This document shows positions 1-49,922 of a stretch of DNA of 49,922 bases, in pieces. The translations under genes and the position numbers were made by a program. The stretch's first letter is position 1; each line of letters opens with the position of its first letter. Source of the DNA: Acidobacteriota bacterium (GTDB taxonomy: Bacteria > Acidobacteriota > Thermoanaerobaculia > Gp7-AA8); NCBI GenBank assembly GCA_016184115.1, contig JACPDH010000034.1, forward strand, positions 1 through 49,922. The letters are read 5' to 3'. Below the pieces are notes generated by a model, which saw only the letters and a program-made list of their open reading frames with translations, was not told the DNA's origin and did not search any database.

Positions 1-138
1 GCGGGGCCCGACTGGCTGACCGGAGGGATGTTCGGCCCGGAAAGCTCGATCGTGGTGATCGTCTCGACCACAGTTGCGGCCGTGCTGCTGCTGTACGTGG
101 CGCGGCGGCGAAGGGCATTCCTCGAGCCCGCTGCGTAG
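1..138 (+). CDS. C-terminal end of a membrane protein, possibly CPBP-family intramembrane protease (partial)
   Basis: Frame 1 is open from the window edge to TAG at 136-138 (45 codons visible). The piece reads GPDWLTGGMFGPESS, then a hydrophobic stretch (about residues 16-35), then RRRR and a short polar tail. A 'WLTGG-FGPE-S' turn before a last membrane helix is common at the C-terminus of CPBP (Abi/CAAX-like) intramembrane glutamic proteases. The catalytic EExxxR and FxxxH motifs would lie upstream, outside the window, so the family call is inference from the tail alone. Confidence 0.5.
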   Translation, partial: AGPDWLTGGMFGPESSIVVIVSTTVAAVLLLYVARRRRAFLEPAA

Positions 139-207
139 CCGGGTATGGCCACACGTTGAGGACGAGGGACGCGAAGTGAGAACGCAACACGACTAGTAAC
201 TTATCGG

Positions 208-235
208 TTGCTTTACGAGTCTTATGCGTTACAAT
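208..235 (+). promoter_or_regulatory. sigma70-type promoter for the membrane protein/XRE pair
   Basis: TTGCTT (208-213), a 16-nt spacer and TACAAT (230-235) form a good housekeeping promoter. The expected start near 242 gives a leader of about 70 nt to the ATG at 310. It is one of two promoters in the window with both hexamers recognisable. Confidence 0.65.
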
Positions 236-309
236 GCGCCCCGCATCGGTGACACGACGAGTCGCCGCAGCAGGGAGTGCGAAGCATGAGCGCGATAGGA
301 GCCACCGTA

Positions 310-777
310 ATGAGAACCGAGCCGAAACTTTCACCCGAGCGGATCGAACTACTTTTGCGCCTGAGCCGACGCGGGCTCATGGTCGTCCTCGCGATGCTGG
401 TGATCGCGGGCTCGACGATTCTGGCGCATCTCATTCGACCCGGCACGCCTCTCGCCGACTGGCCATCGCGGCTGCCGTGGCTGATCCCGCTGTCGATCGT
501 ATTCATGGTTGCGATCATCATCGCGCCGGGCGGAAAGCTGCGATGGCGTGGCGATGGCCCCGAGGAACTGGCGATTCTTCAGGACGAGCTCCGACTGGCG
601 AATCTTGCGCGAGCGCAGCGATTCGCTCTGTTTGCCGTGCTTCTTTCGCAGATTCCGCTGGCACTCCTGCTTTCCGGCCTTCCGTCCGCATCGGCTGTCA
701 TGGCGATGGCGGTGTCGAGCGTCACGTTGGGAGTTGTGACGCTCATCGCATCCTTTCTCGTCCTCGATACAGAGTAA
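310..777 (+). CDS. Four-helix membrane protein paired with an XRE regulator
   Basis: 155-aa integral membrane protein of unknown function. A charged N-terminus (MRTEPKLSPERIELLLRLSRR) is followed by two hydrophobic segments around residues 23-45 and 58-76, a cytoplasmic stretch with GGKLRWRGDGPEE, and two more helices around residues 101-121 and 127-150. ATG 310 is preferred because AGGAG lies 8 nt upstream; in-frame starts at 286 (ATG) and 277 (GTG) have poorer sites. It ends two nt before the downstream HTH gene, so the two are surely co-transcribed. Small membrane protein plus YozG-like HTH pairs are common, and the membrane partner is usually annotated only as hypothetical. No catalytic motif is visible. 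Confidence 0.75.
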   Translation: MRTEPKLSPERIELLLRLSRRGLMVVLAMLVIAGSTILAHLIRPGTPLADWPSRLPWLIPLSIVFMVAIIIAPGGKLRWRGDGPEELAILQDELRLANLARAQRFALFAVLLSQIPLALLLSGLPSASAVMAMAVSSVTLGVVTLIASFLVLDTE

Positions 778-779
778 TC

Positions 780-1025
780 ATGGACGAAGGACTGCGGAAT
801 ACATTGAAGGTACAACGTGCGATCCGCGACCTAACGCAAGCGGATCTTGCGGTGAGGGCGGGAGTTACGCGCAAGTCGGTCAATGCGATCGAAACAGGGC
901 GGATGGTTCCGTCCGTTTTTCTCGCGTTGAAAATCGCGCGCGCACTCGAAGTCTCCGTCGAGACGATCTTCGCGCTCGACGGCGGCGGGAGCATCCCCGA
1001 GGGCGATCGTGATCGCGAAACCTAA
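780..1025 (+). CDS. Small XRE-family HTH transcriptional regulator
   Basis: 81-aa protein that is almost entirely one Cro/C1-type helix-turn-helix. Residues 9-63 contain KVQRAIRDLTQADLAVRAGV followed by TRKSVNAIETGRMVPS and LALKIARALEVSVETIF, the classic five-helix XRE pattern (Q-x3-A-x3-GV-x3-I-x3-E-G). Single-domain members next to a membrane protein usually act as local repressors or activators of their own operon; that role is inference. The start codon comes two nt after the stop of the membrane protein, which points to translational coupling. The C-terminal tail GGGSIPEGDRDRET is polar and probably disordered. Confidence 0.88.
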   Translation: MDEGLRNTLKVQRAIRDLTQADLAVRAGVTRKSVNAIETGRMVPSVFLALKIARALEVSVETIFALDGGGSIPEGDRDRET

Positions 1026-1058
1026 CAAGTCCAAGAACACTGAGAATCGGGAGAAACG

Positions 1059-2741
1059 ATGAAACGGCTGCTTTTCGCAACTCTACTCGCAACGCTCGCC
1101 ATGTCTGTCGCGGCACTCGAGAACGCGCCGTCGGAGGGATTCCCTGATGACGGGGAAGTCCGGAAGATCCTCGTCGATCGGATCGACACGCGGCATCAGG
1201 GTGTCGGTATCGTCGTCGGGCTCGTCGACGGGTCCGCGCGGCGGGTCGTCGCGTACGGATCGTTCGACAACGACAGCCGCAAGGTCGACGGAGACACGCT
1301 TTTCGAGATCGGTTCGACGACCAAGGTATTCACGGCGCTCCTGCTCGCGGACGCCGTCGCCCGCGGGGAAGTTTCTCTCGACGATCCGATCGGGAAGTTC
1401 CTTCCTGTCGGGGTGAAGGCTCCCGAGCGCGGACGGAAGATCACGCTGCGCGATCTGGCGAGCCACACATCGGGGCTTCCGAGGCTGCCGTCCAACCTCG
1501 TACCGGCGGACATGGCGAACCCGTACGCAGGTTACACGACGAAGCAGCTCTACGAGTTCCTCTCGACGTACGAGCTTTCGCGCGACCCCGGCGCTCAGTA
1601 CGAGTACTCCAACCTCGGCGCCGGTCTCCTCGGCCATCTCCTCGAGCTTCGTGCCGCGGCCGATTACGAGACGCTCGTCCGGACGCGCATCGCGAGTCCG
1701 CTGAAGATGACGAGCACGGCAATCGCGTTAGGCGCCCCGTTGCAGTCGAGGCTCGCCCCTGGGCACGATCAGTCGGGGAAGCGCGTTCCCAACTGGGACC
1801 TGCCGGCGCTTGCGGGTGCGGGCGCTCTCCGTTCGACGGCCAACGACCTGCTCTCATTCGTGTCGGCGGCGATCTCCGATTCTCCGCTCACCGCGGCATT
1901 CGCTTCGACCCTGAAGCCGCGCCACGCGACGAGTCTGCCAGGCACGACGATCGCCCTTGGCTGGCACGTTACCTCGAGCAACGGACGCGAGATCGTCTGG
2001 CACAACGGGGGAACCGGGGGCTACCGCTCGTACATCGGATTCGATCCTCGGCGGCGGATCGGGGTCGTGGTGCTGGCGAACATGTTCACCGAGAATGGCG
2101 TCGATGACATCGGGCAGCATCTCCTCGATCCCTCCGCTCCGCTCGCATCGGCACAGAAAGAGCGACACGAGATCGCCGTCGATGCGAGCACGCTCGATCG
2201 GTACGTCGGCCTGTACGAGCTGGCGCCGAACTTCATTCTGACGGTTACCCGCGAAGGGAATCGCCTCTTCAGCCAGGCGACCGGACAGCCGAAAGTCGAG
2301 CTCTTCTGTGAGGCTCCGCGCGAGTTCTTTCTCAAAGTCGTCGACGCGCAGATCACGTTCATCGCCGGCGAGTCAGGCCGGGCGCAGAGCATCGTGCTGC
2401 ACCAGGGCGGGCGCGACATGCCGGCGAAGAGGATCGAAGGCGAGCTTCCGGTGCAGAAGGAGCGGAAGGCGATCGCACTTGGCGGCGAACTGCTCGATCG
2501 ATACGTAGGACGCTACCGGCTCTCGCCCGATTTCATCATCGCGATCACGCGCGAAGGAGATCGGCTCTTCCTGCAAGCGACCGGACAACCCAAGCTCGAG
2601 CTCTTCGCCGAAGCCGAGCGCGAGTTTTTTCTGACCGTCGTCGACGCGCAGGTGAGCTTTACGACCGATTCGGCTGGCCGCGCCACGACGATGGTCCTCC
2701 ACCAGAACGGAATGAACATGCCGGGCGCGCGGATCGAGTGA
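1059..2741 (+). CDS. Secreted class C beta-lactamase-like serine hydrolase with two DUF3471 repeats
   Basis: 560 aa. A Sec signal peptide (residues 1-19) precedes a beta-lactamase/penicillin-binding fold. The nucleophile motif STTK is at about residues 86-89, the YSN motif near 184-187 (YEYSN) and the third-box equivalent HNGGTGG near 315. These are the S-x-x-K, Y-x-N and H/K-x-G elements of the class C/esterase/DD-peptidase family. The C-terminus holds two tandem DUF3471-type beta domains (about 371-465 and 470-560), which share phrases such as LDRYVG and QATGQPK and sit 99 residues apart, so one arose by in-frame duplication. The substrate cannot be read from sequence; esterase or D-aminopeptidase is as likely as beta-lactamase. 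It is probably monocistronic, with GGGAGAAACG before the ATG. Confidence 0.88.
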   Translation: MKRLLFATLLATLAMSVAALENAPSEGFPDDGEVRKILVDRIDTRHQGVGIVVGLVDGSARRVVAYGSFDNDSRKVDGDTLFEIGSTTKVFTALLLADAVARGEVSLDDPIGKFLPVGVKAPERGRKITLRDLASHTSGLPRLPSNLVPADMANPYAGYTTKQLYEFLSTYELSRDPGAQYEYSNLGAGLLGHLLELRAAADYETLVRTRIASPLKMTSTAIALGAPLQSRLAPGHDQSGKRVPNWDLPALAGAGALRSTANDLLSFVSAAISDSPLTAAFASTLKPRHATSLPGTTIALGWHVTSSNGREIVWHNGGTGGYRSYIGFDPRRRIGVVVLANMFTENGVDDIGQHLLDPSAPLASAQKERHEIAVDASTLDRYVGLYELAPNFILTVTREGNRLFSQATGQPKVELFCEAPREFFLKVVDAQITFIAGESGRAQSIVLHQGGRDMPAKRIEGELPVQKERKAIALGGELLDRYVGRYRLSPDFIIAITREGDRLFLQATGQPKLELFAEAEREFFLTVVDAQVSFTTDSAGRATTMVLHQNGMNMPGARIE

Positions 2742-2773
2742 GCCGGGTGCAGGATGCGTGTTAGGGAGTGAGG

Positions 2774-2806
2774 TCTCCGTGCTTCCGATTTCTGCGAAGG
2801 CGGAGA
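2774..2806. terminator. Possible hairpin terminator between convergent genes
   Basis: TCTCCGTGCTTC and GAAGGCGGAGA pair around a 10-nt loop in the 103-nt gap between the serine hydrolase and the antiporter genes. There is no clear T-tract on either side, so bidirectional termination is only suggested. Confidence 0.35.
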
Positions 2807-2844
2807 TCTTGCTCCCGTCTCGCTCGCACGCGCCTGACGGAACG

Positions 2845-3933
2845 CTATGTGGTTTCCGGAGCCGGCACCGCGGCCGTCTGCCGGAGCTGCCGGACGATGA
2901 TGACGGCAAGCGTTGCCACGGTCAGAGGAATGACGAAGAACATCATCGCGAAGCTGAACTTCGGAAGTGCGTCATGATTGGCGCTCGCGAGGCCGAGGTA
3001 GACGAAGTACATCGCGAAATAGAAGAGAAACAGGCCACCCTCCCAGCGGGCAATGACGTGGCCCCTGAGGAAGATCGGCAGGCAGGCGACTGATACCGCC
3101 AGCATGACCGGCAGGTCGAACGCGATCATCGCCGGCGCGACGCTGACGCCCTGCGGAGCGACCGCGGCGGTGCCACCGAGCACGAGGAGAATGTTGAAGA
3201 GGTTGCTCCCGATCACGTTCCCTGCGGCGATCTCGCGCTCGCCGCGAAATGCCGCCATCAGCGATGTTGCCAGTTCGGGCAGCGACGTTCCGACCGCGAC
3301 GACCGTTAGGCCGATGACGAGATCGCTGACACCGAACGATCTCGCGATCACCGTCGCGGAGCCGACCAGGAGATTGGCTCCGTAGACGAGCAACGCGATG
3401 CCGAGGACGATCGCGGAGAGATCGATCACGATCGCGCTTCGTCGGCGCGGTGGAGTCGGGTCGCCGGTCGCTTCGTCAGATTTGTTCCTGCCGGTTGCGA
3501 TCGCGACCACGGTATAGGTGATCGCGCCCGCGAAGAGGAGGAGTCCGTCGATTCTCGAGACGCTCCCGTCGCGAGCCATCACGAACGCAAGGACTCCGAC
3601 ACCGATCATCAACGGTACGTCGACGCGTACGAGTCGCTTCGAGATGACGAGCGGAGCCATGAGCGCGGACGCGCCGAGGATGAGCAGGATGTTGACGATG
3701 TTGCTCCCGACTACGTTCCCCATCGCCATGTCGGTGCTGCCTTTGAGTGCGGAGCTCAGCGATACGGCGACCTCGGGGGCGCTCGTGCCGTAGCCGACAA
3801 CGGTGAGGCCGACGACGAGCGGTGAGAGGCCGAGCGAAAGTGCCAATCGGGAGGCGCCTCGTACGAGGAGCTCTGCCCCGCCTGCGAGGAGGACGACCCC
3901 GGCGATGAGCCGAATTACTTCTGACCATTCCAT
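2845..3933 (-). CDS. Calcium/sodium antiporter (CaCA superfamily, YrbG type)
   Basis: 362-aa polytopic inner-membrane exchanger. The two alpha-repeats that build the ion site are clear: GTSAPEVAVSLSSALKG then GNVVGSNIVNILLILG in the first half, and GTSLPELATSLMAAFRG then GNVIGSNLFNILLVLGG in the second. Both keep the acidic residue in the G-T-S-x-P-E motif and the G-N-x-x-G-S-N motif that coordinate Ca2+ and Na+. Ten to eleven helices are expected. The ATG at 3933 is chosen because MEWSEVIRL begins the family's usual N-terminus and a TACACT -10 lies 11 nt before it. The upstream TTG extension would overlap that box. It faces the upstream serine hydrolase convergently. Confidence 0.93.
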   Translation of the reverse strand: MEWSEVIRLIAGVVLLAGGAELLVRGASRLALSLGLSPLVVGLTVVGYGTSAPEVAVSLSSALKGSTDMAMGNVVGSNIVNILLILGASALMAPLVISKRLVRVDVPLMIGVGVLAFVMARDGSVSRIDGLLLFAGAITYTVVAIATGRNKSDEATGDPTPPRRRSAIVIDLSAIVLGIALLVYGANLLVGSATVIARSFGVSDLVIGLTVVAVGTSLPELATSLMAAFRGEREIAAGNVIGSNLFNILLVLGGTAAVAPQGVSVAPAMIAFDLPVMLAVSVACLPIFLRGHVIARWEGGLFLFYFAMYFVYLGLASANHDALPKFSFAMMFFVIPLTVATLAVIIVRQLRQTAAVPAPETT

Positions 3934-3944
3934 GGTGCGCCCGA

Positions 3945-3953
3945 AGTGTAGCA
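3945..3953 (-). promoter_or_regulatory. Extended -10 (TGC-TACACT) close to the antiporter start
   Basis: On the minus strand TGC TACACT ends 11 nt before ATG 3933 and no Shine-Dalgarno lies between them. No -35 consensus is found 16-18 nt upstream. It fits a leaderless or near-leaderless transcript. Confidence 0.45.
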
Positions 3954-4085
3954 AATGCGATGAGATCGGAGTGTTCCAGGTGTGCGTGGCCAGACCCCTG
4001 ACGCGAGTGCTGGCGCGATCTTTGCTCGATTCCCGGCAAGAGGGATGGCGAACTGAACGAAACCCGAGCTGACATGGGGGATTCG

Positions 4086-5108
4086 ATGAGCATTCGACTT
4101 CGAAGTTTGACCATCAGCGTCGTTCTTACATTTTCATGCGCTGTTCTACATCCGCTTCACGCCGCGTCTCGCGAGGACGCGCAGGCGTTGCCGCAGGGTC
4201 GATTCGACGCACGCATCGCGAATCACCCATCGGGTCACCCCATCGTGAATTCGTCGAAACAGTATGGTGATGCGGTGCTCCGGGCGCAGGTGCTGCTCGA
4301 CCGCGCACATTTTTCGCCCGGGGAGATCGACGGTCGCTTCGGAGTGAACACCGCGCGCGCGGCCGCCGCGTTCAATCGAGCACGAGGTATCGACGCGGGC
4401 GCGGAGATCAGCGCCGCGACATGGCGAGCGCTCAATCTCGACAGTGCCCCCGTCGTCGTCCGCTATCGGATCTCGACGGATGATGTGGGCGGTCCATTTG
4501 CAAGAATTCCCGACGAAATGTCGGATAAGGCGAAGCTTCCCATCCTCGCGTACGAACATCCGCTGGAAGCGCTCGGCGAGAAGTTCCACGCGAGCCCTCG
4601 TCTTCTCGCGGCGCTGAATCCGGGGGAGCAGTTCGATCGCGCGGGAACGCGCATCCTCGTGCCGAACGTCGCGAGCGCGCCTCTCGCGGCCGTCGACGGA
4701 GTCACCGTCCGCGTGAGCAAGAGCCATCGGACGGTCGTCGCGACCGATCGCGAGGGTCGGGTGCTCGCGCACTATCCCGCGACGATCGGTAGCTCGCACG
4801 ACCCGCTTCCACTCGGGCACTGGAGGATCAATGGAATCGCCTGGTTCCCACCTTTCAACTACGATCCCGCTCTCTTCTGGGATGCGAAGGCGAGCGATCG
4901 GGAAGCGGAGCTCGCGCCAGGTCCGAACAACCCGGTCGGCGCGGTGTGGATCGATCTCTCGAAGCCGCACTATGGAATCCACGGAACGCCCGAGCCGTCG
5001 ACGATTGGCAAGACGAGCTCGCATGGTTGCATTCGCCTAACGAATTGGGACGCGGTCGAGCTCGCGAGTCTCGTGAGGCCCGGAGTGCGCGCGATCCTGG
5101 TGAGGTGA
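4086..5108 (+). CDS. L,D-transpeptidase (YkuD) with peptidoglycan-binding domain
   Basis: 340-aa exported enzyme that crosslinks peptidoglycan through meso-DAP or attaches proteins to it. The signal peptide spans about residues 1-28 (ends LHPLHAAS). A PGBD1 domain follows, with the typical [20 protein letters not shown] segment near residues 80-100, then a LysM-like piece ([20 protein letters not shown]) and the YkuD domain. The catalytic signature is complete: HGT in [11 protein letters not shown] and [10 protein letters not shown], giving the H-G...S-H-G-C-x-R arrangement with the nucleophilic Cys. ATG 4086 is preferred over ATG 4074 because GGGGGA sits just before it. The M23 gene starts 7 nt after the stop, so the two wall enzymes form an operon. 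Confidence 0.92.
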
Positions 5109-5115
5109 CGTTCCG

Positions 5116-5889
5116 ATGAGCCGGGCATCCATAAACGACACCTTCGTGCTGCTGATCGCGATGACCATCGCCGCGATCCTTGGCTGGACCGTGCGCGGCC
5201 GGCATGACGCTGAGCGCAGCGCTGCCAGGATCGAGGAGCGTCCGAGCAGCGGAGTGCGCGTGTCTCGCACAGCGACGGCGAGCGCGTTACGGCACGTGTC
5301 GGCCGAGCTTCCGCGCGTTCCGCCGACCGATGAGGCGGTGACGCGACTCGCGCCGCCTCACGTCCTCGCGCCGATCGCCGAAGAGACGGAGGCGATGCCG
5401 CCACTGAAGGACGAAGACGCGAGCTGGCGACCGGGCCGGGATGCCGACTCGCCTCGCCCGATCATCGTGCCGGTCGAGGGCGTCGCTCCCTCGGCGATGC
5501 GCGACATGTTCGACGAAGCCCGCGGCTCGAGACGGCACGAAGCGATCGACATTCTCGCGCCGCGTGGAACTCCCGTCATCGCTGCAGACGACGGTGTCGT
5601 AAAGAAGCTGTTCACGAGCGTGCCTGGTGGCCTAACCATATACGAGTTCGATCCCGACGAGCGATTCTGCTACTACTACGCGCATCTCGATCGATATGCG
5701 CCCGGGCTGCACGAAGGGCAGAGCGTCAGGCGCGGTGAGATCATCGGCTATGTCGGCACGACGGGAAATGCACCGGAGGACACGCCACACCTGCACTTCG
5801 CCCTGATCCGGCTCGACCCCGACAAGCGGTGGTGGAAGGGGACATATGTCAATCCGTATCCACTGCTGGCCGCGTCGGCAGCGCGCTGA
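5116..5889 (+). CDS. M23 family metallopeptidase, membrane-anchored
   Basis: 257 aa. A single N-terminal hydrophobic anchor (about residues 10-27) is followed by a polar, Pro-rich linker and a C-terminal LytM/lysostaphin-type domain. Zinc ligands are seen in HEAID (H-x3-D) and in the H-x-H motif THLHFA-type segment (PHLHFALI); YYAHLD supplies the usual third histidine region. With all ligands present it should cleave peptide crosslinks in peptidoglycan, unlike degenerate LytM regulators. GAGGTG lies 8 nt before the ATG. The gene directly follows the L,D-transpeptidase, which suggests one enzyme makes and the other trims crosslinks during wall remodelling. Confidence 0.92.
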
Positions 5890-6095
5890 TCGATCGACCC
5901 TTCTCGACATCGTGCTTCGCGGCGCGGGGCACATGCGTGGCAATTGTTTCAATCGAAGAGACGAACGCGACAGAAGAGTGTGCAGATTCAGGCGATTCCG
6001 GCGGTTCCGACACGAATGGGAAGTGGCAACGGAATTGCTCTAACTCTCCATCGGGAGGTGCGGTGAGAGTGGACGATCGGGAGAAGGAGGTTTTC

Positions 6096-6644
6096 ATGAA
6101 CCGGAAACCGATTCTCGTCATGGCCATGTTCACATTCGCGCTGCTGCTCGACCCGGTGGTCGCGCGCGCCGACGACGACACGTCGGGCGTCCAGGAGCTC
6201 GCGGACACGGTCCAGGGGCTCGCCGTGAGGGCGATGCTCGTCGACCGGCTCGGTGTCGATGCGGTGCGGATCAACGTGAGCGTCTCAGGGAGGGAAGCCC
6301 TTCTGAGCGGCACGGTGCCTAACGTGAAGCTGAAGAGGATGGCGCCCGACGCCGCGCTTTCGGTGAGGGGTGTCACGATCGTGCGCAACGAGATCGAAGT
6401 CGTGAATGGCCCCGGCGCGATTCATCACGCTGAACGCGAATTGCGAAACGCCGCCCTCGCGATCAAGGTCAGGGCCGCACTTTTCGCAGAGCTCGGTCGC
6501 ACCGCGATGACGATCGACGTCGACGCGGTCGACGGAGTCGTCACTCTTCGCGGATCGGTGGACACGCCGGGGATGTCGGAGCTGGCTACCCGAGCAGCCT
6601 CGAGCGTCAACGGTGTGAAGAAGGTGGTCAATATCCTCGGCTGA
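6096..6644 (+). CDS. Secreted protein with two BON domains
   Basis: 182 aa. A cleavable signal peptide (residues 1-25, ends VVARADD) precedes two BON domains (about 40-105 and 112-180), each with the central V-x-G-x-V (LLSGTVPN and TLRGSVDT) and a trailing glycine-valine strand (GVTIVRNEIEV and GVKKVVNILG). BON domains bind phospholipid or outer-membrane surfaces and occur in OsmY-like stress proteins. The ATG is fixed by a very strong GGAGAAGGAGG eight nt upstream. The M48 protease gene starts 36 nt later, so the two probably act together in the periplasm; that link is inference. The preceding 206 nt show no convincing gene. Confidence 0.85.
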   Translation: MNRKPILVMAMFTFALLLDPVVARADDDTSGVQELADTVQGLAVRAMLVDRLGVDAVRINVSVSGREALLSGTVPNVKLKRMAPDAALSVRGVTIVRNEIEVVNGPGAIHHAERELRNAALAIKVRAALFAELGRTAMTIDVDAVDGVVTLRGSVDTPGMSELATRAASSVNGVKKVVNILG

Positions 6645-6680
6645 CGAATCACCCGAAGGCCGGACTCGAAAGGGGAGCTC

Positions 6681-8117
6681 ATGACTCGAAACCGATACGC
6701 TGCTCTTCCTCGGAAATTCGCGACGATCGTCGCCGTCATCGCGTTAGTCTCGACGACCTCGATCCTCGACGCACAGACGAGGGTCAAACCTGGCTTCAAC
6801 CTCTTCTCTGCGGAGCAGGATGTCGAGATCGGCCGCGCTTCGGCAGCCGAAGCGGATCGCCAGTTCCCACTCGTCACCGACCGAGATGTCGTCACCTATG
6901 TGAACGAGGTCGGCCGGCGGCTTGCGGCACATTCCGGCGGGCCGGGATTCTCGTATCAGTTCCGCGTCATCAATGCGTCAGACATCAACGCGTTCGCGCT
7001 CCCCGGAGGCTTCATCTATGTCAACCGAGGGATTCTGGCTGAGGCGCGAAACGAGGGAGAGGTTGCGGGTGTGATCGCGCATGAGATCGCGCACGTCGCT
7101 CTGCGGCACGGGACCCATCAGGCGTCGAAGGCCTACGCGGCACAGGCCGGCCTCAGTATTCTCGGCGGGTTTCTCACCGGTCGTGCGAGCGAGACGACGG
7201 CGGGAGTGATCAATGCGATCGGTGGGTTTGGGTTGAACGCGCTCTTTCTGAAATTCAGCCGCGAGCTCGAGACGCAGGCGGATGTCCGCGGCGCGCAGAT
7301 CCTCGCGGCAGCTGGCTACGCTCCGGCCGACATGGTGGGCTTTTTCCGGACGCTCGCAAGAGTCGATACGTCGCGCAAGACGACCTGGCTGTCGCATCAT
7401 CCCGCGCCTCCCGATCGGATCGCTCGGATCGAGCGCGAATCCGCGCTGCTGCGCGTCGCTGCGCAGCCGACGCGGCGCGTGACGGAACTGCGTGCGATCC
7501 AAACTCGGCTGCGCCAGATGGGAGCGGCTCCGACGATGGCACAGCTCGCGAGCGGACAAAGCACGAGCCGAACGCCGACGGCGACGGTGGAGAGTCCGTC
7601 GAAGTCTCTTCGCGTCTATCAGAATCGCTCAGGCGTCTATCGTGCCGCATATCCAGCGAACTGGCGCGTGTATGAGCAGGGAAGGTCTGGCGTCGTGTTC
7701 GCGCCAGAAGGGGGCATCGTCCAGTACGGAGGAAGGTCGGAGATCGTGGTCGGCGCGGTTCTCAATCACTACGAACCGTTCGACAGCGGGACGGGTCTGC
7801 TGGGAGGCGTGTCGCTCGAGGATGCGACGCGCGACTTGATCGCGCAGATTCAGAAGGGAGACGCGCATCTGCGCGAGGTCCGCGGCTCGGCGAGACTGCT
7901 CAAGCCTGCGAGCGGTCGCGCGTTGTCGGTCGATCTGCGTGGAGTCAATCCGAGGACTCGCATCGAGGAGAGGCTCACCGTCGTGACCCATCAACTTGCC
8001 GATGAGCACTTGATCTATCTTCTATTCGCGATCCCCGAGCGTGAGGCGGCGGCGTACGCACCGACGCTCAGCGCAATCGTGAATTCGTTGCGAATCGACG
8101 AAGACCGGCCGCATTAG
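6681..8117 (+). CDS. Periplasmic M48 family zinc metalloprotease
   Basis: 478 aa. The signal peptide (about residues 1-32, ends SILDAQ) is followed by an M48 catalytic domain of the BepA/LoiP type: the zinc motif HEIAHVALRHGTHQ near residue 135, and the third ligand in ELETQADVRGAQILAAAGY, preceded by ALPGGFIYVNRGIL. The enzyme is expected to degrade misassembled outer-membrane proteins. The last 150-180 residues (after RTPTATVESP) form a separate beta-rich domain starting YRAAYPANWRVY that resembles a PsbP-like or DUF fold; I cannot name it with certainty. GGGGAG precedes the ATG. The BON-domain partner lies 36 nt upstream. Confidence 0.9.
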   Translation: MTRNRYAALPRKFATIVAVIALVSTTSILDAQTRVKPGFNLFSAEQDVEIGRASAAEADRQFPLVTDRDVVTYVNEVGRRLAAHSGGPGFSYQFRVINASDINAFALPGGFIYVNRGILAEARNEGEVAGVIAHEIAHVALRHGTHQASKAYAAQAGLSILGGFLTGRASETTAGVINAIGGFGLNALFLKFSRELETQADVRGAQILAAAGYAPADMVGFFRTLARVDTSRKTTWLSHHPAPPDRIARIERESALLRVAAQPTRRVTELRAIQTRLRQMGAAPTMAQLASGQSTSRTPTATVESPSKSLRVYQNRSGVYRAAYPANWRVYEQGRSGVVFAPEGGIVQYGGRSEIVVGAVLNHYEPFDSGTGLLGGVSLEDATRDLIAQIQKGDAHLREVRGSARLLKPASGRALSVDLRGVNPRTRIEERLTVVTHQLADEHLIYLLFAIPEREAAAYAPTLSAIVNSLRIDEDRPH

Positions 8118-8184
8118 AGCTCGGATAGCCGACGCGAAGGATACGTGCGGCGAGGGTCAGGTCTTGATGGACCACTACGGAACA

Positions 8185-10314
8185 CTAAATCGTGCCCCGT
8201 ACTTTCACGTCGTAGCGCAACGTGCGCCACATCCTGACGCGCGTGCCAGCTTTTGTCGCCGGCGTGTACGTGGTTCGCTTCGCTGCGGCGGTGGCGAGCT
8301 CGTCGAAGGCCTCGCTTCCGCTCGACCTGATGAGGCGCGCCATTTCGACGCGCCCGTCAATGCCGACCAGCACGCTGAACATCGCGAAGCCGCGGTTGCC
8401 CATGACGGCCGAGCTTGGAGGCGTGAGCGGCTCGGCTTTCTTCAGCAGCTGCGCGTCGACGACCCCTTCGCCCGGTCCGACGATGTCACCTTCCCTAACC
8501 ACCGGCTCGACCGGCTCCGTGGGAGGCAAAGGAGGCGGTTCAGGCTCGACGGTCGCCGTTGGCACGACGGTCTCGGTGGGCGGCGGCTCTGTCGCCTTCG
8601 GTGGTTTCGGTTGCCGAGGAGTGGCGGGAGGTTTCTGAGGCTCGGTGACCGCCGCGACCGTTGCCGTCGGCGCAACCTCTCGTGCCGTCGAGAGCGTGGT
8701 CGCGGGTGGCGAGTCGGTCGTCGCCGTGGGGGCGATCGTCGTTGTCTCCAGCGTGGCCGTCGGCGCTGGTGTGGCAGTCGTCGTGGCTGCCTCGTCCTTG
8801 GCGGTCCCTGTGAAGCGCTCCAACAGAAGGTAGAAGAGCCAGCCGCCAACGGCGACGACGATGACGAACGCGACCGCGGCGAGCGTGATCAGGAGCCCGC
8901 GGCTCGAAGCTCTTCGCGGGGAGTCGGACGTGCCGCCCTGCGTTTCCGTGGAGGGAGGAGGCGGCGGGGGCGGAGGCGCAATCGCAACTGATGCCGGAAC
9001 CGTCCGCTGCGGAACCGTCGCCCCAATCGGTACCTCAGCGGTCGAAAGTGTCGGCGCACTCGCCGACTGTGAGGCCGCGAGCTGCTCGTTGGATTGCGTT
9101 CGCATCATCAGCTCGTCGAGTCGCTGAACCTCGGTCGGCATCCCGTCGTCGTCGTCGGGAGTCAGCAACCCGGTCGGGGGTGCGGCCGCCTCGCCGGGCT
9201 GCGTCCTGTCGTGCTCGACCATCGCCGCGAGCTGCGCGAACGGGATCTCGTCGGTCGATTCCTTCCGCACCTTTGGTTTCGCGCGCGGGAACGACTCCTC
9301 GGGTGGATTCGTCAGGAACTCGGTGCGGTAGAGCAACTGCGGGATCGCGGCGATCACGTCGTCGAGCGCTCGAAGCGCGTCGCGCGCCGATGCGAAGCGC
9401 TCGCCGCGCTTCGTCTTGAGGAGACGGACGATGAAGGCGTCGAGCTCCGGAGGGACGACGCCCGACACATCGCGATTGACCGTCGTCACCTCTTCCGAGA
9501 TCTGTTTGAGCAGGTAGGCGAGCGGAGTCGCCGCTTCGAAGGGAACCTTCCCGACGATCATCTCGAAGATCACGACACCTAGGGAGTAGAGATCGGTGCG
9601 ATGATCGATCGCTTCGTCGGTCTCCATCATCCGGAGCTGCTCGGGGGAGGCGTAGTGCGGCTTGCCGACGAAGAGCCCCGCGGAGGTGAGTGCCGGCCCT
9701 TCCTGGGCAACGACGTGTTTAGCGATGCCGAGGTCGATGATCCGGGCCTGCATCGTGCCGTCGTGTTGGCAGAGCATGATGTTGTCAGGCGAAATGTCGC
9801 GATGGACGATCCCCTTTTCATGGATCGCGATGAGGCCTGAAAGCACCTGATGCGCGATGTCGACGATCTCGCCGAGCGTGAAGCGGCGTCCGGCTCGCAG
9901 GCTGCGCGAGATCGTGAGGCCGTCGATGAATTCCTCGACCATGTAGTAGGTGCCGTCGGGCAGCGTTGCGAAGTCGTGCAGTAACCCGACATTGGAGTTC
10001 TTGATCGATGCGGCGATCTTCGCTTCCTGGAAGAAGCGCTTGCGCTGTGTGTCGTCGGTGAGCTGGTCGGCGCGCAGGATCTTGATGACCCTGAACTCGG
10101 CGAGATGGATGTGCCGGACCTTGTAGAGCTCCCCCATGCCTCCGCCGGGGAGGCGCTCGAGGACTTCGTAGCGCCCGTCGATGACGTCACCGGGCTGGAA
10201 GCGCGCGGAGGCGGCGCCGCGCGGGCGCGAGCCGAGCGTGATGCCACACTTCGGGCATTGCCGCGCATCGGGCGGTGCCGCGTGGCCGCAACGGCTGCAC
10301 GTGACGATCGACAT
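8185..10314 (-). CDS. Transmembrane Ser/Thr protein kinase with a periplasmic TonB C-terminal domain
   Basis: 709 aa. Domains in order: a four-cysteine zinc ribbon (CSRCG and CPKCG, residues 5-23); a Hanks-type kinase domain (about 38-310) with glycine loop LPGGGMGELY, catalytic Lys in FRVIKIL, catalytic loop HRDISPDNIM and DLG in place of DFG (DLGIAKH), then the YASPEQ activation segment; a cytoplasmic linker with eight consecutive prolines; one transmembrane helix (about 471-498, LLITLAAVAFVIVVAVGGWL); a roughly 110-residue Pro/Thr/Ala-rich periplasmic spacer; and a TonB C-terminal domain (about 630-709) with SVLVGIDGRVEMARLIRSSG and YTPATKAGTRV. The kinase keeps all catalytic residues. The membrane helix lacks the histidine TonB uses to contact ExbB. 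ATG 10314 is chosen for AAGGA upstream. It lies downstream of a TonB-dependent receptor on the same strand. Confidence 0.9.
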   Translation of the reverse strand: MSIVTCSRCGHAAPPDARQCPKCGITLGSRPRGAASARFQPGDVIDGRYEVLERLPGGGMGELYKVRHIHLAEFRVIKILRADQLTDDTQRKRFFQEAKIAASIKNSNVGLLHDFATLPDGTYYMVEEFIDGLTISRSLRAGRRFTLGEIVDIAHQVLSGLIAIHEKGIVHRDISPDNIMLCQHDGTMQARIIDLGIAKHVVAQEGPALTSAGLFVGKPHYASPEQLRMMETDEAIDHRTDLYSLGVVIFEMIVGKVPFEAATPLAYLLKQISEEVTTVNRDVSGVVPPELDAFIVRLLKTKRGERFASARDALRALDDVIAAIPQLLYRTEFLTNPPEESFPRAKPKVRKESTDEIPFAQLAAMVEHDRTQPGEAAAPPTGLLTPDDDDGMPTEVQRLDELMMRTQSNEQLAASQSASAPTLSTAEVPIGATVPQRTVPASVAIAPPPPPPPPSTETQGGTSDSPRRASSRGLLITLAAVAFVIVVAVGGWLFYLLLERFTGTAKDEAATTTATPAPTATLETTTIAPTATTDSPPATTLSTAREVAPTATVAAVTEPQKPPATPRQPKPPKATEPPPTETVVPTATVEPEPPPLPPTEPVEPVVREGDIVGPGEGVVDAQLLKKAEPLTPPSSAVMGNRGFAMFSVLVGIDGRVEMARLIRSSGSEAFDELATAAAKRTTYTPATKAGTRVRMWRTLRYDVKVRGTI

Positions 10315-10424
10315 CAGTCGCTGTTCCTTCGCGCGCTCGCTCTCGCGAATGCGCACCCATGAGCGTTACGAGGACTCTTCTATTCTGGACCTGTTGGCAA
10401 GAAGAGGCCAAGCCTCCCCGCCAA

Positions 10425-12611
10425 TCAGCGCGCGAAGCGGCCTGCGAGGGTAGCTCCGAAGGTGCGACCGGGAGCGAGCGCCGAGATCGAATCGGCCGAT
10501 ACGTAATAGGTGGCGTCGGTGAGGTTCTCTGCCACGAGTCGCAGCTCCAACGCGCCTGTCAGCTGACGCGTGTACGCGATGTCTACGGCCGCGAAACCGT
10601 CGCGGTTGACTTCGGATGGTCCAGGACGAGGGTCGTCATCGAACCAGGAGATCGCTCCAGTGAGCGACGAGGCTCCGCGGCGCCACCGGAGCTCAGCGCG
10701 CGCGTTGGGAGGAGCAATGTCGTCGAGTGCGGTTTTCGCGTCGTCGCGAGTCTCCCCGCGCGACCAGGCGGCGGAGAATCTCGCCGAGAGGCTCGCGCCG
10801 AGCCGGCCCTCAGCCTCGATCTCGATCCCTCGGATTTCCGCCTCACCACGATTGCGGAAAAAGAAACTCGTCCCCTGGCGATAGCGTTCGATCAAGTCGT
10901 CGAGGCGGTAAAGGTATGCGAAGAATGCAACCGACGAGCCGCCGCGCTGCCACCGGGCCGAGCCGTCGAACTGGAGTGTCGTTTCAGGCTCGAGCAGCGG
11001 GTTGCCGGTGACGAATCCGCGTCCTGACGGACCGCGGTAGTAGCGGTCGGAGAGGGTCGGCGCACGGAAGCCGCGGGCAAGTTGGAGCGTCGTGACGAGG
11101 GCATCGCCGGTACGGAGCGTCCAGGCGGCGTGTCCGCTGAAGGCGGAGTCGCGGTCCGAGCGATCGCCGAACGGGCCGCCATCGTTCTTCGCGGAGATCG
11201 TATCGCCTCGGAGTCCCGCGGAGATCCAGGAGCGTGCACCGAGAGGCAGGTCAGCCGACACGAACGCCCCCGCATCGATCCGGTCGGCGCTCTCGATTGC
11301 GACGGAATCGACCGACGAAACGATCGCGCCGTTGGCGTCGAAGACCGCGTCGCGAAGGAGCGCTTCGAGCCCGAGCCGCGCCGCGACGTCGATGCCGGTC
11401 TCGATCCGTGCCGCACCGAGAATGCGGTTGCCGCTTGCACGAACGGCCGCATCCCATGACTCGTTGTCGCTCGAGGAGACCGTTCCGCCGGTCGCCGTTG
11501 GCGAGGTGCGGTCGAGTGTTTGCCGGTAGCGGCCCGCGAAGCCGTTGAGCCGGAACGACGCCCAACCGCGGCTTCCCGGCGCGTCGAGCGCAACCGTCAG
11601 GCGGTCTGAGTCTTCGATCGGATTGATGGTGCGTGCCGGATCGTCGGGCGGCGCAGGGCGCTCGAGGTCGCGCCCACGGTCGATGCCGAGTCCCGCGATG
11701 AGCACCCCGAACGAACCGACGCGCGACGCGCGCGCTGCAACGCCGTAGTCGCGGAACGACGAGCTCTCTACTGTGTTGCCGTCGCCGTCTTGGCCGTCGT
11801 CGCCGTCGCGACCGTGTGCGCCGAAGAGAATGCCGGTGTCGCCCGCACTGAAAGCGATCTCCGTGCCTAACGAGCGAACTTCCTCGCCACCCGTGAGCAC
11901 GCCGACTTCGAAGCGTATCGCGGGATCGGATGCGTTAGGCTCGCGAGAGCGGAGATGGATCACGCCGCCAAGCGCATCGGAGCCATAGGCGACCGATCCC
12001 GGGCCGCGCGCGATCTCGATCGACGCGAGTGTAAAGGGGTTGACGAAGCCGGCTGAGGAGCCGGCGCGGCGCTCCGTCGCCACGCGGGCTCCGTCGAGGA
12101 GCATGAGCGTCCTTCCGCGTGCGAGACCTCGAATCGAAGGAACGCTCGAGGGGCCGCCATCGGATGCGCCGACGCCGGGAATCGTCGCGACGGCGTCGGC
12201 GACGTGGACGGGTGCGAGAGTGGCCAGGTCGGCCGGCGAGAGGGTGTCGGCTGCCGCGGCCGGTGGCGCGTCGATGTGCGCGGCGGCCGCGCCGCTGACC
12301 GTGATCGTCTCCGACGCGGTGACTCCGACGACGATCTCGAGCGGCGCCGAGGGTGTCGCGGCGATTTCGTGCACGCTCGTCGTGCCGCCCGCATCGATGA
12401 CGACGAGTCGCGCCGGATAGCGCGGATCGGGCGTGATCGAGAAATGCCCTGTCGCGTCGGTTCTCACGGAGCGGTTCTCACCGGCGATCGAAACGGTGAC
12501 GTCGGCCGCTGGCGAGGCGTCGTTCCGAAGGATCTGTCCGTCGAGGGCGAGAAGCGCCGGGGAGCCGAGAACCGAGAGGACGAGCGCGAGCGTGGCAGGG
12601 ACTCGAATCAT
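10425..12611 (-). CDS. TonB-dependent outer-membrane receptor
   Basis: 728 aa. The signal peptide ends near LLALDG. An N-terminal carboxypeptidase-regulatory-like beta sandwich (about residues 23-90) and the plug domain follow; the plug contains IPGVGASDGGPSSVPSIRG and LMLLDGARVATERR and ends in SVAYGSDALGGVIHL. The rest is a 22-strand barrel with alternating aromatic strands, ending ...TFGATLAGRFAR. A TonB-box-like stretch may be ETITVSG near residue 100. It would import a siderophore, cobalamin or similar ligand; the ligand cannot be read from sequence. No ABC or ExbBD genes are nearby. The next gene downstream (110 nt) is a kinase ending in a TonB domain. A 177-bp mobile-type repeat lies 15 nt before its start codon. 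Confidence 0.93.
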   Translation of the reverse strand: MIRVPATLALVLSVLGSPALLALDGQILRNDASPAADVTVSIAGENRSVRTDATGHFSITPDPRYPARLVVIDAGGTTSVHEIAATPSAPLEIVVGVTASETITVSGAAAAHIDAPPAAAADTLSPADLATLAPVHVADAVATIPGVGASDGGPSSVPSIRGLARGRTLMLLDGARVATERRAGSSAGFVNPFTLASIEIARGPGSVAYGSDALGGVIHLRSREPNASDPAIRFEVGVLTGGEEVRSLGTEIAFSAGDTGILFGAHGRDGDDGQDGDGNTVESSSFRDYGVAARASRVGSFGVLIAGLGIDRGRDLERPAPPDDPARTINPIEDSDRLTVALDAPGSRGWASFRLNGFAGRYRQTLDRTSPTATGGTVSSSDNESWDAAVRASGNRILGAARIETGIDVAARLGLEALLRDAVFDANGAIVSSVDSVAIESADRIDAGAFVSADLPLGARSWISAGLRGDTISAKNDGGPFGDRSDRDSAFSGHAAWTLRTGDALVTTLQLARGFRAPTLSDRYYRGPSGRGFVTGNPLLEPETTLQFDGSARWQRGGSSVAFFAYLYRLDDLIERYRQGTSFFFRNRGEAEIRGIEIEAEGRLGASLSARFSAAWSRGETRDDAKTALDDIAPPNARAELRWRRGASSLTGAISWFDDDPRPGPSEVNRDGFAAVDIAYTRQLTGALELRLVAENLTDATYYVSADSISALAPGRTFGATLAGRFAR

Positions 12612-12619
12612 CGCGGGAC

Positions 12620-12625
12620 AGTCTA
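12620..12625 (-). promoter_or_regulatory. -10-like TAGACT at the repeat junction, before the TonB-dependent receptor
   Basis: TAGACT on the minus strand ends 8 nt before ATG 12611. Its first bases overlap the CTAG that flanks the repeat element, so the insertion helps to build this box. No -35 or Shine-Dalgarno is evident; a leaderless transcript is possible. Confidence 0.35.
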
Positions 12626-12626
12626 G

Positions 12627-12803
12627 CCCCGATTATTCATGAGGGTTCGTCGCGAGGAGTGCGAGAGGTGCGTGGATACGAGGCGCGCGAAGGGTCGGCG
12701 ACGAAGGCGTAGCCGTACACTACGTCGAGGAGCCGAACCAAGCGCAACGAAGTAAACACGCTCCTATCGCGCTCCGCAGTGGAACTCTCATGAATAGTCC
12801 GGG
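12627..12803 (+). mobile_element. MITE-like 177-bp element, copy A
   Basis: The ends are inverted repeats: CCCCGATTATTCATGAG on the left, and the complement of the right end reads CCCGGACTATTCATGAG. With the flanks the match covers 27 nt with 3 mismatches. CTAG occurs directly outside both ends (12623-12626 and 12804-12807) and may be a target duplication or part of the terminus. The interior matches copy B at 39084-39259, reversed, along its whole length, including ACTACGTCGAG and GCCGAACCAAGCGCAAC. No transposase is encoded. A fossil reading frame is shared with copy B (HYVEEPNQAQ here, HYVEKPNQAQ there), which suggests descent from a coding element. It fills the gap between divergent genes and abuts the TonB-dependent receptor. 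Confidence 0.8.
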
Positions 12804-12903
12804 CTAGAGGTGTCGCTCTCCACGGTCGACCCAGCGGAGGAAGCGGCGCAGCCCGCGCGCGCCTTTTCACGGATGCGTGACACCGGTGGGTGCCACGATT
12901 TCG

Positions 12904-12909
12904 TAGAGT
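12904..12909 (+). promoter_or_regulatory. Possible -10 (TAGAGT) for the M1 aminopeptidase
   Basis: TAGAGT ends 16 nt before ATG 12926. No -35 match is seen; a short leader carrying AGGA would result. Confidence 0.3.
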
Positions 12910-12925
12910 CGAGGCAGGATCGTCC

Positions 12926-15529
12926 ATGGCTCCGTCGATGAAGCGTCTAACCATCGTGCTCGCCCTCGCACTCGCCCCGTCGCTGGTCTGGGGCGCGACG
13001 CGTCTCGGCAAAGACGTGGTGCCATTCGAATACCGGCTCGAGGTTACGCCCGACACGCATCGAGAGAGCTTCGTCGTCGAGGAGGTGATCCGCGTCCGGG
13101 TCAGCGCGCCGGTCTCGACGATCACGATGCATGCTGCTGACCTCGAGATCGAGCGCGCGATGGTGAGGAGCGTCGACGGCAGGCAGAAGCCGACGGTTGA
13201 GATCGACGCGGGGTCGCAGACCGTGAGTCTCGTCCTCGAGCGGCCGCTGAAACCGGGAGAAGCGGAAATCCGAATGACCGTCCGCGGCAAGCTTGGGAGG
13301 TCGCTTCGAGGGCTCTACCTCAGCGAGGCGAGTGGACGGCGCTACGCATTGACCCAACTCCAGCCGACCGACGCACGTCGTTTCTTCGCATGCTTCGACG
13401 AGCCTGCCCTCAAGGCACAGTTCGACTTGATCGCCGTCGTCGACGCGCGGGAGAGTGCGATATCGAACGGGCGCATCGTTTCGATTCTCCCTGGGCTCGT
13501 GCCTGGAACCAAACGGATTCGCTTCGACAAGACACCTCCGATCTCGACCTACATGCTCGCGCTCGGAGTCGGCGAGCTCGACTGCCTAGGGGATCGTGTG
13601 GGGAATGTACAGCTCCGCTTTTGTGCACAGCCGGAGAAGGTTGCGCTCGGCAAGTTCGTGCTTGCCTCGGCGAGGCGAGCGCTCGAGTTCTACGAAGACT
13701 ACACAGGAGTCGATTACCCGTTCGACAAGCTCGACCTCGTCGCCGTACCCGACCTTTCACCTGGGGCGATGGAGAACCCCGGCGCGATCTTCTTTCGGGA
13801 AGCTACGGCACTCGTCGACGTAGGGAAGGCACCTCCCGAAACGCGCCGTTGGGTGGCGACGCTCGTCACGCACGAGATCGCGCACATGTGGGTCGGGGAT
13901 CTCGTGACGGCACGCTGGTGGGACGACCTCTGGCTTAACGAAGGGCTCGCGACATGGCTCTCGCGCAAGGCGATGGCAGCGACGCAGGCGGAAGTGGAGC
14001 CGGGTGTAGCGAGTGTATTCTCGACGCTCAAGGCGCTCGACATGGATGCCCTCGAAGGCTCGCGCGCGCCGCGCAGTCAGGTTGACGACCCGGCGACGGT
14101 CATCGAGCTCTTCGATGCGATCACGAACGACAAACCTGCGGCAGCGATGGCGATGGCCGAAACGATCGCGGGAGAAGATGCGGTGCGCCGTGGGCTGCGC
14201 AGCTACCTCGTCAGCTGGTCGTGGGCCGACGCGTCGACGGAAGACTTTCTCGCGAGCATGGAGCCGGAGATCGGAGCGGCCGGCGTCGCTACGATTCGCG
14301 ATTTCGTGACGCGGCCGGGCTTTCCGAAGATCGACGTAACGTCGCGCTGCGAAGAAGGGCGGCAGTGGGTGCTCGCTACGCAGCGGCCGGTTAGGGAGTC
14401 GTTGGCCGGCGCCGGGTACTGGACGGTGCCTCTCTGTGTCCGGCCTGCCGCCGGAGGCGAAGTGAGTTGCACGACGCTTCGAGAGCGTGAGGCCGAGATC
14501 GAGGTCGGCCCCTGCAGTGGCGATGTCGTCGCGAATCCAGGCTCCACCGCCTTCTATCGCGCGAGTTACGAGCCGGGGGCGGTGCGAAGAATGCTCGACG
14601 AGAATGGCGCGACGCTCTCTTCAGGCGACCGGATCATGCTCCTCGATGCCGAGTGGTCGTCGTTCCGGGCCGGCGATCGTACGGTTGGCGAGATGCTCGA
14701 GAACGCGGACGTGTTGCTGCGGCGGGAAACGTCGGCAACGGTCATCTCGCAGATCGCGATGCAACTCTGGTCGATTCAGGGCTCGATTGCTGAGGAGACG
14801 GAGCTCGGCGCGTTCCGACGCTGGGCGGCGGAGGCAGCGCGCGCCGGAGCCGGAAGGGTTCTGGAAGGTCGCCCCGAGGACGCGCAGCGCAAGCTCGACG
14901 GCGAGCTCGACTGGATCGGCGGGATGATCGGCGACGACGCGGAGGTGCGCGCACGGGGCGCCGCCTTCGCGAGAGATTACTTACGCGACCCGTGGAAAGA
15001 TCGCAGCGCGAATACCGACGTGATGCTGGCGCTCGCCGCGCGTGGCGGAGACGAGGCGCTCTACGATGCGTTTGCGGAAAGATTAAAGAAGACGCGGAGC
15101 GAGCAGGAGCGCTATCGCCTCGTCTGGACGCTCGGGTTTTTCTCCGATCCCGCGCTCGTCGACCGGACGCTTCGGATGACGATCGACGGCACGGTGCGCA
15201 GCCAGGACGCCGCGACGCTCATCGCGCGACTGCTGTGGCGCCGCGAGACCGCGGGGCGCGCGTGGGCGTTCCTCCGCGACGAATGGCCGAAGCTCATGGA
15301 GACGCTGCCCCCCGGATTCACGAGCGACCGAATCGTCCGTGCGACGGGAGCGTTTTGCGATTCGTCGCGTCGCGAGGAGGTCGAGCGCTTCTTCTCGTCG
15401 CCCGACGCGCCGGCTGCGCCCAGGGCGCTCGCCGCGAGCCTCGCGTCGATCGATGCCTGCGTCTCGTTGAAGGAGCGTCACCGAGGCGAGCTCGGATCGT
15501 GGCTTGCAGCGAGGAACGCCGCACGCTGA
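12926..15529 (+). CDS. Secreted M1 family zinc aminopeptidase
   Basis: 867 aa. A signal peptide (MKRLTIVLALALAPSLVWG) is followed by the M1 N-terminal saddle domain with PTDARRFFACFDEPALKAQF, the exopeptidase motif GAMENPG (about residues 281-287), and the zinc site HEIAHMWVGDL (H316, H320) with the third ligand in LWLNEGLATW (about E339). This is the HExxH-x18-E arrangement. The C-terminal half (about 500-867) is an ERAP1_C-like helical solenoid with a Cys pair near RPAAGGEVSC. The enzyme releases N-terminal residues from peptides, here outside the cytoplasm. ATG 12926 is chosen because AGGA lies 6-9 nt upstream; the GTG at 12890 has no site. It is transcribed away from the TonB-dependent receptor. 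Confidence 0.93.
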   Translation: MAPSMKRLTIVLALALAPSLVWGATRLGKDVVPFEYRLEVTPDTHRESFVVEEVIRVRVSAPVSTITMHAADLEIERAMVRSVDGRQKPTVEIDAGSQTVSLVLERPLKPGEAEIRMTVRGKLGRSLRGLYLSEASGRRYALTQLQPTDARRFFACFDEPALKAQFDLIAVVDARESAISNGRIVSILPGLVPGTKRIRFDKTPPISTYMLALGVGELDCLGDRVGNVQLRFCAQPEKVALGKFVLASARRALEFYEDYTGVDYPFDKLDLVAVPDLSPGAMENPGAIFFREATALVDVGKAPPETRRWVATLVTHEIAHMWVGDLVTARWWDDLWLNEGLATWLSRKAMAATQAEVEPGVASVFSTLKALDMDALEGSRAPRSQVDDPATVIELFDAITNDKPAAAMAMAETIAGEDAVRRGLRSYLVSWSWADASTEDFLASMEPEIGAAGVATIRDFVTRPGFPKIDVTSRCEEGRQWVLATQRPVRESLAGAGYWTVPLCVRPAAGGEVSCTTLREREAEIEVGPCSGDVVANPGSTAFYRASYEPGAVRRMLDENGATLSSGDRIMLLDAEWSSFRAGDRTVGEMLENADVLLRRETSATVISQIAMQLWSIQGSIAEETELGAFRRWAAEAARAGAGRVLEGRPEDAQRKLDGELDWIGGMIGDDAEVRARGAAFARDYLRDPWKDRSANTDVMLALAARGGDEALYDAFAERLKKTRSEQERYRLVWTLGFFSDPALVDRTLRMTIDGTVRSQDAATLIARLLWRRETAGRAWAFLRDEWPKLMETLPPGFTSDRIVRATGAFCDSSRREEVERFFSSPDAPAAPRALAASLASIDACVSLKERHRGELGSWLAARNAAR

Positions 15530-15600
15530 GAACAGATCAGGAACCTTTGGGCGCTGCGGCTGTCGCAACGCCGCGACCGCCCGCGGTTCTCGCGGTCGGG

Positions 15601-15606
15601 TACAAT
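15601..15606 (+). promoter_or_regulatory. Possible -10 (TACAAT) for the SOD gene
   Basis: TACAAT lies 36 nt before ATG 15642, with AAAGGAG in between. No -35 consensus at 16-18 nt. Confidence 0.4.
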
Positions 15607-15641
15607 GCGACCCTCGAACCACTCACCTGAAAGGAGCAGCA

Positions 15642-16232
15642 ATGGTCACCTACAGCGCTAAGACCTTCGATCTCAGCGGGCTTCAGGGCATCTCGGATCA
15701 AACTCTCGAGGTGCATTTCAAGCTCTACGCCGGTTATGTCACGAACACGAACCTGCTCAACGAGCAGCTCGGCGAGATGCTCAAGGCGGGCATCACCCCG
15801 GCGACGATGCCGGCCTACTCCGAGCTCAAACGGCGTCTCGGATTCGAGTACAACGGAATGGTCCTTCACGAGTACTACTTCGGCAACATGAAGAAAAGCG
15901 GTGGAGGCGATGCTGGTGCCGGGACGTTCCTGGCGGCGGCCGAGAAAAGCTTCGGGTCGTTCGATCTCTGGAAGACCGACTTTGTCTCAGTGGGCAAGAT
16001 GAGGGGAGTCGGCTGGGCGATCTGCTTCCAGGATCCTTCGACCGGCAATTTGTCGAACCACTGGATCAGCGATCATGAGTACGGCAACGTTGCAGGCTAC
16101 AGCCCGGTAGTCGTGATGGACGTCTGGGAGCACGCGTTCATCCTCGACTACAAGCCAGCCGACCGGCCGAAGTACATCGAGGCATTCCTCGCGAACATCG
16201 ACTGGGCGGCGGCTGACGCTCGCGCGAAGTAG
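15642..16232 (+). CDS. Fe/Mn-family superoxide dismutase (divergent N-terminal helix)
   Basis: 196 aa, the normal length for cytoplasmic Fe/Mn SOD. Metal ligands can be placed at H25 (LEVHFKLYAGYVTNTN), H76 (MVLHEYYFGNM) and the D-x3-H pair in MDVWEHAFILDY (about 161-165). The first helix differs from textbook SODs: the usual two histidines of H-x3-H-H-x2-Y are replaced by L and Y, and the spacing is one residue shorter, though the gateway Tyr before VTN remains. The GKMRGVGWAI segment replaces the usual GSGWAWL. Activity is likely, but the metal preference cannot be told. AAAGGAG sits 8 nt before the ATG, and a perfect terminator follows. No signal peptide. Confidence 0.85.
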   Translation: MVTYSAKTFDLSGLQGISDQTLEVHFKLYAGYVTNTNLLNEQLGEMLKAGITPATMPAYSELKRRLGFEYNGMVLHEYYFGNMKKSGGGDAGAGTFLAAAEKSFGSFDLWKTDFVSVGKMRGVGWAICFQDPSTGNLSNHWISDHEYGNVAGYSPVVVMDVWEHAFILDYKPADRPKYIEAFLANIDWAAADARAK

Positions 16233-16257
16233 GCTCGCTCGATTACGACCCGATCAG

Positions 16258-16290
16258 GAGACCGCGGGGCAACCCGCGGTCTCGCATTTT
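16258..16290 (+). terminator. Rho-independent terminator of the SOD gene
   Basis: GAGACCGCGGG-GCAA-CCCGCGGTCTC is a perfect 11-bp stem with a GCAA tetraloop, followed by GCATTTT. It begins 25 nt after the SOD stop codon. Confidence 0.85.
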
Positions 16291-16319
16291 CCGGCGGCCG
16301 GCGCGATGGCGGGGCCGCC

Positions 16320-16775
16320 ATGCTTCAGGCGGCGGAGGATGGCATAAAGTATAGAGAGGGAATCGACGACATCGTGATCGATCGCGAGACGTGGAGCGCA
16401 CTCGAATCGGAGGTCGAAGCAGCCGGAGGAAAGCTGCGAGCCGGATTTCCGGCGTGGCTCGAACCGTTGTTGATTCGCGGCACGATCGCGATCACTCTCG
16501 GGCGGCGCGTCTATCTGGGACGGGAGCTCCTTCGTGCTGCGAGCGCGGATGTTGCGGCGATCGTCGCGCACGAGCTCGCGCATGTGCGTCAGTTTGCGCG
16601 CGTCGGTCCCGCGAGGTTTGCGTGGCGCTATCTGCGCGACTACGCGAGGAATCGGCGGCGCGGGATGAGCGCGTACGACGCGTACGTTGCGATACCGTTC
16701 GAAGTGGAAGCACGGCTCGCGGAGAATCGGATTCGCAGTACGACTGCGCATGGCGCGCGCGTCCCGCCGGCGTGA
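16320..16775 (+). CDS. Small HExxH protein, DUF4157-like putative zinc metallopeptidase
   Basis: 151 aa. The core motif is HELAHVRQFARVG (H84, E85, H88), followed by a helical region WRYLRDYARNRRRGMSAYDA and a downstream acidic segment IPFEVEARLAENR that could supply a third zinc ligand. This is the compact DUF4157-like form, in which HELxHVxQ and 'YxxIPFExEA' are the conserved blocks. There is no signal peptide; about residues 38-65 (PAWLEPLLIRGTIAITLGRRVYLG) build the strand before the helix. The true start is uncertain: ATG 16320 follows the upstream terminator closely and lacks a clear ribosome site, so a later start is possible. The substrate is unknown. Confidence 0.7.
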   Translation: MLQAAEDGIKYREGIDDIVIDRETWSALESEVEAAGGKLRAGFPAWLEPLLIRGTIAITLGRRVYLGRELLRAASADVAAIVAHELAHVRQFARVGPARFAWRYLRDYARNRRRGMSAYDAYVAIPFEVEARLAENRIRSTTAHGARVPPA

Positions 16776-16778
16776 CAC

Positions 16779-16784
16779 TACACT
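16779..16784 (+). promoter_or_regulatory. -10-like TACACT 10 nt before a start codon
   Basis: TACACT ends 10 nt before ATG 16795. AGGGAG also lies in this interval, so either a leaderless transcript or read-through from upstream is possible. Confidence 0.3.
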
Positions 16785-16794
16785 AGGGAGAGAC

Positions 16795-17313
16795 ATGGCT
16801 GAGTCTGAGCAGCTGCTCGACATCGGAGAGGACGACGTTCCTCTCGAAGGCGTCGCGGAAACGGCATCGGGGTGGATCGAGCTCTTCGCGGGAAGGGTGC
16901 AATCGACGACCGAGGGGCGGCTCGATTTCACGCTGCCGAGCAGGCGCGGTGTCGCGGCGAGTGGTGCCGTGAAGTGCTTTCTCGAGTGGAGCGATGCGGG
17001 AGAGGGTCTCGGGCGCGTGCGGCTCGTCACCGGAGACAGCGTCGACGGGCCTGGGCCGCAGCAGGTCGCGCTGCTGATCGCCGGAGTCGCTGGCTCGCTC
17101 GTCTGCATCCTGTGGCCCTTTTTTCCAAGCCTCGCCCCCGCGGCAGGCGTTGGCGCCGTGCTCGCAGTCGGAGCCTGGCTGCTGACACTCCGGCGGAGTG
17201 GTGCAGGGGTGGCGGCGACTCTTCTCAGCAAGATCGTCGAGACGCAGCGAGAGCGTGCGGCTTGGGATGACGGAGAAACAGACGGCGGCGCGGACGATCG
17301 CACCGGCGAATGA
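16795..17313 (+). CDS. Hypothetical membrane protein with two helices
   Basis: 172 aa, not recognised. The acidic N-terminal part (MAESEQLLDIGEDDVPLEG) leads into a beta-rich region, then two adjacent hydrophobic helices at about residues 84-106 and 108-128 (QQVALLIAGVAGSLVCILW and AAGVGAVLAVGAWLLTL), then a basic and finally acidic cytoplasmic tail. The layout is a soluble N-terminal domain tethered by a helical hairpin. AGGGAG precedes the ATG. It lies between the small HExxH gene and tRNA-Leu with no sign of shared function. Codon use matches its neighbours, so it is probably a real gene rather than chance. Confidence 0.65.
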   Translation: MAESEQLLDIGEDDVPLEGVAETASGWIELFAGRVQSTTEGRLDFTLPSRRGVAASGAVKCFLEWSDAGEGLGRVRLVTGDSVDGPGPQQVALLIAGVAGSLVCILWPFFPSLAPAAGVGAVLAVGAWLLTLRRSGAGVAATLLSKIVETQRERAAWDDGETDGGADDRTGE

Positions 17314-17329
17314 AGCGCGGAGAACGATT

Positions 17330-17418
17330 GCCCCGGTGGCGGAATCGGCAGACGCATCGGACTTAAAATCCGTGGCTGCGAAAGCGGCGTGTGGGTTCGA
17401 CTCCCACCCGGGGCACCA
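17330..17418 (+). tRNA. tRNA-Leu (anticodon UAA)
   Basis: A complete class II tRNA of 89 nt including an encoded CCA. The acceptor stem GCCCCGG pairs with CCGGGGC before discriminator A17415. The anticodon loop is CTTAAAA, giving UAA. A long variable arm (GGCTGCGAAAGCGGC) and the T-loop GTTCGACTC are present. It reads UUA, a rare codon in this GC-rich genome, and UUG by wobble. Confidence 0.97.
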
Positions 17419-17441
17419 GTAAACGAAATCGAGATTCAGGG

Positions 17442-17520
17442 GAATTGAGAATTGAGCGAAGGAGGTTGAGCGGGCTGTTTGCCGTTCCTGCTCGCTCGAT
17501 TCATCGCTCTCGATTCTCCG
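17442..17520. repeat. Imperfect hairpin, possible degenerate member of the 3'-end hairpin family
   Basis: Arms 17442-17474 and 17490-17520 pair imperfectly (GAGAATTGAG and GAGCG blocks against CGCTCTCGATTCTC and CGCTC). The arms are made of GAAT/TTGAG steps like those of the better hairpins at 18841, 22921 and 25308. It begins 23 nt after tRNA-Leu. Membership is tentative. Confidence 0.35.
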
Positions 17521-17521
17521 A

Positions 17522-17548
17522 TTGCCTTCCACGGCAAGCTCCTATAAT
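17522..17548 (+). promoter_or_regulatory. Candidate promoter of the acyl-CoA dehydrogenase gene
   Basis: A perfect TATAAT (17543-17548) lies 30 nt before ATG 17579. TTGCCT (17522-17527) is 15 nt upstream, a short spacer. GGAGG lies between the promoter and the ATG. Confidence 0.5.
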
Positions 17549-17578
17549 CCGCACCCAGTTCAAATGGAGGTTCGTTTC

Positions 17579-18757
17579 ATGGCAGACAAAGTCGAATTCG
17601 TTCCGGGTGCGCCTCTTTCGGTGCTCTCCGAGGACGAAACGATGTTTCAGGAGAGCGTTCGCGAATTCGCGATCGAGAAGATCCGCCCACTGGTCCACGA
17701 CATGGATCGCGAGGCGAAGATGTCGAAGGATCTCATCGATTCGTTCTTCGAGCTCGGAGTCATGGCGGTCGAGATCCCGGAGGCCTACGGTGGCGCGGGA
17801 TCGACCTTTTTCAACGCGGTCGTCGTCGTAGAGGAGCTTTCGCACGTTGATGCGTCGTGCGGCGTCATCGTGGACGTCCACAACACGCTCGTGAACAACG
17901 CGCTCATCCGCTGGGGAAACGAGGCGCAGAAGACGAAGTACCTCTCGATGCTCGCGAAAGACACGGTTGGCGCGTACGCGCTCTCCGAGGCTGGGTCGGG
18001 CTCAGACGCGTTTGCGCTTGCGTGCCGGGCTGAGGACAAGGGCGACCATTACCTGCTCAACGGGCAGAAGCTCTGGATCACGAGCGCTGGCGAGGCAGGG
18101 ATTTTCATCGTGTTCGCCAACATCAATCCCGACGCCGGGTACAAAGGAATCACGGCGTTCATCGTCGAGCGTGATTTCCCCGGCTTCCGCGTTGGCAAGC
18201 GGGAAGACAAGTGCGGTATCCGCGCGTCGTCGACGTGCGAGCTGATTCTCGAGGACTGCCGCGTGCCGAAGGAGAACGTGCTCGGCGAAGTCGGCCGCGG
18301 CTACAAGATCGCGATCGAGACGCTGAATGAAGGGCGCATTGGAATCGGCGCACAGATGATCGGCGTCGCACGCGGGGCGCTCGAACATGCCATCGCCTAT
18401 GCAAAGGAGCGGCGGCAGTTCGGCAAGACGATTGCCGATTTCCAGGGGATCCAGTTTCAGATCGCCCAGGCGGCGACCGATCTCGAGGCGGCGCGCTTGC
18501 TCGTATACAACGCGGCGCGGATGAAGGATGCGCATCTACCCTTCGTCAAAGAAGCGGCGATGGCGAAGCTCTTCTCGTCGCAAGTGTGCGAGAGAGTGAC
18601 GTCGCTCTGCGTCGAGATCTTCGGCGGCAACGGCTACACGAAGGAGTACCCGGTCGAGAAGTTCTGGCGCGACTCGAAGGTCGGAAAGATCTACGAGGGA
18701 ACGTCGAACATGCAGCTGTCGACGATCGCGAAGATCATCCTGACCGAGCGACTCTGA
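17579..18757 (+). CDS. Acyl-CoA dehydrogenase (short/branched-chain type)
   Basis: 392 aa, the standard length. It oxidises an acyl-CoA to the trans-2-enoyl-CoA with FAD and passes electrons to ETF. The FAD/substrate loop YALSEAGSGSDAFAL and the strand LNGQKLWITSAGEAG lie in the middle domain. The C-terminal helical domain has ERRQFGKTIADFQGIQFQIA and the catalytic base in KIYEGTSNMQ (E373), as in short-chain and short/branched-chain enzymes. EIFGGNGYTKEYPVEKFWRD is the conserved FAD-contact segment. The ATG at 17579 follows TGGAGG with 8 nt spacing. The gene stands alone with its own promoter and a strong terminator; no ETF or thiolase gene is nearby. Substrate chain length cannot be fixed from sequence. 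Confidence 0.95.
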   Translation: MADKVEFVPGAPLSVLSEDETMFQESVREFAIEKIRPLVHDMDREAKMSKDLIDSFFELGVMAVEIPEAYGGAGSTFFNAVVVVEELSHVDASCGVIVDVHNTLVNNALIRWGNEAQKTKYLSMLAKDTVGAYALSEAGSGSDAFALACRAEDKGDHYLLNGQKLWITSAGEAGIFIVFANINPDAGYKGITAFIVERDFPGFRVGKREDKCGIRASSTCELILEDCRVPKENVLGEVGRGYKIAIETLNEGRIGIGAQMIGVARGALEHAIAYAKERRQFGKTIADFQGIQFQIAQAATDLEAARLLVYNAARMKDAHLPFVKEAAMAKLFSSQVCERVTSLCVEIFGGNGYTKEYPVEKFWRDSKVGKIYEGTSNMQLSTIAKIILTERL

Positions 18758-18778
18758 ACGATTGGATCGCGGGAGATG

Positions 18779-18807
18779 AAACGGGCGGCCGTGAGGCCGC
18801 CCGTTTT
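18779..18807 (+). terminator. Rho-independent terminator of the acyl-CoA dehydrogenase gene
   Basis: AAACGGGCGGCC-GTGA-GGCCGCCCGTTT is a perfect 12-bp stem ending in TTTTC, 21 nt after the stop. The core ACGGGCGGCC stem is the same one used beside rpoD at 23086. Confidence 0.88.
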
Positions 18808-18840
18808 CAGTCTGTGCGTTGTTAGACGTGCGGAGGGATC

Positions 18841-18930
18841 GAAGTGGGAAGTTAGAACGGTGAATCTTGAATCCAGAAAAGTAGCGGTCCGTTTCTGGAT
18901 TCAAGATTCACCGTTCTAGCTTCTCACTTC
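18841..18930. repeat. Long hairpin, 3'-end family, copy 1
   Basis: Left arm 18841-18879 and right arm 18892-18930 are inverted copies matching at 37 of 39 positions around a 12-nt loop. The inner end of the arm reads TTGAATCCAGAAA. The outer GAAGTTAGAACG block and the inner CCAGAAA block recur in copies 2 and 3. It lies 83 nt after the acyl-CoA dehydrogenase stop, beyond its terminator. Confidence 0.85.
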
Positions 18931-18973
18931 AGCCTTTCTCGGTGAGAGAACGTAGTAGCGGGCCATAAACGAT

Positions 18974-18999
18974 GAAGGGCGCCGACGTCGGCGCCCTTC
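18974..18999. terminator. Perfect 13-bp palindrome, possible terminator
   Basis: GAAGGGCGCCGAC-GTCGGCGCCCTTC has no loop beyond the stem turn and no long T-run on either side (ATCGTTT on the minus side). It could end a minus-strand transcript or simply be structured DNA. Confidence 0.4.
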
Positions 19000-19400
19000 C
19001 GGGTATGGGGTAGGGGACTACGAGACGCACCCCCCGGTGAAACTCAACGACCTGTGCGAACTGTCCATAGAACTGTGTACCTCCTCCCCGTCGAATTTCC
19101 GGCGGACCCACGGCTAGCAGCACGCGCCCAGGATGCGCGCTCCACCCAGCAACACCGCAGACCGGATCGGCCGCCCCTTCTCACCCCGGGTGGGAGGGAG
19201 GGGCGGGAACCCTGCTTTCCTTGTCAAAGACCGACGGCATGCAGTCGCTGCGTTCGCGCGTTCCTGCAATGTCGTATGTATGCGCTCCGCTTGCCTCGAT
19301 TGTGATTGGGAAATCTTTTATGGGTTGGATAGATGATACGATTTCATCACGAATATCGCAACATTTTTTTCGCCCGCCGGCGCCGATGGGCGCGAGGCGC
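19000..19400. other. Gene-poor intergenic stretch with hairpins
   Basis: No convincing protein gene lies between the hairpin at 18930 and the cupredoxin at 19431. The stretch holds a G/C-rich stem-loop at 19172-19205 (CGCCCCTTCTCACCC against GGTGGGAGGGAGGGGCG), an AT-rich patch at 19300-19370, and, on the minus strand, a 16-codon open frame (19068-19018) with GGAGGAGG 11 nt upstream and the palindrome at 18974-18999 beyond its stop. I did not find SRP, RNase P, tmRNA or 6S RNA signatures. Confidence 0.5.
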
Positions 19401-19402
19401 TG

Positions 19403-19411
19403 TGCTAGAAT
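19403..19411 (+). promoter_or_regulatory. Extended -10 (TGC-TAGAAT) of the cupredoxin/kinase operon
   Basis: TGC TAGAAT ends 19 nt before ATG 19431, leaving a short leader with GGAG. The TGN extension could replace the missing -35. Confidence 0.55.
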
Positions 19412-19430
19412 CCGCCGCACGGAGCCCCTC

Positions 19431-20099
19431 ATGCGTAAGTTCTTCGTTCTGACCACTTTGCTGGTTATGTCGACGGCATCTGCACTCGCCGTCGATGTCT
19501 CGGGATCGGTCTCCTTTCTCACGAAGCGTGGGCAGAAGCCGCGTATCGACGACTCGGTAATCTGGCTCGAGCCGGTCAAGGTCGCGGGCCTGCCGAAGGT
19601 CGTGGCTGGATCCTACGCGGTCGCGTCACGATCGAAGACGCTCCTGCCGCACATCGTGGTGGTGCCGATCGGCTCGACCGTCTCGTTTCCGAATGAGGAC
19701 ACGATCACCCACAACCTCTTCTCCGTTTCGAAGCCTAACGACTTCGATCTCGGCTTTTACAAGCGCGGCACGTCGATGACGAAGAAGTTCGATCACGCGG
19801 GCGTCGTCAACGTGTATTGCAACGTGCATCCCGACATGTCGGCCGTCGTCCACGTGATGTCGACGCCTTACTTCACGAAGGCGAACCCGCAAGGGGCGTG
19901 GTCGATCGAGGGTGTCGTACCGGGAAGCTATCGGCTCAACGCCTGGAACGAGATCGGAGGCTCGGTGATCGCCGACGTCGAAGTGTCGAAATCGGGCGTC
20001 GTCGGTCAGCTCAAGCTGACGATCGACACGCGCCAGCACAGGAAGACGCGCCACCTCAACAAGGAAGGCAAGCCGTACCCGCGGACAGGGGAGTACTGA
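19431..20099 (+). CDS. Exported cupredoxin-domain (plastocyanin-like) protein
   Basis: 222 aa. Signal peptide residues 1-20 (ends ASALAVDV). A cupredoxin beta-sandwich (about 85-145) has the type 1 copper ligands: a histidine in DTITHNLFSV, then YCNVHPDM, giving C-x2-H-x4-M. This set is typical of methylamine-utilisation/plastocyanin-like proteins that carry one electron or sense copper. A second beta domain follows (about 160-205, GAWSIEGVVPGSYRLNAWNE, a carboxypeptidase-regulatory-like fold). The C-terminal tail is basic. The receptor kinase starts only 3 nt after the stop, so both are made from one mRNA. The pairing suggests the cupredoxin or its ligand is what the kinase's outer domain monitors; that is inference. 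Confidence 0.87.
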   Translation: MRKFFVLTTLLVMSTASALAVDVSGSVSFLTKRGQKPRIDDSVIWLEPVKVAGLPKVVAGSYAVASRSKTLLPHIVVVPIGSTVSFPNEDTITHNLFSVSKPNDFDLGFYKRGTSMTKKFDHAGVVNVYCNVHPDMSAVVHVMSTPYFTKANPQGAWSIEGVVPGSYRLNAWNEIGGSVIADVEVSKSGVVGQLKLTIDTRQHRKTRHLNKEGKPYPRTGEY

Positions 20100-20102
20100 T
20101 CG

Positions 20103-22907
20103 ATGGCTGGCGCGGAGACTAAGCATCCGGAAACCAAACGACGCAAGAGCTCGGGGAAGGCAAAGTTCCCTCTCGTGCTGCGCTTCTTCCTCGCGACGGG
20201 TCTCGTCATCGCCCTCGTCGTCGCGATCGCCGTGGGCCTGACGATTCGCCGCTCGCATCGAGTCGCGAGGGCAGCGGTCGACAAGGCGATCGCGAACGCG
20301 GGCGCGCTTTACAAAGACGTCGAAGCCGACCGTCTCAAGCTGCTCAGTCTGGGAGCACTCACAGTTGCGCGAAATCCCAACTTCGCGTCTTACATCCAGA
20401 ACGCCGTCGCCGCCGAGCAGTTGGAGGAACCGGTTTCCGAGCCGGCTCCGGATTCGGCCGTGACTTCCGCCGCGGCGGCAGAGGCAGGGGCGGAGGAGCA
20501 ACCCCCGCCTGCGGACACCGATGTAACGTCGATTCTCGATCAGGCCGAGCAGCGTCGCGCGGCGCTCGCGAGCGACCTCATCATCGTGACGAACGACGAA
20601 GGCTACGTGCTCGCGCGGACCGATGTCGGCGCGACGTCGGCAGGGCAGGAGAAGGAAGATCTCTTCGAGTCGATGCCCCTTTTGAAGCAAGCGATCGACT
20701 CGGGTGAAGGGGAGCCCGTCGCGGGCGTGATCGAGACACGCGGAAAGCTCTATCACGCCGCGGTCGTGCCGATCGATGTCGGCGCTGCGCGCGTGATCCA
20801 GGGCTGGTTGATCAACGCGAAGGCGATCGACGAGAAATTCGCGAACAACGTCGCCGGCACGACGCAAACCGGCGTCGCGTTCCTTCCAGCGTCGAAGGAT
20901 GCCGCGGGCACTGCTCCGCGATCGACCAACGCTCCCGCCACCGCAACACTCGGGTCGATGGGCGAGATCTCGACAGTTGTCGCGTCGGGGAAAATGAGCC
21001 CTCCTCACTCCGTACGGATCGATGCAAGTGACTACATCCTCACGGCCGAGCCGCTTCTCGCCGGCCCGAAAGCGCTGGGAGCTGCCGTCTTCGTTCGATC
21101 GCTCGACGCCGAGCTCGCTCCGTTCCGCGAGATCGAGCGCACGCTGCTCTACACGGGTGCGGGCGCGCTTGTCGCGGCGTTTCTCCTCTCGTTCCTCATC
21201 GCGCGTCGCATCACGCGCCCGATCGAAGAGCTCGCCGCGATCGCCGAGCGTGTCACCGACGGCGACCTCTCGGCGCAGCCGAAGGTCGGTGGACGTGACG
21301 AAGTCGGCGTCCTGGCGGGCACGTTCGGCGAGCTGATCGCGGCGCTGCGCGACAAGCATGAGCTCGAGGAGCTGTATGAACAAATGGCGGCGCGCAGCGA
21401 CGTCGAGACGATGCCGGCGCGCCGGAAGCTTCCCGAGACGTCACTTCGGGAGGGAGTCGTCCTCGTCACTGACCTTCGCGGTCTTCCCGTGACGACCCAG
21501 TCTCCCGGGGCCACGGTCGAATTGCTCGACGAGCTCATGACGCTCCAGGAAGGCGAGATCACGCGACAGAATGGCGAGGTCCTCGAGCTCTATGGGCATC
21601 AGATGATCGCGCACTTCCCTGGCGATCGCGGCGCGGTCCGCGCACTCCGTGCGTCGCGAGCAATCAGCGAGCTGCTCGCCGACAGGAGTGACGCGAGTCC
21701 GATCGGATTCGCCGGAGGCATGGCCACCGGCTCGTTCGTCGCGGGCGCGATCCGCTTAGGCGACGACGACACGCTCGCGATCTCGGGAGAGACTCCCGTG
21801 CTTGCCACGCAGCTATCGCTCGAAGCGACGACGGGCTCGGTCCTTGCTTCCGCGGACGCGGCGGAGAAGGCTGGGAAGGAGTTCACGAGCGGCGCCACGG
21901 TCGAGCATCTGCAGCTCCGTCGCACGCACACGCCGGTTCCCGTCCTGCAGCTTCCTCTCGGTGCGATGTCGACCGGGATGATGCAGGCACTCGCAAGCGG
22001 GACGACAGAATCGACGATGCGTATGGATGCGCTCACGGCCGCACAGCGCGCGGTTGGTGTGCCGCGCGACCTCGAGGCGGGCCAGACGTTTGCCTCGCGC
22101 TACAAGATCGAAGGGCTCCTCGGCCGAGGTGGTATGGGCGTCGTGTATCGCGCGACCGACACACAGCTCGACGAAGTTGTCGCGATCAAGACCCTCCCCG
22201 CGAGCGCGATGAACACGTCGTCCGAGGATGTCGAGCGCTTCAAGCGGGAGATTCGCCTGGCACGCAAGATCACGCACCGCAACGTACTTCGAACGTTCGA
22301 TTACGGCGAAGCCGAGGGCTTCTATTTCATCAGCATGGAGTTTGTGAAGGGGTACGCACTCGCCGACATGCTCGAGGAGACCGGGCACCTCGCACCTCGC
22401 GTGGCCCTAGGTGTCGCGCGGCAGATCTGCCGCGGGCTCGAGGCGGCGCACGAGCAGGGGATCATACATCGCGACATCAAGCCGCAGAACGTTCTGATCG
22501 ATCACAAGGGCGAGGTGAAGCTGATGGACTTCGGCATCGCGCGGGCGCAGGAAGCCGATGCGATGACCCAGCAGGGGATGATCGTCGGCACACCTCACTA
22601 CATGAGCCCCGAACAGGTGCAGGGAAAGCCGCTCGATCCGCGCAGCGACGTCTACGCGATGGGCGTGCTGATCTACGAGATGCTCTGCGGCGTTAGGCCG
22701 TTCAACGCCTCGTCGCTGACCGGAGTGCTGACCGCGCACATCACCGAAACGCCGAAGGCGCCGATCACCATCCGTCCAGAGATCGGAGCGGAGTTGAACG
22801 GTGTGGTGCTCCGCTGCCTCGCGAAGGCTCCCGAGAAACGCTTTGCGAGCGCGGGAGGGCTCCTCGAGGCTCTCGACGGCCTCGCGGCGCCGCTGGCTGC
22901 CGCCTAA
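20103..22907 (+). CDS. Receptor Ser/Thr kinase: outer sensor, HAMP, degenerate cyclase-like domain, kinase
   Basis: 934 aa. Order: a basic cytoplasmic start; TM1 (about 23-48); a roughly 300-residue extracytoplasmic sensor that looks Cache-like (IIVTNDEGYVLARTDVG, Ala/Pro-rich insert); TM2 (about 349-371); HAMP (RRITRPIEELAAIAERVTDG); a class III cyclase-like domain (about 450-600); and a C-terminal Hanks kinase (about 660-925). The cyclase-like part keeps one metal aspartate (VTDLRGL) but the second metal site reads LYGHQM, where F-x-G-D is expected, and ISGETPV replaces G-D-x-V-N, so catalysis is unlikely. The kinase is intact: GRGGMGVVY, VAIKTL, HRDIKPQNVL, DFGIA, HYMSPEQ. It is co-transcribed with the cupredoxin 3 nt upstream. 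Confidence 0.9.
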   Translation: MAGAETKHPETKRRKSSGKAKFPLVLRFFLATGLVIALVVAIAVGLTIRRSHRVARAAVDKAIANAGALYKDVEADRLKLLSLGALTVARNPNFASYIQNAVAAEQLEEPVSEPAPDSAVTSAAAAEAGAEEQPPPADTDVTSILDQAEQRRAALASDLIIVTNDEGYVLARTDVGATSAGQEKEDLFESMPLLKQAIDSGEGEPVAGVIETRGKLYHAAVVPIDVGAARVIQGWLINAKAIDEKFANNVAGTTQTGVAFLPASKDAAGTAPRSTNAPATATLGSMGEISTVVASGKMSPPHSVRIDASDYILTAEPLLAGPKALGAAVFVRSLDAELAPFREIERTLLYTGAGALVAAFLLSFLIARRITRPIEELAAIAERVTDGDLSAQPKVGGRDEVGVLAGTFGELIAALRDKHELEELYEQMAARSDVETMPARRKLPETSLREGVVLVTDLRGLPVTTQSPGATVELLDELMTLQEGEITRQNGEVLELYGHQMIAHFPGDRGAVRALRASRAISELLADRSDASPIGFAGGMATGSFVAGAIRLGDDDTLAISGETPVLATQLSLEATTGSVLASADAAEKAGKEFTSGATVEHLQLRRTHTPVPVLQLPLGAMSTGMMQALASGTTESTMRMDALTAAQRAVGVPRDLEAGQTFASRYKIEGLLGRGGMGVVYRATDTQLDEVVAIKTLPASAMNTSSEDVERFKREIRLARKITHRNVLRTFDYGEAEGFYFISMEFVKGYALADMLEETGHLAPRVALGVARQICRGLEAAHEQGIIHRDIKPQNVLIDHKGEVKLMDFGIARAQEADAMTQQGMIVGTPHYMSPEQVQGKPLDPRSDVYAMGVLIYEMLCGVRPFNASSLTGVLTAHITETPKAPITIRPEIGAELNGVVLRCLAKAPEKRFASAGGLLEALDGLAAPLAAA

Positions 22908-22920
22908 CCTCGGAGTCAAC

Positions 22921-23021
22921 CCTGAAGTTAGAACGTAGAACGATGAATGTTGAACCCGGAACCCCCCACCCCGGACTCATTTCTGAGTTCAACGTTCATC
23001 GTTCCACGTTCTAACTTCAGG
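22921..23021. repeat. Long hairpin, 3'-end family, copy 2
   Basis: Left arm 22921-22957 and right arm 22985-23021 are inverted copies matching at 34 of 37 positions around a 27-nt loop. The arm starts CCTGAAGTTAGAACG and continues GAACGATGAA. It begins 13 nt after the receptor-kinase stop and lies between it and the convergent rpoD. Confidence 0.85.
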
Positions 23022-23085
23022 GGTTCCGCTCTCAACGTAACGCCGTCAAGATCACACCTCAGAGTCCGAAGCTCCCGGCAACGAA

Positions 23086-23109
23086 ACGGGCGGCCTCTCG
23101 GCCGCCCGT
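23086..23109 (-). terminator. Terminator of rpoD, possibly bidirectional
   Basis: ACGGGCGGCC-TCTC-GGCCGCCCGT is a perfect 10-bp stem, followed on the minus strand by TTCGTT. It begins 23 nt past the rpoD stop. The stem equals the one at 18781-18804. Confidence 0.65.
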
Positions 23110-23132
23110 CAATCAATTGAACGCGTTGCGCG

Positions 23133-24908
23133 CTAGAACGTCGCGTCGAGGAACGGACGGAGTTTCTTCGAGCGCGACGGGTGCCGCAGTTTCCGGAGCG
23201 CCTTCGACTCGATCTGGCGGATGCGCTCGCGCGTGACGTTGAACGAGCGGCCGACTTCCTCGAGCGTGTGCTCGGAACCGTCGCCCACGCCGAAGCGCAT
23301 CTTGAGCACCTGCTCCTCGCGCGGCGTGAGCGTGCGTAGAACGCGAGCCGTCTGGTCTTTGAGGTTCGCCACGATGACGTGGTCGATGGGGGAGACGGCG
23401 CTCCGGTCCTCGATGAAGTCGCCGAGATGCGAATCTTCCTCTTCGCCGATTGGCGTCTCGAGGGAGATCGGCTCCTGCGCGATCTTCATGATCTTTCGAA
23501 CCTTCGAAACCGGCATATCCATCCGGTCAGCGATCTCCTCAGCGGTCGGCTCGCGGCCGAGCTCCTGCACGAGCGCGCGCGAGGTGCGCGTCAGCTTGTT
23601 GATCGTCTCGATCATGTGGACCGGGATGCGGATCGTCCGCGCCTGGTCAGCGATCGCACGAGTAATCGCCTGCCGGATCCACCACGTCGCGTAGGTCGAG
23701 AACTTGTAGCCGCGGCGGTACTCGAATTTCTCGACCGCCTTCATGAGCCCGATGTTCCCTTCCTGGATCAGGTCGAGGAACTGTAGGCCGCGGTTCGTGT
23801 ACTTCTTCGCGATCGACACGACGAGGCGGAGGTTGGCAACGATCAACTCCTGCTTTGCGCCTTCGGCTTCGATCTCGCCCTGCGCGATCTCGCGGACGGT
23901 ACGGCGGATCTCCTCGTGGTTGCAGCTGTAGAGCGTCTCGACTTCGCCGAGCTTCTCCTGGTACTTGGTGATCCGCTTCTTGTAGAAGTCGCGGCGCGAG
24001 CGCTCTTTCTCGCGCTTGAGCACCGCTTCGTCCTTGCGGATGACCGATGCGATCTGCCCGAACTCGGAATCGAGATCGCGCAGCTTGTTGATCATTCGGT
24101 TCCGCGTAGCTGGGGTGAAGTCGACGAGGCGAAGGTTGTCGGCGAGCTCGCGGCCCCACTTCTCGAGGCTTTTTTCGACGAGCTGCTGCGCCTTCTTCGT
24201 GCCGGCCTCCGCGAGCTTCGCGTGGCCTTCCTTCATCTTCTTGTCGAGCTTGGCGATCTGCTCGAAGATCTTCATGATCTCGCCGATCTTGTTGATCGTC
24301 TTGGCGTCGTTCGGATCGACGATGTCGACCTCATCCGGCGTCGCGAGGTCGATCATTTCCTTGATGACCTTCGGATCCTTCTTCGCGGCTTCGTAGATCT
24401 TCACGATCTCGTCGAGGATGATCCGGTTCTGCGAGAGCGCCTTGAATACGCGCCGTTCTCCGTGCTCGATCCGCTTCGCGATCTCGACCTCGCCTTCGCG
24501 GTCGAGGAGTTTCACCGTGCCCATCTCGCGCAGGTACATGCGGACCGGATCGTTCGTCTTGTCGATGACGGTCGCGGTCGGCGTGACGACTTCCTGCTGC
24601 TGCTCTTCGCGCGCCTCGGGCTCTTTGTCGTCCGACTCTTCCTTGGCGACCGTGACTGGTCGCTCGGCGTCGTCGACGACTTCGATGCCGAGGTCGGCAA
24701 GACGGATGTAGATCTCGTCGAGCTCCTCGGGAACGCTCGTAAGCTCTTCAGGGAGAATCTCGTAGATCTCGTCGTAGAGGAGGAAGCCTTTGTCCTTGCC
24801 GAGGGAAACGAGCTGCTTCACCTCGGGGTGCTTCTCCTCGATGGCGAGGTCCCCGGTGTTCTCCTCGAGGATCTCAAGCTCCAGGTCAGACTGTCGTGAT
24901 CGGGCCAT
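23133..24908 (-). CDS. rpoD: RNA polymerase primary sigma factor RpoD
   Basis: 591 aa. Region 1.1 (about 25-80, [20 protein letters not shown]); an acidic linker; region 1.2 (about 118-155, [20 protein letters not shown]); a charged non-conserved insert of about 190 residues; region 2 (about 351-436) with [20 protein letters not shown], the core-binding part, and [15 protein letters not shown], which melts the -10; region 3 (about 437-528); and region 4 (about 529-591) with the [23 protein letters not shown] that reads the -35. The long insert between 1.2 and 2 is like that of proteobacterial and acidobacterial sigma70. GGAGG lies unusually far (13 nt) from ATG 24908; an in-frame ATA sits closer, but ATG is kept. 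dnaG is the next gene upstream on the same strand, a common sigma-operon arrangement. Confidence 0.98.
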
Positions 24909-24949
24909 CGTGCTTATGGTTCCTCCGTAGATTTAGAGGCTGCACGGTT

Positions 24950-25300
24950 TCAGGACGGCGGAAACCGCAAAGAACCTTCCCGGCAGAGCCGAAGAGCCGT
25001 GTCGAGCGAGATTTGCCAATTTCTGAGTGGAGCCAGTCACAGATTCAAGTCGCTCGCGAAGGTCACACAAGTAATCGCCCGTTCCGGGCAAATATTTCAA
25101 CGCACGAGGGATGTACGTTAGTTCCGGTAGGGAGTTCCGACGCGAAGGCGGAGTTCACGATTTCGTGGGTGCACACCCATCCCGCGACCGTTTCCCTCGC
25201 ACCCCCCTTTCCCCCTTGGCCGACGGCAGCCGGGCAAACGATCGCAAACAAGGTGGGTCCGGCGGCACGCGAATGCAAGGGGATGTAATCGGGCGAGCAC
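24950..25300. other. Long rpoD leader/intergenic region without a gene
   Basis: About 510 nt separate rpoD from dnaG. Apart from the hairpin at 25308-25403 I see no coding sequence; short frames lack start signals. On the minus strand TTGAAA near 25100 and a GCCCGGAACGGGC palindrome could belong to an rpoD-specific promoter, but no matching -10 is clear, so none is called. Confidence 0.4.
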
Positions 25301-25307
25301 GAGACGT

Positions 25308-25403
25308 CTGAAGTTCGAAGTCAGAACGATGAACGATTGAACCCAGAAAAGGGATCGTGCCATTTCTGGATTCATCGTTCATCGTTCTGACTTCGAACTT
25401 CAG
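25308..25403. repeat. Long hairpin, 3'-end family, copy 3
   Basis: Left arm 25308-25349 and right arm 25363-25403 are inverted copies differing mainly by one indel and a C/T around a 13-nt loop. The arm begins CTGAAGTTCGAAGTCAGAAC and ends CCAGAAA. Its right edge is 15 nt from the dnaG stop, and GGGTTTTC follows. Confidence 0.85.
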
Positions 25404-25418
25404 GGTTTTCGACGGACG

Positions 25419-27143
25419 CTACCTCTTGCCGAGCTCCTTGAGCGTCCTCGTGAGCGACATCTTCTCGACGAGGAGCGGATCAAGAGGCTCTTCGGCTGCC
25501 TGAATCCGTCGCTGAAGCTCGTCGAGCCTGCTCTCGATCCAGCTTCGCTCCATCGGGCCGACAATCTGTTCGAGCTGGTTCGGAAGGACCTCCGGCCAGT
25601 GGACCAGCTCTGCGACGAGAGCGGTTTCGTCCTCCCCGCGGAGTCGCGTTCCTAGCTCGTTGAAGTCGATGCCCCCTTCGCGCCGCATCTCGCACCAGGC
25701 GTGGAAGATGGCGCGGCAAAGCGGATCGCCAAAGTACTCTTCTCGAAGTTGCGCGAGAAGCTCGGCAGGAACCGATTCGCGAAGCACCGCCGCGAGCAGA
25801 TGTTTCTCGCCTGATGTGTTTCGCGATGATGACGCGCCCTGCCGGGACGGCGCTATGGCCGACGACGGCCCTTTCACGCGGTCCCACACCGTGTCGAAGC
25901 GAAGTCGTAGCCAGTCGGCGGTCTTCTGCGCCGCATCATTGCGCGAGACGCCGCTCATCGCCGAGAGTATCGGAGCGAGAGCGGCGAGCTTCTCGTCCTT
26001 CGCAGCGCTCGACATCGCGGCGACGTCGGGTGCCCATGCCTCGAGTGCAAAATCGATCAGCGGCCGGGAGTTCGAGATCTCTTCGATGAACCGGTCGACG
26101 CCGAACTCGCGAATGAACGTGTCGGGATCGTGGCCGCGCCCGACGTTGAAGACCTCGACGTGGAGCCCGGCCGCGAGCAGGACCGGGGCGGCCTTGAGCG
26201 TGGCGTTCCGGCCGGCGTCGTCGCCGTCGTAACAGACGACGCAGCGCTTCGTGTAGCGCGCGATGAGCGACGCCTGCCCCGAGGTCAGCGAGGTGCCCAT
26301 CGATGCTACGACGCCGGGCACGCCCTGATCGTCGAGCGAAATGCAGTCGAAGTAGCCCTCGACGAGAATTGCGCGATCGAGGCGACGGATGTTCTGTTTC
26401 GAGCGGTGGAGGTTGTAGAGAAGCTGCGATTTGTTGAATACCGCGGATTCGGGCGAGTTGAGGTATTTCGGATCGCTCCCGTCAAGCGTTCGACCTCCGA
26501 AGCCGATGACTGTTCCAGCCTCCGAGTGGATCGGAATCATGAGGCGGTTGCGGAATCGGTCGTAAAAGCCGGAGCCGCTCTTGCGGGGAAGGGCGAGTCC
26601 TGCCTTTTCGAGTTTCTCGGCCGAGTACTTCCTTCCGAGCCGCGTCAGCAGGTAGTCCCAGGCATCGGGGGCGTAGCCGAAACCGTAGTTCGCTCGAACC
26701 TCCTGGCTGACACCGCGCTTGTCGAGGTAGGCCTGAGCAGGGTTGGGAGCCCAGCCTAGAGACTGGTGGAACGCGGCGCTCGCCTCGTCGAGGATCTCGA
26801 AGAGCTCCTCCTTGTCGGCGTCGCGCGTCTTCGTCGTCGACTTGCGTGGGAGCGTGATTCCTGCGCGGTTTGCAACATACTCGACTGCTTCGGGGAAGGT
26901 GAAGCGCTCGGTGAGCATGACGAACTTGAAGACGTCGCCTCCGACACCGCACCCGAAGCAGTGAAAGAAACCGCGGGAGCGGTCGACGTTGAACGAAGGA
27001 GTCTTCTCGCGATGGAACGGGCAGAGCCCCTTGTGTGACCGCCCGGCAGGCTTGAGCGGCGTGACCTGCGAGATAACGTCGACGATGTCCGCTGCTTCGC
27101 GTACTTGCGCGATGATCGTGTCGTTGAGGTCGATGAAGGACAT
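25419..27143 (-). CDS. dnaG: DNA primase DnaG
   Basis: 574 aa. The N-terminal zinc-binding domain has the CHC2 pattern: CPFHREKTPSF and FFHCFGCGVGGD. The RNA-polymerase/TOPRIM core follows, with AILVEGYFDCISLD, the VASMGTSLTSGQA segment and the metal site VVCYDGDDAGRNA. The C-terminal DnaB-binding helical domain ends LGKR. It makes RNA primers at the replication fork. ATG 27143 gives the usual MSFIDLNDTIIAQVREAAD start. A GTG at 27167 is in frame and sits just after TAGACT and TAGGAT boxes, so a leaderless longer form is possible. It lies upstream of rpoD and downstream of mutS2, all on the minus strand. Confidence 0.97.
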   Translation of the reverse strand: MSFIDLNDTIIAQVREAADIVDVISQVTPLKPAGRSHKGLCPFHREKTPSFNVDRSRGFFHCFGCGVGGDVFKFVMLTERFTFPEAVEYVANRAGITLPRKSTTKTRDADKEELFEILDEASAAFHQSLGWAPNPAQAYLDKRGVSQEVRANYGFGYAPDAWDYLLTRLGRKYSAEKLEKAGLALPRKSGSGFYDRFRNRLMIPIHSEAGTVIGFGGRTLDGSDPKYLNSPESAVFNKSQLLYNLHRSKQNIRRLDRAILVEGYFDCISLDDQGVPGVVASMGTSLTSGQASLIARYTKRCVVCYDGDDAGRNATLKAAPVLLAAGLHVEVFNVGRGHDPDTFIREFGVDRFIEEISNSRPLIDFALEAWAPDVAAMSSAAKDEKLAALAPILSAMSGVSRNDAAQKTADWLRLRFDTVWDRVKGPSSAIAPSRQGASSSRNTSGEKHLLAAVLRESVPAELLAQLREEYFGDPLCRAIFHAWCEMRREGGIDFNELGTRLRGEDETALVAELVHWPEVLPNQLEQIVGPMERSWIESRLDELQRRIQAAEEPLDPLLVEKMSLTRTLKELGKR

Positions 27144-27196
27144 AGGACAGGCGTGGCGCCTGGCCACATCCTAAGTCTATCGCGTCACGAGTGATG

Positions 27197-27217
27197 GCAA
27201 CGGCCTCTGGCCGTTGC
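27197..27217. other. Small perfect hairpin between dnaG and mutS2
   Basis: GCAACGGCC-TCT-GGCCGTTGC lies in a 235-nt gap that also holds GGCCTTTGACCTTTGGCC (27349-27366). It could end mutS2 transcripts or start a structured dnaG leader; no T-run is present. Confidence 0.35.
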
Positions 27218-27378
27218 AGCGGCGCGAAGCGACGCATGAATGGGAGAATCGGCGAGTCGGTGCGGCGCTGCGCGCCGCCGCGAAGGCGGGACGCCTCCGC
27301 CACTGCGACCGCAGTCTCGTTCGGCTGCGCCTCACTGTAGCCTGCTCTGGCCTTTGACCTTTGGCCTCGAACCTGTCT

Positions 27379-29775
27379 TTACACGTCGAGCGTCGCGATC
27401 GTCGCTCCGTCGCCTCCTTCGCGCTCTCCGCCGGGTCGTTGGGCGCGGACTCCCGGATGCTGACGGAGGTGGTCGCGGAGAGCGCGGCGAAGCGTGCCTG
27501 TGCCGAAGCCATGAATCAGCCTGACCGCCTTACGGCCAGAGAGCAGTGCCTTGTCGATGAAGCGATCGGTTTCTTCGATCGCATCCTCGACGTGGAAGCC
27601 GACGAGGTTCAGCTCGGCTTCCGCCTCGACCTCGGTCGAACTGTTGTCGTCGCGTGATCGCGGCCGTCCGCTGCCTGCCGTGTCGCGCCGCACGCCCTCG
27701 ACGAGGTTGAGGTCAGAGGCTGCGACCTGCATCTTCTTCGATCCGACTCGAATCGTGATCTTGCTGCCGGAGATCTCGCGCACTTCGCCGTCGACGCCGA
27801 GCGTGCGGTGTTTGACCTTGTCGCCGATCGCGAGGACGCGATCGGACGCGGGGAGCGCTCCGCTTCGCTCCTCGAGCGCGCGAGTCAGGTGTGCTGAGAG
27901 TCCTTCGGGGCGCAGCTTCTCTCGCGCTTTTGCGTCGAGCGAGCGGAGTGACTTCAATTCGTCGGCGAGCTTCGCGCGGATCTCGCGTTTCAGCGTCTCG
28001 ATCTCGTCGCGGTACGTCTCGGCGAGCTTAGCGCGCTCGCGCTTCGTCTCCTCGAGCTTTTGCTGGAGCTCGGAGAGCTGCACATCGATCGCCTCGTTCT
28101 TCACGCGGAGGTCGTCGCGTGAGGCGAGCATTTCGTCGGTTCGCTGCTGGAGCTCCTTGATGAGTCGATCCATGTCGCCGTAGCGGCCGCCGAGTTTTTC
28201 ACGCGCCGAGGCGATGATCGTGGCAGGAAGACCGATTCGCTCGGCGGTTTCAATCGCGCGGCTCCGTCCCGGAACTCCGGGGATCAGGCGGAAGGTGGGC
28301 AGTCCCGAGTCGACATCGAATTCCATCGCCGCGTTCTCGACGCGCGGATCGGAGAGGGCGAAGCTCTTGAGTGCGCCGATGTGCGTCGTGACGACGAGCG
28401 GACAGCCGGTCTCGAGAAAGTGCTCGATGACTGCGGCGGAAAGTGCAGCACCCTCCTCGGGATCGGTGCCCGAGCCAAGCTCGTCGATCAGGGCGAGCGA
28501 CCGCTTCGTCGCTCCCTTCATGATCGACTTGAGACGAAGAAGATAGGCGGAGAACGTGGAGCGATGCTCCATGACGTCCTGGTCGTCGCCGATCAGGACG
28601 AGGAGGCGATCGACGATCGGCACGACCGTCCCTTCCGCCGCTGGAACCGGGAGCCCTGACATTGCCATCGCCACGGCGAGTCCTGCCGTCTTGAGCGCGA
28701 CGGTCTTGCCGCCCGCGTTCGGGCCGCTGACGAGGAGTGCCGAACGACCGCCACCGAGCGTGAACGACGTCGGGACGATCGCGGCACCGCCCGGGCGTTC
28801 GCCGAACGCCGACTCGCGCAACGAGGCGAGACGCTCATCGAGAAGGGGATGGCGCGCCTCGATGAGCCGGAGCTCGCCGCTGGTCGAGAACTCGGGACGC
28901 GAGGCGTCGAGGGTGGAGAAGACGACGGCGCACGCCTGGATCGCATCGAGCTCGCCGGCGGTATCGACTGCGCGCCGGATCGAGCCGGCCGCATCGAAGA
29001 TCTTCTGACCGATCATGCGCATGATGCGGGCGATCTCCTCCCGCTCGTGGATGAGCAGGTCGGCGAGCTCGTTGTTAGGCTCGACGATCGACAGCGGCTC
29101 GACGAAGAAGGAAGCGCCCGAGCCGGAGCGCTCGTGCAGGATTCCCTGGACGTCGCTCCGGCGGTCGGCACGGACGGGAATGCAGTAGCGGTCGCCGCGG
29201 ATCGTGATGATGTCGTCCTGGATCGCGTCGGGGTGCGAGGCCATCAGTCCGGCCAGCGTCTTCTGAATCGCGGCGCGCTTCGCGATGATCTTCGAACGGA
29301 GTGCCCGGAGCTCGGGAGAGGCGTCCTCACGGAGTTTGCCGTCGCGGGTGAAGAAGCGGCCGACCGCGTCGATCACCGGCGACAGATCGTCGATCGCTTC
29401 GGCGAGCGCGTGAAGCCGAGGGTACCGCTCGTCGCGAAGAAACGTCTCGCGGACAACCTGAGCCGCCTGGCATGCACGCAGCACTCGCCACGACTCATCG
29501 AGCTCGGGGACAGTCTCACGGTCGAACAGTTCGGCGACCGGCGAAAGCCCGGAGAGAGGGAGAAGCCCGTCGCCGGAAACGTGACGGACCATTTCCGCGA
29601 GCTGCGACTGTGCGATCTCACATTCGGCGAGATCGCTGCCGGGCCGGCGGCGGAGAACGGCGAGGCGCCCAGGCTCGCTTCGCGCTTCGAGCGAGACGAT
29701 CGTGAGAATCGAAGGAAACTCGAGCGCTTCGAGCGCAGGGTCGAACGTGTCGGCGTGGAGGAATCCGCGGGTCAA
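27379..29775 (-). CDS. mutS2: Endonuclease MutS2
   Basis: 798 aa. It lacks the MutS mismatch-recognition domain and starts with core/clamp helices. The ABC-type ATPase follows: Walker A SGPNAGGKTVALK near residue 350, the ST-rich signature region and LALIDELGSGTDPEEGAAL as Walker B, plus VVTTHIGALK. A long coiled-coil (about 560-640, MLASRDDLRVKNEAIDVQL) follows. The C-terminal Smr nuclease domain (about 715-798) has LNLVGFHVEDA and IHGFGTGTLRRALRDHL. MutS2 acts on recombination intermediates or collided ribosomes in different bacteria. The start is TTG 29775, supported by GGAG 5 nt upstream and by a good N-terminal match; no earlier ATG exists in frame after the rpsU terminator. Confidence 0.95.
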   Translation of the reverse strand: MTRGFLHADTFDPALEALEFPSILTIVSLEARSEPGRLAVLRRRPGSDLAECEIAQSQLAEMVRHVSGDGLLPLSGLSPVAELFDRETVPELDESWRVLRACQAAQVVRETFLRDERYPRLHALAEAIDDLSPVIDAVGRFFTRDGKLREDASPELRALRSKIIAKRAAIQKTLAGLMASHPDAIQDDIITIRGDRYCIPVRADRRSDVQGILHERSGSGASFFVEPLSIVEPNNELADLLIHEREEIARIMRMIGQKIFDAAGSIRRAVDTAGELDAIQACAVVFSTLDASRPEFSTSGELRLIEARHPLLDERLASLRESAFGERPGGAAIVPTSFTLGGGRSALLVSGPNAGGKTVALKTAGLAVAMAMSGLPVPAAEGTVVPIVDRLLVLIGDDQDVMEHRSTFSAYLLRLKSIMKGATKRSLALIDELGSGTDPEEGAALSAAVIEHFLETGCPLVVTTHIGALKSFALSDPRVENAAMEFDVDSGLPTFRLIPGVPGRSRAIETAERIGLPATIIASAREKLGGRYGDMDRLIKELQQRTDEMLASRDDLRVKNEAIDVQLSELQQKLEETKRERAKLAETYRDEIETLKREIRAKLADELKSLRSLDAKAREKLRPEGLSAHLTRALEERSGALPASDRVLAIGDKVKHRTLGVDGEVREISGSKITIRVGSKKMQVAASDLNLVEGVRRDTAGSGRPRSRDDNSSTEVEAEAELNLVGFHVEDAIEETDRFIDKALLSGRKAVRLIHGFGTGTLRRALRDHLRQHPGVRAQRPGGEREGGDGATIATLDV

Positions 29776-29800
29776 TCTCGCTCCAAAATCAGATCAGGAG

Positions 29801-29831
29801 GAAAAGAAAAAGGGGCTCTCAGCGAGCCCCC
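29801..29831 (-). terminator. Rho-independent terminator of rpsU
   Basis: On the minus strand GGGGCTC-GCTGA-GAGCCCC is followed by TTTTTCTTTTCC. It ends the rpsU transcript 29 nt after its stop and 26 nt before the mutS2 start. Confidence 0.92.
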
Positions 29832-29859
29832 TTGGAAAACGATTGCGAATCGCTGCGAC

Positions 29860-30066
29860 CTAATAGCTGGCGCGGCGCTCCTCAGCGAGCTTGCGGAGGA
29901 CCTTCTTGCGGGCTGCGATCGCTTTGCGCTTACGCTTCTCGCTAGGCTTCTCGTAGTGCTGTCGCTTCTTGAGCTCGGACAGAATGCCCGACTTCTCACA
30001 CTTCCGCTTGAATCGGCGAAGTGCGTTTTCGAACGACTCGTCCTCTTTGACGTGTACCAGAGGCAC
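29860..30066 (-). CDS. rpsU: 30S ribosomal protein S21 (bS21)
   Basis: 68 aa, the usual size. The conserved N-terminus [20 protein letters not shown] is followed by the basic helix [20 protein letters not shown] and a Lys/Arg-rich tail ([19 protein letters not shown]). bS21 binds the 30S platform next to the anti-Shine-Dalgarno helix and is needed for efficient initiation. The start codon is GTG, with AAGGGGGG 9 nt upstream. The gene has a 130-nt upstream gap of its own and a strong terminator, so it is monocistronic. Its role in start-site choice is of interest here because many genes in this window lack a Shine-Dalgarno. Confidence 0.97.
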
Positions 30067-30195
30067 TTGGAAATCCCCCCCTTCTCGCGCTCCGGTGCTC
30101 CAACGAGCCCCCCTCAGGACTCTATTCCGCGAATCGGGTGAATTTTGCGTGTGCTCGCAGGGAGTCGGCTCTACGATTCGTAGAATGTCGATAAC

Positions 30196-30822
30196 TTATT
30201 GATTTCCAATGATTTCCGTCACACGAGACATGATGGCGTCGAGCGCTACGCGATTCTCCCCTCCTTCAGGGATGATCAGGTCGGCAAAGCGCTTCGACGG
30301 CTCCACGAACTCTTCGTGCATCGGCCGCACTGTCGTGAGGTATTGCTCAATCACCGACTCGACCGTCCGCCCCCTCGACTCGATGTCGCGCCGAAGCCGG
30401 CGCAGGAACCGGATGTCGGAGGGGGTGTCGACGAACAGCTTGATGTCGATCCGTTTGCGGATCTCGGGCTCCGCCAGGACGAGGATACCCTCCACGATCA
30501 CCACGGGCTTCGGGTCGACCCGGCGGGTCTGGACCGCGCGCATGTGCGTCGCGAAGTCGTAGATCGGGATCTCGATCGTCTTCCCCTCGAGAAGGCGATC
30601 GAGCTGTTCGACCATCAGCGAGGTTTCGAGCGAGTCGGGGTGGTCATAGTTGACGCGGTGCCGGTCTTCGAGTGTGAGGTGGGCGAAATTACGATAGTAG
30701 GAGTCGTGGGAGATCCACTCGATCCGGTTCCTTCCGATCTGCTCGTACACCCTTCGCGCGATCGTGGTCTTGCCTGATCCGGTGCCTCCCGCGATCCCAA
30801 TGATTACGGGACTTGTCTTCAT
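30196..30822 (-). CDS. udk: Uridine kinase
   Basis: 208 aa, family length. The P-loop GGTGSGKTTIARR (residues 11-23) opens a nucleoside-kinase fold. WISHDSYYRNF carries the catalytic Asp and substrate contacts; NYDHPDSLETSLM and YDFATHMRA line the uridine site; VVIVEGILVL is the Walker B strand, and FLRRLRRDIESRGRT is the lid with arginines. It phosphorylates uridine and cytidine with ATP or GTP in pyrimidine salvage. A 54-codon zinc-ribbon gene ends 7 nt upstream, so the two share a transcript. udk homologues are sometimes called phosphoribulokinase-like, but the motifs here fit uridine kinase. Confidence 0.95.
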   Translation of the reverse strand: MKTSPVIIGIAGGTGSGKTTIARRVYEQIGRNRIEWISHDSYYRNFAHLTLEDRHRVNYDHPDSLETSLMVEQLDRLLEGKTIEIPIYDFATHMRAVQTRRVDPKPVVIVEGILVLAEPEIRKRIDIKLFVDTPSDIRFLRRLRRDIESRGRTVESVIEQYLTTVRPMHEEFVEPSKRFADLIIPEGGENRVALDAIMSRVTEIIGNQ

Positions 30823-30829
30823 CGTTTGC

Positions 30830-30994
30830 TCAGCTCCGCTGCTCGTCGAGCTCGCTTTCAGTCATGAACTCGCTCGGATCGTCGTTCCCGCAGGCGGTGC
30901 AGAGCGCGGATGTGATCTTTCCCTCTTCCCACTCGAAGGAGTAGGTCGGAGTCTCGCAGTTCAGGCAGATAAGGAACTCCGGTTCACTTCCCAT
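30830..30994 (-). CDS. Zinc-ribbon microprotein upstream of udk
   Basis: 54 aa, unrecognised. The sequence holds two C-x2-C knuckles 21 residues apart: LICLNCETPTYSF and LCTACGNDDPSEF. The overall composition is acidic (pI low), which argues against DNA binding and for protein contact or zinc storage. ATG 30992-30994 and TGA 30830-30832 frame it exactly; the stop is 7 nt before udk. There is no Shine-Dalgarno, but TGATATTCT on the minus strand ends 7 nt before the ATG, which fits a leaderless start. Codon use follows the neighbours. It is a good candidate for a gene missed by length cut-offs. Confidence 0.75.
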   Translation of the reverse strand: MGSEPEFLICLNCETPTYSFEWEEGKITSALCTACGNDDPSEFMTESELDEQRS

Positions 30995-31001
30995 CGAGCG
31001 A

Positions 31002-31010
31002 AGAATATCA
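31002..31010 (-). promoter_or_regulatory. Extended -10 (TGA-TATTCT) before the zinc-ribbon gene
   Basis: The box ends 7 nt before ATG 30994 with no Shine-Dalgarno between them, placing the likely +1 on or next to the start codon. Confidence 0.45.
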
Positions 31011-31018
31011 GAAGAAAA

Positions 31019-31753
31019 CTACCGCGGGCCGTAATAGCGCGCGTTGTGCGTGTCGTTCGCGATGACTGAGGCGTAAACGTACGCCTCAGGATTCGTGTGC
31101 TCGACGGCGAGCGATACGTTCTCTCCTTCGGTGAGCAGCGGAAAGATCGTGTCGAGTGGCAGCTGGATGTGAGTGAAGGGTGGCACGACGCGCGTCACGA
31201 CGGCGATGTTCCGTCCCGCCACTTTCTGTAGAGCGAGCAGGACGGTCGCCTCCGCGTCGCTCGGATTGACGATCCCGATATTCGTACGGAACTGCTTGCC
31301 GACGTTGAGTGCCGGAATCGTCTGGAGCATCGGGCGAAACTTGCCATATTGAACCGTCAACACCTCGGGCTCGGTCTGGCCGTTCGCCGTGAGGCCGTGG
31401 ACCACCGCGGCCACGATGACCGATGACGCTGCGAGCGTCTGGACGCGAATCGGCGACAGCCGCCCGAAGACGCCGAACGTCTGTCTCGGCAGATCGGAAA
31501 ACGTCAGCGTGTCACCTGCGCGGATCGACGAGAAGATGAAGGGATCGTCCGGCACGCCGACGAGGCTCACGACGACGTCGACGTCAAACGGCATCGGATT
31601 GTGGAGGGCGACGTCGGTGCTCCAGACCACGCCGCCGAGTCCTTGCACTGATCCGCCTACAGGAACAATCGCGTCCGAAACGGTCTGCTCCTGCGCGGAG
31701 GCGCCGAGGGAAACTGAAAGGATAACTGCGGCAGCGAGAAGGCGAAGCGACAT
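31019..31753 (-). CDS. Secreted protein of unknown function
   Basis: 244 aa. Signal peptide MSLRLLAAAVILSVSLGASA then QEQ. The mature part is all-beta in appearance, made of two Ig-like halves: VWSTDVALHNPMPFDVDVVV (about 45-65) and FRTNIGIVNPSDAEATVLL (about 155-175). Both read 'W/F-x-T-x-h-x-h-x-N-P', a pattern seen in repeated secreted beta-sandwich proteins of Acidobacteriota. No enzymatic motif or metal site is visible. The ATG at 31753 is chosen because it opens the signal peptide and TACAAT lies 9 nt before it. The gene is flanked by the zinc-ribbon/udk pair and the isoprenoid module, all on the minus strand, with no evident link. Confidence 0.75.
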   Translation of the reverse strand: MSLRLLAAAVILSVSLGASAQEQTVSDAIVPVGGSVQGLGGVVWSTDVALHNPMPFDVDVVVSLVGVPDDPFIFSSIRAGDTLTFSDLPRQTFGVFGRLSPIRVQTLAASSVIVAAVVHGLTANGQTEPEVLTVQYGKFRPMLQTIPALNVGKQFRTNIGIVNPSDAEATVLLALQKVAGRNIAVVTRVVPPFTHIQLPLDTIFPLLTEGENVSLAVEHTNPEAYVYASVIANDTHNARYYGPR

Positions 31754-31762
31754 CGATGGACG

Positions 31763-31768
31763 ATTGTA
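31763..31768 (-). promoter_or_regulatory. -10 (TACAAT) 9 nt before a start codon
   Basis: Minus-strand TACAAT leaves only 9 nt to ATG 31753, with no Shine-Dalgarno. It is a strong candidate for a leaderless mRNA. Confidence 0.5.
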
Positions 31769-31867
31769 CAGCCCGGGACGCGGCACCAGCCGCGCACCTC
31801 CCCGCCGTTCGGTCGTTCGTCGCAAGTCCATCTCCGTAACGGAGACGACTTCGGGGCCGTTCAGGTT

Positions 31868-32764
31868 TCAGGCGAAGCGGGGGCGAGCGAGACCGCGGAG
31901 GACGACGAAGAGCTTGTGCGGCAGCGACAGCGACACGCGACGATGGAGAGTGGCGAACGGATCGGCGAGCACCCTGCGCAGCACTTCCGAGTAGATGGAG
32001 CCCATCATCAGCGTCGGGAAGCGGGAATCGCGCTCGAGCTCGTCGAGCAGAGGCATCGCCTTCCCAAAGTAGTCGAGAGCACGACGCGCTTCGAACTCCA
32101 CGAGCGCGCGAGTGCCGGCAGAGTGCGTCTTCGCAAACAAGTCCGCCTCCGTTACCCCAAAGCGATCGAGCTCTTCCATCGGAATGTAGATGCGGTCTCG
32201 CCGCAGGTCGTCGCCGATGTCTCGCGTGATGTTCGTCAGTTGCAGTGCCGTCGAGAGGTTGCGCCCGTACTCGTGCGCCTTCGGCGTCTTGTATCCGAAG
32301 ATCGCGAGCGAGATCTCCGAGATTGACGTGGCGACGAGATCGCAGTAGTGGAGCAACTCGTCGAACGTCTCGTAGCGTGTCTTCACCATGTCCTGCCGGC
32401 AGCCATCGATGAGAGCGAAGAACCCTTCGACCTTCGGGATCGCGAAATGCTCGAGGGCGTCGGCAAGCGCAATCGTGATTGCGTGCGTGGGACGCCCCGC
32501 ATAGCACGCCTCGAGCTCTCCTTGCCATGCGTCGAGTCTCGGACCGATGTTCTCGCCGGGGTCGTCGGCGATGTCGTCGGCCCAGCGGCACGCTGCATAG
32601 GCAGCGTAGACAGCATTCCTCTTGATCTCGGGGAGGAAGCGGAAGCCGACCGAGAAGTTGGCGCCGTGTTTGTGCGCGACCGCACGGCAGAACGCATAGC
32701 CTTCGGCCGCGCTTCGCACTTCGGGCGCCTGCTGCTGGCCTGCGGGCGTCGCGATCGCGCTCAT
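31868..32764 (-). CDS. Squalene/phytoene synthase
   Basis: 298 aa, the usual size. It condenses two prenyl diphosphates head to head. The first aspartate-rich site is CRWADDIADDPGE (D-D-I-x-D) and the second is ITRDIGDDLRRDRIYIP (D-x-x-x-D), both complete; LLHYCDLVATSIS is the helix between them. Whether the product is squalene or phytoene cannot be decided: the sequence is closest in feel to HpnC/HpnD-like enzymes. The start ATG 32764 overlaps the stop of the upstream FAD oxidoreductase by 4 nt (ATGA), and GGAG precedes it, so the two are translationally coupled. There is no cyclase (shc) or desaturase of the HpnE type in the window. Confidence 0.93.
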   Translation of the reverse strand: MSAIATPAGQQQAPEVRSAAEGYAFCRAVAHKHGANFSVGFRFLPEIKRNAVYAAYAACRWADDIADDPGENIGPRLDAWQGELEACYAGRPTHAITIALADALEHFAIPKVEGFFALIDGCRQDMVKTRYETFDELLHYCDLVATSISEISLAIFGYKTPKAHEYGRNLSTALQLTNITRDIGDDLRRDRIYIPMEELDRFGVTEADLFAKTHSAGTRALVEFEARRALDYFGKAMPLLDELERDSRFPTLMMGSIYSEVLRRVLADPFATLHRRVSLSLPHKLFVVLRGLARPRFA

Positions 32765-33912
32765 TCGTTCTCCACGGGGCCGAGTGGCGGCACTTTCACC
32801 TGACTGTCCTTCGAGCGACACCAGTGTACCGCTGGCTTGTGGAGGCAGCGCCCTTCGTTCCGCCAGAGTGGGCGCACGATGCTCGCGATCGCAGACTTCC
32901 ACCATCGCGGTTTGTGCCAGGAGGCGAGGTAGGCGTGAAAGTCGCGCGCGCTCGATGCCTGCTTCACGAAACTCCGAAGACCGGCGTTGCCCGCGATCTC
33001 GTAAAGGACGCGATTCGCCAGACTCGTCTCTGCCTTCTTCGGCCACTGCTCTTTCCAAAGCGCGTCGAAGTCGCGGCTCTCGAGAATGCTGCGCGCCGCG
33101 AGATTTCCGGTCGTCAGGGCGTAACGGATCCCCAGGCCGAAAAGATAGTCCTGAAATCCGCCCGCCTCACCGACGTACGGCCGGCCGTCGAGCGTCGCAG
33201 ATTCCTTGATGCAGAAATTCATGTAGGAGTAACCGGTGCGAAGCTCGCGCGACGTATCGATCGGATGGACCTTCAACGCAACCGCGAGCGAGTGATCGAA
33301 GTAGTCCTCGATGTTCTTGAAATCGGAGACGATCGCACAGCCGAACGTCGCCCTCCCATCGAGTGCGAAGAGGTACGAATACCCGCCCGGCGACAGGTCG
33401 TGGTTGAACCAGACATCGACGATCTCGAGCGACTGATCGGTAGCGAACGTGATCTCCTTCGCGATGCCGTCCGGCGAGGCGGGTCCCGTGGCGACGATCG
33501 TCGCCTCCGCGGGGTCGAGCCTGCTCCTGAACCTAACGTCGACGCCGAGCGCGGTCGCCTGTGCGAGGAGGCCGCGGTCGAGCGAGCCTTCGATCGGGCC
33601 ACGATGGATGAAATAGCAGTAAGGCTCTTCACTGGAAACGGTGCGCGCCCGTCCGCCCGCGTCGTAGAACGTCGCGCGCCTGCCGGGACGAACATAGAAG
33701 TTCGTCTCGATCCCGATTCGCTGAAGAAAGGCGGGAACCGGCTCCGGGTCGGAGGCATTCTCGATGACCTGCAGGTCTCCGATGAAGCGCGCACCGACGT
33801 CGGCCTTCGACTCGTGGACTTCGACCTTGCGCCCGGCGCGAGCCAACGCGATTGCAGCGGAAAGCCCTGAGGGGCCCGCGCCGGCGATGCGGATGATGTC
33901 GTCGTTGATCAC
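32761..33912 (-). CDS. FAD-dependent oxidoreductase, geranylgeranyl-reductase-like
   Basis: 383 aa. The N-terminal Rossmann motif IAGAGPSGLSAAIALARAG (G-x-G-x-x-G) is followed by the acidic end of the second strand (VEVHES). Further on come FIHRGPIEGSLDRGL, typical of the PHBH/GGR fold, and the FAD-phosphate segment GRPYVGEAGGFQDYLFGLGI, where GEAGG-x-x-x-x-x-x-G-I matches the reductase family (COG0644). A C-terminal helical part has many Trp/Lys residues. It probably reduces or oxidises prenyl double bonds. The start is GTG 33912 (protein begins M-INDDIIRIAG) with GGAAGAG upstream. It is the first gene of a two-gene unit with the squalene/phytoene synthase. Confidence 0.85.
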   Translation of the reverse strand: MINDDIIRIAGAGPSGLSAAIALARAGRKVEVHESKADVGARFIGDLQVIENASDPEPVPAFLQRIGIETNFYVRPGRRATFYDAGGRARTVSSEEPYCYFIHRGPIEGSLDRGLLAQATALGVDVRFRSRLDPAEATIVATGPASPDGIAKEITFATDQSLEIVDVWFNHDLSPGGYSYLFALDGRATFGCAIVSDFKNIEDYFDHSLAVALKVHPIDTSRELRTGYSYMNFCIKESATLDGRPYVGEAGGFQDYLFGLGIRYALTTGNLAARSILESRDFDALWKEQWPKKAETSLANRVLYEIAGNAGLRSFVKQASSARDFHAYLASWHKPRWWKSAIASIVRPLWRNEGRCLHKPAVHWCRSKDSQVKVPPLGPVENE

Positions 33913-34007
33913 AGGTCTCTTCCGATGCGCTCCGCGCGGCGTGTCGCGCCAGCGGAGCGTCCAAAGGCGTACATAATAAGAGACAATCGGCGGCTGATGA
34001 GGGGCGA

Positions 34008-35699
34008 TTGGGCGACGACGAGAATCGGATGAACGAGGTGGGGACGGCGGCGCCCGGGAACCGCATGCAGCGCGGCGGCGCAACGCTCGTGGCCCAGGGC
34101 ATTTTTCTTAGCCGTATTGCGGGTCTCGTACGCGAGCGCGTTTTCGCGCATTACTTCGGCAACTCGATGGCGGGAGGAGTGTTCAAGGCGGCGCTTCGCA
34201 TCCCGAATGCTCTCCAGAACCTCTTTGGCGAAGGGGTGCTCTCGGCGTCGTTCATCCCGGTCTACGCAAAGCTCAGAGCGGAAGGTAAGGGAGAGCTTGC
34301 AGACCGCGTCGCGGGCGTCGTCGGATCGTTCCTGGCGCTCTTCGTGGGGATCGTCGTCGCGCTCGGGATGCTCTTCAGCCCGACGATCGTCGTGCTGATC
34401 GCCGCGGGCTTCGACGGTGAGGCGCACGCGCTCGCCGTTCGGCTCGTTCGGATTCTCTTTCCCGGCATCGGACTCCTTGTGATGTCTGCCTGGTGTCTCG
34501 GGATCCTCAACAGCCATCGCAGATTCTTTGTCTCGTACACGGCGCCTGTGCTCTGGAGCGCCGCGATGATCGGTGCGATGGTCGGTTTCGGCGGCACGGT
34601 CGACGAGGAGCGTCTCGCGGTGATCCTGGCATGGGGCACCGTGGTTGGATCGGCGCTGCAGTTTGGCGTTCAGCTGCCGCACGTCTTCGCACTCGCGAGG
34701 TCTCTTCGTTTCGGATTCGACAAGACACTCGAACCGGTGAGGCTCGTGTTCCGCAACGCGGGACCGGTCATCGTCGGTCGCGGCGTCGTTCAGGTGAGCG
34801 CATTCGTCGACACGATGATCGGGAGTTTCCTGGGGGCGGCGGCGATCGCCGGGATCGCGTACGCCCAGACGCTCTACATGCTCCCGGTAAGTCTCTTCGC
34901 GATGTCGATTGCAGCGGCGGAGCTCCCGGAGATGGCGGGGGCGATCGGATCGTCGTCGGAGATTGCCGGGGCGCTTCGCGCGAGGATTGGAGCGGCGCAA
35001 CGGCGGGTCGCGTTCCTCGTCGTGCCATCGCTCGTGGCGTTCCTCGCCATCGGCACGTCGCTCGTCGGGGGGCTGTTCGAAACGGGGCGATTCGGACCTG
35101 ACGACACGATCTACGTCACCTGGATTCTCGGAGGTTATGCGATCGGGTTGCTCGCGGTCACCGTGTCGCGCGTCTACTCGTCCGCGTTCTATGCGTTGCA
35201 CGACACGAGGACGCCGCTCCGATTCGCGATGATTCGCGTGGCGGTGGCGATCCTCCTCGGGCTCGCGATTGCGATGCCTCTCAGGCCATGGCTCGTGGGA
35301 ATCGCGACGAATCTGGGCGTGACGCTTCCCGCGGTCGACAATCCGTCGCTCGCGGTGGGCGCGGTCGGGCTCGCGTTTGCCGGCGGAATCGCGTCGTGGA
35401 TCGAGCTGACGCTGCTGCGGCGCGCACTCGCGACGAAGATCGGCGCGACGCCGATGCCGGGCTCGTTCCTTGCGAAGATCTGGGGTGCGGCGATTGTGGC
35501 AGGGACTGCGGGCGCGCTCTTCGCGGCCGAGGTTGCCGGTTTCGTCGTCGGGTTGCTGCCGAAGACGTTCGGTTTGCACCGTGTCGGCGGCGCGGTCGCC
35601 GTCGCGGCGGTTTTCGGTGTGGTCTACCTTTCGACGGCCGCCGTGCTGCGCGTCGAAGAGGTCGGCGGGGTGATGCGAAGGCTGCGACGGCGAGGGTAG
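34008..35699 (+). CDS. murJ: Lipid II flippase MurJ
   Basis: 563 aa, MOP/MATE-like exporter of lipid II for peptidoglycan synthesis. The N-terminal signature SRIAGLVRERVFAHYFGNS and RIPNALQNLFGEGVLSASFI is diagnostic of MurJ (MVN) proteins; RE and FGEG include residues known to be essential. About 13-14 membrane helices follow, with cytoplasmic DTRTPLRF and ETGRF segments at their family positions. The start is TTG 34008, preceded closely by GAGGGG; ATG 34029 is a possible later start with a weaker site. It is divergent from the isoprenoid unit (shared 95-nt gap), and undecaprenyl-linked lipid II makes that neighbourhood sensible, though no direct link is shown. Confidence 0.95.
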   Translation: MGDDENRMNEVGTAAPGNRMQRGGATLVAQGIFLSRIAGLVRERVFAHYFGNSMAGGVFKAALRIPNALQNLFGEGVLSASFIPVYAKLRAEGKGELADRVAGVVGSFLALFVGIVVALGMLFSPTIVVLIAAGFDGEAHALAVRLVRILFPGIGLLVMSAWCLGILNSHRRFFVSYTAPVLWSAAMIGAMVGFGGTVDEERLAVILAWGTVVGSALQFGVQLPHVFALARSLRFGFDKTLEPVRLVFRNAGPVIVGRGVVQVSAFVDTMIGSFLGAAAIAGIAYAQTLYMLPVSLFAMSIAAAELPEMAGAIGSSSEIAGALRARIGAAQRRVAFLVVPSLVAFLAIGTSLVGGLFETGRFGPDDTIYVTWILGGYAIGLLAVTVSRVYSSAFYALHDTRTPLRFAMIRVAVAILLGLAIAMPLRPWLVGIATNLGVTLPAVDNPSLAVGAVGLAFAGGIASWIELTLLRRALATKIGATPMPGSFLAKIWGAAIVAGTAGALFAAEVAGFVVGLLPKTFGLHRVGGAVAVAAVFGVVYLSTAAVLRVEEVGGVMRRLRRRG

Positions 35700-35765
35700 G
35701 AGCGGGCGATGCGGTGGGGGCCCCGCCGATTGCACCGGCTGGCGCCGCACGCACGACGTGTCGTC

Positions 35766-35897
35766 CCGATCCCGCGAAGCGGGAGAGGGACCTCTCAGGC
35801 TCGTACCCTCGCGCCACGATCTGACTACCTGTGCCTATGAACCTCATCAGTACCAGCCTGAGAGGTCTCTCCTCCGTCGTCCCGCTTCGCGGGACTC
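35766..35897. repeat. Large imperfect inverted repeat with nested hairpins
   Basis: The left arm (35766-35806) holds TCCCGCGAAGCGGGA then GGGACCTCTCAGGCTCGTAC; the right arm (35849-35897), reversed, holds the same TCCCGCGAAGCGGGA then GAGACCTCTCAGGCTGGTAC. Each arm also folds on itself (TCCCGC-GAA-GCGGGA). The 42-nt centre is unpaired. It fills most of the 281-nt gap between murJ and the ABC ATPase pair. No second copy of the ACCTCTCAGGC block is seen elsewhere in the window. Confidence 0.75.
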
Positions 35898-35962
35898 AGT
35901 CGTCGAGACGACAAGCACTTCGTTCGATACCTCTGCCTTCAACTCCCGCCCCCGTTCCCCTC

Positions 35963-35971
35963 TGCTAACAT
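35963..35971 (+). promoter_or_regulatory. Extended -10 (TGC-TAACAT) before the ABC ATPase pair
   Basis: The box ends 9 nt before ATG 35981 and there is no Shine-Dalgarno in the gap, again the leaderless pattern. Confidence 0.5.
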
Positions 35972-35980
35972 TCGGGCGCG

Positions 35981-37021
35981 ATGACCGACTCGGTGTCCAC
36001 GACGCGAGGCGCGCGTGCAGGCGAGGACGCGACTGCGCCCGTCCTGGAGCTGCGTGGGCTGCGCGTCGGCTTTGACACGGACGATGGACGAATCACTGCG
36101 GTAGACGGCGTGTCGTTCGCGATCGGAAACGGAGAGGCACTCGCGCTCGTCGGCGAGTCGGGATGCGGCAAGAGCGTCACCGCGCTCTCGATACTCCGCT
36201 TGCTCCCGCGCTCCGCGAGGATTTCCGGCGGCGAAGTTCGCTATCGAGGGCGCGACCTCCTCGCGCTTGACGAGCACGCGATGCGTGCCTATCGGGGCGA
36301 CAGGATCGCGATGATCTTTCAGGAGCCGATGACGTCGCTCAACCCCGTCATGACGATCGGCGACCAGGTTGGTGAGCCGCTGCGCATCCATCGCGACGCG
36401 AGCCGCGCCGAGGCGCGAAAGCGAGCCGTGGAGCTGCTCGACATCGTTCAGATTCCGGACGCGAGGAGCCGAGTCGACGATTACCCGCACCAGCTCTCGG
36501 GAGGTATGCGACAGCGTGCGATGATCGCGATGGCGCTTGCATGCTCTCCCGAGCTTCTGATCGCCGACGAGCCGACGACGGCACTCGACGTGACGATCCA
36601 GGCGGGAATCCTCGAGCTTCTCGCGTCGCTGCGCAAATCGCTCGGCCTCTCGATTCTCCTCATCACGCACAACCTCGGCATCGTCGCGGAATTCTGTGAG
36701 CGCGCTGTCGTGATGTATACGGGCCGAATCGTGGAGGATGCGCGGGTCGATACACTCTTCCGCGAACCGAAACATCCGTACACCCGCGGCCTCCTCGCGT
36801 CATTGCCGCGCTTGTCGTCGGGCGCGCGGCGCCTCTCGACGATCCCTGGCGTCGTCCCCGATCTCCGGAAGCTACCAACGGGGTGCACGTTCAATCCGCG
36901 TTGCCCCGAACTGATGCCCATCTGCCCTTCGGCCGTTCCCGCGCTCATGCCGGCGGGCGGCGGAAGCCGTGCACGCTGTTTCCTCTACGGCGACGCGACC
37001 GAAACGGAGAGGGGAGCGTGA
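35981..37021 (+). CDS. Oligopeptide/dipeptide ABC transporter ATP-binding protein (OppD/DppD type)
   Basis: 346 aa. Walker [15 protein letters not shown]-loop [11 protein letters not shown], signature [16 protein letters not shown] and Walker [13 protein letters not shown] are all intact. The C-terminal oligopeptide extension is present: [14 protein letters not shown] then [15 protein letters not shown], whose cysteines bind an Fe-S cluster or stabilise the tail in this family. It would power peptide or nickel import with its partner directly downstream. No permease (OppB/OppC) or binding-protein gene is in the window, so they must lie elsewhere or the pair serves several permeases. It overlaps the next gene by 4 nt (GTGA). 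Confidence 0.92.
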
Positions 37022-37989
37022 GCGAGACTCTGCTCGAGGTCCGCGAACTGCGAAAGCACTTCCCGGTTCGACGCGGGCTGCTCGCGCGCACGGTTGGTGC
37101 GGTGCGCGCGGTCGATGGCGTCAGTTTCTCGATCGCGAAGGGAGAAACGTTAGGCCTCGTCGGGGAGTCGGGCTCTGGAAAGACGACGACGGGGCGCTGT
37201 GTGCTGCGTCTCGTCGAGCCGAGCCACGGCGAGATCCGGTTCGATGGCGCCGACCTCCGTGCACTCGATTCCGAGTCGATGCGCAGGATGCGGCGTCACA
37301 TGCAGATCGTCTTCCAGGATCCGTACGGCTCGCTCAACCCCCGCATGCGCGTCGAGACGCTGATCGGCGAGCCGCTCGAGATCCACGAGCCGTCGATGAA
37401 GAAAGTCGAACGGCGCGTGCGCGTCGCCTCGCTCATGGAGCGCGTCGGGCTGAGCCCCGACCAGATGCGCAGGTTCCCGCACGAGTTTTCGGGGGGACAG
37501 AGGCAGCGGATCGGCATCGCGCGCGCCCTCGCGACGAGTCCGAAATTTCTCGTTCTCGACGAACCTGTCTCCGCTCTGGATGTTTCGGTCCAGGCGCAGG
37601 TGATCAATCTCCTCCAGGATCTGCAGCGCGATCTCGGCCTCACGTATCTCTTCATCGCGCACGACCTCGCGGTGGTCGAGCACATTTCGCAGCGCGTCGT
37701 CGTGATGTACCTCGGGAAGATCATGGAAGAAGCATCGCGCGACGAGATCTACGCGCGGCCGCAGCACCCCTACACGAAGTCGCTCCTCAGCGCCGTTCCA
37801 GTTCCCGAGCCGGGTGCGAAAAGATCGCGCATTCAATTGAAAGGCGACATTCCGTCACCCGCCGCGCCGCCTCCGGGCTGTGTCTTTCAGACGCGCTGTC
37901 CGATCGCACAGGAGCGTTGCCGCGTCGAAGAGCCGCTGCTCGTCGATGCTGGCGAGGGACACCGCGTCGCCTGTCATTTTCCCGGATGA
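37018..37989 (+). CDS. Oligopeptide/dipeptide ABC transporter ATP-binding protein (OppF/DppF type)
   Basis: 323 aa. Walker [15 protein letters not shown]-loop [13 protein letters not shown], signature [15 protein letters not shown], Walker [13 protein letters not shown] and switch AHDLAVVEH are complete. The insertion [17 protein letters not shown] near the N-terminus and the C-terminal [16 protein letters not shown] with [14 protein letters not shown] mark the OppF/DppF branch. The start is GTG 37018, overlapping the OppD-type stop, with GGGGAG 3-8 nt upstream. The pair would form the heterodimeric motor of one importer. A weak terminator follows at 38040-38077. Confidence 0.92.
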
Positions 37990-38012
37990 CGTACAGCGCG
38001 AAGTTCGTCGCG

Positions 38013-38077
38013 GCCCCCGCCTGAAGCCGGGGGCTAACGAGCTCCCGATGCTGCGCGCCGAAGGCGGAGCTGTTTTT
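38013..38077 (+). terminator. Two hairpins after the ABC ATPase genes, the second with a T-tract
   Basis: GCCCCC-...-GGGGGC (38013-38034) is followed by AGCTCC...GGAGCT (38040-38071) ending in GTTTTT. The first hairpin has the CCCCGCCTGAAGCCGGGG form common in dispersed intergenic hairpins. The second could end transcription. Confidence 0.5.
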
Positions 38078-38235
38078 GGACGTCCTTCCCGTAGTTTTGT
38101 ACAAAGCTGCCGCCTAACCAGCCGTTTCGTGAACGTTCGGGAAACTGCACTCGTGTGCGTTCCATCCGACGCAACCTTTGCTCTCTCGTCTCGTTGATTC
38201 GTCGCGGACGACGTAAGTCGCAAAGGAGAAAACCG

Positions 38236-38643
38236 ATGAAAAAGATGACCGGGATTCTGTTTGCCACGTTGCTGGCGGTCGGCTGCAGCTCGACCTCGAT
38301 GACGACGACGGAGAGCGCCACCGGTGCGGCCGAGCTCAAGGGGAAGTCGCCTAGTTACTACCGGCTCGTTTCGGACCCGCTTCCGATTCGCGAGATCGAC
38401 TGGGGTCGCCCGCTCACGAGCCTCCACGTGAAGGGCTACCTGACGAACCAGGGCTTCGTACCGGTTTCGAAGGTCGAGGGGAGCGGTCGACTCTGCGAAG
38501 GCGGCAACGACTGGGTCAATCTCGCTGACGGCAGCTTCCACAAAGGCGATTCGGGCGAGACCCCGAAAGGCCCGCACATCAAGGGGTGCAAGGGTCGTAC
38601 GGGCGGATTCATGCCCGCCTCGAAAGAAGTCGTCGTCAACTAG
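38236..38643 (+). CDS. Small lipoprotein of unknown function
   Basis: 135 aa. Signal peptide II with lipobox LAVGC (acylated Cys about residue 18), then a Ser/Thr-rich linker. The mature domain is compact and Gly-rich: YYRLVSDPLPIREIDWGRPL, then SKVEGSGRLCEGGNDWVNLA, and KGCKGRTGGFMPASKEVVVN. Two cysteines (LCEGG and GCKGR) could form a disulfide. I do not recognise the family. AAAGGAG sits 7-8 nt before ATG 38236. It appears monocistronic, with a structured gap on both sides. The acidic -DWG and -DW- repeats suggest a small beta domain. Confidence 0.75.
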   Translation: MKKMTGILFATLLAVGCSSTSMTTTESATGAAELKGKSPSYYRLVSDPLPIREIDWGRPLTSLHVKGYLTNQGFVPVSKVEGSGRLCEGGNDWVNLADGSFHKGDSGETPKGPHIKGCKGRTGGFMPASKEVVVN

Positions 38644-38670
38644 CTGTCGAGTGGGCGACCAGACTGCATC

Positions 38671-38701
38671 GCGCGGCGTCACCCGTTAGGGGGCGCCGCG
38701 C
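38671..38701 (+). terminator. GC-rich hairpin after the lipoprotein gene
   Basis: GCGCGGCG pairs with CGCCGCGC, with an inner ACCC/GGGG pairing. No T-run follows, so intrinsic termination is uncertain. It begins 28 nt after the stop. Confidence 0.45.
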
Positions 38702-38849
38702 ATTGCGTTGCGGAAGGCGCTCGTGAGGTCTGCCTCTTCAACGACGTGATGCGGACCGCCGGTTGAAGTGTGATCGGGCGGGAGCAACGGGGCGTTCGTT
38801 GAATCGGGGTTGAGCGTGTCGCGTGCACAATCGATGAATGGGGAGGGTG

Positions 38850-38926
<77 letters not shown>

Positions 38927-39083
38927 ACAACGTGGGAGGCGCATTCTACGGGATGGTCGTCATGCTCGCAATGGCCGTGACGCTCGCCTGCCGCTCGTGA
39001 ACAACCACGTCCAACCGCCTGTCTCTTCCGGTCTCGCCGCTCCTCGTTCTCGCTGTCGGGCGTTTCTACCGCGCAGACTCCTA

Positions 39084-39259
39084 CCCGGATAATCATGAGC
39101 CTTCTGCTGCGGAGCGTCATAGCCTCATGTCTACGGTGTTGCGCTTGGTTCGGCTTCTCGACGTAGTGCATGACTCCGCCGTCGTCGCCGAACCGTCGCG
39201 CGCGTTGTGTCCATGCACCTCTCACGCTCCTCGGCACGAAGTCTCATGAATAATCGGGG
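39084..39259 (-). mobile_element. MITE-like 176-bp element, copy B
   Basis: Reversed relative to copy A at 12627. The ends read CCCGGATAATCATGAG and, complemented from the other side, CCCCGATTATTCATGAG. The interior aligns with copy A along its length with few gaps, including the ACTACGTCGAG and CGAACCAAGCGCAAC blocks. The shared fossil frame here runs GVMHYVEKPNQAQHRR without a stop. It lies between tRNA-Arg and prs. No CTAG flanks this copy, unlike copy A. Confidence 0.8.
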
Positions 39260-39316
39260 CTTCGGATTCCGATCACGCCACGATGTTCATCTCTCCTTTT
39301 CAAACCCGACTTCGTT

Positions 39317-39325
39317 TGCTACAGT
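39317..39325 (+). promoter_or_regulatory. Extended -10 (TGC-TACAGT) for the prs operon
   Basis: TGC TACAGT ends 42 nt before ATG 39368. TTTTCA about 17 nt upstream is a weak -35. Confidence 0.45.
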
Positions 39326-39367
39326 TCGCGCGGCTCGATCGGGCCAAATTCCACACGGGGCTGACTC

Positions 39368-40312
39368 ATGCACGGAGCGCTGAAGATCTTCACGGGTCGT
39401 GCCCATCCGACCCTCGGCCACGAGATTTGCAAGATTCTCGGTGTCGAGCCGGGCCACGTTCTCCTCTATAACTTTTCAGACGGGGAGAACTACACGCAGA
39501 TTGACGAAAACGTGCGCGGTGCGGACGTCTTCATCATCCAGCCGACCTGTCCCCCGGTGAACGACAACCTGCTCGAGCTTCTCATCATGCTCGATGCGTT
39601 CAAGCGCTCCTCGGCGAGCCGTGTGACCGCTGTGGTTCCCTATTACGGCTATGCGCGGCAGGACCGCAAAGACAAGCCGCGCGTACCGATCACCTCGAAG
39701 CTGGTCGCCGACCTGATCTCGAAGGCGGGCGCGGACCGCGTGCTCACACTCGATTTGCATGCGCCGCAGATCCAGGGCTTCTTCAACATCCCGGTCGACC
39801 ACCTTTTCGCGGCGCCGGTCATCATCAAGCACATCAAGTCGCTCGAGATCGACGACTTGACGATCGTGTCGCCCGACGCGGGTGGCGTCGAGCGCGCTCG
39901 CGCGTACGCCAAGCGCCTCGGTGCGGCGCTGGCCATCATCGACAAACGCCGTTTCGCTGCTAACCAGACCGAGGTGCTTCACATCATCGGTGAGGTCGAA
40001 GGACGGAACGTGTTCATCGTCGACGACATCATCGATACCGCCGGGACGCTCATCCACACGATGGAGGCGCTGCTCAAAGCGGGGGCGAAGTCGGTCTCGG
40101 CTTCCGCGTCGCACGGGGTGCTCTCGGGCCCGGCGGTGGAGCGGATCAGTAATTCGGCGCTCAAACAAGTGGTGGTCACGAACACCATGCCGATGGCCGA
40201 CAAAGAAGCGGAATGCGGCAGAATCAAGGCGCTTTCGATCGCCGAGCTGCTTGCCGAGGCGATCCGCCGAATCCACATGGAGGATTCGGTGAGCTCACTG
40301 TTCGACCTGTAG
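39368..40312 (+). CDS. prs: Ribose-phosphate pyrophosphokinase
   Basis: 314 aa, the normal length for class I PRPP synthase, which transfers diphosphate from ATP to ribose 5-phosphate. The N-terminus has KIFTGRAHPTLG and the ATP-loop NFSDGENYTQIDENVRG; the flag-region YYGYARQDRKDKPR and the metal/His site TLDLHAPQIQGFFNIPVDHL are intact; the PRPP-binding loop is VFIVDDIIDTAGTL, and the C-terminal VVTNTMP matches the family. It feeds nucleotide, His and Trp synthesis. GGGG precedes the ATG. rplY follows after 143 nt, the conserved prs-rplY neighbourhood; pth, often third, is absent here. Confidence 0.97.
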   Translation: MHGALKIFTGRAHPTLGHEICKILGVEPGHVLLYNFSDGENYTQIDENVRGADVFIIQPTCPPVNDNLLELLIMLDAFKRSSASRVTAVVPYYGYARQDRKDKPRVPITSKLVADLISKAGADRVLTLDLHAPQIQGFFNIPVDHLFAAPVIIKHIKSLEIDDLTIVSPDAGGVERARAYAKRLGAALAIIDKRRFAANQTEVLHIIGEVEGRNVFIVDDIIDTAGTLIHTMEALLKAGAKSVSASASHGVLSGPAVERISNSALKQVVVTNTMPMADKEAECGRIKALSIAELLAEAIRRIHMEDSVSSLFDL

Positions 40313-40455
40313 GGCCGGCCGCCGGGGATGCGTTTCGGCTTTCCTGGTGAGGCGAGCCGGCCCGCGCCTGGCCCTGGAGCGCCGAATGAGGAATTTTGCG
40401 CCGCCAGACTGGTTTAAGGCTCGGCGGTTGAGCAATTTGAAGGAGTTTTTCAGTC

Positions 40456-41097
40456 ATGGCAGAACTGACTCTCGAAGTTTCGCGCCGCGAGAAGACCGGC
40501 AAAGAACAGGCGAAGAAACTTCGCCAGCAGGGGAAGATCCCCGCGATCGTCTATGGCGGACACCGTGACCCGGTTCCCGTGTCGGTCGACCTCAAGGTTG
40601 TATCCGAGCTCGTGAAGAAGAGCGAGCACGGCGTACGCTCGATCTTCCTTCTCGAGATGGCGGGCTCCGATCAGAAGCGTCACGCGATGATCAAGGACGT
40701 CACGATCAACCCGATCAGCCGGAAGATGATTCACATCGATTTCGTCCGCGTCATGATGGACGAGAAGGTGAAGACCGTCGTCCCCGTTCATCTGACCGGT
40801 ACGGCGAAGGGCGTCAAGGAAGGCGGCCTTCTCGACTGGCAGGTGCGCGAGGTGCACATCGAGTGCCTGCCGGGCCAGATTCCCGACTCGATCGACATGG
40901 ACGTCTCGGGCCTCGAGTTCAATCACTTCGTGAAAATCGGCGACCTCACGGCTCCCGAGGGCGTTCGCATCCTCGACGACCTCGAGCGCGTTCTCGCATC
41001 GGTCCATGGACACAAGGCTGAGGAAGAAGTCGCTCCGAGCACGGAGCAGGCGAACGAGCCGGAAGTCGTCAAGAAGGGCAAGACGGAGTCCGAATGA
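40456..41097 (+). CDS. rplY: 50S ribosomal protein L25/general stress protein Ctc (bL25)
   Basis: 213 aa, the long Ctc/TL5 form. The N-terminal 5S-rRNA-binding beta barrel (about 1-95) has EKTGKEQAKKLRQQGKIPAIVYGG and ends VTINPISRKMIHIDF; the C-terminal domain (about 100-185) has VPVHLTGTAKGVKEGG and LEFNHFVKIGDL. A charged tail rich in Glu follows. GGAG sits 9 nt before the ATG. An intrinsic terminator begins 22 nt after its stop, but the next gene's start overlaps the rplY stop (ATGA), so that terminator lies inside the next reading frame. Confidence 0.95.
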   Translation: MAELTLEVSRREKTGKEQAKKLRQQGKIPAIVYGGHRDPVPVSVDLKVVSELVKKSEHGVRSIFLLEMAGSDQKRHAMIKDVTINPISRKMIHIDFVRVMMDEKVKTVVPVHLTGTAKGVKEGGLLDWQVREVHIECLPGQIPDSIDMDVSGLEFNHFVKIGDLTAPEGVRILDDLERVLASVHGHKAEEEVAPSTEQANEPEVVKKGKTESE

Positions 41098-42413
41098 TTC
41101 TCGCGACATCGAATCGAGAAAGACCTCGCCACGCGGCGAGGTCTTTTTTCTTACACGTCGCCGCCATGGCGTTCGTGCTGTCGTGCGCATGTCGTTACGA
41201 GCCTGCGCCGGCTCGCCAACGTGGAACTTCTGGTGGCGCGCCAGCGGCCGCGGCCGTAGCGACGCGGGTCGTCGGCGCGTTCGAGGACGTTGCGCTTCCT
41301 GCAGCGTCCGGTGCGGGGCAGCCTCACGTCGCGCCGTCGGGCGTCGACGAGGCGCTCGTGTCATGGATCGAGCCGGCCGGCGAGGGGAGACACGCGCTGA
41401 AGTTTGCGAGGGTCGACCAGCGGGGCGCAGGTGAGGCGAGACTTATCGCGTCGCGCGACGACTTCTTCGTCAATTTTGCCGACTTCCCGTCGATTGTCGA
41501 CGCGAACGGTGTGCTCTTTGCCCACTGGCTGCAGAAGAGTGGCAAAGGAACCTACGCCTACGACGTGCGGCTTGCAGCGTCGCGCGATGGCGGTGCGACC
41601 TGGAGCGACTCGATCGTTGTTCACGACGACGGCGTGCTCGCCGAGCACGGCTTTGCGTCTCTCGTTCCGCTCGCGAAGCCGGGCACGATTGGCCTCGTCT
41701 GGCTCGACGGCCGGAATATGACCGGGGAAGGTGCGGGGCACGACCACGCGGGCGGCGACATGACTCTGCGGTACGCGGAAGTCGATGGGTCCCTTGCGGT
41801 GACAGGCGCCACCGAGCTTGATTCCCGCACATGCGAATGCTGCACGACGGCGATTGCGATGACGGCGACCGGCCCTCTCGTCGCGTTCCGGGATCGCACG
41901 GCGGACGAGATTCGCGACGTCGCGATCTCGCGATTCTACGCTGGGTTGTGGCATACGCCAAGCTTCATCGCCGACGGCTGGAAGATTCATGGCTGTCCTG
42001 TGAACGGACCTCAGGTCGATGCGCATGGAAACGCAGTTGCGGTTGCCTGGTTCACGATCGCGCACGAACTGCCGCGTGTGAGGCTCGCATTCTCGCGAGA
42101 CGGCGGCGCGACGTTCGGCGCTCCGATCGACGTCGCCTCGGCGAGTGCCGCCGGCTACGTCGACGTCGCGTTCGTCAGCGACGGGCAGGTCGCGATCACG
42201 TGGCTCGAAGACGACGGTGCACAGGCACGCCTGATGCTGCGAGAAGTGCTGACGGATGGAACGATGCTTCCCGTGACGACCATTGCGACCACGACGCGTG
42301 GGCGGACCGGATTTCCCCGCCTTACGGTTTCGGGAAAGTCAATCTTTGTCGTCTGGAACGAGAAAGGCGAGTCGCCGAGGATTCATCTCGCCCGCGCGAT
42401 CGTTGCGCATTAG
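41094..42413 (+). CDS. Lipoprotein with BNR/sialidase-type propeller repeats
   Basis: 439 aa. The signal FFLHVAAMAFVLSCAC has a lipobox ending in Cys about residue 31, which needs the ATG at 41094; the ATG at 41166 would leave only six residues before that Cys. Asp-box (BNR) motifs SRDGGATWSDS and SRDGGATFGAP show a beta-propeller. A conserved SRTCECCTTA segment near residue 245 holds three cysteines and HGCPVNGP follows, which could bind copper or form disulfides. Similar proteins are annotated as exo-alpha-sialidases, but the Arg triad is not apparent, so a sugar-hydrolase role is doubtful. The first 20 codons overlap the rplY terminator. The TlpA lipoprotein gene begins 25 nt after the stop. 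Confidence 0.8.
   Translation: MILATSNRERPRHAARSFFLHVAAMAFVLSCACRYEPAPARQRGTSGGAPAAAAVATRVVGAFEDVALPAASGAGQPHVAPSGVDEALVSWIEPAGEGRHALKFARVDQRGAGEARLIASRDDFFVNFADFPSIVDANGVLFAHWLQKSGKGTYAYDVRLAASRDGGATWSDSIVVHDDGVLAEHGFASLVPLAKPGTIGLVWLDGRNMTGEGAGHDHAGGDMTLRYAEVDGSLAVTGATELDSRTCECCTTAIAMTATGPLVAFRDRTADEIRDVAISRFYAGLWHTPSFIADGWKIHGCPVNGPQVDAHGNAVAVAWFTIAHELPRVRLAFSRDGGATFGAPIDVASASAAGYVDVAFVSDGQVAITWLEDDGAQARLMLREVLTDGTMLPVTTIATTTRGRTGFPRLTVSGKSIFVVWNEKGESPRIHLARAIVAH
41120..41150 (+). terminator. Rho-independent terminator after rplY, inside the next coding region
   Basis: AAGACCTCGCC-ACGC-GGCGAGGTCTT is a perfect 11-bp stem followed by TTTTC. It lies 22 nt after the rplY stop but within the signal-peptide codons of the BNR lipoprotein. 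Confidence 0.9.
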
Positions 42414-42438
42414 ACCGAACCTGGAGAGGAAATCCCGT

Positions 42439-43044
42439 ATGAAGCGCTTCGTGCTCGTCGTTGCCGTCATTGCCGCCGCGAGTGGTTGCTCGAAGAAGGA
42501 GTTGCCTTCCGTCGACACTGCGCCGCCGCCGGCCGTCGATACCGATGCGTCCGCTGGAATGGCCGACACGACAGTCACTGCCGTTGCCACAACCGGCACG
42601 AAAGAGGCAGAGGTGGCCGCGAAGCTCGCGGCTTACTCGGCGCCTCGGCTCGACGGGACGCCTTACGTCGTCGGCGAGCAGAAGGGGAAGGCGCTCCTGC
42701 TCAACGTCTGGGCAACCTGGTGCGCGCCCTGCCGCTACGAGATTCCGGAACTGAAGGCGATGCAGGCCGAGCTTGGGCCGAAGGGGCTCGAAGTCGTCGG
42801 CATCTCCGTCGATGAGAAGCCCGATAACGAACGCGCCGTTCGCGAGTTCGTCGCGGAGAAGTCGATCGAGTATCCGATCGTGCTCGACCCCGAGGGAAAG
42901 ATCCTGCTTCTTCTCGAGTCGTCGACCGTGCCGACGACCGTATTGCTCGACAAGAGCGGCACGGTCGTCTGGTATTCGGTCGGTATCGTGCAGTCGAACG
43001 ATCCTGCCCTTACCGAGGCGCTCGGTAAGGCTCTTGCGCAGTAG
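42439..43044 (+). CDS. TlpA-family thioredoxin-fold lipoprotein
   Basis: 201 aa. Lipobox AAASGC (Cys about residue 17), then a Pro/Thr/Ala linker and a thioredoxin/peroxiredoxin fold with the redox site NVWATWCAPCRYEIP (W-C-A-P-C), the cis-Pro strand STVPTTVLLDKSG and GLEVVGISVDE. The periplasmic face is expected; TlpA/ResA proteins reduce disulfides for cytochrome c or copper-centre assembly. GGAGAGGA precedes the ATG. It sits between the Cys-rich BNR lipoprotein and a glutaredoxin-like fusion, so the operon has a thiol-redox theme. Confidence 0.92.
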   Translation: MKRFVLVVAVIAAASGCSKKELPSVDTAPPPAVDTDASAGMADTTVTAVATTGTKEAEVAAKLAAYSAPRLDGTPYVVGEQKGKALLLNVWATWCAPCRYEIPELKAMQAELGPKGLEVVGISVDEKPDNERAVREFVAEKSIEYPIVLDPEGKILLLLESSTVPTTVLLDKSGTVVWYSVGIVQSNDPALTEALGKALAQ

Positions 43045-43083
43045 GCGGGATCGAGTCGGCCCGGGCGTTGGCGAGAAAGCGCG

Positions 43084-43707
43084 ATGCGAACCATCGGCGT
43101 GACGTTCTACACCCGTCCCGGATGCCATCTCTGCGACGATGCGAAGGAGTCGATGCACGTCTGGGCGGAGCAGAACGGCTTTTCGATCGACCTCCACGAG
43201 GTTAACATCGACTCCGACGACGCCGCGCACGAACGTTATTGGCTTCACATACCGGTCGGTACGATCGATGGCAGAGAAGCCTTCCGCCATCGATTCGATG
43301 CTGTGGCGTTCGCACGACTCGCGACGTTGGTGACCACGGGAGATGCGACGATGAGTGAACTCGCGAACAGGAAATGCGTGCCGTGCCGAGGAGGAGTTCC
43401 GCCGCTCGATGCTAAGGCGATCGTCACGCTTCTCGATGCGCTCGGTGGTGGGTGGAAGGCGGAGCGCGAACACCACCTTTCGAGGGAATTCCTTTTCGCA
43501 GACTTCGCGGGTGCGCTCGCGTTCGTGAACCGGATCGGCGCCGTTGCCGAAGAGGAAGGGCATCACCCCGACCTCGAGCTCGGTTGGGGACGCGTCGCGG
43601 TGAAGATCTTTACTCACGCGGTCGACGGCTTGACGGAAAGCGACTTTGTGCTGGCGGCGAAAGTCGACCGGCTGGTTGATCAGGGAAGGGAAGGGTCGGA
43701 ATCATGA
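43084..43707 (+). CDS. Fusion of a glutaredoxin-like domain and pterin-4a-carbinolamine dehydratase
   Basis: 207 aa. Residues 1-85 are a DUF836/glutaredoxin-like fold with YTRPGCHLCDDAKE (C-x2-C) and IPVGTIDGREAF near the cis-Pro position. Residues 90-200 match pterin-4a-carbinolamine dehydratase (DCoH): CVPCRGGVPPL, then the active-site histidines in EEEGHHPDLELGWGRV and KIFTHAVDGLTESDFVLA. The DCoH part would normally start at the internal ATG 43351, which has GGGAG before it, so a separate short product is possible. DCoH recycles tetrahydrobiopterin after aromatic hydroxylation or acts in other roles; no hydroxylase is nearby. It overlaps the next gene by 4 nt. Confidence 0.85.
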   Translation: MRTIGVTFYTRPGCHLCDDAKESMHVWAEQNGFSIDLHEVNIDSDDAAHERYWLHIPVGTIDGREAFRHRFDAVAFARLATLVTTGDATMSELANRKCVPCRGGVPPLDAKAIVTLLDALGGGWKAEREHHLSREFLFADFAGALAFVNRIGAVAEEEGHHPDLELGWGRVAVKIFTHAVDGLTESDFVLAAKVDRLVDQGREGSES

Positions 43708-44135
43708 AGAAGACGTTGATTTTCTGTGCTGTCTCGCTCCTGGCCGGCGTGCTGCTTGGCGGTTGGGGCATGCACGTGATCGACGGACGCGCGAAACAGA
43801 AAGCTGTCGAGGCGGCGATGGAAGAGGTGCGCACAGAACGCGACGCGCTTGCAAGGGTCACAAAGATGATGGAGCTGAGGCTTCGCATCGGCAAGGCTGC
43901 GATCGAAGCGAGCAGGCTCAACTACGGCAATGCGCGAATCGAGGCCGATCAGGTCTTCGTCGCGGCAGAGACGCTGCAGGCGCTGGTCGCAGGGACACCG
44001 GATGAGCAGGAGTTGCGGCTGATCCTCTCCCGAAAGGAGCAGCTCCTCGGTGATCTCGCGGTAGGCAATCCCGCGTCGGCTGTGGCGCTCGAGCAGATGT
44101 TCTCGGCGTCCACGGCCGCGGCGACGGCGCGCTGA
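43704..44135 (+). CDS. Membrane-anchored helical protein of unknown function
   Basis: 143 aa. A single N-terminal hydrophobic segment (about 5-24, LIFCAVSLLAGVLLGGWGM) is either a signal peptide or an anchor. The rest is helical and charged, with a heptad-like stretch VEAAMEEVRTERDALARVTK and a second helix pair around EADQVFVAAETLQALV. It reads like an anchored coiled-coil scaffold. The start ATG overlaps the stop of the fusion gene (ATGA), so they are coupled. I do not recognise the family. It is the last gene of the operon; the next gene has its own promoter. Confidence 0.7.
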   Translation: MKKTLIFCAVSLLAGVLLGGWGMHVIDGRAKQKAVEAAMEEVRTERDALARVTKMMELRLRIGKAAIEASRLNYGNARIEADQVFVAAETLQALVAGTPDEQELRLILSRKEQLLGDLAVGNPASAVALEQMFSASTAAATAR

Positions 44136-44177
44136 GCCCGGCGATCGGGCGACGGCCGGTCGCAGCGCCTGCAATCC

Positions 44178-44206
44178 TTGACGCCGAAATCAGCGTAGGT
44201 TACGCT
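44178..44206 (+). promoter_or_regulatory. sigma70 promoter for the DUF4388 gene
   Basis: TTGACG (44178-44183), a 17-nt spacer and TACGCT (44201-44206). It is the best -35/-10 pair in the window. The predicted start near 44213 leaves a leader of about 77 nt with a weak GGG-containing site. Confidence 0.75.
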
Positions 44207-44289
44207 TGCTCGCGCGTTAGCAGATTGCGAAATCTTTTGTTTTGTGAGGCATAGACGCGCTGCTTTGCGTCAGGTGCCGACCGGGTGAC

Positions 44290-45108
44290 ATGGCTTTCCA
44301 AGGCTCACTAAAAGAACTTCCACTTCCCGACATCATCCAGTTGGTGAGTGTCTCCGGAAAGACCGGCAAGTTCACTCTCGCTCAGGAGGGTGCGACCGGT
44401 TACATCTACCTGAAGAATGGGCAGATGATCCACGCGACCGTGCTCGACCTCGTCGGCGAGGAAGCCATCTACGCGCTCGCGATCTGGAATCAGGGTGAGT
44501 TTCAGTTTTCCCCTAACGAAGAAGCGCCACAGCAGACGATCTCGAAGTCGAACACGAACCTCCTGATGGAGGCGGCGCGCAGGCTCGATGAGTGGCGCGT
44601 CCTCTCGAAGAAGATCCCGTCGGTCGACGTCGTGCCGGTCCTCGTGCCGCGGCAAAACCGGCACGAGCAGATCACGCTGAACCCGCAGGAGTGGCTCATC
44701 ATCACGCAGATCGACTCGAGACGCTCGATCGCGGAGGTGGGGAAAGTCCTCCGCATGTCGGGCTTCGACGTCGCGAAGCTTCTCTACGGCCTCATCACCT
44801 CCGAGCTGGTCGACCTAAAAAAAAAACCTGAGCCCAACGGTCAGCCCATCCCCGCGGCTTCCGGAGACGGTAGTCACCTGATCGCGCTTGCCGATCAGAT
44901 TCGTGTCATCGCCGATAAATACATCGGAGAGTCGGGGGCGAAGACGGTCGACAAGCACTACCAACTGGCTGTCGACGCAATCCGTTCGGGCAAAGGCGAG
45001 ATCGGGATCCGAACGATGGTCGCGGAGTTCGAAAAGGCGACGTCGCTCCTGCGCGGGCTTGCGATGAGCGAGCAGTTTCGCCAGGAAATCGGCCGTCTAC
45101 GCCGCTGA
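44290..45108 (+). CDS. DUF4388-domain protein with an A10 tract in its coding region
   Basis: 272 aa, cytoplasmic. The N-terminal DUF4388 (PATAN-like) domain (about 1-95) has FQGSLKELPLPDIIQLVSVS and GKTGKFTLAQEGATGYIYLKNGQMIHA. A middle winged-helix-like part (about 125-175, NPQEWLIITQIDSRRSIAEV and LRMSGFDVAKLLYGLITSEL) and a helical C-terminal part (about 200-272) follow. Such proteins occur with kinases, response regulators and GTPases, but no partner is adjacent. A run of ten A (44817-44826) encodes Lys177-179 at the boundary of the middle and last domains, which is unusual in this GC-rich genome. One extra A gives LKKKT then stop. Confidence 0.85.
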   Translation: MAFQGSLKELPLPDIIQLVSVSGKTGKFTLAQEGATGYIYLKNGQMIHATVLDLVGEEAIYALAIWNQGEFQFSPNEEAPQQTISKSNTNLLMEAARRLDEWRVLSKKIPSVDVVPVLVPRQNRHEQITLNPQEWLIITQIDSRRSIAEVGKVLRMSGFDVAKLLYGLITSELVDLKKKPEPNGQPIPAASGDGSHLIALADQIRVIADKYIGESGAKTVDKHYQLAVDAIRSGKGEIGIRTMVAEFEKATSLLRGLAMSEQFRQEIGRLRR

Positions 45109-45144
45109 GGCGTCGCGCGCAATGCGCAAGGCTCACCGCTTCCG

Positions 45145-45903
45145 ATGAATCGCTCTGCATGGACGATCGAGCAGAGTGCGTTAGGGCGCATTGCGATTCC
45201 AACGCTGCTTCCCGCGGGGCTCGCCCTCTTCACGACGACGATCGATTTCCCAGGCAGGCTCGACGACGAGCGTGCGCGTGCGTTACTCGATGTGATGCGG
45301 GAGCGCTTCGGCGTCGACGCGGGGCTCGCGACGGCGACGCAGGTTCACGGCGCGGAGCTGCTGCGGATCGCGGGCTCCGAGCCTGGTTGCTGGCGTGAAG
45401 ACGGAGCGTGCGATGCGCTCGCGACACGCGAACGAAGCCAGGCGCTTGGCGTGAAGGTCGCTGACTGCCTGCCCGTCACGCTCTTCGATTCCATCGCCGG
45501 CGTGGTTGCCGGAATTCACTCCGGATGGCGCGGCGCCGCCGCAGCGATCGTTCCTTCGACGATCGAACGGTTGTCGCGCGACGACTCCTTCGATCCTTCA
45601 CGCGCCTTGGCGTTTCTCGGGCCGTCGATCCGCGTCTGCTGCTTCGAGGTTGGAGATGAAGTCGTCGAGGCACTCGCTGCTGCGGGCGGCGACGTCGCGG
45701 CGCACGTCGACCGCGCGCGTGGTCCGAAGCCTCACATCGATCTTCCCGGCCTCACGCGCCGGTTGCTTCTCGGCGCCGGCTTCGACGACCGCCGAATCGA
45801 CGATTCGGGGATCTGCACGCGTTGCGACGGCTCGATTTTTCACTCGTACCGTCGCGATGGCGCCCGCGCCGGACGAAACTTGTCGATCGCCGCGATGCGT
45901 TAG
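45145..45903 (+). CDS. pgeF: Peptidoglycan editing factor PgeF (multicopper-oxidase-like, YfiH/DUF152)
   Basis: 252 aa, the family length. The motifs are ATATQVHGAELL, KVADCLPVTLFD, GIHSGWRGAAAAI and GICTRCDGSIFHSYRRDG then AGRN, covering the H-C-H zinc/copper site of this fold. In E. coli the enzyme corrects wrongly incorporated amino acids in peptidoglycan precursors; homologues are also annotated as polyphenol oxidase or adenosine deaminase-like. No signal peptide. The ATG lies 36 nt after the DUF4388 stop, with no obvious promoter between, so co-transcription is possible. The following gene is on the opposite strand. Confidence 0.93.
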   Translation: MNRSAWTIEQSALGRIAIPTLLPAGLALFTTTIDFPGRLDDERARALLDVMRERFGVDAGLATATQVHGAELLRIAGSEPGCWREDGACDALATRERSQALGVKVADCLPVTLFDSIAGVVAGIHSGWRGAAAAIVPSTIERLSRDDSFDPSRALAFLGPSIRVCCFEVGDEVVEALAAAGGDVAAHVDRARGPKPHIDLPGLTRRLLLGAGFDDRRIDDSGICTRCDGSIFHSYRRDGARAGRNLSIAAMR

Positions 45904-45945
45904 GCATCGCCGGATCGTGGTGGTCATTGGGAGTGGGGCCGAAAA

Positions 45946-47853
45946 TCAGCCGATCGCCCGATCGTCCCGCTTCCTCGGTTCGTTCTCAGTCGCATCTTCG
46001 ATCGAGAGTCCGACCGCCTTCATGAGCGCGAGAGCGTTGCTCCTGGCGACGACTCCGTCGCGCATCCGGTAGTCGAAGACCATCCGGTCGCCTTCCATGT
46101 GGTCCTCGAAGTGGACGTTGCGGGCATTGTCGCCGAGCTCGTCGGCCATTCTCGCGAGGGCGAGGTCGTGCGTCGACACGAGCCCGATCGCGCCTCGCGC
46201 CACGAGCGTACGGATCACAGCCTGTGCGCCGATCAGCCGGTCGTGCGAGTTCGTTCCGTGGAGGACCTCGTCGAGAAGGAAGAGGACGCCCGGACCGGAG
46301 TTGGCCAGATCGACGATTTGCCGGAGGCGGAGGATCTCGGCGTAAAACTTCGACTGACCGGCGGCGAGCGAGTCGTTGATCCGAATCGATGCGCCGATGC
46401 GAAGCGGGGTGAGGCGCATCGCGGTCGCGCAGACTGGAGCTCCGGCGAGCGCGAGAGCGGCGTTGACGCCGATCGCGCGCATCATCGTGCTCTTTCCTGA
46501 CATGTTGGAGCCGCTCACGATGAGGAGACTCGCGGGCGCACCGATCGCGACGTCGTTGTCGATACGGCGCTCGTCGGGGATGAGGGGATGTCCGAGCGCC
46601 GTCGCTTCGACGAGCGGTGCGGAGTCGGCGATGAGGGGATACGTGTGCGCCGGCCGCTCGAATGCGAACGAGGCAAGCGAAAGAAGCGCCTCGAGGTCGG
46701 CCGTGGCGTCGATCCAGCGGCCGACGTCGCTTCCATACTTCGCGCGCCACGAAGCGACACGGATTGCGACGTTTGTCCGCCAGAGGAGCACGGGTGCGAT
46801 GACTGCGAAGAATGCGTTTCGCGTCGATTCGAACAACTCGACGAGACGCTCGAGCCTCGCAATGGCGCGCGAGGCCGCGATTTCGTCCGAGACGAGCGCC
46901 GCGCGAAGCGCTTCGAGCCGCGGCGCGACGAACGTCTGCGCCTCGACGATCGTCAGCAGTTGCGCGAGAACCCGCAGATCTGCGCCGGCGCGCTCGACGC
47001 CCGCGAGCGACGACGCGACGCGTGCGCGAAGGGGGAAGGCGAGGGCAGCCTGGACGATGATCAGGACGAGCAGCGGCAGATGCCCCCAGCCGAGTACCGG
47101 CCAGCGTGAAACGAACGACGCCGAAAGGCCTGGTTCGCTGAGGCCGATGAGCGAGACGACGAATGAAGGAAGCGCCAGGGCAAGTGCCGGGACGCCTGCT
47201 GCGCCGAGCAGCAGTGCGGCGCGACGGATCGCGGGAGAAAACGTAGCTCCGTCGTTCGGTGCCCATGATGCGAGTTGTGCGGCGTCGACCGAACCCTTGA
47301 CCTCGTCGCCGGCGAGCGCGACCTTCTCGCGAAGGTCGAGTGCGTCGGTAAGCTCCGCGATTGCGGCTTGCCGTTCGCGCGCCTCCTCCGCGGTCGCGGG
47401 CGATTTCAGCCATGCAGCAAGCCGCTCCTCACCCGCCGGAGTTCTGGCTGTGCATATCCTCTCGAACAGCGACGCTGCACCGAACAGGTCGAGGTCGTCA
47501 GCGTAGGGATGCGCTGGATCCGCAAACCGCTCTCCGCCATTCCCCTTACCGGGCCAGGCATCAGTCAGTCGTGCGATGCCCCAGCGATAGAGCGTGATGA
47601 GACGGGCATTCGCCGCGAGCGAATCGCGGACTCTCTGGTGGACGATGATGAGGACCACGAAGAGCGCGATCGGGGCGAGCGGAACCCAGGCTGGCGCGCC
47701 GCGGTTAATCCAGGCGATCCATGCGGCCGCGACGGCGATCGCAAAAAGGGCCAGCCGCATGTTCGAGATCGCGCGGTCCTGGGCGCGCAGGCTGTCGCCC
47801 TCATTCATCCGCGCCTCGAGGCGCGACTCGTACTCCGCTCTCGGATCTCGCAT
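45946..47853 (-). CDS. Membrane-bound MutS-like ATPase
   Basis: 635 aa. Two N-terminal helices (about 32-52 and 53-73) and two more mid-protein (about 208-233 and 253-272) mark it as an inner-membrane protein. The C-terminal ATPase is clearly MutS-like: Walker A SGSNMSGKSTMMRAIG (about 444-460), the AGQSKFYAEILRL signature and Walker B LFLLDEVLHGTNSHDRL near 521, then STHDLALA. There is no mismatch-recognition or Smr domain, so it is neither MutS nor MutS2. The family is often called 'DNA mismatch repair protein' by similarity, but its function is not established. TAAAAA preceded by TGC lies 9 nt before ATG 47853. Its promoter region is shared with the divergent GGDEF-EAL gene. Confidence 0.88.
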   Translation of the reverse strand: MRDPRAEYESRLEARMNEGDSLRAQDRAISNMRLALFAIAVAAAWIAWINRGAPAWVPLAPIALFVVLIIVHQRVRDSLAANARLITLYRWGIARLTDAWPGKGNGGERFADPAHPYADDLDLFGAASLFERICTARTPAGEERLAAWLKSPATAEEARERQAAIAELTDALDLREKVALAGDEVKGSVDAAQLASWAPNDGATFSPAIRRAALLLGAAGVPALALALPSFVVSLIGLSEPGLSASFVSRWPVLGWGHLPLLVLIIVQAALAFPLRARVASSLAGVERAGADLRVLAQLLTIVEAQTFVAPRLEALRAALVSDEIAASRAIARLERLVELFESTRNAFFAVIAPVLLWRTNVAIRVASWRAKYGSDVGRWIDATADLEALLSLASFAFERPAHTYPLIADSAPLVEATALGHPLIPDERRIDNDVAIGAPASLLIVSGSNMSGKSTMMRAIGVNAALALAGAPVCATAMRLTPLRIGASIRINDSLAAGQSKFYAEILRLRQIVDLANSGPGVLFLLDEVLHGTNSHDRLIGAQAVIRTLVARGAIGLVSTHDLALARMADELGDNARNVHFEDHMEGDRMVFDYRMRDGVVARSNALALMKAVGLSIEDATENEPRKRDDRAIG

Positions 47854-47862
47854 CGACGTGCG

Positions 47863-47871
47863 TTTTTAGCA
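47863..47871 (-). promoter_or_regulatory. Extended -10 (TGC-TAAAAA) before the MutS-like gene
   Basis: The minus-strand box ends 9 nt before ATG 47853, again with no Shine-Dalgarno, a leaderless candidate. Confidence 0.45.
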
Positions 47872-47924
47872 CGAACGACGGCATTCTTCATTACGAAGAG
47901 TCGCCGCAGTGCCCGTGGGGCTGT

Positions 47925-47930
47925 AGAATC
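47925..47930 (+). promoter_or_regulatory. -10 (TAGAAT) for the PAS-GGDEF-EAL gene
   Basis: TAGAAT ends 20 nt before ATG 47951. No -35 match; a leader of about 14 nt would lack a Shine-Dalgarno. Confidence 0.45.
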
Positions 47931-47950
47931 TCCCCACCCGGTTCTGCGCG

Positions 47951-49822
47951 ATGACGAGTGAAGACGACAGCTTTGGCGATTTGACGATTCGAACGCAGAT
48001 CTCTCGGTTCATCGAAGCGGCGCCGCCTCCGCTCCTCCAGCGCATTCCGGCGATCGACAAGGAGTACACGGAGAAGCTGATTGCCTCAGGTTTCGCGGTC
48101 GAACAGATTCGCTTCCTCGACTCGGCAGTCCAGTACGCGCCCGAAGGAATCGTTGTGATGGCGCCGTGCGAGGATGGCTCTCCGAAGGTCGTCTTCGTGA
48201 ACGACGGCTACTGTCGGATGAGCGGGCGCGCGCGGGAGGAGCTCGTTGGTCAGGCACCGGCGATCTTTGCGAGCCACGAGAGCGACAAGGCGATGGCCGA
48301 CGCGCTGCTTCATCCGCTCTGCCAGCGCCGAGGGTTCAGCGGTGAGGCGCTCGCGACTCGATCGAACGGAGCGAAGTACATTCTCGATCTGACCGTCGTG
48401 CCAGCGCACGACTCGAATGGCGCGCTGATCTACTGGATTGCCTATCTCCACGACGTGAGCGAGAAGAAAGCGCAGCTCGCCGCGCTCGAGCACCAGGTGC
48501 TGCACGACGTTCTCACCGACTTGCCGAACCGGGCATTGCTCGAGGACCGTCTTCAGCAGGCGATGCTCGCCGCCGAGGCCGACAGGATGAGTGTTGGCCT
48601 CCTCTTCTTCGACCTCGACGACTTCCGCGAAGTGAACGACACGTTAGGCCATCACTTCGGTGACGCCGTGCTGCGCCAGGTCGCCGCGAGAGTGCAACCC
48701 GCGCTCCGGGCAGTCGACACGATCTCACGGCTGGGGGGCGACGAGTTCGCGATCCTCCTGCCGAACATCGTCGACACGCGCGACGCGATGAAGATTGCCC
48801 TCGCGGTTTATGACGCATTCCTCGTGCCGTTCGACATCGAAGGGCAGACGTTCGAGGTCGGCGCGAGTGTCGGTGTCGCCGTCTCGCCGACGCACTCGAA
48901 CGACGCCATAGGCCTGATGCGCTGCGCCGAGGTCGCAATGTACGCCGCGAAACAATCGCGCAACGGCTACCTGCCGTACGCGCCCGATCAGGAGACGGCG
49001 ACGATCACGAGCCTCGCACTTCGCGTCGACCTTCGCGAGGCGATCGACCACAACCAGCTCGTGCTCCACTACCAGCCGAAGATCCACCTCCGAAGCGGGC
49101 TCGTGACGCGCGTGGAGGCGCTCGTTCGATGGCTCCATCCGGAGCGGGGACTGATGCAGCCCGATCAGTTCATCCCGCTTGCTGAGCGCTCCGCCTTGAT
49201 CAAGCAATTGACCGACTGGGTGCTCGACGGTGCGCTCGCGCAGTGCCGCGCGTGGCAGGAGGCAGGCTTTCCACTTCATGTCGCAGTCAATCTGCCGACG
49301 CAAAGTCTGCTGGAGCCGTTCCTGCCTCAGCGTGTCTCGCGCTTACTCGACAAGTGGGGGCTCGATCCGCGCGTGCTCAAGCTCGAGATCACCGAGAGCG
49401 GGATCATGGCCGATCCCCCTCACGTTCTCGCAATCCTCCACCTTCTCCGCACGCTCGGCGTGCGCCTCTCGCTCGACGACTTCGGGACCGGCTACTCCTC
49501 ACTCGTCCACATGCGCAATCTCCCGGTCGACGAGATCAAGATCGACAAGTCGTTCATCATGGGGATGCGGCACAACGAGAGCGACGGCGCGATCGTTCGC
49601 ACGATCATCTCGCTCGCGCATTCGTTAGGCCATGAGGTCGTTGCCGAGGGCGTCGACGACGAGGAGACATTCAAGATCCTGTCGGAGCTCGGCTGCGACC
49701 TGGCGCAGGGTTACTACCTCACGCCGCCGCTTCCCGCCGAGGAGCTGATGAAGTGGCTCGAGGCGTCGCGCTGGGGAGAAGGCGCGACCGAAGTGCTTCG
49801 GAAGCGAAGGCCGAGCCACTAG
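47951..49822 (+). CDS. PAS-GGDEF-EAL cyclic-di-GMP enzyme
   Basis: 623 aa, no membrane helix. An N-terminal segment (1-55) is followed by a PAS domain (about 57-165, VVFVNDGYCRMSGRAREELV), a GGDEF domain (about 175-335) with the intact signature RLGGDEFAIL (263-267) and FDLDDFREVNDTLGH, and an EAL domain (about 355-600) with VEALVRWLHP (E-A-L), NLPTQSLL, the metal site in LEITESG, DDFGTGYSSL, KIDKSFI and VVAEGVDDEE, all catalytic positions present. Both synthesis and hydrolysis of c-di-GMP are possible, with PAS sensing redox, light or a ligand. No RxxD inhibitory site precedes GGDEF at the standard distance. It reads divergently from the MutS-like gene. Confidence 0.94.
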   Translation: MTSEDDSFGDLTIRTQISRFIEAAPPPLLQRIPAIDKEYTEKLIASGFAVEQIRFLDSAVQYAPEGIVVMAPCEDGSPKVVFVNDGYCRMSGRAREELVGQAPAIFASHESDKAMADALLHPLCQRRGFSGEALATRSNGAKYILDLTVVPAHDSNGALIYWIAYLHDVSEKKAQLAALEHQVLHDVLTDLPNRALLEDRLQQAMLAAEADRMSVGLLFFDLDDFREVNDTLGHHFGDAVLRQVAARVQPALRAVDTISRLGGDEFAILLPNIVDTRDAMKIALAVYDAFLVPFDIEGQTFEVGASVGVAVSPTHSNDAIGLMRCAEVAMYAAKQSRNGYLPYAPDQETATITSLALRVDLREAIDHNQLVLHYQPKIHLRSGLVTRVEALVRWLHPERGLMQPDQFIPLAERSALIKQLTDWVLDGALAQCRAWQEAGFPLHVAVNLPTQSLLEPFLPQRVSRLLDKWGLDPRVLKLEITESGIMADPPHVLAILHLLRTLGVRLSLDDFGTGYSSLVHMRNLPVDEIKIDKSFIMGMRHNESDGAIVRTIISLAHSLGHEVVAEGVDDEETFKILSELGCDLAQGYYLTPPLPAEELMKWLEASRWGEGATEVLRKRRPSH

Positions 49823-49922
49823 TGTAGTGTTTCATTAATCCGTTGCCTTTCGCAGAGCACAAACGGGGCGATTTCCACGTCGCTCGTCGTCGACGATGAA
49901 CCACATCGCCTCCTCCTCGCTC

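Follow-up and report, generated by a model that had tools for sequence, protein, structure and literature searches.

TonB domains are force transmitters that act from the inner membrane outwards, and a kinase that carries such a domain suggests that the same reach could bring information inwards. Four described systems come closest to such an arrangement. In TonB itself, the partner of ExbB and ExbD, a single membrane helix and a Pro-rich spacer precede the C-terminal TonB fold, while in the PASTA-type kinases (PknB/Stk1) a cytoplasmic Hanks-type kinase is joined by one helix to an extracytoplasmic sensor. The FecA-FecR-FecI system signals from the outer membrane to the cytoplasm. The fourth comprises two proteins of the Myxococcus gliding machinery, GltJ (AgmX) and GltG; GltJ begins with a cytoplasmic zinc ribbon, and to our knowledge neither protein contains a kinase domain. 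Each has a single helix and TonB_C motifs in the periplasm (PMC5349195). Our literature search, which covered mainly open papers with strict phrase matching, found no published description of kinase-TonB fusions.

Results

The sequence analyzed here, referred to as the window, is a 49,922-nucleotide stretch of contig JACPDH010000034.1 from an Acidobacteriota bacterium. Its minus strand encodes a 709-amino-acid protein (positions 8185 to 10314; ATG at 10314, stop codon at 8185 to 8187) in which the open reading frame and the Pfam and NCBIfam matches place a zinc ribbon, a Ser/Thr kinase, one membrane helix, a Pro/Thr-rich spacer, and a TonB C-terminal domain (TonB_C) in succession. The N-terminal zinc ribbon (CxxC...CxxC, residues 6 to 23, with Cys 6, 9, 20, and 23; positions 10246 to 10299) scored 24.2 bits against Pfam Zn_Ribbon_1, just short of the cut-off of 25. 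The protein kinase domain (residues 49 to 311; positions 9382 to 10170) was matched by Pfam Pkinase with an E value of 6e-39, and its motifs (GGGMGE at residue 57, RVIK at 75, HRDISPDN at 171, DLG at about 193 to 194, and SPEQ at 223) include the G-loop, VAIK-type Lys, HRD Asp, and DxG Asp of Hanks-type kinases. The usual Lys after HRD is missing from the catalytic loop, as is common among the zinc-ribbon kinases sampled. An initial annotation of this DNA had singled out the zinc ribbon and the DLG as oddities; since DLG occurs in 10 of 24 sampled zinc-ribbon kinases, both features are ordinary in this kinase group. Another membrane Ser/Thr kinase, of 934 amino acids, is encoded elsewhere in the window (positions 20103 to 22907, plus strand) and has a HAMP domain as well as a CHASE4-like match that falls short of the cut-off.

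Hydropathy analysis of the 709-residue protein revealed one hydrophobic segment, a predicted membrane helix at residues ~473 to 496 (positions 8827 to 8898) that contains no histidine. From the helix to residue 631 runs a spacer, predicted to be periplasmic, in which Pro and Thr make up 40% of the residues (positions 8422 to 8826). The TonB_C domain (residues 632 to 701; positions 8212 to 8421) matched Pfam PF03544 with an E value of 1.3e-9 (38.8 bits; cut-off, 24.6) and passed the NCBIfam tonB_Cterm model TIGR01352 (39.9; cut-off, 27.1). An AlphaFold model of the C-terminus, for which 21 related C-termini were aligned, predicted a TonB fold (mean pLDDT, 87.7). The best Foldseek matches of the model were all TonB domains, VIA-align to solved TonB domains gave Z scores of up to 10.8 (2.1 A over 86 residues), and a PDB search with a profile of the 21-sequence alignment returned TonB chains only. 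The kinase-helix-spacer-TonB_C architecture proposed in the initial annotation is borne out by Pfam, NCBIfam, and the AlphaFold model, and the fold of its C-terminus held up. The kinase-TonB fusion is genuine.

Almost every other TonB_C domain that was aligned carries a Tyr-Pro motif ahead of the first helix, a common though not strictly defining feature, but the motif was absent from the window protein and from the two proteins closest to it. The window TonB domain may therefore bind something else, or nothing. Neither feature of an energy-transducing TonB, a transmembrane His or adjacent ExbB/ExbD, was found: the helix has no counterpart of the TonB histidine, and the kinase has no exbB gene nearby, the three ExbB-type genes of the genome being located on contigs C10, C92, and C36. 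Energizing of transport by the window kinase is therefore unlikely, and the earlier view that signaling is the more plausible role is supported.

As previously noted, a TonB-dependent receptor of 728 amino acids is encoded upstream of the kinase on the same strand (positions 10425 to 12611), with Plug (E value, 4e-19) and TonB_dep_Rec barrel (E value, 4e-29) matches above the Pfam cut-offs. Its scores are heme/siderophore/B12-like, all under the family cut-offs. No STN domain was found by Pfam at its N-terminus, where just CarboxypepD_reg-like matches under the cut-off occur. A candidate TonB box, ETITVS (positions 12294 to 12311, minus strand), follows the pattern E-x-[IV]-T-V that is kept in receptor relatives at 68% and 41% identity, alongside which the kinase was not seen. 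The 110-nt gap between the two genes (positions 10315 to 10424, minus strand) holds a short stem-loop after the receptor stop codon and folds no better than shuffled sequences (z, -0.73), so neither a terminator nor cotranscription is indicated. Rfam matches in the window consist of two tRNAs only, with no riboswitch near the receptor. Two TonB genes elsewhere in the genome (C92 and C36) are closely followed by ExbB, and these conventional loci could energize the neighboring receptor.

The initial annotation read the receptor and the kinase as one signaling unit, in which the TonB domain would bind the TonB box of the receptor and occupancy would be converted into phosphorylation in the cytoplasm. 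The shared strand, the 110-nt spacing, and the plausible TonB box are consistent with such a unit, as is the position of other kinase-TonB proteins (class A, below) near receptors and uptake genes. With about 15 Plug-domain matches in the 4.4-Mb genome, we estimate the chance of a Plug gene lying directly upstream at perhaps 0.3 to 1% per gene, or one to a few percent when all four kinase-TonB or pseudokinase-TonB genes of this genome are counted. Against this stand the gap analysis, which gave no evidence of a shared promoter or operon, the loss of the Tyr-Pro motif, and the relatives of both genes.

In the sister species G001, the only other sampled species of the genus, the receptor is present (68 to 69% identical) and accompanied by the same divergent M1 peptidase as in the window, and the other side of the kinase is represented as well, by its BON and M48 genes. 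The receptor side and the M48 side are separate short contigs: the receptor is followed by 185 nt of repeat-like sequence and then the contig end, and the M48 gene by a transglycosylase-associated gene, repeat-like sequence, and again the contig end. A repeat-like inverted sequence (TGTGGCGCAGGC...) occurs at L114 3120 to 3240 and at L150 1 to 290, close to the contig ends on either side of the missing-kinase site. Neither the two junctions nor the rest of this assembly, which is ~90% complete, yielded an orthologue of the window kinase; because the contigs end in repeats, a copy could conceivably sit in the unassembled part. Two more distant receptor relatives (41 to 44% identity) have no adjoining kinase-TonB gene, which brings the count of receptor relatives seen with such a gene to 0 of 3, one of the three contigs ending 185 nt past the receptor. 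An FHA-GAF protein (L133, 3476 to 4444) is convergent to the 41%-identical relative. No receptor was found near either of the two closest zinc-ribbon kinase-TonB relatives. Across the relatives compared, receptor-kinase adjacency was thus not a conserved feature, and on this evidence the pairing may be due to chance. The comparison does not support a specific receptor-kinase unit, and we consider that reading improbable.

To place the window protein among its relatives, kinase-TonB_C proteins were surveyed in 18 genomes of the window's family and fell into three classes. Class A proteins (~900 to 1000 amino acids; L050, L076, L079, L136, and others) consist of a receiver-like domain, a kinase, a helix, and TonB_C (Pfam Response_reg, Pkinase, and TonB_C). 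None of the 13 aligned receivers retains the phosphoacceptor Asp (they read LIVLSSVVP or a variant of it). Among the matches listed, those to class A extend to the end of the model in about 70 of the 149 genomes of the taxonomic class. Class B proteins (~610 to 750 amino acids; L051, L084, L090, and others) combine TonB_C with a degenerate kinase that scores near or below the cut-offs of the kinase models. Class C, with zinc ribbon, kinase, and TonB_C, comprises the window protein, G000:C124, and G001:C58, the last of which has its N-terminus cut by a contig end. These three were the only full-length matches (1448, 1325, and 1100 bits) in 148 genomes of the taxonomic class; the next match there scored 357 bits and covered the N-terminal half only. 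Outside its own species, the sampled genomes yielded no orthologue of the window protein. Named bacterial genomes, a set from which the window's own or very near genomes may be left out, were scanned with the kinase and gave no orthologue, only other kinases at 31 to 35% identity. The kinase-TonB fusion is a recurrent feature of this lineage that takes three forms, of which class A extends across the taxonomic class, and the window protein is a genus-restricted member of this wider set.

The neighborhoods of class A (37 loci, each up to 20 kb) and class B (17 loci) were compared, with counts that are not independent because the loci share ancestry. Class A loci contained BtuF-like genes in 26 of 37 cases, FecCD in 22, and Rho in 14, and ExbB plus ExbD with a TonB gene in 6. 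Oar-type receptors were found at 11 of the 37, confined to the window's family and a sister family. The two other class C loci contained no members of the gene panel; both adjoin a gene for a GH57 glycoside hydrolase, and at C124 an alpha-amylase/CBM48 gene lies on the opposite flank. The expectation that homologues would adjoin receptors therefore held in part, for class A, which lies near receptors and TonB-uptake genes, and failed for the class C relatives of the window protein.

At class B loci, uptake genes of the panel were absent (0 of 17), and pilT (17 of 17) and mltG (16 of 17), that is, pilus and cell wall genes, were nearly constant. This class B association bears on a mechanical or structural role by analogy with GltJ and GltG, in which the TonB domain would fasten the cytoplasmic module to peptidoglycan or the outer membrane, and the kinase would act on envelope or polarity machinery nearby, not on nutrient signals. 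GltG and GltJ share the one helix, a periplasmic helical region, and the TonB_C motifs, and contact with outer membrane proteins has been proposed for them (PMC5349195). One class B protein also gives a weak match, below the cut-off, to the AgmX/PglI tail model. At the window itself, no motility gene adjoins the kinase, and the nearest cell wall genes, a YkuD and an M23 gene, are 2.3 to 4 kb away; the motor-gene search covered the ExbB family. A tether of this kind seems doubtful for the window protein.

A further alternative sees the TonB domain as a decaying remnant of gene duplication, without a partner, in a protein that acts as a kinase only. The lost Tyr-Pro motif, a TonB_C score that is the lowest among the kinase-type proteins of the genome, and the restriction of the protein to its species in the sampled genomes would fit a remnant. 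The domain is nevertheless intact and confidently predicted to fold, and it appears constrained in a pair of class C proteins. Constraint was compared in one orthologous class C pair, C124 and its sister orthologue, the window protein having none in the sampled genomes. The dN/dS was ~0.09 for the kinase, 0.23 for the TonB part, 0.28 and 0.32 for the linkers, and 0.22 for the short helix region. The TonB part of this pair thus appears to be under more constraint than the linkers; with a single pair and near-saturated dS in the linkers, this is a modest sign that the TonB domain is retained for a function. We consider a partnerless remnant very unlikely.

Discussion

Our preferred interpretation, to which we give an even chance, is that the window protein is a single-pass inner membrane Ser/Thr sensor kinase whose TonB-fold domain serves as a periplasmic reader. 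One helix and a flexible spacer rich in Pro and Thr, whose length probably suffices to extend into the periplasm, would connect the cytoplasmic kinase to the TonB-fold domain; this domain would dock on an outer membrane or other envelope partner and thereby alter kinase activity. This is the mechanism that the anatomy of the protein and the neighborhoods of the related classes make most likely. The domain matches, the predicted TonB fold, and the one helix without His point to a sensor, as does the recurrence of the fusion in three forms, with class A located near BtuF, FecCD, Oar-type receptors, and ExbB-ExbD-TonB. The lost Tyr-Pro motif and the catalytic loop without the usual Lys argue against it. 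The neighboring receptor is one unproven candidate partner for the TonB domain.

A broader and rather unlikely extension is that TonB-bearing Ser/Thr kinases throughout the taxonomic class report the state of TonB-dependent uptake or of the outer membrane machinery. Class A would then work with the BtuF/FecCD transporter, ExbBD-TonB, and receptors, and the window protein would be a young variant wired to its neighboring receptor. The class A pseudo-receiver-kinase-TonB protein, which lies beside uptake genes, is better suited to testing than the window protein, since its orthologues are numerous.

Compared with the FecA-FecR-FecI system, the window pair shares a proposed route of signaling from the outer membrane to the cytoplasm; it differs in that the receptor lacks an STN domain and a kinase stands in for the anti-sigma/sigma pair, which was not seen in the neighborhood. 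GltJ and GltG resemble the window kinase in their one helix and periplasmic TonB_C motifs, whereas no Glt-like neighborhood was seen at the window locus. With TonB the window kinase has in common the single membrane helix, the Pro-rich spacer, and the C-terminal TonB fold, but it places a large cytoplasmic kinase before the helix and lacks the helix His, adjacent exbBD, and the Tyr-Pro motif. Like the PASTA-type kinases, it combines a cytoplasmic Hanks-type kinase, one helix, and a putative extracytoplasmic sensor, and the NCBIfam model of that family (NF033483) matches its kinase part at 225 bits, far short of the cut-off of 450. It differs from them in that the sensor would be a TonB domain rather than PASTA repeats.
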